Source of the DNA: Methylotenera sp. RIFCSPLOWO2_02_FULL_45_14
GTDB taxonomy: Bacteria > Pseudomonadota > Gammaproteobacteria > Burkholderiales > Methylophilaceae
Reading direction: 5' to 3'
Length of the DNA stretch: 39,797 nucleotides
NCBI GenBank assembly: GCA_001803395.1
Contig: MHBU01000013.1
Location: 19,290-59,086 of the forward strand
Part shown: piece by piece, positions 1 to 39,797 of the stretch
Position numbering within the stretch: the first letter of the stretch is position 1
How the letters are laid out: each line of letters begins with the position of its first letter
The notes under the pieces: generated by a model
Seen by the model: the letters and a program-made list of their open reading frames with translations, nothing else
Databases searched by the model: none
What the model was told of the DNA's origin: nothing
Program-made: the position numbers and the translations under genes

Positions 1-668
1 AATATGCTGGATGGGCATTGAGTCATGAAAAGTTCTTTTCGCTGGGTTCTGGTCCTGCACGTGCATTGGCGCAGCGTGAAGATTTATTCAAAGAGTTAAA
101 TTATCAGGATGCTGCTGCCAGCACTTGCATGGTGTTAGAAACCGACAAAGTGCCGCCTGTGCCAGTGATTGAAAAAATACTGCGTGACACAAAAATAGCA
201 CCAGAAAACTTGACGATTATTTTAACGCCAACGTCTAGTATTGCAGGCGTGGTGCAAATTGTGGGGCGAGTGCTTGAAGTTGCCTTACATAAAGCGCATA
301 CCTTACATTTTCCGCTGCAACATATTGTGAGCGGAACGGGTTTGGCTGTGTTGCCGCCCGTTTCTAAAGATTTCATGACGGGTATGGGGCGTACCAATGA
401 TGCGATTTTGTTTGGGGGACAGGTGACTTTACAGGTAACGGGCGACGATGCTGCGGCTTCTCACTTGGCTTCTAATTTGCCAAGTAGCGCTTCTAAAGAT
501 TATGGCAGAACATTTGCGGAGGTATTTAAATCTGTGAATATGGATTTTTATAAAATTGACCCAATGCTATTTAGCCCAGCTAAAGTGACCGTGACTAATG
601 TAGACACTGGCAGCGTATTTGAGGCTGGACAACTTAATGCCGATCTCATTGATTTGTCGTTTTGTTAA
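1..668 (+). CDS. mch: Methenyltetrahydromethanopterin cyclohydrolase, C-terminal part (left-truncated)
   Basis: This enzyme interconverts methenyl- and formyl-tetrahydromethanopterin in the cytoplasmic H4MPT pathway of formaldehyde oxidation. The reading frame is open to the left edge, with the first full codon at position 3. It reads [20 protein letters not shown], a characteristic Mch segment rich in Gly and Ser, so roughly the first 100 residues of a protein of about 320-330 aa lie outside the window. About 221 residues are present, ending with an intact TAA. The TTG at 18 is an internal Leu codon, not a start. ORF5 and ORF7 follow in the order known from methylotroph H4MPT clusters (mch-orf5-orf7), which supports the call. 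Confidence 0.93.
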
Positions 669-703
669 TTCAGGCTGAATGAGTTTTTAGAAGTTTCTGC
701 TAC

Positions 704-1600
704 GTGAAAATTCCTATTTTTACAGATGAGGCTGGTTGGCAAGGCAAGCAGCTCAAGCTTGCCTTTGCCAAACGCGATGTTGAAACCGTGTTTGTATCAT
801 TGCCAGAGTGTGTCATCGACTTGGCGCAACAGCAGCCGCAAATTCATATTCCACATTTTGATCATGCAACGCCATCAGCAGCTTTTGTGCGAGGGGTGGC
901 TGGCGGCACGTTACCGCAAGTGATTACGCGTTTAAATGTGCTGCACATGCTCAGCATGCAAGGTGTACGGATTTATAACGATGTCAAAGCCATTGAACGC
1001 ACTGTTGATAAAGCGATGACCAGCTTTTTGTTACGGACGCATGATGTGGCAACGCCTGCTACCTGGGTATGTGAGTCTAGGTTGCACGCCGAGCTAATTC
1101 GCCAAATTGCCTTGGACAATCATCAGCAATTAGTCATGAAGCCACTGTTTGGTTCGCAAGGGCAGGGCGTGCGTAAACTATTAAGCCATGAAGCGTTGCC
1201 CGTGCCTATGCAGCAGTTTGTTGATGGTGTGTATTATTTACAGCAGTTAATTGAAACCGCTGATGTATCGCATGATTACCGCGTATTTGTGATTGGCGAT
1301 AAAGTCATTGCTGCAATGAAACGTACGGGTGCTAGCTGGGTAAACAATGTGGCGGCTGGTGGGCGTTGTGAGGCTGTGCAGCCAAATGCTGCCATGGTGC
1401 AACTTGCTTTGCAGGCAGCCAAGGCGGTGGATATTGATTACTGCGGCGTGGATATTATTCAGGCGGTAAGTGGCGAATATTACGTGTTAGAAGTGAACAG
1501 CATTCCCGCATGGCGTGGTCTGCAGGCAGTGACGGACTTTAATATCGCCGAATTGTTGGTCGATGACTTTTTAAACAAAATTTCACTGGTTAAATCATGA
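704..1600 (+). CDS. ORF5-type ATP-grasp protein of the H4MPT cluster
   Basis: This is a 298-aa ATP-grasp ligase-like protein of the RimK/glutathione-synthetase superfamily, corresponding to methylotroph ORF5. The ATP-grasp hallmarks are visible: VMKPLFGSQGQGV (nucleotide-binding glycine loop), DYCGVDII, and the metal/ATP-binding EVNSIPAWRGL near the C-terminus. ORF5 homologues are needed for dephospho-tetrahydromethanopterin formation in methylotrophs; the exact substrate cannot be read from the sequence. MptN-type addition of glutamate to the cofactor is one possibility. The start is GTG at 704, 35 nt after mch. The stop overlaps the start of the next gene (ATGA), so the two are probably translationally coupled. 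Confidence 0.88.
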   Translation: MKIPIFTDEAGWQGKQLKLAFAKRDVETVFVSLPECVIDLAQQQPQIHIPHFDHATPSAAFVRGVAGGTLPQVITRLNVLHMLSMQGVRIYNDVKAIERTVDKAMTSFLLRTHDVATPATWVCESRLHAELIRQIALDNHQQLVMKPLFGSQGQGVRKLLSHEALPVPMQQFVDGVYYLQQLIETADVSHDYRVFVIGDKVIAAMKRTGASWVNNVAAGGRCEAVQPNAAMVQLALQAAKAVDIDYCGVDIIQAVSGEYYVLEVNSIPAWRGLQAVTDFNIAELLVDDFLNKISLVKS

Positions 1601-2445
1601 TACTTAAAAAATACACACCAGAGCAGTTAGCTAAAGCCTACAAAACCGCTTGTATGGCTGAATTGCAAGCCTTAAAGCCAGGTAATGTGCATGTGTTTGC
1701 TGATGGCCACGGCATGACCATTCATGACTTTATCAAAAGCGCAGATGTTTCAGCCGATGTTATAGCGCAGCCAGATTTGACTGTGGGCGAGCGTATTTTG
1801 TACACGGTTGAGGCGACGCAGCAAGCGGTTGGTCAAAACACGAATTTAGGTGTGCTATTGTTATGTGCGCCATTGATTCATGCTGTTTTACATACCAACA
1901 ATGAGCAAACGCTACAACAAAGCTTGAGTCATACGCTAGCCCAGCTAAGTATTGACGATGCCAAATTAGTCACAAAAGCGATTTTATTGGCAAGCCCTGC
2001 TGGTTTGGGCGGGTCAGACGTGCATGATGTACATCATGTACCCAATGTTACTTTGCTGGAAATGATGCGCTCAGCGCAAGATAAAGATCGAATTGCGTGG
2101 CAATATGCAAATGCTTATCAAGATGTTGTAGCATTTGGTGTAGCGCGTTATGCAGAGGCGATGGCGAAATGGCAAAATTCAGCATGGGCGACAGCTGCTT
2201 TGTATCTTGGTTTTTTAACGCGTAATTCTGATACACATATCAAACGAAAATATGGTGAAGCATTAGCTGTTAAGGTAATGCAAGAAGCGCAAAGATTTGA
2301 GGCGGAATATTGGGTAACGGATAATCCTAAACTAGTTCAGAAAGGTCTGCTAGCGTGGGATGCCTCTCTGAAGCAACGTGGGTTGAACCCAGGCACTAGT
2401 GCAGATTTAACGGTGGCTACGTTGTTGGTATCCTGTTTAGATTAA
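1597..2445 (+). CDS. ORF7-type CitG-like (triphosphoribosyl-dephospho-CoA synthase family) protein
   Basis: This 282-aa protein belongs to the CitG/MdcB fold family. Supporting segments are AELQALKPGNVHVFADGHGM (family motif around K-P-G-N-V) and NTNLGVLLLCAPL (the G/N-T-N-L-G motif). In methylotrophs the homologue is ORF7, encoded beside ORF5 and mch and implicated in making the H4MPT cofactor rather than the citrate lyase prosthetic group. No citrate or malonate lyase genes are present here, which favours the cofactor role. The ATG lies inside the ORF5 stop (ATGA overlap). The biochemical reaction is inferred from family and neighbourhood only. Confidence 0.87.
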   Translation: MILKKYTPEQLAKAYKTACMAELQALKPGNVHVFADGHGMTIHDFIKSADVSADVIAQPDLTVGERILYTVEATQQAVGQNTNLGVLLLCAPLIHAVLHTNNEQTLQQSLSHTLAQLSIDDAKLVTKAILLASPAGLGGSDVHDVHHVPNVTLLEMMRSAQDKDRIAWQYANAYQDVVAFGVARYAEAMAKWQNSAWATAALYLGFLTRNSDTHIKRKYGEALAVKVMQEAQRFEAEYWVTDNPKLVQKGLLAWDASLKQRGLNPGTSADLTVATLLVSCLD

Positions 2446-2708
2446 GATCTATAATGCGCAACTGTAGTGCCCTCGTTTGTTAAAAGCAACATCATGGTAG
2501 TGTCGCTGTGCAAAGTGAGTTAGGTAAAGGAGCTGTGTTTGTTGTTTTATTGCCACTAGAACATCGCAGAGGGAATAACCTGGTAAAAACGACAGAAGAG
2601 TGGATGTAAAGGCTTCATTTAACGACACTGTGTAGATTTTAAGATATAATCTTGCACTTGATTTTGTAACAGACTTTATGTATTCAAATAATTTTTAGGA
2701 GGCATGCA
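2446..2708 (+). promoter_or_regulatory. Intergenic region with probable tal promoter
   Basis: This 263-nt gap separates the H4MPT block from the RuMP block and holds no convincing gene. A perfect TATAAT lies at 2645-2650, without a clear -35 at ideal spacing. A second option is TTGCAC at 2652-2657, 17 nt before TTTATG at 2675-2680. Either could drive tal; the choice needs transcript mapping. Confidence 0.4.
2697..2702 (+). promoter_or_regulatory. Strong ribosome-binding site of tal
   Basis: AGGAGG lies 6 nt before the ATG at 2709. It is a near-ideal Shine-Dalgarno sequence and fixes that start over the out-of-frame ATG at 2704. It fits high expression of a central-metabolism gene. Confidence 0.8.
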
Positions 2709-3659
2709 ATGGCTACTTTATTAGAGCAATTAAAAACCATGACCACAATTGTGGCAGATACAGGTGATGTAGAGGCTATTAAAGCCGTTAAGCCTTATGA
2801 CGCAACAACAAACCCATCATTATTGCTAAAAGCAAGTCAATTGCCACAATACGCATCATTGATTGATGAAGCAATTGCTTATGCTAAAGCTCAAGGCGGT
2901 ACTAAAGCGCAACAAGTTGATCACGCTGCAGATAAATTGGCTGTGTTGATTGGTTTGGAAATCGTTAAAGAAGTACCAGGCCGCATTTCAACTGAAGTTG
3001 ACGCACGTCTATCTTTCAATGTTGATGCAATGGTCGCTAAAGGCCGCACCATTATTAAACTTTACCAAGATGCAGGCGTGGACAAAAGCCGTGTATTGGT
3101 TAAGTTAGCTTCAACTTGGGAGGGCATTAAAGCAGGTGAAATTCTTGAAAAAGAAGGCATCAACTGTAACTTAACGCTTTTATTCGGTTTTGGCCAAGCG
3201 CGCGCTTGTGCTGAAGCAGGCGTATTCTTGATCTCTCCATTCGTTGGTCGTATCTTAGACTGGTACAAAGCGAAAACTGGTGAAACTTACACTTCAGAAA
3301 CTGACCCAGGCGTGCTATCTGTACGTAAAATCTACGCATACTACAAAGAACATGGCTACAAAACAGTGGTAATGGGTGCTTCATTCCGTAATATTGGTGA
3401 AGTGACTGCGCTAGCTGGTTGCGATCGCCTAACCATTGCACCAAACTTGTTGCAAGAGTTAGAAGCCACACAAGGTGATTTGCCACGCTTATTAGTTGAC
3501 GGTGGCGCTAAAACAGCCGCGCCAGCTAAATTAACTGAAAGCGAATTCCGCTTTGCATTGAACGAAGATGCAATGGCTACTGAGAAATTAGCTGAAGGCA
3601 TTCGTGGCTTTGTGGTTGATCAAAACAAACTTGAAGCTGCTTTAAGCGCAAAACTATAA
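2709..3659 (+). CDS. tal: Transaldolase (TalB type)
   Basis: This cytoplasmic enzyme moves a dihydroxyacetone unit between sugar phosphates in the rearrangement phase of the RuMP cycle and the pentose phosphate pathway. At 316 aa it matches E. coli TalB (317 aa) almost end to end. The Schiff-base lysine is K132 in [11 protein letters not shown]. Other active-site residues are also in place: D17 (VADTGD), the YDATTNPS loop around 30-37, and E96 ([10 protein letters not shown]). The segments [10 protein letters not shown] and [15 protein letters not shown] are typical of the family. Codon choice is narrow, as expected of a highly expressed gene. It stands just upstream of hps and hpi and completes a compact formaldehyde-fixation module. 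Confidence 0.97.
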
Positions 3660-3724
3660 GCGTTTAACGCGAATGATTTGTAATTAAAGTGTAATCAAGT
3701 CGCTTTAGAATTGACATAAACAGG

Positions 3725-3754
3725 CTGGGCATTTACTATAAGTGTCCAGTTTTT
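3725..3754 (+). terminator. Probable rho-independent terminator after tal
   Basis: CTGGGCA (3725-3731) pairs with TGTCCAG (3743-3749), with one G-T wobble and an 11-nt loop, and is followed at once by a T run (3750-3754). It sits 65 nt after the tal stop. It implies that hps has its own promoter in the AT-rich 3755-3900 stretch, where I see no clear consensus boxes. Confidence 0.5.
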
Positions 3755-3911
3755 ATAGGGCTAAATTTTTAGCACTTATGAATTTGAAATTGTGAAATTT
3801 TGATTACGTATTTGAATTATTGCGGCTTCGAATAATTCAGCTGTGATTTAAGTTTCATACAAATAGGCAATAAAACTGCAATATCTTAACAACTATTTAC
3901 CGGAGAACACC

Positions 3912-4544
3912 ATGGCATTAACCCAAATGGCATTAGATTCATTAGATTTTGACGCAACAGTTGCTTTAGCAACAGCAGTAGCTCCACACGTGGACATTCT
4001 TGAAATTGGTACACCATGCATTAAGCATAACGGTATTAAATTACTTGAAGTTTTACGTGCTAAATTCCCAAACAACAAAATCTTAGTTGACTTGAAAACA
4101 GCTGATGCTGGTTTTTACGAAGCTGAGCCATTCTTCAAAGCTGGTGCTGACATCGTTACTGTATTAGGTATCTCTGATATCGGTACAATCAAAGGTGTAA
4201 TCGACGTTGCTAACAAATACGGCAAAAAAGCACAAGTTGACTTGATCAACGTTGCTGACAAAGCTGCTGTGACTAAAGCAGTTGCTGCTGCTGGCGCGCA
4301 CATCATTGGCGTTCACACTGGTTTGGATCAACAAGCTGCTGGCCAAACACCATTTGCTGACTTAGCATTGGTTGCTGGTTTGAACTTAGGCGTTGAAATT
4401 TCAGTTGCTGGTGGCGTTAAAGCTGCAACAGCTGCTCAAGTACGTGACGCTGGCGCAACTATCATTGTTGCTGGTGCTGCAATCTACGGCGCTGCTGACC
4501 CAGCTGCTGCTGCTGCTGAAATCACAGCTATTGCTCACGCTTAA
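3912..4544 (+). CDS. hps: 3-hexulose-6-phosphate synthase
   Basis: This enzyme condenses formaldehyde with ribulose 5-phosphate to hexulose 6-phosphate, the entry step of the RuMP cycle. At 210 aa it has the usual length for the orotidine-5-phosphate-decarboxylase-like TIM-barrel family. Visible motifs are LEIGTPCIKHNG (31-41), the catalytic/Mg-binding LVDLKTADAG (58-67, with D60, K62, D65) and VAGGVKAATAAQ near the phosphate-binding end. The start is the ATG at 3912, with GGAGA 5 nt upstream. Codon use is strikingly uniform (long runs of GCT for Ala), a sign of very high expression. A strong terminator follows before hpi. Confidence 0.97.
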   Translation: MALTQMALDSLDFDATVALATAVAPHVDILEIGTPCIKHNGIKLLEVLRAKFPNNKILVDLKTADAGFYEAEPFFKAGADIVTVLGISDIGTIKGVIDVANKYGKKAQVDLINVADKAAVTKAVAAAGAHIIGVHTGLDQQAAGQTPFADLALVAGLNLGVEISVAGGVKAATAAQVRDAGATIIVAGAAIYGAADPAAAAAEITAIAHA

Positions 4545-4603
4545 GTTAAGCCTTGGTTTTAATTAACCAAGTCCAATAAGAAATTATTGAGATGAGTAAT
4601 TAG

Positions 4604-4640
4604 AAAAATCCTGACTCAGCAATGGGTCGGGATTTTTTTT
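4604..4640 (+). terminator. Strong rho-independent terminator between hps and hpi
   Basis: The arms AAAAATCCTGAC (4604-4615) and GTCGGGATTTTT (4626-4637) pair over 12 positions with one wobble around a 10-nt loop, and the right arm ends in eight T. A second perfect 7-bp palindrome without a T run, CTTGGTT/AACCAAG, lies just upstream at 4552-4571. The terminator lies only 46 nt before hpi, so hpi is probably reached by partial read-through or has its own promoter. Confidence 0.85.
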
Positions 4641-4685
4641 GATATTAAGCATTAACTAAAACTATTGAATAGATAAGGACATATC

Positions 4686-5222
4686 ATGAGTAGTCAAAAA
4701 TTGATTTTAGATAGATTAACCACTATTTTGTCAGAAACAGATAATAGCAACACTGCTAAGTTGCTAAAGTTGGTTGATGAAGCTGGCCGTATCTTTATTG
4801 GCGGCGCTGGTCGCTCTTTACTGGTGTCTCGCTTCTTTGCGATGCGCTTAGTGCACGCTGGTTACAACGTGAGCATGATTGGTGAAGTGGTCACCCCTGC
4901 AATTAAAGCAGGCGACTTATTGATTTTAGTTTCAGGCTCTGGCGGCACAGAAACATTGTTGCCATTTGTTAAAAAAGCAAAATCAGTCGGTGCAAAATTA
5001 GCGGTGATTTCAATGAAGAAATCTTCACTAATGGCTGATGCGGCTGATTTGACGGTTCAAATTGGTAATGATAATAGCTTCCCGCTGACAAAAGGTATGC
5101 CGATGGGTAGCCAATTTGAGCTTTCAACGTTGGTATTCTTAGAGGCAGCGATTGCTGATTTGATTGCAGCTAAAGGCTTAACTGAAGAAGGCATGCGCGC
5201 TATCCATGCTAATTTGGAATAA
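4686..5222 (+). CDS. hpi: 6-phospho-3-hexuloisomerase
   Basis: This enzyme isomerises hexulose 6-phosphate to fructose 6-phosphate, the second step of the RuMP cycle. It is a 178-aa protein of the SIS (sugar isomerase) fold. The N-terminal helix is followed by RIFIGGAGRSLLVSRFFAMR and then by the Ser-rich phosphate-binding LLILVSGSGGTETLLPF; the C-terminal part carries PMGSQFELSTLVFLEA, typical of the family. AAGGA lies 7 nt before the ATG. Placement directly after hps is as expected for this pathway. Also called phi. Confidence 0.95.
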   Translation: MSSQKLILDRLTTILSETDNSNTAKLLKLVDEAGRIFIGGAGRSLLVSRFFAMRLVHAGYNVSMIGEVVTPAIKAGDLLILVSGSGGTETLLPFVKKAKSVGAKLAVISMKKSSLMADAADLTVQIGNDNSFPLTKGMPMGSQFELSTLVFLEAAIADLIAAKGLTEEGMRAIHANLE

Positions 5223-5248
5223 CGCGAATTTGGAGTAATTTCCAGTTG

Positions 5249-5291
5249 AATCAATGGGGTTAGGGAATCAAATCGACTAGCCCCATTGATT
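5249..5291. terminator. Bidirectional terminator-like hairpin between hpi and greB
   Basis: AATCAATGGGGTTAG (5249-5263) pairs with CTAGCCCCATTGATT (5277-5291) as a 15-bp stem with one wobble and a 13-nt loop. It fills the gap between two convergent genes and just touches the greB stop codon. No long T run follows on either strand, so termination strength is uncertain, though the stem itself is clear. Confidence 0.6.
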
Positions 5292-5779
5292 TACACGTAT
5301 CGCACATCAATCACTTCAAAACGCTCTTCACCCTTGGGGGTAGTGGTACGCACTGTATCTCCCACGGCTTTACCCAGCATGGATTTTGCTAAAGGCGAGA
5401 CCCAGCTAATGTAGCCTTTGCCAGGCTCAAGCTCGTCTTTACCCACAATGCGATACACATGCTCGGTTTCATCATCCAGATTAAACAAAGTGACCCAGGC
5501 GCCAAAATAGATTTTTTCTAAATGTTGTTGGGCGCTTGCATCAACAATCTCGGCTAAATCCATGCGATGCATTAAATGACGACAGCGGCTATCAATTTGC
5601 CTTAAACGGCGCTTTCCGTAAATGTAATCGCCATTTTCGCTTCTATCACCATTACTAGCTGCCCACGAAACCGTACGTACAACTTCTGGACGCTCTATTT
5701 TGTAAAGCTGATGAAACTCCGCCTTGAGTGCGGCAAAGCCGTCTGGTGTGATGTAGTTTTTTTCGTCGGTAGCTGCCAT
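5291..5779 (-). CDS. greB: Transcript cleavage factor GreB
   Basis: GreB rescues backtracked RNA polymerase by stimulating cleavage of the nascent RNA. The 162-aa product (E. coli GreB is 158 aa) has the N-terminal coiled-coil hairpin with its acidic tip, SNGDRSENGDYIYGKRRLR (about 42-60, D45/E48 region). The C-terminal FKBP-like globular domain follows, with ISWVSPLAKSMLGKAVGD and TPKGEERFEVIDVRYV. The segment ENGDYIYGKRRLR is the GreB type rather than GreA. The start ATG at 5779 lies 15 nt after the neighbouring small gene, so the two probably share a transcript. Confidence 0.93.
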   Translation of the reverse strand: MAATDEKNYITPDGFAALKAEFHQLYKIERPEVVRTVSWAASNGDRSENGDYIYGKRRLRQIDSRCRHLMHRMDLAEIVDASAQQHLEKIYFGAWVTLFNLDDETEHVYRIVGKDELEPGKGYISWVSPLAKSMLGKAVGDTVRTTTPKGEERFEVIDVRYV

Positions 5780-5794
5780 GATGGTTTGGCAATC

Positions 5795-6175
5795 TTATTG
5801 TTTGTCTAGTAACTGTACGTCATGTACAAAATAACTGGTTTCGCCGAAACAGCTGGTTGGCACGCCTTTGTGTTCTTCGTAAACTAAACGTACACGTTGC
5901 CCTACGGTGGCATCAATTTTTTTCGCTACGTTTTTATCGCGAACTGTGAAAAAGAACTTCTCTGCTTGCGTGCCAGGCATAGAGACCAATATTAATTCAC
6001 CTTCATAAGTTTTACATACCCAACCTTTTTGCGACAGTTTTTGTACATAGCCAGCGCGCTCGCCAGATGAATAAACCCAAGTGAGTGCTACCCAAATGTA
6101 GAGCGAAAATAGCGCTACTGAAATTGCCAGCAATAACATGAAGTATTTAAGAAACTTTTTAAGTTGTGACAGCAT
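5795..6175 (-). CDS. Conserved small membrane-anchored protein of unknown function
   Basis: I do not recognise a functional family for this 126-aa protein. Residues 9-33 form one hydrophobic helix (YFMLLLAISVALFSLYIWVA) after a Lys-rich N-terminus, so it is likely anchored in the inner membrane with the C-terminal domain outside. The soluble part has two Cys (in GWVCKTYEGEL and PTSCFGETSYF) that could form a disulfide, and a compact beta-type pattern (VGQRVRLVYEEHKGVP). It is the first gene of a two-gene unit with greB. Similar short proteins occur in many betaproteobacteria as unnamed proteins. Confidence 0.7.
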   Translation of the reverse strand: MLSQLKKFLKYFMLLLAISVALFSLYIWVALTWVYSSGERAGYVQKLSQKGWVCKTYEGELILVSMPGTQAEKFFFTVRDKNVAKKIDATVGQRVRLVYEEHKGVPTSCFGETSYFVHDVQLLDKQ

Positions 6176-6264
6176 GGCGTTCCTTGAGGCTTGAACCTTG
6201 GTTTAATTTTGGTGAATACTTGTATTTTATTTGTCTAACGTCGATTAGGCTATAGAATTGTGAA

Positions 6265-8943
6265 ATGTCTCTCAACTCGCTAATTATTTGCCCGTCTGCG
6301 CGTCTTGCACGCAGTATTCAAGCCGACATTGCCCGCCAACATTTACAAGAGGGACGTACGCAATGGCGTAGTCCAGCAGTACAAACACTTGCGCAATGGT
6401 TAGAGTGTATCATCGAAGCCGGTTTGCTTAACGGTGAAATCCCCATGCAAACACCACCTTATGCGTTAAGTGCGTTTAACGAACAATTATTGTGGGAAGA
6501 AGTCATTACGCAATCACTCAAAAAAAATGCATTTGGTGAGTTGTTTGACGTGTCTGGTTTGGCAAGGGCTGCGATGGAGGCAAATAGTTACATGGTTGCG
6601 TGGAATTTGCATATTCCACGTGAACTTGCAGCTGAAGAATCACGCCAGTTTATACAATGGCAATGGGCATTTGGGCAACGCTGCCTGCAGTTAAACGTGC
6701 TTGAGAATGTGCGTTTCATGGATTGGCAGCTAGATTGCATCGCGCAAAGCGTAACTAAGTTGCCTGCCCAAATTGCATTTGCAGGTTTTGACCAAACTGC
6801 ACCACAAGAAAAACGTCTGCGTGAGGTGTTGCTGGCACGTGGTGTACAGGTGGTGGATTACGACACTACCTGTTTAGAAGCCGCGCAAACACTGCATGTC
6901 AGCTTGGAAAACCAAGCGGCAGAATGTCGTGCTGCCGTGGCGTGGGCACAGCAAGTGTTAGATAAAAATCCAAACGCAAAGCTTGCAATTGTCTCGCCAC
7001 GATTAAGTGATATTAGAAACCAGTTGGCTGATTTGCTTGATGACAGTTTCTACCCTGCCAGCGTGCGCCCTAGCTTGGCAGAGATGCCGCGCCATTATAA
7101 TTTCTCACTGGGTACACCGTTAGCTCAGCAACCTATTATTCAGGCGGCCTTGAACCTGATTCGCCTATTGAGCGCGTATCAATTACAACAAGCGGATGTA
7201 TCGCATGTTTTGTTATCACCATTTTGGTCAGCAAGTACAAAAGAGGCCGATGCACGCGCCATGCTTGATGCTAAAATGCGCGAAAAGCTGCCTATGCAAT
7301 TTACCTTGCAACGCTTTATAGAATTTGCAGGGCAACAGCATGATAATGGTTTGGGCATTTCTGGTTTATTGGTACATTTGCGTGCGGCTTCTGCCGTTTC
7401 AACCAAAAAGGCAGCGCCCTCTCTGTGGGCACAAACCTTAACCAATTTGCTTACAGCCCTTAATTGGCCTGGTGAGCGCAATATCAGCAGCCTTGAATAT
7501 CAAGCCGTTAACGCATGGCAAAAAGCCTTGCAACAACTGGCTAAATTAGAGGTGCTCGGCAAAAATTTAGCGATGGCTGAAGCTGTGCACTTGATACAGA
7601 AAATCTGTACCGAACAAGTATTTCAGGCAGAAACCGAGCATGAACCTGCCATACAGATTCTAGGCATTATGGAGGCGTTGAGCGCACCCGTGGATGCTAT
7701 TTGGTGTATGCACATGAACGACCACATTTGGCCGCCGCCTGCGCGTCCTAATCCGTTATTGCCTGCATTTATTCAGCGCGCTGCCGTATTGCCCAATGCC
7801 GATAACGGCGTGCAAGCGGCATTTGCCGCGACCATACAGCAACGTTTATTACATTCTGCAAAGAACATTATCTTTTCTAGCAGTAAAACAGAGGGTGAAA
7901 GCCAGCTCCGCGCTTCGCCACTCATGAAAGACATGTCGATTATTACAACTGAAATACTACTCGCAGAAACCTTAGCCGAACAGCTAAGCCATGCTGGCAA
8001 TACAGATTTAACCATGATTGATGATCACATTGCACCAATTGTGCAAGTTGGAGATCACGTTTCAGGCGGTACAGGATTACTTAAAGCACAAGCCATTTGC
8101 CCTGCATGGGCGTTTTACCAGTATCGGCTAGGTGCAAAAGCGCTTAAAACGCCCACTAGCGGTTTGGATAGCATGGAGCGTGGTTCATTGGTACATGATG
8201 TATTAGAACGCTTTTGGCGTAAACGGCACTTTGCCGATTTGCGCGATATGAACGAAGTGGATTTATCACAAGCGCTGATTGCAGCCATCCAAAGCACGCT
8301 ACAAGCTTTTGCTGCTGAAAGTAATGTTGCTTCAGCTACGGTGTTAGCACTTGAACATGAACGGCTAAGCAAACTGATTGGCGACTGGTTGCAGTTTGAA
8401 AAAGCGCGTGGCATTGCGTTTAACATAGTCGCTTGCGAGGCGGAGAAACAGGTGCAGATCTGTGGCATAGAAGTTACGCTTAAAATTGACAGGATTCACC
8501 AGCTTGAGAGCGGCGGACTGGTGTTTGTTGACTATAAAACGGGGCAGATTCCAAAAACAAAAAGTTGGGGAGAAGACCGCATTACCGAACCACAGTTGCC
8601 AATTTACGCAGCTTTTTATGCGGAAGACGTCGCGCAGGTTGCAGGCGTTTATTTCGGCATGGTGAAAATTGCAGAGCATGCTTTTTCAGGTGTGGGAGAG
8701 GAGAACTTTGAGGCAGAACAAGATAAACGCAAACCTGCTTTCACCAAAGCTTTTATTGATTGGCAGCACCTGCTAATGCACTGGAAAACCAGTATTGAAG
8801 CGATTGCGCAAGAGATTAAAGCAGGAGAATCTGCGGTGCGGTTTAGTGATGAAAATGAGTTGGTGTATTGCGAAGTGACGCCGTTGTTGCGATTGCCTGA
8901 GCGTAAGTTGCAGTTTGAGCGGTTTCAAGGGGAGGAGGCATGA
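6265..8943 (+). CDS. AddB-like PD-(D/E)XK nuclease subunit (probable DNA repair protein)
   Basis: This 892-aa protein matches the AddB-like family annotated as probable DNA repair protein (TIGR03623 type). It is the predicted partner of the helicase that follows and would process double-strand breaks. The C-terminal RecB-family nuclease is intact: GSLVHDVLERFW (GxxxH), KIDRIHQ, VFVDYKTGQ (D-Y-K) and PQLPIYAAFY (QxxxY). The N-terminal helicase-like half has no Walker A motif, as expected of an inactivated AddB-type helicase. The first Fe-S-type Cys is present (AICPAWAFYQYRL), but the C-terminal Cys group is reduced to one (VYCEVTPLLRL), so an iron-sulfur staple looks incomplete. The stop overlaps the next start (ATGA). 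Confidence 0.87.
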   Translation: MSLNSLIICPSARLARSIQADIARQHLQEGRTQWRSPAVQTLAQWLECIIEAGLLNGEIPMQTPPYALSAFNEQLLWEEVITQSLKKNAFGELFDVSGLARAAMEANSYMVAWNLHIPRELAAEESRQFIQWQWAFGQRCLQLNVLENVRFMDWQLDCIAQSVTKLPAQIAFAGFDQTAPQEKRLREVLLARGVQVVDYDTTCLEAAQTLHVSLENQAAECRAAVAWAQQVLDKNPNAKLAIVSPRLSDIRNQLADLLDDSFYPASVRPSLAEMPRHYNFSLGTPLAQQPIIQAALNLIRLLSAYQLQQADVSHVLLSPFWSASTKEADARAMLDAKMREKLPMQFTLQRFIEFAGQQHDNGLGISGLLVHLRAASAVSTKKAAPSLWAQTLTNLLTALNWPGERNISSLEYQAVNAWQKALQQLAKLEVLGKNLAMAEAVHLIQKICTEQVFQAETEHEPAIQILGIMEALSAPVDAIWCMHMNDHIWPPPARPNPLLPAFIQRAAVLPNADNGVQAAFAATIQQRLLHSAKNIIFSSSKTEGESQLRASPLMKDMSIITTEILLAETLAEQLSHAGNTDLTMIDDHIAPIVQVGDHVSGGTGLLKAQAICPAWAFYQYRLGAKALKTPTSGLDSMERGSLVHDVLERFWRKRHFADLRDMNEVDLSQALIAAIQSTLQAFAAESNVASATVLALEHERLSKLIGDWLQFEKARGIAFNIVACEAEKQVQICGIEVTLKIDRIHQLESGGLVFVDYKTGQIPKTKSWGEDRITEPQLPIYAAFYAEDVAQVAGVYFGMVKIAEHAFSGVGEENFEAEQDKRKPAFTKAFIDWQHLLMHWKTSIEAIAQEIKAGESAVRFSDENELVYCEVTPLLRLPERKLQFERFQGEEA

Positions 8944-11900
8944 CTACTCAGCACTCCCTCAACCTAGAGGCTGATGAAAAAAACCGTTCACGCGCCCTTG
9001 ATTTAATTTCGTTTATTGTTGAAGCGCCTGCTGGTGCGGGTAAAACTGAACTGCTCACACAGCGTTATTTAAAGTTACTACAAACCGTTAACGCACCTGA
9101 AGAAATTATCGCGATTACTTTTACCAACAAGGCAGCGGCGGAAATGCGCTTACGCATTTTGGATAGTTTGATGAGGGCTGCGAATCAAGATAAACCCACC
9201 GAGCCGCATAAGAAAATCACATACGATTTGAGCTTGCAAGCCTTGCAGCACGGACAATCCAAAGAGTGGCAGCTGATTGAAAACCCGGCACGTTTGCGAA
9301 TTTTTACCATTGATAGCCTATGCGCGCACTTAGCGCGGCAAATGCCGCTCATGAGCCGATTTGGGTCGCAGCCGCGCGTGACCGATGACGCTGGCGCGCT
9401 GTACGCGCAAGCGGCCGAGCAAACGCTAGCTTTGTTAGAAGATGCCACACATTGCGATGTGGTAAAAGACGCGTTGCGTTATGTGGATAATGACGCCAAT
9501 CAGCTCAAGAATTTGCTGATTAAAATGTTGGAAAAGCGTGACCAGTGGTTGCATCATGCGCAATACGAGGTTGATGCTCAACAATTGCAACATACTTTGC
9601 GTTGTTTGGTAGGACAGGAGCTTGCAGCCATTGCTTTAGTTTTTAATTCGCGCATTCAATATGAGTTAATGCCGTTAGCAAGATTTGCCGCAAGTCAGTT
9701 GCCATGTGAACACCCAATTGCCTTGTTAAGAGATTGGGATGCCACATTGCCAACACATGCTGATGCATTGCCAATGTGGCTAGCAGTACGTGAGCTTGTT
9801 CTCACCAAAGACGATAACATTCGGGCTAAAGTTGATAAAAACACTGGTTTTCCAGCGGATTGTAAAGATGAGAAAGCTAGCTTCAATGCATTTTTGGCAT
9901 CACTAGAGACAGATGGTGATTTTGCGAAATCTTTAGCTAAAACCAGAACATTGCCTGCTGTTTCCACCAATCAGGAAGGCTGGCAAATAATCACTACGCT
10001 TTCCAAGTTGCTCAACTTGGCAGTTGCTGAATTATGGCTGGTGTTTCAGCGTGCAGGTGAGGTTGATTTTGTGGAGATTGCCTATCGTGCAACGCGTGCG
10101 TTATCAGATAACTTTGGTGAACCCACCGAGCTGGCATTGAAACTGGATTATCAAATTCAGCATTTGCTAGTGGATGAGTTTCAGGATACCAGCCCCAGTC
10201 AAATTAAACTATTGGAGCAGCTCACTTTAGGCTGGCAAGCGGGTGATGGGCGCACATTGTTTACCGTGGGTGATCCCATGCAATCAATTTACCGTTTTCG
10301 TAAAGCCAATGTTGGGCTGTTTATTGAGGCGGCTAACCATGGTATCGGTGATATAAAATTAGAGAAATTACAGCTTTACCGTAATAACCGTTCATGTCCG
10401 GCGGTAGTCGATTGGATTAACCAGACGTTTGCACCTATTTTCCCTGCAAGTGATGCCGTAACGCAAGGTGCAATTCACTACCGCCCGTTTATTGCGACTA
10501 AGCCTGATGCGATTCAAGCCGGGGTTGAAGTGCATCCTATTGTGAGTTTGGCCGATGAATCATCAGCCCTTGCAAGTCAGCGTGAAGCCGATGCGGTGAT
10601 ACAAATTATTCTACGCGAACGCGCCGCAAACCCCAATAAAAAAATTGCGGTGTTAGTCCGTGCTAAAAAGCACTTGGCGCCACTGGTGATGAAGTTGCGT
10701 CGCCACCACCTTGAAATCGCTTTTCAGGCGGTTGAGATTGAGGCGCTTGAGGGACGCCAGATTGTGCAGGATTTGCTCTCGCTCACGCATGCGCTGCACC
10801 ATCTAGCGAACCGTGTGCATTGGCTTAGTATATTGCGCGCGCCCTGGTGTGGTTTAACCTTGAATGATTTGCATGCCTTGGCAGGGCAGAATCACCACAG
10901 CAGCGTTTGGTCGCTAATGCAAAATGATGAAATTGTGAATGGTTTATCTGCTGATGGGCAAATGCGTTTGCGCCATGTACGTGAGATTTTTGCTGAGGCC
11001 TTTGCTACACAGGGGCGCATGAATGTGAGCCGCTGGGTGCGCGGCGTGTGGCTCATGTTAAACGGCACTGCTTGCCTGTGGGAGCAATCTGACGTGATTG
11101 ATGTACAGGCATTTTTTGCGTGCCTGGATGCCCTCGACCGCAGCAATCAGTTTTCACCCGAGCGCATGCAAACCGAAATTACCAAATTGTTTGCCACGCC
11201 TGATAGCCATGGTGAGTATTTGCAAATGATGACGATACATAAATCTAAAGGGCTGGAATTTGATACAGTTATTTTGCCTGGGCTGGGGGCAAGCATAGGC
11301 GGTAATCATGGCGATAAACCGATTGTATTGTGGGAGGAAATCTTCGTAAATGCGCATTCTGAAGATGCGCATCATGTCGATACGCAATATGAACTACTAG
11401 CCGCGCCGTTTATCCCCAAAGGTTCGCGCGATAAAGACAAAGTCACCGCCTATGATTATTTAGAATCACGCGAAAAAGCACGCGACGCAAACGAAGATGC
11501 AAGAGTGCTGTATGTAGCCGCCACTCGTGCAGAGCGACAACTGCACCTGGTGGGCATTGCTAACCAAAATGCAAAAGGTGAAATTAACCCAACAAAAAAT
11601 ACTTATTTAGACTTGCTATGGCCCATGGTGTCAGCTGTGTATGAATCAGCAGAGCCACTTCAACAACAAGCTGATACAGAAGATAACCTTGCCAATTTCA
11701 CACCACGTTTGGTGCGCCTAAAACAGCTACAAGTACCTGCGGTATTGCAAGCAAAACATGCCGTAGCAGCGACTTCGCAAAATAACTTTGCAGGTCAGCA
11801 AAGCCTGGTACCGAGCCTGGAAGCTGATATTGGTACTTTGGCACATCGATATATGGAAATTATCGCGCAGCAAGGTTTAGAAGCTTGGTCGCCAGCGCGT

Positions 11901-12320
11901 ATTGCATCACTCAAACCCGCCATGCAGTACTGGCTGCGCCAACGTGGGCATGCAGAAACAATAGCGATGGATGCAAGCCGGCAAGTGCAAAACTTGCTCA
12001 AAGTTACCTTGGAAAGCGAAGATGGCCAATGGCTACTTAAGCCACGCGGTGAGGCGGAGCTAGCCATTACGACTTTGAAAAATGGCGAAGTTAAAAACTA
12101 CATTGTTGACCGTACCTTTATTGAAGATAATACGCGCTGGATTATTGACTATAAAACGATAGACTTAGCACTGGATTTACCTGCAAGCACGTTAAAAAAT
12201 ACCGCACAAAATTACCAAGAACAGCTGAAAAATTATGCAACTCTGTTTGCAGATGAAGGCAGACAGGTAAAATGCGCGGTGTTTTTTATGGCGAGAGGGA
12301 AGTTGGTGTTGTTAGATTGA
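8940..12320 (+). CDS. AddA-like UvrD/RecB-family helicase-nuclease
   Basis: This 1126-aa superfamily 1A helicase carries a C-terminal nuclease and forms a pair with the upstream AddB-like protein for break resection and recombination. Helicase motifs are in order: Walker A EAPAGAGKTELLTQRYL (near the N-terminus), motif Ia AITFTNKAAAEMR, Walker B LLVDEFQDTSPSQ, motif III GDPMQSIYRFRKA, motif V TIHKSKGLEFDTVILPG and motif VI LYVAATRAERQL. The nuclease part shows GTLAHRYME, RWIIDYKT and QEQLKNYATLF. It overlaps the previous gene by 4 nt, so synthesis is coupled. Its size and architecture agree with proteobacterial AddA-like proteins; recB, recC and recD were not seen in the window. Confidence 0.92.
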   Translation: MTTQHSLNLEADEKNRSRALDLISFIVEAPAGAGKTELLTQRYLKLLQTVNAPEEIIAITFTNKAAAEMRLRILDSLMRAANQDKPTEPHKKITYDLSLQALQHGQSKEWQLIENPARLRIFTIDSLCAHLARQMPLMSRFGSQPRVTDDAGALYAQAAEQTLALLEDATHCDVVKDALRYVDNDANQLKNLLIKMLEKRDQWLHHAQYEVDAQQLQHTLRCLVGQELAAIALVFNSRIQYELMPLARFAASQLPCEHPIALLRDWDATLPTHADALPMWLAVRELVLTKDDNIRAKVDKNTGFPADCKDEKASFNAFLASLETDGDFAKSLAKTRTLPAVSTNQEGWQIITTLSKLLNLAVAELWLVFQRAGEVDFVEIAYRATRALSDNFGEPTELALKLDYQIQHLLVDEFQDTSPSQIKLLEQLTLGWQAGDGRTLFTVGDPMQSIYRFRKANVGLFIEAANHGIGDIKLEKLQLYRNNRSCPAVVDWINQTFAPIFPASDAVTQGAIHYRPFIATKPDAIQAGVEVHPIVSLADESSALASQREADAVIQIILRERAANPNKKIAVLVRAKKHLAPLVMKLRRHHLEIAFQAVEIEALEGRQIVQDLLSLTHALHHLANRVHWLSILRAPWCGLTLNDLHALAGQNHHSSVWSLMQNDEIVNGLSADGQMRLRHVREIFAEAFATQGRMNVSRWVRGVWLMLNGTACLWEQSDVIDVQAFFACLDALDRSNQFSPERMQTEITKLFATPDSHGEYLQMMTIHKSKGLEFDTVILPGLGASIGGNHGDKPIVLWEEIFVNAHSEDAHHVDTQYELLAAPFIPKGSRDKDKVTAYDYLESREKARDANEDARVLYVAATRAERQLHLVGIANQNAKGEINPTKNTYLDLLWPMVSAVYESAEPLQQQADTEDNLANFTPRLVRLKQLQVPAVLQAKHAVAATSQNNFAGQQSLVPSLEADIGTLAHRYMEIIAQQGLEAWSPARIASLKPAMQYWLRQRGHAETIAMDASRQVQNLLKVTLESEDGQWLLKPRGEAELAITTLKNGEVKNYIVDRTFIEDNTRWIIDYKTIDLALDLPASTLKNTAQNYQEQLKNYATLFADEGRQVKCAVFFMARGKLVLLD

Positions 12321-12338
12321 TTATGTTATAAAAAGCTA

Positions 12339-12527
12339 CTGTCCACGCAATACACCAAACACACGAACAGGTTCAAGCTGTTGGTTTTTTTCGTGACTTT
12401 AGCTGTACTTGCCAGTTTACTGGCTTATTAGTAATACTTGCCTGCAAAGCGGGCTTGGTAGTACTTATCAGTTTATTCTGAGTACAGCTTATCAGTTTTT
12501 TCTGGTTTGTGTATTTTGTGGACAATA
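12339..12527. repeat. Structured intergenic element with GTCCACG-type inverted ends (E1)
   Basis: Outer arms at about 12339-12360 and 12503-12527 are imperfect inverted repeats sharing CTGTCCACGCAATACACC-like sequence (about 19 of 23 positions match). Inside, AGCTGTAC (12401-12408) pairs with GTACAGCT (12482-12489), and two perfect or near-perfect hairpins follow: GCCAG-TTTA-CTGGC (12411-12424) and GCCTGC-AAA-GCGGGC (12440-12454). It fills most of the 243-nt gap between the AddA-like gene and yqaA. It shares its arm core with the elements at 22280 and 32408. Confidence 0.6.
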
Positions 12528-12563
12528 GCCGGTTGCACACCACTTTTGAAAGTTAAATAATAA

Positions 12564-13145
12564 ATGAAAGTATTCTCACTAATGTATCAACGTGCCATGG
12601 TCTGGGCTCGGTTACCCAATGCGCCATGGTATTTGGGTGCACTGAGTTTTACTGAATCATCATTCTTCCCAATTCCGCCTGATGTAATGTTAGCCCCCAT
12701 GAGTTTAGCAAACCCTGCACGCGCATGGCGATTTGCCTTGATTACCACAGTAGCCTCGGTGCTGGGCGGTTTATTGGGCTATTTTATTGGCGCATCATTG
12801 TTTGATATGATTGAACCGCACCTGAGAACCAGTAGTTACTGGGCATCATATCAAACTGCAGTGTTATGGTTTGAACAGTGGGGGTTTTGGGCAATATTTG
12901 TTGCAGGCTTTTCTCCGATTCCTTACAAAGTGTTCACCATTGCCGCAGGTTCGCTCTCGATGGCGTTGCTGCCGTTTACCATAGCCTCTGTCATTGGGCG
13001 TGGCATGCGCTTTTTTATGGTAGCAGGCTTAATGAAATGGGGCGGGGCGAAAATGGAGGCTTCGCTGCATAAATACGTGGATAGAATTGGTTGGGCAACG
13101 GTAGGTTTGGTGGCTATTGCGGTAATCGTTAAAACGTATGGGTAG
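12564..13145 (+). CDS. YqaA-family VTT/DedA-like inner-membrane protein
   Basis: This 193-aa protein of the VTT (DedA/SNARE-associated) superfamily resembles E. coli YqaA. It is rich in hydrophobic helices, with an amphipathic N-terminus, ALSFTESSFFPIPPDVMLAP (the characteristic E...FPIPPD re-entrant motif), LITTVASVLGGLLGYFIGA, and FVAGFSPIPYKVFTIAAG (the second G-x-S-P-I-P-x-K motif). The VTT fold is associated with lipid scrambling and undecaprenyl-phosphate or membrane-homeostasis roles; the cargo here is unknown. It follows structured element E1 and converges on the GGDEF-EAL gene with a 25-nt gap. No strong Shine-Dalgarno is visible before the ATG. Confidence 0.88.
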   Translation: MKVFSLMYQRAMVWARLPNAPWYLGALSFTESSFFPIPPDVMLAPMSLANPARAWRFALITTVASVLGGLLGYFIGASLFDMIEPHLRTSSYWASYQTAVLWFEQWGFWAIFVAGFSPIPYKVFTIAAGSLSMALLPFTIASVIGRGMRFFMVAGLMKWGGAKMEASLHKYVDRIGWATVGLVAIAVIVKTYG

Positions 13146-13170
13146 CTTGTGTTTAAACCACACTTAACCG

Positions 13171-16100
13171 TCATTTAAGCATGATTTCAAATGCTTCTAG
13201 CGGTACTGGTTTGCTAAATAAATTGCCTTGAAACACTGGGCATCCATGAGCCTGCAAAAATGCACGTTGTGCTTCTGTTTCTACACCCTCAGCGATAATT
13301 TCCATGCCTAGATTGTTACCCATGCCAATAATGGTTTGTACGATAACGGCATCACTGGTTTTTACGCTGATATTACGGATAAATGACTGGTCAATTTTGA
13401 GTTGATCGAGCGGTAATTGCGTCAGATAAGCGAGTGATGACTGCCCTGTACCAAAATCATCCATAGAGAACCTAACGCCGACTTTCTGTAATTGATGCAT
13501 TTTGTTGATGGTGTCTGTGATGTCATCAAGGACTAAACTTTCTGTGAGCTCTAGCTTGAGCTTATCAGGGTTGATTTTAGTTTGATGGATGACTTGAAGC
13601 ACTTGCTCTACAAAGTCGGGCTGAAAAAACTGCCGCGCACTCACATTAACTGCCAACTGTAAATGTTGGGTAAGAAGGTTATTCTCCCATGCTTTAATTT
13701 GCTGGCAAGCAGTCTCTAACACCCACTGCCCGATAGGTAATATCAACCCGGTTTCTTCAGCCAATGGGACGAAATCATAGGGCGAAACTAGACCACGGTT
13801 AGGGTGTTGCCAGCGGAGGAGTACTTCTGCACCTGTAATTTGCCTATTGTGATAAACCTGAGGTTGAAAGTAGAGCTTAAACTGTTTTTCTTTAAGTGCG
13901 ACGCGTAAATCTGCTTCTAAGGCAACGCGGGCGTTGATACTTGCCTGCATTTTGGGGTCGAAGAAGCGTAACGCATTGCGCCCAGATTTTTTAGCTTGAT
14001 ACATAGCGATATCGGCATGTTTTAGCAGGTCATCGAGCGATTGTTTGTGGTCGCTAAAAAGCGCTACGCCAATGCTGCAACCAATTTGATGCTCTTGTCC
14101 TGCCAGTTGGTAGGGCATATTGAGCGCGGCTAGGATTTTTTCACCAACATCTTCCGTTTGTGTGGCTGCTTCAGCGCCTTGCTCATTCAAGCCTTCAATC
14201 ATGACTACAAACTCATCACCTCCCAAACGGGCAACGGTGTCACTTTCGCGTATGCAACTGGTCAAGCGAGTTGCGACTTGTTGCAATAGCACATCGCCTA
14301 CATCGTGCCCAAGGGTGTCGTTAATAGTCTTGAAATGATCCAGATCAAGAAACAGCACTGCGCCGTCTTTATCATGTCTTGCACTATATAATAATGCGTG
14401 GTTGAGTCTATCAAGTAATAGTCGCCGATTGGGTAGGCCTGTCAGGTGATCATAGAATGCCAGGTTTTCAATCTCTGCAGCAGCGGCCTTGCTGGTAGTG
14501 ATATCAGTTGCTGTGCCAACATAATTAGTGATTTCACTTGCTATATTTTTGACAGCCGTAATGGTGAGATGCTCTGGATAAAGCTCACCATTCTTGCGCC
14601 GGTTCCAAACTTCACCATTCCATGTCCCTGTGGCGTTAATGACATCCCACATGGTAGTAAAAAAAGTTTTGTCATGCCAACCAGAGTTGAGCATTTTTGG
14701 GTTATTGCCTATGGCTTCTGCCGCTGAATAGCCCGTGGTGTCGGTAAAGGCGTGATTCACGCGCAAAATCACTTTATTTGCATCGGTAATAATCATCGAT
14801 TCTTGCGATTCAAATGCGACAGCAGCAATACGCAGTTCATTTTCTGCGAGCTTTTGTTGGGTGATGTCAACAAATGTCCAAAGTGATTCCCCAGTTTCTT
14901 TATTCAACTGCGCGCCGCTCATCCCTAGCCAAATTCGGCTACCATCTTTACGCACAAACTCGTGTTGGGCATGCCCAATGTTGTTGTTTTCTATATCAGC
15001 ATAGATTGCCTCAACAGATTTATATTCATCTTCATTGATGTAGAATCTACGCGTTGGCACGCCTACCAGCTCACCAGGTGCGTAACCCAGCATGGTTTCA
15101 AAAGCGGTATTTGCCCAGATAATTTTGCGTTGTTTTAAGGCCAGTGCCCCAACTATCTGATTGCCCAAAATTGCCCGTTTTTCATTCAGAAGCTCATGTC
15201 GCACAGAAGTAATATCCTGAATGGTGCCATGCATTTGCAGGGGTAGCCCTTGTTTATCTAACACCAACCTACCGAGGCCACGAATATATCGCTCAGCATG
15301 GTCATTGGGGCGAATAACACGATATTCTTTATCGAAAGTCGGGCTTTTGGCAGCAAAACGTCGTCTGAGATAGTGTTTTGCTTTTGCACGATCTTCTGGA
15401 TGAATCAGCGCGTCCCAGCTTTGCTCAGTACGCTCATAATTGTCATCTATACCAAGTATTTGATCGAGTATGTCCGAGCTTTTCCAGGTGCCGTTCTGGA
15501 TATTGAAAACATAGCTACCAAGTCCCGCGATTTTATGTGATTCTTTTAGCGAGGCTTCACTTTCTTGTAGCGCTAATTCAGCTTGCTTACTTTCGGTGAT
15601 GTCGCGTGCAATACCAAATAATCCAACAATTTCGCCATGCTCATTGTTTATCGGATATTTGCGGTTGTTAATCCAACCTTTACTGCCGTCTTGTAATAAT
15701 GTTTCTTGTATGTCGTGTGCGACATTGAGCCCAGAAAACACAGCTTTTTCCAAGCTGTAATAAATGTCAGCATACTCTTCTAGAAATACATCGTAATCAG
15801 TCAGTCCAAGAAACTCAGTCCAGTGCTGGATAGATTCAGTGATTTTTACCAGTGCTTGGCTGGCACCTGTAAACACATGGTTACGGTCTTTAAAATAGAT
15901 GTAGTCATCAGTGTTATCCATCATGGCTTTGAAGTTAGCCATCATGGATGGTTGGCTTTGAGGTTGCCACAGGCTTTTGGCGTCTTGCAATAACAGGTCA
16001 AGTATCAACACGTTATCAAGCATGACTTTGCTGTAATAACCTTTAATGCAGCGGATGCGACCATCCGCGTGCCTTAATCTAACATTAAAACTGCGTGAAT

Positions 16101-16299
16101 TTGTGTTGGTTTCAGTAGAAAATAACGCAGCAGCAATGTCTTGGTCGTCCGTATGAAATCGACTTTGCAAACTTATCTTGCCTGTAACAAAATCATTCGC
16201 ATTGAAGCCTAGCAGGGCATAGATACTTTCATCCACCGCCAATATAGCCATTGGGGCGGAAAGCGAGATGCGAATGTTAGCTTCTAGTAGGTGATGCAT
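13171..16299 (-). CDS. Multi-PAS GGDEF-EAL cyclic-di-GMP signalling protein
   Basis: This 1042-aa cytoplasmic protein can make or break cyclic di-GMP in response to PAS-sensed signals. About five PAS/PAC units occupy residues 1-610, including DNTDDYIYFKDRNHVFTG, NGTWKSSDILDQILGI and QESMIITDANKVILRVNHAF. The diguanylate cyclase domain has the intact motif GGDEF at 693-697 and an RxxD product-inhibition site (RESD) five residues before it. The EAL domain has EVL at 825-827 in place of EAL, which is tolerated in active enzymes, plus ELTES, DDFGTGQSSL and AEGVETEAQ. No membrane segment is seen. Both domains look catalytically competent, so the net activity cannot be decided from sequence. Confidence 0.93.
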   Translation of the reverse strand: MHHLLEANIRISLSAPMAILAVDESIYALLGFNANDFVTGKISLQSRFHTDDQDIAAALFSTETNTNSRSFNVRLRHADGRIRCIKGYYSKVMLDNVLILDLLLQDAKSLWQPQSQPSMMANFKAMMDNTDDYIYFKDRNHVFTGASQALVKITESIQHWTEFLGLTDYDVFLEEYADIYYSLEKAVFSGLNVAHDIQETLLQDGSKGWINNRKYPINNEHGEIVGLFGIARDITESKQAELALQESEASLKESHKIAGLGSYVFNIQNGTWKSSDILDQILGIDDNYERTEQSWDALIHPEDRAKAKHYLRRRFAAKSPTFDKEYRVIRPNDHAERYIRGLGRLVLDKQGLPLQMHGTIQDITSVRHELLNEKRAILGNQIVGALALKQRKIIWANTAFETMLGYAPGELVGVPTRRFYINEDEYKSVEAIYADIENNNIGHAQHEFVRKDGSRIWLGMSGAQLNKETGESLWTFVDITQQKLAENELRIAAVAFESQESMIITDANKVILRVNHAFTDTTGYSAAEAIGNNPKMLNSGWHDKTFFTTMWDVINATGTWNGEVWNRRKNGELYPEHLTITAVKNIASEITNYVGTATDITTSKAAAAEIENLAFYDHLTGLPNRRLLLDRLNHALLYSARHDKDGAVLFLDLDHFKTINDTLGHDVGDVLLQQVATRLTSCIRESDTVARLGGDEFVVMIEGLNEQGAEAATQTEDVGEKILAALNMPYQLAGQEHQIGCSIGVALFSDHKQSLDDLLKHADIAMYQAKKSGRNALRFFDPKMQASINARVALEADLRVALKEKQFKLYFQPQVYHNRQITGAEVLLRWQHPNRGLVSPYDFVPLAEETGLILPIGQWVLETACQQIKAWENNLLTQHLQLAVNVSARQFFQPDFVEQVLQVIHQTKINPDKLKLELTESLVLDDITDTINKMHQLQKVGVRFSMDDFGTGQSSLAYLTQLPLDQLKIDQSFIRNISVKTSDAVIVQTIIGMGNNLGMEIIAEGVETEAQRAFLQAHGCPVFQGNLFSKPVPLEAFEIMLK

Positions 16300-16327
16300 A
16301 AATGGTTAATGGCTGCTTTAATCAGTT

Positions 16328-19300
16328 TTAGATAAATTCTTTCAACAAGGCTTTGACGAAATCAGCTCTATGATTGATAGCTTCTAGCCCTACCGTGACT
16401 CTTAACTTGTCCGGCCCATTCATGCGGCATCTTCTATCGCGTTGCAACAGGTTAATTAGCTTCATTGGGTCGATATCAGCTTTGGGGTTAAATTGTAGTT
16501 GAATTGCAGTGTCACTGGCGTCAATTTTAATAATACCTAATGGTTTTGCCGCAATGCGCAGGCGGTGGCAGGCTATTAAGGCTTCACCTTGTTCTGGCAG
16601 CAACCCAAAACGGTCTATCAGTTCTTCTTGCAGATTATCTAAATCATCATCATCATTACAGTTGGCGAGGCGTTTGTAAATCACCAGGCGTTCATGCACA
16701 TCAGGACAATAAGCATTAGTGAGCAGGGCGGGCGTATGTAAATTGATTTCTGTGGTGACGCTTAACGGTGCGTTTAAGTCAGGTTCTTTACCGGCTTTAA
16801 GTTGCTTAACCGCGTGGTTCAACATGTCAGAATACAAATGAAAGCCAATTTCCTGCATTTCGCCGCTTTGTGAATCACCTAGTAACTCACCTGCCCCACG
16901 AATTTCTAAATCATGCATGGCAAGATGAAAACCTGCACCGAGGTCTTCCATCAGTTGAATCGCATCCAGGCGTTTTTGTGCTTGTGGCGTGATTTTACGG
17001 TCAGGGTCGGTGAGCAGATAAGCGTAGGCTTGGTGATGTGAACGCCCAACACGGCCGCGTAACTGGTGCATTTGCGCTAAACCGAACATATCGGCTTTAT
17101 TCATGATGATAGTGTTGGCGGTAGGAACATCAATCCCCGTTTCAATAATCGTGGTGCAAAGTAGCAGGTTGTAACGCTGATGGTAAAAATCACGCATCAC
17201 ATGTTCAAGCTCACGTTCGCGCAATTGCCCATGCGCCACGGCAATGCGTGCATCAGGCAGAATGCGCTCAAGTTTCTCGCGCATGGAGTGGATGGTGTCT
17301 ACCTCGTTATGCAGAAAATACACTTGCCCACCGCGCTTGAATTCACGCATGGCAGCTTCGCGGATAATGCCCTCAGAGTAATCGGTATGGAATGTTTTAA
17401 TGCTCAACCGTTTTTGTGGCGGCGTGGTAATGATTGAAAACTCGCGTAAGCCTTCCATTGCCATGCTTAAAGTACGTGGAATTGGCGTGGCGGTGAGTGT
17501 TAGTACATCGACTTCGGCACGTAGCGCTTTAAGTTGCTCTTTTTGACGCACGCCAAAACGGTGCTCTTCATCTAGCACCACTAAGCCCAGGTTTTTGAAC
17601 TTCACATCTTTTTGAATCAAGCGATGCGTGCCGATAATGATGTCAATTTGCCCTGCTTCTAAACCTGCCAGTGCTTCTTTTTGTTCTTTGGCAGTTCTAA
17701 AGCGCGAGATTTCTGCAATTTTAATCGGCCATTCTGCAAAGCGATCTTTAAAGTTATTAAAATGCTGTTCCGCCAGCAGTGTGGTGGGTACCAGCACCGC
17801 CACTTGTCTGCCGCCCATCACCGCTACAAACGCGGCGCGTAGGGCAACTTCAGTTTTACCAAAGCCCACATCGCCACACACCAGCCTATCCATGGGGCGA
17901 CCTGATTGCATGTCTTTGATGACGTTTTCAATGGCTTCCAGTTGGTCTGGCGTTTCTTCAAATGGAAAGCCTTCGCAAAAGGCTTCGTAATCATGCAGGC
18001 TAAGCGTAAAGGCATGACCACGGCGTGCGGCGCGCTGTGCGTAAAGATTGAGCAGTTCAGCCGCGGTGTCGCGAATTTGTTTGAGTGCTTTTTTCTTGGC
18101 TTTTTCCCAATTTCCACTCCCTAAGCGGTGAAGTGGTGCAGATTCTGGTGGCCCGCCTGAGTAACGTGAGATTAGAAATAATTGCGAAACCGGTACATAT
18201 AGTTTGTCGTCGCCAAAGTATTCCAACAGTAAAAACTCAGTTTCACCTTCGCCAAAATCGAGGTTGATTAAGCCTTTATAGCGACCGACCCCGTGCTGCT
18301 CATGCACCACGGGGTCGTTAATACGTAGCTCAGATAAATCTTTGAGCATGCCTTCAGTGCTGCGCGCTTTTTCTTTTTCGCGGCGGCGCTGTTGGCGCAC
18401 GGTAGCGGCGTAGAGTTCGGCTTCGGTAATGATGGCGATGGATTTCTGTGCGCTATCAGTGAGTGCTACGCCAGTATGTAGCGCACTAACACCTAGCATG
18501 ACGTGCGCGTCACTCACTTGAAACTCTGCCCAAGTTTCGCAAATGCTCACATTGAGACCATGTTCAGCAAAAAGCTGTGTCATTGTTTCTCGGCGGCCCA
18601 GGCTTTCTGCCACAATTAAAATGCGCCCTTTAAACTGGCTGATAAAGTCGGTTAGTTTGTGTAAAGGTTTTTCTGCACGGCGTTCAATATCCAGCGCGGG
18701 CAGGTTGTTAGAGGTTGTATTGATGGTGAGCGCAAGCCGCGCGAATGCATGTGTTGCGCCGAAAAAATCTTCCGTTTTAATCAGTAATTTTTCGGGCACC
18801 AATAAAGGGCGTTCAGCATCGTGTGCCAGTGTGCGATAGCGTGATTGCGCCTCGCGCCAAAACTGTTGAGCGCTTTGATCTAAGTCGCCATGCAGGCAAA
18901 GCAGGCTATTGGCTGGCAGGTAATCGAGCAGGGTGGCTGTTTGTTCAAAAAATAGCGGAAAATACCACTCAATGCCGCCAGAGGCGACACCTTTACTCAC
19001 ATCTTTATAAATTTTTGCACGTTGGGGGTCGCCCTCGAATGCTTCACGGAATTGGCTACGAAATAGCGCAATACCGTTTTCATCTAATGGAAACTCACGC
19101 GCAGGCAATAGCCTGATTTCTGGCACCGGGTAAAGGCTACGCTGGGTATCCACATCAAAGGTGCGGATGGTTTCAATTTCATCATCAAACAAATCCAGGC
19201 GGTAGGGCAGTGCAGAGCCCATGGGGAACAAATCAACCAAACCGCCGCGCACACTGAATTCACCATGACTAATGACTTGCGTAACATGATGGTAGCCGGC

Positions 19301-19753
19301 TTCAGCACATTGGCGTCGCAGTGCTTCAAGGTCTAGCTTTTGCCCTTTTTTGAGCATAAAAGTATTGGCATTCAAATAGGCTTTGGGGCTTAGTCGAATG
19401 AGTGCCGTCGCTAATGGCACAATAATCACATCACAAGCGTTTTGCGCAATGTGGTACAAGGTAGTGAGGCGTTCTGAAATTAAGTCAGGGTGCGGCGAAA
19501 ACTGGTCGTAAGGCAGCGTTTCCCAATCTGGCAATAAATGCACGCTTAAACTCGGTGCAAAGTAGGGGATTTCTTCTAACAGGCGTTGCGCATCAAAAGC
19601 ATTGGCGCTGATAATCACTAATGGTTTGCTAGGTTTGTTTGCTTTGATTTGAGTGGCTAAGTTTGCGAGCGTAAAAGCATCTTCACCGCTGGTGTTCAGT
19701 GTTAAACGGCTGGCTAGACCAAGGCTTGGGATTGGCAGGGTTGTCTGCGTCAT
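16328..19753 (-). CDS. mfd: Transcription-repair coupling factor
   Basis: Mfd displaces RNA polymerase stalled at DNA lesions and recruits UvrA. The 1141-aa length fits E. coli Mfd (1148 aa). Domains in order: the UvrB-like N-terminal module with LLPDWETLPYDQFSPHPDLI; the RNA-polymerase-interacting CarD-like domain (INDPVVHEQHGVGRYKGL); then the RecG-like translocase with Walker A GDVGFGKTEVALR (about 626), DEEH box LDEEHRFGV (about 726) and TATPIPRTL; and the C-terminal domain with NLQEELIDRFGLLP. The ATG is at 19753; the gene stands 28 nt after the GGDEF-EAL start and is probably monocistronic. Confidence 0.97.
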   Translation of the reverse strand: MTQTTLPIPSLGLASRLTLNTSGEDAFTLANLATQIKANKPSKPLVIISANAFDAQRLLEEIPYFAPSLSVHLLPDWETLPYDQFSPHPDLISERLTTLYHIAQNACDVIIVPLATALIRLSPKAYLNANTFMLKKGQKLDLEALRRQCAEAGYHHVTQVISHGEFSVRGGLVDLFPMGSALPYRLDLFDDEIETIRTFDVDTQRSLYPVPEIRLLPAREFPLDENGIALFRSQFREAFEGDPQRAKIYKDVSKGVASGGIEWYFPLFFEQTATLLDYLPANSLLCLHGDLDQSAQQFWREAQSRYRTLAHDAERPLLVPEKLLIKTEDFFGATHAFARLALTINTTSNNLPALDIERRAEKPLHKLTDFISQFKGRILIVAESLGRRETMTQLFAEHGLNVSICETWAEFQVSDAHVMLGVSALHTGVALTDSAQKSIAIITEAELYAATVRQQRRREKEKARSTEGMLKDLSELRINDPVVHEQHGVGRYKGLINLDFGEGETEFLLLEYFGDDKLYVPVSQLFLISRYSGGPPESAPLHRLGSGNWEKAKKKALKQIRDTAAELLNLYAQRAARRGHAFTLSLHDYEAFCEGFPFEETPDQLEAIENVIKDMQSGRPMDRLVCGDVGFGKTEVALRAAFVAVMGGRQVAVLVPTTLLAEQHFNNFKDRFAEWPIKIAEISRFRTAKEQKEALAGLEAGQIDIIIGTHRLIQKDVKFKNLGLVVLDEEHRFGVRQKEQLKALRAEVDVLTLTATPIPRTLSMAMEGLREFSIITTPPQKRLSIKTFHTDYSEGIIREAAMREFKRGGQVYFLHNEVDTIHSMREKLERILPDARIAVAHGQLRERELEHVMRDFYHQRYNLLLCTTIIETGIDVPTANTIIMNKADMFGLAQMHQLRGRVGRSHHQAYAYLLTDPDRKITPQAQKRLDAIQLMEDLGAGFHLAMHDLEIRGAGELLGDSQSGEMQEIGFHLYSDMLNHAVKQLKAGKEPDLNAPLSVTTEINLHTPALLTNAYCPDVHERLVIYKRLANCNDDDDLDNLQEELIDRFGLLPEQGEALIACHRLRIAAKPLGIIKIDASDTAIQLQFNPKADIDPMKLINLLQRDRRCRMNGPDKLRVTVGLEAINHRADFVKALLKEFI

Positions 19754-19831
19754 GTGTGTGGGTTATTGCAATGTGTAAGGGCAAGATTATAACGGTTGCA
19801 GCGCGCCAACCGTTATATATTACGGGATATT

Positions 19832-21307
19832 TTAAGCCGTACCGCCCACTGTTAGCGCATCAATTTTAAGGGTAGGCTGACCAACGCCCACAGGCACGCT
19901 TTGACCTTCTTTACCGCAAGTGCCTACGCCACTATCCAGTGACATATCGTTGCCTATCATGGAAACACGTTTCAGCACATCAGGCCCGTTACCTATCAGG
20001 GTTGCACCTTTGACCGGATACGTGATTTCCCCGTCTTCAATCATGTAGGCTTCAGCTGCACTGAATACAAACTTACCGCTGGTAATATCCACTTGCCCAC
20101 CGCCAAAGTTGGCTGCGTACAAACCTTTTTTAACGGATTTAATGATTTCTTCTGGTGGCACCGTGCCGTTAAGCATGTAGGTATTGGTCATGCGCGGCAT
20201 CGGAATGTGCGCGTAACTTTCACGGCGCGCGTTGCCTGTGATTGGCATGTTCATTAAACGTGCGTTGAGTGTATCTTGAATATAGCCACGTAAGATGCCA
20301 TCTTCAATCAGCACAGTTCTATTGGTGGGGTTGCCTTCATCATCTATGCTAAGTGAGCCGCGGCGATCGGCAATGGTGCCATCATCCACAATGGTAATGC
20401 CGCGTGCGGCCACTTGCTGACCGATCATGTTGCTGAAAGCGGAGCTACCTTTACGGTTAAAGTCACCCTCTAAACCATGACCGATGGCCTCGTGTAATAA
20501 AATGCCAGGCCAGCCGGCACCTAATACTACCGTCATACTGCCTGCGGGGGCAGGGCGTGCATCCAGGTTAATAATGGCTTGATGCACGGCTTTTTGTGCG
20601 TAATCTTGTAACACTTCATCGGTAAAGTAGCTGTAGTCAAAACGCCCGCCACCGCCTGCTGAACCTTGCTCGCGGCGACCGTTACTTTCCGCAATCACGT
20701 TAATGCCAACGCGCACCAACGGGCGTACGTCGGCAGCCATTACGCCGTCGTGGCGTGCTACCAACACCACTTCATACTCGCCTGCAATCGATGCTGTTAC
20801 CTGCGTAATGCGCGGGTCCAGTTTTCTGGCGATAGATTCTAAATGCTCTAGTAGCTTTACTTTTGCTTCAGCTGACATTGAGGCGATGGGGTCTTGCGGC
20901 AAATACAGTTGCTTTGGTTGTGCTGTAATAATTGATTTTGCCGTCTGCTCATTGCCCAAGCTGGCGATAGATTTCGTCGCTTTAGCTGCTTCTACCAGCG
21001 CTTCTAAGTTGATGTCATCAGAATAGGCAAATGCGGTTTTTTCACCGCTTACGGCGCGTACGCCTACGCCTTGGTCAATTGAGAAATTACCCGATTTTAC
21101 TTGGCCTTCTTCAAGCCCCCAGCTTTCGCTGCGACTGTATTGAAAGTACAAATCAGCGTAATCGATTTGATGTGACATCATGTCGCTTAGTACATTCTGC
21201 AGCTTCGCAATGTCCAGGTTAGAAGGTGCTAACAGCGCCTCAGTTGCGGCATCAAAATGTGAGCCTTTGATGGGGCTTGAACTACTTGGAATTTCTTGGG
21301 TTTTCAT
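19832..21307 (-). CDS. tldD: TldD metalloprotease subunit
   Basis: TldD is the catalytic half of the TldD/TldE (PmbA) zinc protease, which degrades or matures small peptides. The zinc-binding HEAIGH (about 272-277) is intact, and the third ligand Cys lies in GVGTCGKEGQSVPVG near the C-terminus. FSIDQGVGVRAVSGEKTAFAY and GSSAFSNMIGQQVAARG-type segments match the family. I chose the ATG at 21307 (491 aa; E. coli 481 aa). A longer in-frame TTG start at 21355 would overlap the nitrilase stop and add residues not found in the family. It is the last gene of the yhdP-nitrilase-tldD cluster. The partner pmbA is not in the window. Confidence 0.93.
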   Translation of the reverse strand: MKTQEIPSSSSPIKGSHFDAATEALLAPSNLDIAKLQNVLSDMMSHQIDYADLYFQYSRSESWGLEEGQVKSGNFSIDQGVGVRAVSGEKTAFAYSDDINLEALVEAAKATKSIASLGNEQTAKSIITAQPKQLYLPQDPIASMSAEAKVKLLEHLESIARKLDPRITQVTASIAGEYEVVLVARHDGVMAADVRPLVRVGINVIAESNGRREQGSAGGGGRFDYSYFTDEVLQDYAQKAVHQAIINLDARPAPAGSMTVVLGAGWPGILLHEAIGHGLEGDFNRKGSSAFSNMIGQQVAARGITIVDDGTIADRRGSLSIDDEGNPTNRTVLIEDGILRGYIQDTLNARLMNMPITGNARRESYAHIPMPRMTNTYMLNGTVPPEEIIKSVKKGLYAANFGGGQVDITSGKFVFSAAEAYMIEDGEITYPVKGATLIGNGPDVLKRVSMIGNDMSLDSGVGTCGKEGQSVPVGVGQPTLKIDALTVGGTA

Positions 21308-21341
21308 GAGTTCAGTTTCAATAAAGTAATAGAGTGCAACA

Positions 21342-22220
21342 CTATTTGTTGACAACCTTAATGGTACGATGTTTCAACGCAGGTAAGCTTTTTCTCAGGC
21401 TCTCTTGGTATTTGGGGTTCATCGTCGCCATTACAACCCCTGAGCCGCGTGGCAATCTATCAAGTATCACGCCCCATGGGTCAACAATCATACTATTGCC
21501 ATGGGTTTCACGCCCCGAAATATGGTAACCGCCTTGCGCTGGGGCAATGACATAACTTAGGTTCTCAATGGCACGTGCGCGAATCAAGCTTTCCCAATGG
21601 GCTTTGCCTGTGGTGTCAGTAAATGCGGCGGGGATGATGATAATGTCCACTTCACCCATGGCGCGATAAAGTTCTGGAAAGCGTAAATCGTAACAAATAG
21701 ACAAGCCAATTTTGCCAAAAGGCGACTCTACGACGACGACCTCACTGCCAGCTTCAATGGTTTTTTCTTCATAGTAATGTTCATTACCTAAATCTAAGCC
21801 AAACAAATGAATTTTGTCGTAGCGTGCGACCTGGCGGCCTTTGTCGTCATATACCAGGCAGCTGTTGCGTACCTTGTTAGGAAAATTACTCACTAGCGGA
21901 ACTGAGCCGCCGATTAACCAGATTTTATGTTTCTTTGCAACTCTGCTTAAAAAGTCTTGAATTTGGCCTTTGCCTGCTTCTTCACGCACCGCCACTTTGT
22001 CGGTTTCTTTGAGTCCCATGATGGCAAAATACTCAGGCAATACGACTAACTTAGCCCCTTGATTCACTGCAATTTCAATCAGGCGTTCCGCCTCGCTCAA
22101 ATTAGCGCCTACATAAGGGCCAGAGGCCATCTGAATGGCGGCCAATTTGATGATGTCTTTGTTGACTTCTTGTTTGCCAAGTTTAGCTTTGGTGGTTTTT
22201 AAGCGGGAAGTAATAGCCAT
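21342..22220 (-). CDS. Carbon-nitrogen hydrolase (nitrilase family, Nit1/Nit2 type)
   Basis: This is a probable omega- or deaminated-glutathione amidase of the Nit1/Nit2 branch, active in the cytoplasm. The nitrilase catalytic triad is visible: Glu in VVLPEYFAI, Lys in RYDKIHLFGLDL and Cys in SICYDLRFPELYR; GNSMIVDPWG is the typical C-terminal motif. The ATG at 22220 gives 292 aa with the family start DIIKLAAIQMASGP about 30 residues in. An upstream ATG-frame extension to 22292 would run into the inverted repeat E2 and is unlikely. It lies between yhdP and tldD, a gene order common in beta- and gammaproteobacteria. The substrate is inferred from family only. Confidence 0.88.
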   Translation of the reverse strand: MAITSRLKTTKAKLGKQEVNKDIIKLAAIQMASGPYVGANLSEAERLIEIAVNQGAKLVVLPEYFAIMGLKETDKVAVREEAGKGQIQDFLSRVAKKHKIWLIGGSVPLVSNFPNKVRNSCLVYDDKGRQVARYDKIHLFGLDLGNEHYYEEKTIEAGSEVVVVESPFGKIGLSICYDLRFPELYRAMGEVDIIIIPAAFTDTTGKAHWESLIRARAIENLSYVIAPAQGGYHISGRETHGNSMIVDPWGVILDRLPRGSGVVMATMNPKYQESLRKSLPALKHRTIKVVNK

Positions 22221-22279
22221 GAGTAGTCCAAATAGTTTTTTTCTAATAAATAATATTTTCAACCTAAAACCCACTATCA

Positions 22280-22410
22280 GTCCACGAAACACACCAAAAA
22301 CACGAAATAAAACAAGAAACTCAACTTAAACTTAAGTTGGTGATTAGTAATGCTATGTACGTTTGTGATGTTTTATGAACTTGTTCGTGTTTTTGGTGTG
22401 TTTCGTGGGC
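22280..22410. repeat. Inverted-repeat element with 27-bp arms (E2)
   Basis: Arms at 22280-22306 and 22384-22410 are inverted copies matching at 26 of 27 positions; each contains CCACGAAACACACC. The stem can continue through ATAAAAC (22307-22313) and GTTTTAT (22370-22376) across a 7-nt bulge, and the core holds a perfect CAACTTAA/TTAAGTTG palindrome (22322-22339). It lies 18 nt after the yhdP stop and 60 nt before the nitrilase start, inside a likely operon. It has no coding capacity. Confidence 0.8.
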
Positions 22411-22427
22411 AAATATTTTTTTAAGGT

Positions 22428-25400
22428 TTAATTAAGTGGTGAAACATTGTTACTTTTATTGCTACCAGTAGATTTTACTTCTTGAGGGTTATCCCAAGTG
22501 CCAGTAATTTCATACTCAGAAGATGCTATTTTATTGAGTGGGTCTTTTAATATTTTTTGCGCTAAAAACGCTACGGCACCCACCAGTGGGCCGCCAGCCA
22601 GTGCTGCAAGTGAAATGCTATCACTAATGCGTGGCATCACTTTTACAAAAAGATGCTGTGTTTCTTTTTGTAAATTAGTTTCACCTTTGATCTTAACATC
22701 TGCCGCTGGGCCCGACATTGCAAAGTCATCACTGCGCATCACACCTTGCTCAATTTTAACGGTTGCATTTATTTTGTCAAAAGCAAAGCCATTGCTAAAT
22801 AAATCTCTAAAGTCCAGTGTTAAGCGGCGCGGCAGACTCTGCAGGCTAAGCAGCCCTAGCAATCGGCCAACGCCTGGTTGCACTTGCAAAACTTGCCCCT
22901 TACGCACTTCAAATTGTAGCTCGCCATTTAAGCGTGCAGTATCAAATTGCCGTGGACTGCCTGGCCAATGCAGCCTACCCGTTAATTCACCTTCACCATC
23001 TTTAATGGTATCCGGGTAGCCAAACCTTTTAAGTGTTTTACCTAAGTCTTTAATGTCCCAGGTCAAATTTAGGTAGGTGTTGGGGCTTTTTACCCAATTA
23101 TTCCATTGACCTTCACCGCTAATTATCCCCTCAGGGGTATTAAGTTTAAATTTTTGAATATTCCAGTTATCGTTTTGTGGATAAGCGATGAGTTCTAACG
23201 TGCCTAAATTTTTCTTATCTAATTCAAAGTTATCTGCAACGATATCAAGCGATGGGTAGTCTTGATCGAGCTTTACAAACTGCTTTAAATTGGCATTTAG
23301 GGTGTCACTCTCCAAATTGGTCGATATTTTATGCGGTGCGACATCTGGAATGGTTAGGTTGCTTAAACGTGCAATCAATTTACCGTTGTTCTGACTTTGC
23401 CACTGTATATCACCTGTAATTTCACGGCTTTGTATATTAGCTTGCAAGCCTTCTTTATTGGGCTTGTTGGTGATGGTGAGTTGGTTTAAACGTCTGTCAA
23501 AAATATCGAGCGCATTAATGTTAAGCGCGATTTTTTGAATAGGGAGTGTTGTTGCTGGTTTTGAAGTGTCTGTAAGGTCACGCAACACACCACGCCAGGC
23601 ATCTGCGTCAAGATAGTCCAGGTTTCCAGTCACTTGAATCCCTTTGGGCTGGCGTGCTTCATTGTTAATTTCAGTGAAATTAACAGCATTACTATTCAAG
23701 TTAATGTTGGCGTAATCCAACTGCATTTTTCCGTTGCTTGCGGTACGCATTATTTTTGCGCCGATTTTGTTATCAATATTGATAATCAAGGTGTCGGTAT
23801 TGGCGTCTTGTTTTTTATCTACACGCAGGCTAAATGGCTGACTAGCCGATTTATTGAGTGGTGCAGGCAGGTGAGAGGTGATACCGTTTAAATCAGAGCG
23901 TATGCCAATATTCACGCGAGGTTTTTGAATCAAAATATCGCCTACCCAATCAGTATTACCACTGATATATTGGTTGCCTTTAGCAAAATTTTGTTCTTTG
24001 AAAATTTGTTTAAGGCCTTCGTCGTTGAGTTTGCCTCTTACGGCTACACGGATAGATTTATCTTTGCCAGATATTAAATTAAAGGCCACTGGCGAGCTGA
24101 AAGTGGTGGCTTGGATATTTTTTGCAGCAAGACTGCTTTCGGTAAACTCTAATAAGCCATTGATGTTACTGAGCGTTGGGATGCTTTCACTCGCCATTGT
24201 GCCGTTAGTGATTTGATACAAGCCCTTATATTTAGCCGCCTCTATATCTTGCATCGGAATTTTTAAACCTAGATTAAGCTTACCTGCACCGCTGGTTTTC
24301 AGGTCGTCAGTAAAACCTTGCGTAACTTCACGTACCGGGCTTTTATTCACAAAGTTTATACCTTCATTCACGGTGCCTTGAATTTCAGATTCAATGTTGA
24401 GTATGGGGTAGTCGGCATCAAGTTGAGCAATCGTCGTTTTACTCTTAATGATTTGGTTACCAAGTATGCGTCCAGTATGCGCATTCAGCTCCATACGCTT
24501 GCCTTCAAACAGCATATTTAACCCCAGTTTTTCTATCACTGGCCAGCCAGTCCCATATTCTAAAACTGCATCGCTAATTTTAGCGCTGACTCTAAAAACC
24601 CCTTGTTTCGGATCTAAATTGTTTTTACTATCGACAAATGGAAAGTCGCCCAAACGACCTTTTACAGTCAGATTGATGTCTTCAGCACGCCCGGCCAAGA
24701 TGGAAGTATCCAACCAATGCAGCGTGGTTTCACCGAGCATGATAGGGTAATAAAATGTTGCGAACTTCGCGTTGCCATTGCTAAATTTACCTTGTAAATT
24801 AAGATAGCCGCCGTTAATGCCATCCATCTTGTAATTGGCATCTACTACGCCAGATAGATGTGGGCTGCTAATACTAAGTTTACTGGCCTTAATCTCTGTA
24901 GTTTGGCCGCTTATGCCCCAAGATATTTCCCCACTTAACTTATCCGCAGGAATTGGTCCGCGCAGTATGCCTTTAATATCTAATTTGGCATTTTGCGAGT
25001 TTAGCTGTAAATGCCCATCTTTTTCATTCGCTTGTATTTCACCTGATAGATTAGTAAAGCCGGGTATTTTTTCATGTGCTTGAATACTTAAATGATTAAA
25101 TTTGGCATCAATCTGGTATGCGGTTGTTTTATCGTTTTGCGCTTCCCAGTGCATCGTTACGTTATTAAGGTCGCCTTGTGAAGCCATACCAGTGATTTTT
25201 TGCACCATCACTTCGGGTAATGGCAGCTGTAATAGGGTGGGCTGAATAAGCGCTAAATCAAGATGTGGCACCTTGAAGTTAAGGGTTTGGTGACCTTGGT
25301 TGGTTTGAGCATAATCAGCATTGATATTTTGTAAATTCAACCCATTATTTGCAATAAGCGTCAGTTTATTAAGGCTCACTGAATGGCCAAAACTTGTTTT

Positions 25401-26414
25401 AGCCGTGCTTACTTCAGGCGTAATTGAAAAATTAAGTTTGTTTAAGTTTTTCCAGTCAATTTTCCCAGCCAGCTTACTCAGCGTTATTGGCGCTGCACTG
25501 GGTTTAAGTTGTAATTGCAGATTTTTAAGACTGACTTCACTCGTGATGGATTGCACCTGCTTACTTGAAAACTTAACGGTGACATCAGCGCTACCAATGC
25601 CTGATTGCAAATCGATTGGATAATCAAGCCAAGATTTAAAGGCGGCTAAATTGGCATCTTTGAGTTGTACGGTAATATTGCCGCGCCATGTTTCAATCTG
25701 GCTGACATCATTGCCATAGAAATTGCCGCTCATAAGAATTAGATTGTTGCTACCGGTAGAAGGCTGTGCACTCACTGTGAACAAATGATTTTTAATCACG
25801 CTTCTCCACGGCGGGCTAATAATCTCAATATTTAGATGATCCAAACTTAAAGCAGGGGCGCCACGCTTTTCATCTAGCCAGACGACTTTGGCGTTATTGA
25901 TGATGAGTTTATTTTGTCTTAATAACCAGTTAGGTAAATCAGGTTTTGATTCACCCAGCATGCTGATGCCTGCAACAAAAATCTCACCGCTGGCAATGCG
26001 GCGAATAGTCAGCTCTGGTGCGTGGATGATGAGCTCAGCCAGACGCGGGTCAAGTAAGGGAATGCTGAGCCAGGACAAAGAAGTATCCGACTGCTTTAGC
26101 TGTAAAGCAGGGCGGTTTTGGGCGTCAAAAATAGTAATATTGCTGAGTGATAAATGCGGATTTATCCCTTGCCAATGGGCCTTGATGTTACCGATGACTA
26201 CTTTTTGTTTGATGGCTTGGCTGGCAAACGCGGCAATGGTATCTTTGTATTGATTGATGTTGGGCATGAACCAAAAATGTAGGCTCAATGTAGCCACAAG
26301 TAAAATGACAATCACCACACTCGTGAGCCAGAGTGCTGCGCGGTAAACCCAAAGTAGAGATTTTTTGACCATTGATGTAGTAGGTTTTATTTTTAGTGTG
26401 TAAGTAGCTAACAT
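22428..26414 (-). CDS. yhdP: YhdP-family AsmA-like envelope protein
   Basis: YhdP is an inner-membrane-anchored, periplasm-spanning bridge protein of the AsmA/TamB-like group (DUF3971) that moves phospholipid towards the outer membrane. The 1328-aa length fits the family (E. coli 1266 aa). One N-terminal membrane helix (about 20-48, WLTSVVIVILLVATLSLHFW) is followed by a very long beta-rich periplasmic region. The conserved C-terminal AsmA-like part has LNGELQFEVRKGQVLQVQPG, GRLLGLLSLQSLPRRLTLDF and VKVMPRISDSISLAALAGGP. The ATG at 26414 is used here; an internal ATG at 26372 (MVKKSLLWVYR) is as likely. It is the first gene of the yhdP-nitrilase-tldD cluster. Confidence 0.92.
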   Translation of the reverse strand: MLATYTLKIKPTTSMVKKSLLWVYRAALWLTSVVIVILLVATLSLHFWFMPNINQYKDTIAAFASQAIKQKVVIGNIKAHWQGINPHLSLSNITIFDAQNRPALQLKQSDTSLSWLSIPLLDPRLAELIIHAPELTIRRIASGEIFVAGISMLGESKPDLPNWLLRQNKLIINNAKVVWLDEKRGAPALSLDHLNIEIISPPWRSVIKNHLFTVSAQPSTGSNNLILMSGNFYGNDVSQIETWRGNITVQLKDANLAAFKSWLDYPIDLQSGIGSADVTVKFSSKQVQSITSEVSLKNLQLQLKPSAAPITLSKLAGKIDWKNLNKLNFSITPEVSTAKTSFGHSVSLNKLTLIANNGLNLQNINADYAQTNQGHQTLNFKVPHLDLALIQPTLLQLPLPEVMVQKITGMASQGDLNNVTMHWEAQNDKTTAYQIDAKFNHLSIQAHEKIPGFTNLSGEIQANEKDGHLQLNSQNAKLDIKGILRGPIPADKLSGEISWGISGQTTEIKASKLSISSPHLSGVVDANYKMDGINGGYLNLQGKFSNGNAKFATFYYPIMLGETTLHWLDTSILAGRAEDINLTVKGRLGDFPFVDSKNNLDPKQGVFRVSAKISDAVLEYGTGWPVIEKLGLNMLFEGKRMELNAHTGRILGNQIIKSKTTIAQLDADYPILNIESEIQGTVNEGINFVNKSPVREVTQGFTDDLKTSGAGKLNLGLKIPMQDIEAAKYKGLYQITNGTMASESIPTLSNINGLLEFTESSLAAKNIQATTFSSPVAFNLISGKDKSIRVAVRGKLNDEGLKQIFKEQNFAKGNQYISGNTDWVGDILIQKPRVNIGIRSDLNGITSHLPAPLNKSASQPFSLRVDKKQDANTDTLIINIDNKIGAKIMRTASNGKMQLDYANINLNSNAVNFTEINNEARQPKGIQVTGNLDYLDADAWRGVLRDLTDTSKPATTLPIQKIALNINALDIFDRRLNQLTITNKPNKEGLQANIQSREITGDIQWQSQNNGKLIARLSNLTIPDVAPHKISTNLESDTLNANLKQFVKLDQDYPSLDIVADNFELDKKNLGTLELIAYPQNDNWNIQKFKLNTPEGIISGEGQWNNWVKSPNTYLNLTWDIKDLGKTLKRFGYPDTIKDGEGELTGRLHWPGSPRQFDTARLNGELQFEVRKGQVLQVQPGVGRLLGLLSLQSLPRRLTLDFRDLFSNGFAFDKINATVKIEQGVMRSDDFAMSGPAADVKIKGETNLQKETQHLFVKVMPRISDSISLAALAGGPLVGAVAFLAQKILKDPLNKIASSEYEITGTWDNPQEVKSTGSNKSNNVSPLN

Positions 26415-26553
26415 TTTACTGCAATATCAATCAATACGATTGATATTCAAGGCATTGCATATGTAAAACTGGGTAAATTTAGATAATTAACGGTTGTAAT
26501 AACTAAACAGATGTAAAGACTACTCTCTGAATCATTTAGAATAGCGGCTTTGG

Positions 26554-26609
26554 CGTATGAATAATGAGCTTTAGCTCATATATTCTACGGACAAGCCAAG
26601 CACTGGCTT
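26554..26609 (+). repeat. Two-hairpin repeat, copy A
   Basis: Hairpin 1 runs from 26554 to 26589. CGTA pairs with TACG, then after a bulged T GAATA pairs with TATTC, and ATGAGC pairs with GCTCAT across a TTTA loop with one bulged A. Hairpin 2 is AAGCCA-AGCAC-TGGCTT (26593-26609). The same fold recurs at 36496 and 38979, with compensated base changes. It lies between the divergent yhdP and ABC-F genes, about 45 nt before the ABC-F start. Confidence 0.75.
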
Positions 26610-26653
26610 ATGGTTGATTTTAACCAATATTACTTTATTCAGATTGCTATTAC

Positions 26654-28555
26654 TTGATTCAGTTTAAACAACTCACACTCACACGCGGTTCAAAAGTCCT
26701 CATTCAGGACGCATCCTTGCAGCTACACCCTGGACATAAAGTAGGTTTAACGGGTGCTAACGGCGCGGGTAAGTCATCCCTGTTTGCCTTGTTGCGTGGT
26801 GAGCTGCATCCTGAAAAAGGCGATTTAGAAATGCCTGCAGGTTGGGTGGTGGCACACGTGGCGCAAGAAACACCCGCTTTAGCCATGCCCGCTATCGAGT
26901 TTGTATTAGATGGCGATGCTGAGCTACGTGAAATTGAGGCTGAGTTGGTGTCGGCTGAAACTAACCATCAAGGCGAATTGATTGCTGAATTGCATCAGCG
27001 ACTCACTGATATTGAGGGTTATAGTGCTAAAGCGCGCGCGGCTGAGTTATTAAGCGGCTTGGGTTTTAGCCAAGCCAATTTACAACAAGCCGTTTCTACG
27101 TTCTCTGGCGGTTGGCGCGTGCGCTTAAATTTAGCCCGTGCGCTAATGTGCCGTTCTGACTTGTTGTTGCTGGATGAACCGACTAATCACCTGGATTTAG
27201 ATGCGGTTATTTGGCTAGAGGGCTGGTTGCAAAGCTATCGCGGTACGCTACTATTGATTTCGCACGATAGAGATTTTCTGGATGCGATTGTGAACCATAT
27301 CGCCCATATTGAGCAACAAACCCTCACGCTTTACCGTGGTGGTTATTCTGATTTTGAGCGTCAACGCGCAGAAAAACTGGCCCTGCAACAAGCCATGTTT
27401 GAAAAACAGCAACGCAAAGTATCGCACCTGCAAAGTTATATCGACCGTTTTCGGGTGCAAGCCACCAAAGCGCGCCAAGCGCAAAGCCGCATTAAAGCAC
27501 TCGAACGCATGGAAATGATTTCTGCCGCCCATGTGGATTCACAATTCAGCTTTGAGTTTAGACCGCCAATTGCTGCACCTGACCCCCTGTTGGTGCTGGA
27601 TGGCATGAGCGTTGGTTACGGCGGTGTAGCGTTAATCAGCAACATTGAACTGACGATTCGGCCAGGTGAGCGCATTGGCTTATTGGGGAGGAACGGCGCA
27701 GGTAAAACTACGCTGATTAAATTGTTGGCGCATGAGTTAGAGCCGTTGTCTGGCAAGCGGGTAGAAGGCCGTGACCTCAACATTGGTTATTTTGCACAGC
27801 ATCAGTTAGAGCAGTTGCGCCCTGATGAATCGCCCTTACAGCACATGATGAAATTAGACCCACAAACACGTGAGCAGGAACATTTAAATTACTTAGGCGG
27901 TTTTGATTTTAAAGGCGAGATGGCAAGGTCGCCATGCGCGAACTTTTCAGGCGGTGAAAAATCACGTTTAGCGTTGGCTTTGTTAATTTGGACACGCCCT
28001 AATTTGTTATTACTGGATGAGCCAACTAACCACCTGGACTTGGAAATGCGCCATGCGCTCACGCTGGCCTTGCAAGATTTTGAAGGCGGTGTGATATTGG
28101 TATCACATGACAGAGCCTTATTACGCGCTAGTTGTGATGAATTTATCTTGGTGGCAGATGGCAAAGCCGAACCGTTTGATAGTGATTTAGAAGGCTATAG
28201 CAGGTGGTTAAATGAGCAACGTTTAAAAGAAAAACAAGCGACGCAATCGGTACTTGAAAAGCCTAACAAAAACGACCGTGCGCTTAATAAAGCAGAACGC
28301 CAGGCGAGAATTACAGAGCGTCGCCCGTTGCTAAAAGAGTTAGAGCTTATAGAGCGCCACATGGCGCAATGGCACGAGGCTAAAAAAGCCTGCGACGAAC
28401 GCTTAAATGATGGCGAGCTTTATACCGCAGCTGATAAAAGTGCATTGCAGCAATTACTAAAAACACAGGCTGAGTTTGCAGCAAAATTAGAAGCAGCTGA
28501 AGAGCGCTGGTTAACATTGCACGAGCTGTTAGAGGCAATACCAGTGCCAGACTAG
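26654..28555 (+). CDS. yheS: ABC-F ATPase, YheS type
   Basis: ABC-F proteins are soluble twin-ATPase proteins that act on the ribosome rather than in transport. The 633-aa length matches E. coli YheS (637 aa). The first domain has Walker A GANGAGKS (34-41), signature TFSGGWRVRL and Walker B LLLLDEPTNHLDLDA; the linker with RVQATKARQAQSRIKALERM is the P-site-tRNA-interaction motif region. The second domain has Walker A GRNGAGKT (345-352), signature FSGGEKSRL and a second LLLLDEPTNHLDLEM. A charged, coiled-coil-like C-terminal tail follows (about 535-633). The start is TTG at 26654 (MIQFKQLTLTRGSKVL), the family N-terminus; no ATG or clear Shine-Dalgarno is nearby. Confidence 0.93.
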   Translation: MIQFKQLTLTRGSKVLIQDASLQLHPGHKVGLTGANGAGKSSLFALLRGELHPEKGDLEMPAGWVVAHVAQETPALAMPAIEFVLDGDAELREIEAELVSAETNHQGELIAELHQRLTDIEGYSAKARAAELLSGLGFSQANLQQAVSTFSGGWRVRLNLARALMCRSDLLLLDEPTNHLDLDAVIWLEGWLQSYRGTLLLISHDRDFLDAIVNHIAHIEQQTLTLYRGGYSDFERQRAEKLALQQAMFEKQQRKVSHLQSYIDRFRVQATKARQAQSRIKALERMEMISAAHVDSQFSFEFRPPIAAPDPLLVLDGMSVGYGGVALISNIELTIRPGERIGLLGRNGAGKTTLIKLLAHELEPLSGKRVEGRDLNIGYFAQHQLEQLRPDESPLQHMMKLDPQTREQEHLNYLGGFDFKGEMARSPCANFSGGEKSRLALALLIWTRPNLLLLDEPTNHLDLEMRHALTLALQDFEGGVILVSHDRALLRASCDEFILVADGKAEPFDSDLEGYSRWLNEQRLKEKQATQSVLEKPNKNDRALNKAERQARITERRPLLKELELIERHMAQWHEAKKACDERLNDGELYTAADKSALQQLLKTQAEFAAKLEAAEERWLTLHELLEAIPVPD

Positions 28556-28558
28556 TAT

Positions 28559-28632
28559 CCCGTTCCCTGAGCTTGTCGAAGGGTGCGTGTGTTCCCTTCG
28601 ACAAGCTCAGGGAATGGGTACTCAGGGAACGG
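28559..28632. repeat. REP-like palindrome with GTCGAAGGG core
   Basis: Two 25-nt arms (28559-28583 and 28594-28618) are inverted copies matching at 24 of 25 positions around a 10-nt loop, each containing CCCTGAGCTTGTCGAAGGG. A third partial copy, CTCAGGGAACGG, follows at 28621-28632. It begins 3 nt after the ABC-F stop and could protect or end that transcript, although no T run follows. This core is a widespread dispersed bacterial repeat. Confidence 0.85.
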
Positions 28633-28694
28633 TAGATATTAAGTAATAGCAAACCAGGTAAACATTTTTTATTCAAGTTCAAAAATTAGGATTT

Positions 28695-29264
28695 ATGATG
28701 GAAACTCAATACTCACAACGCTTAAAACTCATGCATGCCTTATGTTTAGCATCAACTTTGCGTGATGATGAAGCAAAACCCAGCACCAATTTAGATGACT
28801 ACGACCCCTTAAACGCGGCGGATTATCTAAGTTGTTATGTGACGTTCAAAGCCATTCAAGCCGCTGATCGTTCACCTTTAGCCGAGCGTCGCGATAATTT
28901 TGATATGCTGAGCGTGTATCAAGCCTACGCAATGTTGGCCTATGCGTTTTTTACCTCGCCACTAGTGCAAGAAGGCGTAACGCCAGACTTTCAAACCGTG
29001 CAAATTACCATTGCAAAAACATTATTTGCAGGCTTGCCAGAGGCTGAGCTCATTGAAATTATTGAATCAGGCTTTAGTAAATTTCAACTGATCGCCGACA
29101 CAGACGCCGAGCATTGGACAGAGTTTAGAGAAAACTTGGATAAACTGGTGATTTCTTTTGTGATAGCAGGCACGGATGATGATAGCCCGTATGGCATAGA
29201 AGAAGTGCTGCCGATTTTTGGGCAATTGCTAAGCCAGTTGTGTGAGGCATTTGAGAGCGTTTAA
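28695..29264 (+). CDS. Uncharacterised soluble acidic protein
   Basis: I do not recognise a family for this 189-aa protein. It is acidic, has no signal peptide or membrane segment, and looks mainly helical (for example FDMLSVYQAYAMLAYAFFTS and EAELIEIIESGFSKFQLI), ending in a hydrophobic helix EVLPIFGQLLSQLCEAF. Aromatic and small residues are spaced as in a folded domain, and codon use resembles its neighbours, so it is very probably a real gene. Two ATG codons stand in tandem at 28695 and 28698, with TTAGGA upstream. It follows the REP-like palindrome and is not clearly in an operon. Confidence 0.75.
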   Translation: MMETQYSQRLKLMHALCLASTLRDDEAKPSTNLDDYDPLNAADYLSCYVTFKAIQAADRSPLAERRDNFDMLSVYQAYAMLAYAFFTSPLVQEGVTPDFQTVQITIAKTLFAGLPEAELIEIIESGFSKFQLIADTDAEHWTEFRENLDKLVISFVIAGTDDDSPYGIEEVLPIFGQLLSQLCEAFESV

Positions 29265-29293
29265 TTTTTAGGGTACCTTTAACCATAATCCTA

Positions 29294-29323
29294 GAAAAAG
29301 CAGTTGTCCGCTAAGGTTTTTTT
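29294..29323. terminator. Weak bidirectional terminator-like hairpin
   Basis: AGCAG-TTGT-CCGCT (29299-29312) is a 5-bp stem with one wobble. T runs lie on both sides: AAAAA at 29294-29298 serves the minus strand and seven T at 29317-29323 serve the plus strand. It sits between the convergent unknown gene and the glycine-zipper lipoprotein gene. The short stem keeps confidence low. Confidence 0.35.
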
Positions 29324-29330
29324 CACTAGC

Positions 29331-29867
29331 TCATTTTGGTGCGTCTGATGGAATTGGCAGCTTATATCCAGGCGGTGGCGGGGGTGGTGGATAATGTCTA
29401 TATCTGGGCGTATTGTAGGTTGGCTGCTGTTCAATGTGTCCTGATACCGGAACACGATGCCCTTTAGCATACATGCACTGGATATAGGCACCATCGTAGC
29501 GACGTTGAACCCCATATGAAGAGGCATTTGCTGCATCAATACCAATTAAACTGCCCATAAATAACCCGGTTGCAGCGCCAACACCAGCACCTTCGTCACC
29601 ACCTGTCGCCGCACCTATTGCAGCGCCAAGTACAGTACCCACAATAGCACTTCCGGCAAAACTGTCACTGGCTGCCCGATTGGCTGTTGTACCACCAACC
29701 TGTTCATGGGCAAACTGTCTGCATGAATGATCATCATGTCTGAACTGGTTAAAGTTCTTGTTCGATCCAGGCAAGGCCATTGTGCTAGGACCATTGGGAA
29801 CCGATGCACAAGCGGAAAGCAGCGATATGGCCGACACTATGGTAACTTTAAGTATGGATTTCATCAT
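29331..29867 (-). CDS. Glycine-zipper outer-membrane-type lipoprotein
   Basis: This 178-aa exported protein has a lipoprotein signal ending in LLSAC (lipobox; Cys at about 20). Its central glycine zipper is of the membrane-inserting kind (about 72-112; IVGTVLGAAIGAATGGDEGA and GVGAATGLFMGSLIG). The C-terminal tail is Pro/Tyr-rich with seven Pro in a row. Similar glycine-zipper lipoproteins occur across proteobacteria; function is unknown, with structural or stress roles often suggested. Two tandem ATG codons (29867 and 29864) follow AGGAG; the second has better spacing. It lies 12 nt downstream of the next entry, probably in one transcript. Confidence 0.82.
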   Translation of the reverse strand: MMKSILKVTIVSAISLLSACASVPNGPSTMALPGSNKNFNQFRHDDHSCRQFAHEQVGGTTANRAASDSFAGSAIVGTVLGAAIGAATGGDEGAGVGAATGLFMGSLIGIDAANASSYGVQRRYDGAYIQCMYAKGHRVPVSGHIEQQPTYNTPRYRHYPPPPPPPGYKLPIPSDAPK

Positions 29868-29879
29868 CTCTCTCCTGAT

Positions 29880-30251
29880 CTATGGCTGTGGAGGAGGCGT
29901 TGGTTCAACTTTTTGCCACCCATTAGGACATTTTTTAATATAGGGATAATAACCTTCAGGCTTATCGCAGTAGTACCAGTAATAATCTTCAGGTACCGCA
30001 GGTGCCTCTTGCTGTTCTATGTAAACCGGGGGTTGTGCTGGTACTGGAGGGTAATACGAGTAGGGGTAGTAAGGATAATAAGGGTAATAGGACTGTGGGT
30101 AAAGTGGATAAGCATAAGGTACACCAAAATATAATCCAACCCCCACATGCCCATGACCGCCATGACCACGCCCACGATCTGCAAGTGCGGTGCCACTGAT
30201 GGAAATCCCTATAAGCAACATAAGGCCACATAACAATTTCATATTTCTCAT
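29880..30251 (-). CDS. Secreted His/Gly- and Tyr/Pro-rich small protein
   Basis: This 123-aa exported protein has a signal peptide (about 1-25, GLMLLIGISISGTALA, cut before DRGRG). A His/Gly stretch (RGHGGHGHVGVG) and a strongly repetitive Tyr/Pro region (YPYYPYYPYSYYPP) follow. The compact C-terminal motif YYCDKPEGYYPYIKKCPNGW has two Cys and is seen in many otherwise different proteobacterial exported proteins. The His/Gly segment could bind metal; this is a guess. GGGAG precedes the ATG by 6 nt. It is the first gene of a two-gene unit with the glycine-zipper lipoprotein. Confidence 0.8.
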   Translation of the reverse strand: MRNMKLLCGLMLLIGISISGTALADRGRGHGGHGHVGVGLYFGVPYAYPLYPQSYYPYYPYYPYSYYPPVPAQPPVYIEQQEAPAVPEDYYWYYCDKPEGYYPYIKKCPNGWQKVEPTPPPQP

Positions 30252-30361
30252 GGTTTTCTCCCTACAGTTAATCTACTTTCGGTTACTACAAATTCGACAG
30301 CAATAAGGGCTCAGAGTTTTTTAATTTTGTATATATTTATAGTGTAAGCATTAAACAGTAA

Positions 30362-30751
30362 TTAGGTCGCTTCCAGGTAATACCATTTTTCATTGACGCG
30401 CATAAATTGGCTGATCTCATGCATTTTTTCAGCCTTGCTACCGATTTTATAGCGCGCTACAAACTCTACTTTTGCAGTAGTTTCGCCAGTAATCTCAGCA
30501 TGTTTTACTTGCAAGCCTAACCATTTAACCGGCGGTTCTTCAGCAAGGTTCAGTGCTGTCGGGCGAGTATCGGGGTGCCATGTTGTTAGCAGATAACTTT
30601 CTAGCTCCAATACATAAGCGGTGTAGCGCGAACGCATCAATGCTTCGGCAGCCGGTGCTGGTACGCCTTGGTGATAGGGCCCGCAGCAAGCTGCGTAAGG
30701 TTTGCCGCTTTCACATGGGCAGTGCTCTAAAGTTGGTTTAGGCGATTTCAC
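30362..30751 (-). CDS. YchJ-family protein with SEC-C-type zinc motif
   Basis: This 129-aa protein of the YchJ/UPF0225 type has an N-terminal SEC-C zinc motif, [20 protein letters not shown] (about 10-29), followed by an NTF2-like domain ([45 protein letters not shown]). The zinc ligands are CPC...CC. The function of the family is unknown. The GTG start at 30751 overlaps the end of prfC by 14 nt, so it is probably translated from the prfC transcript. The length agrees with family members that have one SEC-C copy. Confidence 0.88.
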
Positions 30752-32309
30752 GCGTTTCTAAAAATTCTATCTCTGGGTAGCGTTCTTGTGCCAATTGCAG
30801 GTTAACGCGGTTAGGCGCTAAGTAAACATATTCATCCGCGCTATCGAGTGCCACGTTAAAGCCGTATTTATCGGCAATGGCTTTAAGGTCAGCATCTTTA
30901 CCGCGTAGCCAGCGTGCGGTGTAACAGTCGTAAGGTTCAAACACCATATCCACGCTGTATTCATGCTCTAAACGGTGTGCGACGACTTCAAATTGCAGCA
31001 TACCTACCGCGCCTAAAATCAGGTCGTTTGAAAGCAGTGGGCGGAATAATTGCGCTGCACCTTCTTCTGCCAGCTGTTTCAGGCCGATTTGCAATTGCTT
31101 CATTTTCATTGGGTTTTTAATGCGCGCACGGCGGAAAAACTCAGGGGCAAATGATGGAATGCCTGTGAATTTTAGTGCTTCGCCTTCGCTGAAGGTGTCG
31201 CCAACTTTAATCGTACCGTGGTTCGGGATGCCGATAATGTCGCCGGAATACGCTTCATCCATGGTGGTGCGATCTTGCGCCATAAAAGTAATGGCGTTGT
31301 TCACCGCCATTAGCTTGCCCGTGCTTACTTGTTTAATCTTCATGCCGCGTTCAAAACGGCCAGAACATACGCGCAAAAACGCAATGCGGTCGCGGTGTTT
31401 TGGGTCCATATTGGCTTGAATTTTAAACACAAAGCCTGAAAACTTAGGTTCATCTGGTGCAATTAAGCGGCTTGCCGTATTGCGTGCGAGCGGGGCAGGA
31501 GATAAGTCCACCACCGCATCCAGCAAAGACTGCACGCCAAAGTTGTTAATAGCCGAGCCAAAATACACCGGGGTTTGTTTGCCGTTTAAATAACGCACTT
31601 TATCAAAAGTGTGTGATGCACCGCGCACCAGCTCAATGTCTATGCGTAACTCATCCGCCACGTGACCCAGTAATTCATCCAGACGCGGATTGTCCAAGCC
31701 CTGAATGATTTCTGAAGTGCCTTTTTCAGCACGCGGATCAAAAAACGAAATAGTATCGGTATAGAGGTTATAAACCCCACGGAAGCTTTTGCCCATGCCA
31801 ATCGGCCACGTCATCGGCGCGCATTCCATGCCTAACGTAGTTTCAATTTCATCCAGCAACTCAATGGGTGGGCGGCTTTCGCGGTCTAGTTTATTGATAA
31901 ACGTGATAATCGGCGTATCGCGCATGCGGCATACGTTGAGCAGTTTGATGGTTTGCGCCTCTACGCCATTCACCGCATCAATCACCATCACGGCAGAATC
32001 CACTGCGGTTAGCGTGCGATAAGTATCTTCAGAAAAGTCATCATGGCCGGGGGTATCCAGCAGGTTAATCATGTGCTCACGGTATGGAAACTGCATGACG
32101 GAAGACGTAACAGAAATACCACGTTGCTTCTCAAGCTCCATCCAGTCTGACGTGGCATGGCGCGAGGCTTTACGGCCACGTACTTCACCCGCGACTTGAA
32201 TAGCGCCACCAAACCATAACAGCTTTTCAGTGAGCGTGGTTTTACCCGCATCGGGGTGCGAAATAATGGCAAAGGTACGGCGACGGGTGATTTCTTCTTG
32301 CAGAGACAT
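30738..32309 (-). CDS. prfC: Peptide chain release factor 3
   Basis: RF3 is a GTPase that recycles RF1 and RF2 from the ribosome after termination. The 523-aa length matches E. coli (529 aa). The GTPase motifs are present: G1 [15 protein letters not shown] (18-32), the switch region with [10 protein letters not shown]3 [14 protein letters not shown] and G4 NKLDRE. Domain II and III segments [19 protein letters not shown] and the C-terminal [20 protein letters not shown] are typical of RF3 rather than EF-G. The ATG at 32309 is preceded on the minus strand by a 200-nt gap with a strong hairpin. Confidence 0.97.
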
Positions 32310-32400
32310 GTGCGGTAGATATTAAGGTAAAACGCCATTTTACCTTAAATGGGTAGCTCTAGTCGAACGACTGAGTGACAGACTAAGCTATCAAACCAGG

Positions 32401-32455
32401 AAAAATAGTTGTCCACGAAATGTTATAAGCAGGCATTTCGTGGACAACAGCTGTT
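32401..32455. terminator. Perfect 15-bp hairpin terminator (E3), GTCCACG repeat core
   Basis: GTTGTCCACGAAATG (32408-32422) and CATTTCGTGGACAAC (32434-32448) pair perfectly around an 11-nt loop. On the minus strand TATTTTT follows at once (32407-32401), giving a good terminator after the small membrane-protein gene. On the plus strand a T run follows 7 nt later. The arm shares GTCCACGAAA with elements E1 and E2. Confidence 0.75.
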
Positions 32456-32516
32456 TTTAAGATCAACCAATGATGGTAATGACAAGGTGGGTAAATATAT
32501 CACCACTGCGCTCTTA

Positions 32517-32678
32517 TTATTTTCGATGCCGCATGGCGATGCCAATTAACTCAATGGTTATTCCCAGCACTACCAGTACCGCGCCAGCCCATGCCTCGGT
32601 TGCTAAAAATATCAGTGCTGCGCCAACCAACACCAGCAGCACTGATAAAAATCGCCTGGCAGATTTATTTTTTAACAT
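32517..32678 (-). CDS. 53-aa double-spanning membrane protein
   Basis: A small gene with a clean start and stop encodes 53 residues. A Lys/Arg-rich head (MLKNKSARRF) leads into helix 1, LSVLLVLVGAALIFLAT (11-27), the loop EAWAG, helix 2, VLVVLGITIELIGIAM (about 34-49), and a basic end (RHRK). This pattern suggests a two-helix inner-membrane hairpin with both ends in the cytoplasm. It begins 8 nt after the stop of the BCAM0308-family gene and is followed by a strong terminator, so it looks like the last gene of that unit. The function is unknown; a partner role with the upstream gene is a guess. Confidence 0.72.
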   Translation of the reverse strand: MLKNKSARRFLSVLLVLVGAALIFLATEAWAGAVLVVLGITIELIGIAMRHRK

Positions 32679-32686
32679 GAAAAGAC

Positions 32687-33187
32687 CTAACGATGCCAGT
32701 GAACACGTACTGAACTTTCACCTGAAATATGATCCACTTTTAAATCGCCTTGATAAGCATGGCGCACAGCCTCACCAATACCGCGAGCAAGATGAGTGTC
32801 TGTTGTCGTCACCAGCATTGCACCATCCTTATTCTCTAGGGCTATAATACGTTTGAGCGGGTGTTCAGTGCGTTCGTGATCTGCGTGGTTTTGGATTAAG
32901 CGTCGGATGTCTTCGCTGTGGGTATTAAAAAATGGCCCATCCAAGGTGACAAAACCAGCCGGAAAATTGTCGTTGATACGATGGCAAGCGGGGCAGGCTT
33001 CGCGGTCTGCGCTGGCAGGGGCTTCGCTCCATTGCCAGCGCCCTGCATGGTACACGGCACCGCACTGCGGGCAGACGGTTGGCTCCGATAATTTACCTTT
33101 AGCCTTGTAGGCATCGACATCTTGTTCAAATAGTGGGCGATCATGGCTTACAGTTTGACCGCCTGATGGTTTTTTATTGATACTCAT
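32687..33187 (-). CDS. BCAM0308-family protein with paired CxxC motifs
   Basis: This 166-aa soluble protein carries two zinc-knuckle-like pairs in a ribbon arrangement: CPQCGAVYHAGRWQW (about 42) and CPACHRINDNFPAGFVTLDG (about 70). The C-terminal part has HADHERTEHPLKRI and repeated acidic and basic stretches (ATTTDTHLARGIGEAVRHAY-like). The family takes its name from B. cenocepacia BCAM0308 in the low-oxygen-activated locus; its role is unknown. The two neighbouring genes (CBS protein, small membrane protein) and the cluster as a whole fit an anaerobic or stress role. A REP-like element separates it from the CBS gene. Confidence 0.78.
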   Translation of the reverse strand: MSINKKPSGGQTVSHDRPLFEQDVDAYKAKGKLSEPTVCPQCGAVYHAGRWQWSEAPASADREACPACHRINDNFPAGFVTLDGPFFNTHSEDIRRLIQNHADHERTEHPLKRIIALENKDGAMLVTTTDTHLARGIGEAVRHAYQGDLKVDHISGESSVRVHWHR

Positions 33188-33222
33188 GGTATAAATCCTT
33201 TCGTTTTGGTTTTAATTTATCT

Positions 33223-33364
33223 CAGATTTTCCATTAGCCAAACCCCCGTTCGCCCTGAGCCCGTCGAAGGGCTATTTTCATGGTTCGACAAGGCTCTCCT
33301 GAGCAAAGTCGAAGGGCTCACCACGAACGGTTTTTTGTATCATTTTCACCTAATGGAAAATCTG
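33223..33364. repeat. Nested palindromic REP element with 15-bp flanking inverted repeat
   Basis: The outer arms CAGATTTTCCATTAG (33223-33237) and CTAATGGAAAATCTG (33350-33364) are a perfect 15-bp inverted repeat. They enclose a REP-like unit (33246-33330), bounded by CCGTTCG and CGAACGG, with an inner palindrome of GCCCTGAG...GTCGAAGGGC type and a second TTCGAC/GTCGAA hairpin (33284-33313). A six-T run follows (33331-33336). It fills the gap between the CBS and BCAM0308-family genes. Another GTCGAAGGG-core element lies at 28559. Confidence 0.78.
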
Positions 33365-33385
33365 GGTTTATTCGCATCGCATGCA

Positions 33386-33835
33386 TTAAGGCCGTTTATT
33401 GGTTTCATTTTTCTGTTCACGACTTATCAATTTAGTCAGTGCACCAAACTCTTTTGCCAGTAATAACAATAAATCGTCCAGCGTAACAATGCCAAGCAAT
33501 CCATCACTGCTATCAACAACCGGCAGTCGTCGGATTCCCTTGGTTGTCATGAGTTGAATGGCCTCAAAAATACCCGCGCTTTCTTTGATAACGGTGATAT
33601 TAGCGGCCATAATGTCACCCGTGGTAATGACCCTGCAATCAAGCTCTGTTGCCACTAGCTCTATGACTATGTCACGGTCGGTGACCACACCCACAGGCAC
33701 TGATTTTCCTTTGTGGTCTTCAATCACAACGACATCGCCTACATGATACTGGCGCATGAGCGTGGCCGCATGCAGCACAGTTGAGTCACGCCGCACAGTG
33801 ATTACTTCACGATTACAAATTGCTCCGATTGTCAT
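33386..33835 (-). CDS. Two-CBS-domain protein
   Basis: This 149-aa cytoplasmic protein is made almost entirely of a CBS pair, the ligand-sensing module that binds adenosyl nucleotides. CBS 1 is about 1-60 (ITVRRDSTVLHAATLMRQYH, VGVVTDRDIVIEL), CBS 2 about 70-130 (ITVIKESAGIFEAIQLMTTK, IRRLPVVDSSDGLLGIVTLD). No enzyme domain is attached, so it likely acts as an energy-state sensor or partner protein. It lies 47 nt downstream of the methyltransferase gene, in the UspA-nitroreductase neighbourhood where such proteins are common. Confidence 0.9.
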   Translation of the reverse strand: MTIGAICNREVITVRRDSTVLHAATLMRQYHVGDVVVIEDHKGKSVPVGVVTDRDIVIELVATELDCRVITTGDIMAANITVIKESAGIFEAIQLMTTKGIRRLPVVDSSDGLLGIVTLDDLLLLLAKEFGALTKLISREQKNETNKRP

Positions 33836-33882
33836 GATTATTTCCTTTTCTAGTTATTGCGTTAATAAACTTCAAAGTACTT

Positions 33883-35148
33883 CTAATCTATTGCATAGAT
33901 ATCTCGCCGTGTAAGCGGCAAGCTCGGCAATCCATTTTTTTTACGTTCAGCCAGAATCTGGTAAATACCTGTAGCGCCTTGTTCAAATTGTAAGGCACAG
34001 CCAGTCATATAAAGCCGCCAAACACGGTACGTGCGCTCACCTACCAAGCGCACTGCCTCTTCACGTTTTTCTTCAAGGCGATTTACCCAATGCCGCAGTG
34101 TGAGTGCATAGTGTGGACGTAAACCTTCCACATCAAATATCTCAAAATCTGCTTCTTCCATCCTGCGCTGGATATTGCTTACCGTATCTAACTCACCATC
34201 CGGGAAAACGTGGCGATTGATAAATTGTGTAGAAACACCTCGGTTCCAGTCTGGCGTATCGGAAGTAATGCCATGGTTGAGAAATAAACCGCCAGGTTTA
34301 AGCACCTGGTGCACCGTTGAAAAATAGCCGGCCAGATTTTTAAGACCAACATGTTCGAACATGCCGATACTGGATACTTTGTCATAGGTTTCGACAAGCG
34401 GAAGGTCGCGGTAGTCACGCAACTCAATCGTGACTTGGCCCTCTAACTGCTGCCTTTTCACTTCTGCACAGGCATATTCATACTGGTTACGGCTAAGCGT
34501 AATGCCATGGGCTTTGACGCCATAGTGCCTGGCAGCCCAGCACACGAGAGCTCCCCATCCGCAACCAATGTCAAGCAAGGTTTCATTAGCCTGCAAGCGC
34601 AATTTACGACAGATATAATCAAGCTTGTTGCACTGAGCGTTCTCTAAATCCTGTTCAGGCGTTTCAAAATAGGCACAGGAATAAACCATGCGTTCATCCA
34701 GCCAAAGCCGGTAAAACTCATTTGAAACATCATAATGAAAGGCAATTGACTCAATGTCGTTTTGATTAGTCACATTGGGTAATTTTTTAGCGACTGCCTG
34801 CTGCCGTGGGCGCGGTTTAACTTTTTGATACCCTAACGCAAGCGCATGGAATGCCAGCAACAGTTTTTCATGGGCAGGGAGTTTTAAATTCTCGAGGTAA
34901 TAGCGTAGTCTCACCGCGGCATTAAAATCACCCATCACTTCAACATCGCCATCAAAATAGGCCTCTGCTAAACGAATCGGGTCACGGAATAATACAAGAT
35001 GACGCAGTACATTAGGGTGCAGAACACCAAGCGTGAATGCGGGTGATGTATCGCCAATATGCAATACGCTGCCGTTCCATAAATGGATTGCAAATGCCTC
35101 TCTATAATCCCTAAATAATCGACGCAGAATACGGTGAGCCAAACTCAT
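33883..35148 (-). CDS. Cyclopropane-fatty-acyl-phospholipid synthase family methyltransferase
   Basis: This SAM-dependent enzyme modifies unsaturated phospholipid acyl chains, a membrane-hardening step typical of stress or stationary phase. The SAM-binding motif LLDIGCGWGALVCWAA and the segments MVYSCAYFETPEQDLENAQ, SIGMFEHVGLKNLAGYF and FINRHVFPDGELDTVSNIQ identify the Cfa family. The N-terminal 100 residues form the Cfa lipid-binding cap. I chose the ATG at 35148 (421 aa) because AAGGAGG sits 8 nt upstream; an in-frame ATG at 35199 would add 17 residues. It lies between the UspA and CBS genes on one probable transcript. Confidence 0.93.
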   Translation of the reverse strand: MSLAHRILRRLFRDYREAFAIHLWNGSVLHIGDTSPAFTLGVLHPNVLRHLVLFRDPIRLAEAYFDGDVEVMGDFNAAVRLRYYLENLKLPAHEKLLLAFHALALGYQKVKPRPRQQAVAKKLPNVTNQNDIESIAFHYDVSNEFYRLWLDERMVYSCAYFETPEQDLENAQCNKLDYICRKLRLQANETLLDIGCGWGALVCWAARHYGVKAHGITLSRNQYEYACAEVKRQQLEGQVTIELRDYRDLPLVETYDKVSSIGMFEHVGLKNLAGYFSTVHQVLKPGGLFLNHGITSDTPDWNRGVSTQFINRHVFPDGELDTVSNIQRRMEEADFEIFDVEGLRPHYALTLRHWVNRLEEKREEAVRLVGERTYRVWRLYMTGCALQFEQGATGIYQILAERKKNGLPSLPLTRRDIYAID

Positions 35149-35156
35149 GCTGTTTT

Positions 35157-35163
35157 CCTCCTT
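35157..35163 (-). promoter_or_regulatory. Shine-Dalgarno sequence fixing the cfa-like start
   Basis: AAGGAGG on the minus strand ends 8 nt before the ATG at 35148. It favours that start over the longer one at 35199. Confidence 0.75.
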
Positions 35164-35206
35164 ACCTGTCTTCCATTCTGAGTTAATTTGCGTGGACATA
35201 AATTGC

Positions 35207-35659
35207 TCAGTTTTTTGCAGGGCTTCTAATTAACAACACAGGTACATGGCTGGTTCGTACTACAGTTTCAGCATCGCTACCCATCACCAGTCGCTCAATT
35301 CCGCGTAAGCCATGCGTACTCATCACAATCAAGTCAGCTGGCCATTTTTTAGCTTCACTCACTATAAATTGGGCGACAGCATCACCAATGGCTTCTTTCA
35401 TTTCTGAATCAGCGGTTAAGCCTTCCTTTTGGGCGGCCTCTACCGCCTTTTTAAGTATCTTTTTGCCATTTTCACTTAAAGCATCAGCAATCTCAATGAC
35501 ATTTAAACCTGCGGTAACATCCATCATCGGATAAAAAGTATCAACCACATGTAAAAAACGGAGCTTGGCATTTTGGTCCTTAGCAAGATGAATAGCCTCA
35601 AACATGCCACGGTTAGATGACGGACTTCCATCTACGGGGCAAAGAATTCGTTTGTACAT
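35207..35659 (-). CDS. Universal stress protein (UspA family)
   Basis: This 150-aa single-domain Usp is a cytoplasmic nucleotide-binding protein linked to stress survival. The start MYKRILCPVDGSPSSNRGM, the ATP-binding loop THGLRGIERLVMGSDAETVV (G-2x-G-9x-G-S pattern intact) and the C-terminal VVRTSHVPVLLIR are all typical, so ATP binding is expected. It lies 59 nt after the nitroreductase stop and just upstream of the Cfa-like gene. It belongs to the probable low-oxygen/stress cluster. Confidence 0.93.
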   Translation of the reverse strand: MYKRILCPVDGSPSSNRGMFEAIHLAKDQNAKLRFLHVVDTFYPMMDVTAGLNVIEIADALSENGKKILKKAVEAAQKEGLTADSEMKEAIGDAVAQFIVSEAKKWPADLIVMSTHGLRGIERLVMGSDAETVVRTSHVPVLLIRSPAKN

Positions 35660-35718
35660 GACAATCTCCCTTCAAAGATACAGTACCAAAACCTAAGTCA
35701 TGGCGTTTAAATAATTGC

Positions 35719-36324
35719 TTATGTTGCAATAAATTTTGATAAAACCAAGGGGGGCTTTCTAAAACTTGGCGCTATTTCCTCATCAGGGTAGCCCAGAATG
35801 ATCGGCGCAATCACAGAAAACTCATCGGAAATACCTAGTAGCACTTCCACTTCAGGATCATTAACAGCGGGTAGGGCGCTACCAATCACACAGGTGCCCA
35901 GCCCCATAGCACAAGCTGCCAGCATCAGGTTTTCTGCGGCCAGCCAACAGTCTGCCTCGAAAGAGGGTGACGCTTTCTTGCCACAGATAAGGATGAGCGT
36001 GCCGGCGTTATAAAAAATATTGAAGCCTGGGCTACGAAAGGCCTCTAATATATGGTCGTGATGTTTTGAACTGCTTTGTTGAGCCGCCGCCTTTGCAAGG
36101 AAAAGTGGTTTTGCGCGATCCGACAGTTTTTGTAATAGCGGTTGATCTTGAACAATGATGAATGCCCAAGGCTCCTGATGAATTGCGGTAGGCGCACGAA
36201 CCGCTGCCTCCAGCAGTATATTAACCGTGACCCGATCCACCGCCTGCGCTTTGTAGCTGCGTATTGAGCGCCTCGCAAGTATCGTCTCGAAAATATTCAT
36301 TTCCACTTTTAGTAACGGCATCAT
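35719..36324 (-). CDS. Nitroreductase-family flavoprotein
   Basis: This 201-aa FMN-binding oxidoreductase is of the nitroreductase superfamily. IFETILARRSIRSYKAQAV (the Arg/Ser-rich FMN-phosphate site), RAPTAIHQEPWAFIIVQ and LAACAMGLGTCVIGSALPAV are family hallmarks. PIILGYPDEEIAPSFRKP is the usual C-terminus. The natural substrate is unknown; NAD(P)H-dependent reduction of quinones or nitro compounds is general for the family. The start at 36324 has GAGAGG upstream; an internal ATG at 36300 (MNIFETIL) is possible. It is the first gene of the run nitroreductase-usp-cfa-CBS. Confidence 0.9.
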   Translation of the reverse strand: MMPLLKVEMNIFETILARRSIRSYKAQAVDRVTVNILLEAAVRAPTAIHQEPWAFIIVQDQPLLQKLSDRAKPLFLAKAAAQQSSSKHHDHILEAFRSPGFNIFYNAGTLILICGKKASPSFEADCWLAAENLMLAACAMGLGTCVIGSALPAVNDPEVEVLLGISDEFSVIAPIILGYPDEEIAPSFRKPPLVLSKFIAT

Positions 36325-36449
36325 CGCATTACCCTCTCAGTATATCCAGAACAACACTAATAGATGTGTAAGGTATCAAGAATAAGATCACAAAGTAATC
36401 CGCGCGAACACGTATAGTGAGTTGGGTCTGATTTATCCTAAATTTTTCA

Positions 36450-36593
36450 TTAGACCCTAAAAACTCAAAATTCCGTCATGCTTCGCTACGCTTCACACAT
36501 GAATAATCTGCTTTAGCAGATATATTCTGTGGGGATGCCAAGCACTGGTACAGAATGACGGGAATAGGTATTTTTTATTAAAAAATGGTCTAA
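36450..36593 (+). repeat. Two-hairpin repeat copy B inside nested inverted repeats
   Basis: Core copy B spans 36496-36550. In hairpin 1 CACA pairs with TGTG, GAATA with TATTC, and ATCTGC with GCAGAT across TTTA; hairpin 2 is TGCCA-AGCAC-TGGTA. A middle inverted repeat, TTCCGTCAT (36471-36479) and ATGACGG (36555-36561), surrounds it. The outermost pair is TTAGACC (36450-36456) and GGTCTAA (36587-36593). Compared with copy A, four stem pairs differ and all remain paired. Confidence 0.75.
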
Positions 36594-36736
36594 GAAGGCT
36601 ACCGTGCAAAGGTTTTATACGACTTTGCAAGCTGTACAAAAAACTGCCATTATTTGGGAGATTAGTGATAGCGCTGATGATGAAAAATGTACGTGATGCC
36701 GAGTCACCGCAACAATTGCGAGCACAACAGCCGTTT
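36594..36736. other. Intergenic remainder, no supported gene
   Basis: Within the 412-nt gap 36325-36736, this stretch beyond the repeat holds only a short GTG-initiated frame of about 31 codons (36604 onward) and a second short frame ending near 36741. No Shine-Dalgarno or recognisable domain is present. It may be gene debris or a regulatory leader; I see nothing decisive. The stretch 36325-36440 may hold the nitroreductase promoter. Confidence 0.4.
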
Positions 36737-37351
36737 TTAAATTAAACCACCTTCATGTGCAAGGCGTGCCAGGTCAAGCAGGTTAATCGCGCCTGTTTTA
36801 TGCATGATCTTGGATTTGTGGATTTCTACAGTACGATGGCTAATCTCCAAGTGGCGGGCAATTTCTTTGTTGGGGTAGCCTTGAATAGCCAGCATCATTA
36901 CATCCCGTTCACGGTCGGTTAGCGCAGCCAGGCGAGATGTTGCATCATGATGATGGATGCTTTCTGTGGTTATTTTTTCAGATTCACAAATTGCAGAACG
37001 TACCGCGCTGATGAGTTTTTCACGCGTCACCGGTTTAGTGAGAAAATCCACCGCGCCAGCTTTAATTGCTCTGACGCTCATGGGAATATCGCCATGACCT
37101 GTCAAAAAGATGATAGGTAACAGAATGTTACGCTTAGAAAGTTCTTCTTGCAGTTGCATACCATCCATGCCTGGCATACGAATGTCAATAATCGCACAAC
37201 CTAAACACTCAGGTTGGCAAGCATCCAAAAAAGCTTCAGCATTTTCAAACGTCATCACTGAGATATTCTCTTGCGCAATCATAAGCGCAAGCGAATCCCG
37301 TATTGCAGGGTCATCATCAATGATAAAAACGGTAGCGTCAGCATTACTCAT
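36737..37351 (-). CDS. FixJ/NarL-type response regulator
   Basis: This 204-aa two-component regulator is paired with the upstream kinase. The receiver domain (about 4-118) has the acidic pair IIDDDPAIRDSL, the phosphoacceptor D56 in IIDIRMPGMDGM, the conserved Thr in FLTGHGDIPM and Lys in FLTKPVTREKL. The LuxR-type helix-turn-helix follows (LTDRERDVMMLAIQGYPNKE, RTVEIHKSKIMHKTG). The arrangement is the FixJ/StyR/TtrR type. I chose the ATG at 37351, preceded by GAGGA and 13 nt after the kinase stop. A longer start at 37402 would overlap the kinase. DNA targets are not visible here. Confidence 0.93.
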   Translation of the reverse strand: MSNADATVFIIDDDPAIRDSLALMIAQENISVMTFENAEAFLDACQPECLGCAIIDIRMPGMDGMQLQEELSKRNILLPIIFLTGHGDIPMSVRAIKAGAVDFLTKPVTREKLISAVRSAICESEKITTESIHHHDATSRLAALTDRERDVMMLAIQGYPNKEIARHLEISHRTVEIHKSKIMHKTGAINLLDLARLAHEGGLI

Positions 37352-37364
37352 CGTGTCAATATCC

Positions 37365-38870
37365 TCATACTGCAAATGGTAGTGCAAAATGAAACATAGC
37401 ATTAGGTTTATTGCCTGGTTCTAGCCAAAGTTGCCCACCGTTGGCTTCAGCCAGCGCGCGGCTAATAGCAAGCCCCATACCAATGCCAGTAGGTTTGGTG
37501 GTGAAAAACGGCTCAAAAATACGCTTAGCGGTTTCGGGGTCAAGTCCTGGGCCATTATCTCGCACCGTAACATGTGCCATATTGATGTCGGCATTAGTGC
37601 GTACCGTAATGGTAATGGTCGAAGTTGACATGCCCACCCCATGCATAGCCTCTACTGAGTTTGTTAACAAGTTCACTAAAATTTTAAGCACCTGAATGCG
37701 ATTACCCAGCACAAGCGGCATATTATCCTCTAATTGCAGGATTGGATAAAACTCTCCATAACCATTACTTTTTGCAATGATTAGCGCTTCTTTTACAATA
37801 TCATTGATATTCAGCTTATCTCTAACCACATCACCTTTTTGCAAAAAAGCCAGCAATTCGTGCAAGCTACTGCCGGCACGTTGCGCTTGCTTTACGCTGC
37901 CCTCAAGGGCTCGCTTCAAGCTGTTTGGGTCAAAACTATCGTTTTCTAACGCGTGTAGCGCTACTTCGCTGTAGGCGGAAATTGCAGCTAACGGCTGATT
38001 AAGCTCATGGGCAATAGCAGAGGCAGTTTGTGCCGCCACTTGCTGCGTAAAATTAGCCTCTACTTCAGTGCGCTGTTTTTGCAGTTGCTTTTCGATGATT
38101 TTTTGTTCGGTAATGTCTTGTGCTATCCCTACAAGGCGGTTCGCAACTTCATTTTTAAAGTGCATGTGTCCTGCTGCGGCAATCCAACGTTCAGTATGAT
38201 CAATAGGGTTAATAACGCGACACTCAATGCTGTATTCACCATTGCCGGCAGGGGAGTTAGCATGTTCAAACGCAGCTTGAAAAGCTTCACGGTCATTCGG
38301 GTGTACGGCGCTTATAATGCGCTGGTAATTCATTACGCTGTCTGGTTCTGCACCCCAAAGTGCGCGCAAACAATCATCCCAGTACAAAACGTTATAGTGG
38401 GCATCAAAATCAAATACACTCAAATGTGCGGCTTGTTTTGCCAAGGCCAGCCTTTCTTCACTGATTCTTAACTCTTCTTCCGCTTGGCGACGCTGGTCAG
38501 CCACATAAAATGTCACTAGCGTATAAGGTTGTTCTGCACTAGGCATGGGGCTCAAGCCAATATCTACCTCAATCTCCTTACCATCGCGACATAGTGCAAC
38601 AAGCGCGGCGCCGGTGCCAGTACCCATAGAGCGCTTCTCAGGTTTTTTGTTAAAAGCCTCTCGGTAATGGTGGTGGTGATCTCGGTATTGTTGTGGCATC
38701 AGCGCCTCCACAGCAAGGCCGATGATTTCAGCCTCAGCATACCCTAACAGCAAGTACGCAGCAGAATTAGCCTGAACGATATGACCAGTATCATCAACCA
38801 GTAACATGGCATCAGATACTGCATCAAACAGCGTTTGAAAGTTCAAGCCTTGAAGTGGGTTAGTCAACAA
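37365..38870 (-). CDS. PAS-PAS sensor histidine kinase (FixL-like)
   Basis: This 501-aa soluble kinase has no membrane helix. PAS 1 is about 12-130 (LFDAVSDAMLLVDDTGHIVQ, YAEAEIIGLAVEALMP), PAS 2 about 145-260 (FDFDAHYNVLYWDD with PAC segment). The dimerisation domain carries H288 (SAIAHELNQPLAAISAY); the ATPase domain shows the N box (ILVNLLTNSVEAM), G1 (VRDNGPGLD) and G2 (GIGMGLAISRA). This is the FixL/DctB-like HPK4 pattern. PAS 1 has four His in a row (65-68), one aligning with the FixL haem-ligand position by eye, so it may sense oxygen. It is followed 13 nt later by its regulator. Confidence 0.92.
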   Translation of the reverse strand: MLTNPLQGLNFQTLFDAVSDAMLLVDDTGHIVQANSAAYLLLGYAEAEIIGLAVEALMPQQYRDHHHHYREAFNKKPEKRSMGTGTGAALVALCRDGKEIEVDIGLSPMPSAEQPYTLVTFYVADQRRQAEEELRISEERLALAKQAAHLSVFDFDAHYNVLYWDDCLRALWGAEPDSVMNYQRIISAVHPNDREAFQAAFEHANSPAGNGEYSIECRVINPIDHTERWIAAAGHMHFKNEVANRLVGIAQDITEQKIIEKQLQKQRTEVEANFTQQVAAQTASAIAHELNQPLAAISAYSEVALHALENDSFDPNSLKRALEGSVKQAQRAGSSLHELLAFLQKGDVVRDKLNINDIVKEALIIAKSNGYGEFYPILQLEDNMPLVLGNRIQVLKILVNLLTNSVEAMHGVGMSTSTITITVRTNADINMAHVTVRDNGPGLDPETAKRIFEPFFTTKPTGIGMGLAISRALAEANGGQLWLEPGNKPNAMFHFALPFAV

Positions 38871-38937
38871 ATATCCTTATAGAAACGATTTGTAGCGGGT
38901 CTTAAAAAATAAAGTCATGGAATACTAAAGATAATTG

Positions 38938-39053
38938 GTAGGAGCGACGCCCCGTCGCGATTGCAACATTGCTTCGCGAGCCAGTATTTGGCTTCCCCAC
39001 ATAATATATGCGCTAAAGCGCATTATTCTGAGTGAACGGGGCGTCGCTCCTAC
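38938..39053 (-). repeat. Two-hairpin repeat copy C inside an 18-bp inverted repeat
   Basis: Core copy C (38979-39030, minus strand) has hairpin 1 with ATGCGC and GCGCAT around TTTA, plus the bulged A, and hairpin 2 AGCCA-AATAC-TGGCT. The outer arms GTAGGAGCGACGCCCCGT (38938-38955) and ACGGGGCGTCGCTCCTAC (39036-39053) are a perfect 18-bp inverted repeat. The left arm with its neighbours also forms a GCGACG-CCC-CGTCGC hairpin (38944-38958), in the style of GTAGGAGCG REP repeats known from Pseudomonas. It lies between the kinase gene and mazF; the rest of 38871-39166 holds nothing recognisable. Confidence 0.8.
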
Positions 39054-39166
39054 AAAAAACTTAACTGTTATTATTTATGGGATTAGCTATAAGCGTTATT
39101 TTACGTAAAATTGAGCCATTTTTTGTTTCATGCCATGCAAAGATCTCTGATGAAAAATATTTAACT

Positions 39167-39514
39167 TTAATCAAACAAGATAGCTTCAAGTTTCCCGGCG
39201 ACTTCTTCCATGATGAAATCAGGGGTCAGTTCTTTGAATTCAGCTTTTCTAACACGCCAATCTAGTGACTTTAATTGATGGCAATGCACTCCACCTTGAG
39301 TTTCAGTGCCTGAACCCATGAGTGTTACCACTGTGCCAACAGAGCGCGCATTAGCAGCGGCACCTTGCGAAATAGGGCATATCATCGCTAATCCACTACT
39401 GTTGAAAATCTTATCACTGATCACTAAGCCATAATGCTTGCCCAGCATTTCTTTACCTGAAGCGGGATCAAAAGTTAGGTGAATAATATCCCCGCGTTTT
39501 GGTGTGTACGCCAT
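39167..39514 (-). CDS. mazF: MazF/PemK-type endoribonuclease toxin
   Basis: This 115-aa toxin would cleave mRNA at short sequence motifs when free of its antitoxin. The PemK/MazF fold is shown by YTPKRGDIIHLTFDPASGKE (N-terminal strand with the G-D-I motif), KHYGLVISDK, MICPISQGAAANA and VHCHQLKSLDWRVRKAEF. The ATG at 39514 overlaps the antitoxin stop (TGATG), giving tight coupling and antitoxin-first translation. A TTG one codon upstream is less likely. It resembles the ChpB/MazF group. Confidence 0.92.
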   Translation of the reverse strand: MAYTPKRGDIIHLTFDPASGKEMLGKHYGLVISDKIFNSSGLAMICPISQGAAANARSVGTVVTLMGSGTETQGGVHCHQLKSLDWRVRKAEFKELTPDFIMEEVAGKLEAILFD

Positions 39515-39765
39515 CAAGCAGCTTCCAGTCCGGCAGATTGCATTTCATCCCAGCCTTCAACACGTGGTAGTCCATTGGGCATTTCTGCCATTAAATCTTC
39601 AATCCTGTAGTGTTTTCTGTTTTGCTTTGGTGCGGTGATCGTCATGTGCTCCCCATCCAACATCAGATTAACTTTTGAGCCTTCGTGAAGCTTATTCTGC
39701 TCTATGAACGCCTTTGGCACAGTCATCACCAATGAACCACCTGCTCGTCTTAATGATTGCAACAT
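39514..39765 (-). CDS. mazE: MazE-type AbrB-fold antitoxin
   Basis: This 83-aa antitoxin and autoregulator has an N-terminal AbrB/MazE swapped-hairpin DNA-binding domain (LQSLRRAGGSLVMTVPKAFI, GSKVNLMLDGEHMTITAP) and an acidic, flexible toxin-binding tail (YRIEDLMAEMPNGLP). I chose the ATG at 39765 because AAGGAG (39773-39778 on the minus strand) lies 7 nt upstream; a TTG seven codons earlier would include that site. Its promoter lies past the right edge of the window, so operator palindromes cannot be assessed. Confidence 0.88.
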   Translation of the reverse strand: MLQSLRRAGGSLVMTVPKAFIEQNKLHEGSKVNLMLDGEHMTITAPKQNRKHYRIEDLMAEMPNGLPRVEGWDEMQSAGLEAA

Positions 39766-39772
39766 TTCTAAA

Positions 39773-39778
39773 CTCCTT
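39773..39778 (-). promoter_or_regulatory. Ribosome-binding site of mazE
   Basis: AAGGAG on the minus strand, 7 nt before the ATG at 39765. It decides the antitoxin start. Confidence 0.75.
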
Positions 39779-39797
39779 ACAAACAATATCCTATTCT

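Follow-up and report, generated by a model that had tools for sequence, protein, structure and literature searches.

A double-hairpin mobile element of Methylotenera that prefers self-folding DNA as its target

The stretch of 39,797 nucleotides analysed here (the window), part of contig C13 in the 2.13-Mb genome of Methylotenera sp. RIFCSPLOWO2_02_FULL_45_14, carries three copies of a short dispersed repeat, and the question is what kind of element this is and how it spreads. One gene of the window shares 83-92% identity with its homologue in four named Methylotenera MAGs and less with that in three others, which points to Methylotenera as the most likely genus. A preliminary description noted that bases change in pairs between the copies, suggested a covariance model, a covariation test and a search for a RAYT gene, and considered the folded form to be selected, the repeat being perhaps REP/RAYT-mobilised, an RNA processing site or a protein-binding site. 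Direct reading of all three copies (Table 1) confirms this description of them, and further copies exist, since the pattern of the first hairpin, H1, matches 17 places in the genome and the reversed pattern none. Mobility and fold are evident from the data below; that the repeat is a miniature non-autonomous DNA element moved as single-stranded DNA by HUH/Y1 (TnpAREP-like) transposases is a reading to which we give about even chances, its Y1 step being contested and an enzyme of another kind being the main contender.

Conservation of a two-hairpin fold on a single strand

The element is 57-58 nt long and consists of two hairpins joined by a short linker, namely the bulged H1 of about 17 pairs and H2 of 5 bp. 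Among 40 aligned copies 96% of the pair cells are paired and double changes occur at 14 of the 22 pairs. On the strand as read, G-T wobbles furthermore outnumber A-C mismatches (35:2 and 91:7), which shows that one particular single strand is conserved, and the notion of a folded single strand under selection is thereby upheld. The fixed length and the two-hairpin fold are thus conserved on one strand. The H1 loop reads TTNA in 110 of 112 distinct elements, in part an effect of ascertainment as the search patterns contained TTTA, and TTNA is not universal, since a TTT loop is frequent among relatives in f15 genomes. The GTAG tag of the REP of a RAYT is absent: GTAG or GTGG is found directly 5' of H1 in 0 of 133 copies, GTAG occurs within 8 nt in 1, and the four bases preceding H2 are GACA, GGGA, GTGA, GGCA and similar. 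The right end of the element is likewise variable (GGTA, GGCT, GGTTG, GGTCT).

Table 1. Copies of the element in the window and the repeats that host them
Feature	Position	Strand	Remarks
Copy A, complete 58-nt element	26551..26608	+	H1 and linker 26551-26593, H2 26594-26608
Copy B, complete 58-nt element	36493..36550	+	H1 and linker 36493-36535, H2 36536-36550
Host palindrome of copy B, CGTC-type repeat CCGTCATGCT...CAGAATGACGG	36473..36561	+	split by the element
Copy C, 57-nt variant with TCACTCA start	38979..39035	-	H1 and linker 38994-39035, H2 38979-38993
Pair of inverted GTAG-type REPs (GTAGGAGCGACGCCCCGTCGCGA) hosting copy C	38938..39053	-	REPIN-like

Copy A has a YhdP-like gene on one side and an ABC-F gene on the other. 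Joining the flanks of copy B gives back an imperfect palindrome, and copy C interrupts one arm of its REP pair, the second arm being intact. A MazF/ChpB-like toxin gene (39167-39517, minus strand; 78.4 bits, under the curated cut-off of 129) adjoins copy C.

Insertion sites and target preference

In an alignment of seven genomes, outside which further genomes matching both flanks existed, the site of copy A is filled in G000 and G146 and empty in G144, G128, G113, G116 and G133, the bases at the junction being slightly different in the two groups (TAACC versus TGCC); L073 lies on the same contig as the G144 site and was counted once. A second pair of filled and empty sites is provided by a cluster at C13:60284-60391, close to the window but not within it, where an inner copy lies within the H2 loop of an outer one, and the syntenic place of G144 holds the outer copy with an empty H2 loop. 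Copies are also nested centrally within H1 loops of other copies, at GCTT/TAGC or GCTT/CAGC (the slash marks the junction; L067, L151, L170, L171, L180), and L208 and L209 are likewise nested in an H1 loop with different closing pairs. Five more sites were aligned with orthologues. Among them only L012 resembles an additional empty site, GTAGCCTCGATG being uninterrupted in G128, where the match covers the right flank only; the host stretch of L010 and L013 is absent from relatives, and L004 as well as two of the three L009 orthologues fail to align at the insertion point, the remaining one (G128) having a different palindrome there. No target duplication was seen at the joined own-genome and orthologous sites, and we conclude that insertion is precise, proceeds without target duplication and produces presence and absence between orthologous sites. 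As in IS200/IS605-type insertion, a motif lies 5' of the element, here as a strong preference.

The nature of the targets becomes apparent when the flanks are joined. Among the own-genome copies a palindrome is restored, as judged by eye, in 10 of 13 cases, namely GTAG-type REPs at L005 (copy C), L008 and L012, CGTC-type repeats at L004 (copy B), L009 and L010, and other hairpins at L002, L007, L015 and L017; none appears at L003 (copy A), L013 and L016. Of the 133 copies collected, 128 have at least 20 of the 22 pairs, and the 127 of these with distinct flanks give the insertion consensus C-T-T/Y-R, with C at -3 in 89, T at -2 in 102, T at -1 in 107, C or T at +1 in 107 and A or G at +2 in 105, the whole left trinucleotide CTT being found in 62. 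In 96 copies with unique flanks, folding across the junction gives -7.73 kcal/mol versus -5.72 +/- 0.22 for exchanged partners, a value reached in 0 of 100 shuffles. Junctions lie in tight loops in 60 of 127 cases versus 49.7 +/- 4.6 in exchanged-partner controls, which is a mild excess only, and the folding-energy test was therefore relied on. Applied to 21 relatives from other families, drawn from 29 loci outside the family after leaving out odd ends and duplicate contexts, this test is weak, with 6 of 200 shuffles equally low. The element thus prefers self-folding DNA, namely REP palindromes, CGTC-type repeats and, in its own copies, the loops of H1 and H2.

Host repeats of larger size are common to many copies, so that not every copy represents an independent insertion. 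An example is a MITE that we liken to Correia repeats, with ends like GGGCACTTCTATAAATACATT (L041, L054, L058, L106, L153, L175, L195-L197 and others), which in several genomes contains the element at one constant position, its H1 and H2 varying in sequence. Composites in which additional hairpin sequence precedes the element are repeated in G164 (L185-L188, L194), where they are closed by GCCCTG/CAGGGC, here the two closing sequences, and in G139 (L143-L149).

Distribution and relatives

At E 0.001 a covariance model (R1; 58 positions, 22 pairs) matches 72 of the 187 family genomes, spread over 8 of 24 genera, and gives at least 29 matches in the most copy-rich genomes, the best 13-29 candidates per genome being scored in these large searches, and in a sample of the order it matches 6 of 399 genomes, the own genome included. 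The weaker R1 matches have other H1 sequences on an unchanged plan, and 26 such sequences were used for a second model, R2. In its alignment 93.8% of the cells are paired, as compared to 69.9 in shuffles and at most 46.4% in slides, and 11 pairs show double changes, a number equalled in 19 of 500 shuffles; since the relatives come from a structure model, their pairing is not independent evidence. R2 matches 24 of the 399 order genomes, the own one included, and the other 23 belong to seven other families, six of these genomes having at least 8-14 matches each. Typical relatives read TCTCGCCGG...GCAGCTTTGCTGC...CCGGCGGGGA followed by H2, and some lie within CCCTCTCCCG/CAGGGAGAGGG palindromes. 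Defined by its architecture of two tandem hairpins on one strand and not by sequence, the element could form a class of its own within bacterial mobile DNA, present in several Burkholderiales families with very different H1 sequences, using the loops of other folded DNA (REPs, CGTC repeats and its own copies) as landing sites so that trees of nested hairpins would form, and served by an enzyme not assigned to it here; we hold this wider view tentatively, with slightly more doubt than belief.

An origin from phages or plasmids was rejected, as plasmid and phage collections contain no match for copy A and viral contigs, searched with exact patterns only, contain no exact match to one H1 pattern; more distant relatives may nevertheless occur in these collections. 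The core motifs of integron attC sites are absent from the element, and that assignment was dropped as well.

The moving enzyme and the competing explanations

The absence of target duplication, the specificity for a single strand, the bulged hairpins and the short 5' motif together fit HUH/Y1 transposases. The strand as read would fold when made single-stranded by replication, by repair or by extrusion of a cruciform, a TnpAREP/IS200-like HUH/Y1 enzyme would cut it at the two element ends, probably by reading the bulged hairpin with the TTNA loop, and the cut strand would then be joined into an exposed hairpin loop containing CTT. Copies would nest in copies because their own loops carry the target motif, and when host repeats multiply the element would be carried along. 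A role in protein binding was also suggested beforehand and may apply to the element as DNA; the transposase would count among the proteins bound.

The search for a RAYT gene was successful in that the genome encodes three Y1 transposases associated with REPs, one of them barely above the family cut-off (80.2 versus 80). At L019, upstream of one of these three RAYT genes, the preceding REP contains a relative whose H1 is different (TCACGCTTAATCTTGCCGCTTTAGTGG...). In G134 one Y1 gene is located between two inverted REPs, both of which contain the element. Across 52 genomes of the genus, 30 of which have a Y1 match (PF01797, which also counts IS200-type genes), copy number is correlated with Y1 count (rho 0.43, p 0.0016, without kinship correction and with the highest copy counts entered as 29, a lower bound); rho is 0.59 without three genomes, an exclusion chosen after seeing the data, and the median is 8.5 copies with Y1 versus 3 without. 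The loop is also suggestive, since T-T-N-A is reported from SELEX to be needed in the REP loop of a Marinomonas TnpAREP (PMC8266576), the same rule as for H1 here, where the search patterns contained TTTA. The earlier idea of REP/RAYT mobilisation therefore stands as far as mobility, the frequent location in REPs and the three Y1 genes are concerned, and falls short in that the element is no GTAG REP and that Y1 is missing in several copy-rich genomes.

These gaps speak for the same mobile double-hairpin element being moved by a non-Y1 enzyme, be it an HUH nuclease of a different type, a recombinase of the IS110 kind or an enzyme so far undescribed, which we regard as a genuine possibility although we would lean against it. 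No Y1 match was found in 22 of the 52 genus genomes, which yet have 1 to 19 copies and include G133 (19), G118 (10, 77% complete) and the single-contig G110 (5) and G116 (6), nor in 7 of 14 multi-copy genomes searched (G104, G164, G480, G514, G431, G181, G185), including the single-contig G104, 99% complete with 12 copies, and G164 with at least 29; G150, G153 and G155 on the other hand have Y1 genes but no copy. Lost or very divergent Y1 genes would, however, explain the gaps too. The lack of GTAG and the position of the junctions are furthermore unlike TnpAREP: published TnpAREPs are described as cutting C/T, and one of them CA as well (PMC8266576), and the junctions here follow CT or CTT (CTT/TAG, CTT/CAG, GCT/CAG), so that, judged from sequence, cleavage would not conform to the C/T rule. 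Within this group of enzymes, an IS110-type recombinase would leave a fixed core, and core recombination of this type was dropped because the right end varies. When 62 Y1 loci, some of them overlapping, were searched with R2, six gave a match at E <= 0.01, one of them with matches on both sides, but inside the flanking REPs, and six high-scoring IS200-like loci, a subset of the Y1 matches, revealed neither a copy nor an autonomous element. There is likewise no overall bias for a replication strand or the lagging-strand template, with 21 copies concordant and 25 discordant with local skew (p 0.66; counted by hand, leaving out L279, L285, L286 and L287 as ambiguous or weak); in G164 alone the count is 2 to 11, in the opposite direction, the copies being mostly against the GC-skew strand.

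That the element is instead a passive hairpin, spread only inside carrier REPs or MITEs without transposition of its own, is suggested by the longer flanks shared by many copies (the CATACGACTTTGCAAGTGCTT repeat, the Correia-like MITE around GCGTTCCGTGCGCCTT and the G164 and G139 composites). This notion, already weakened, is improbable in view of the location of copy A outside any recognisable REP and of its clean orthologous empty sites, and because nesting and identical end points in several unrelated repeat families require independent insertion. Selection as a structured RNA within transcripts, whether as a 3'-UTR processing site, a protein-binding site or a regulatory RNA, is less probable still and can almost be set aside: single-strand-specific covariation with G-T wobbles is what one expects of RNA, and of 65 intergenic copies 35 lie between convergent genes, but the remainder (12 '--', 8 '++', 10 divergent) show no sense preference (8 versus 12, p 0.50). 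These counts derive from 74 copies with enough flank (8 of them within a long ORF, 1 at an edge), with genes called by ORF length only and a few of the copies being orthologues. As the copies have no preferred orientation to neighbouring genes, the proposed RNA processing site found no support, and orientation together with orthologous presence and absence led us to reject an RNA regulatory element; self-nesting likewise speaks against RNA. Rfam yielded no match for the window at gathering scores, nor for the surroundings of copy A at E 5, and a known RNA family was rejected.

Whichever enzyme is responsible, the element is in kind a miniature hairpin mobile element like REPs, and it is distinct from them in its two tandem hairpins, its lack of GTAG and its use of loops, both its own and those of other hairpins, as insertion sites. 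With the GTAG REPs and REPINs moved by RAYTs (TnpAREP) it shares a short, non-autonomous, intergenic hairpin form in many copies and single-strand recognition, and RAYTs are present in the genome; unlike them, it combines two different hairpins, inserts after CT or CTT and also occurs in genomes without Y1 match. Non-autonomous IS200/IS605 derivatives (PATEs) likewise have subterminal hairpins, no target duplication and insertion beside a short motif, but here no autonomous partner with these ends was found at six Y1 loci, no replication-strand bias is seen and the target itself is often a hairpin. CGTC-tagged palindromic repeats, described as short palindromes without a dedicated transposase (PMC3733652), are insertion targets here (copy B), the element itself having no CGTC tag. 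REP palindromes are also targets of insertion sequences such as ISPpu9 (PMC8450116) and members of the IS110 family (PMC11208160), but these are full-size and have a transposase gene. Mitochondrial double-hairpin elements and GC clusters, reported to be miniature and to move, merge and shuffle (PMC4478555), are similar as two-hairpin or palindromic mobile miniatures, a likeness by architecture only, since they sit in organelle genomes. The titles and abstract openings of the open-licence literature searched, on which this comparison draws together with parts of PMC6006769, contain no description of the element.

TnpAREP is reported to process REPs in vitro, and the mechanisms of REP dissemination are described as poorly understood (PMC8266576). 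The present element leaves a clear record of exact ends, empty sites, nesting order and strand, and target choice and recognition rules can therefore be read from genomes, those without Y1 match offering a direct route to another enzyme. Hairpin loops as insertion targets can furthermore explain compound palindromes between bacterial genes. One rearranged copy (L001, G000:C1:74541) has its right part swapped for an inverted copy of its own left part and the host REP, which results in a long inverted repeat. The window also contains an inverted repeat CCCGTTCCCTGAGCTTGTCGAAGGG (28559-28618, arms 96% complementary) that resembles the repeat hosting the element at L007, L154 and L201, and another dispersed inverted repeat (CCACGAAACACACCAAAAACACGAA and kin) is found at 12340-12375, 22275-22306 and 22376-22415 with 86-91% complementarity.
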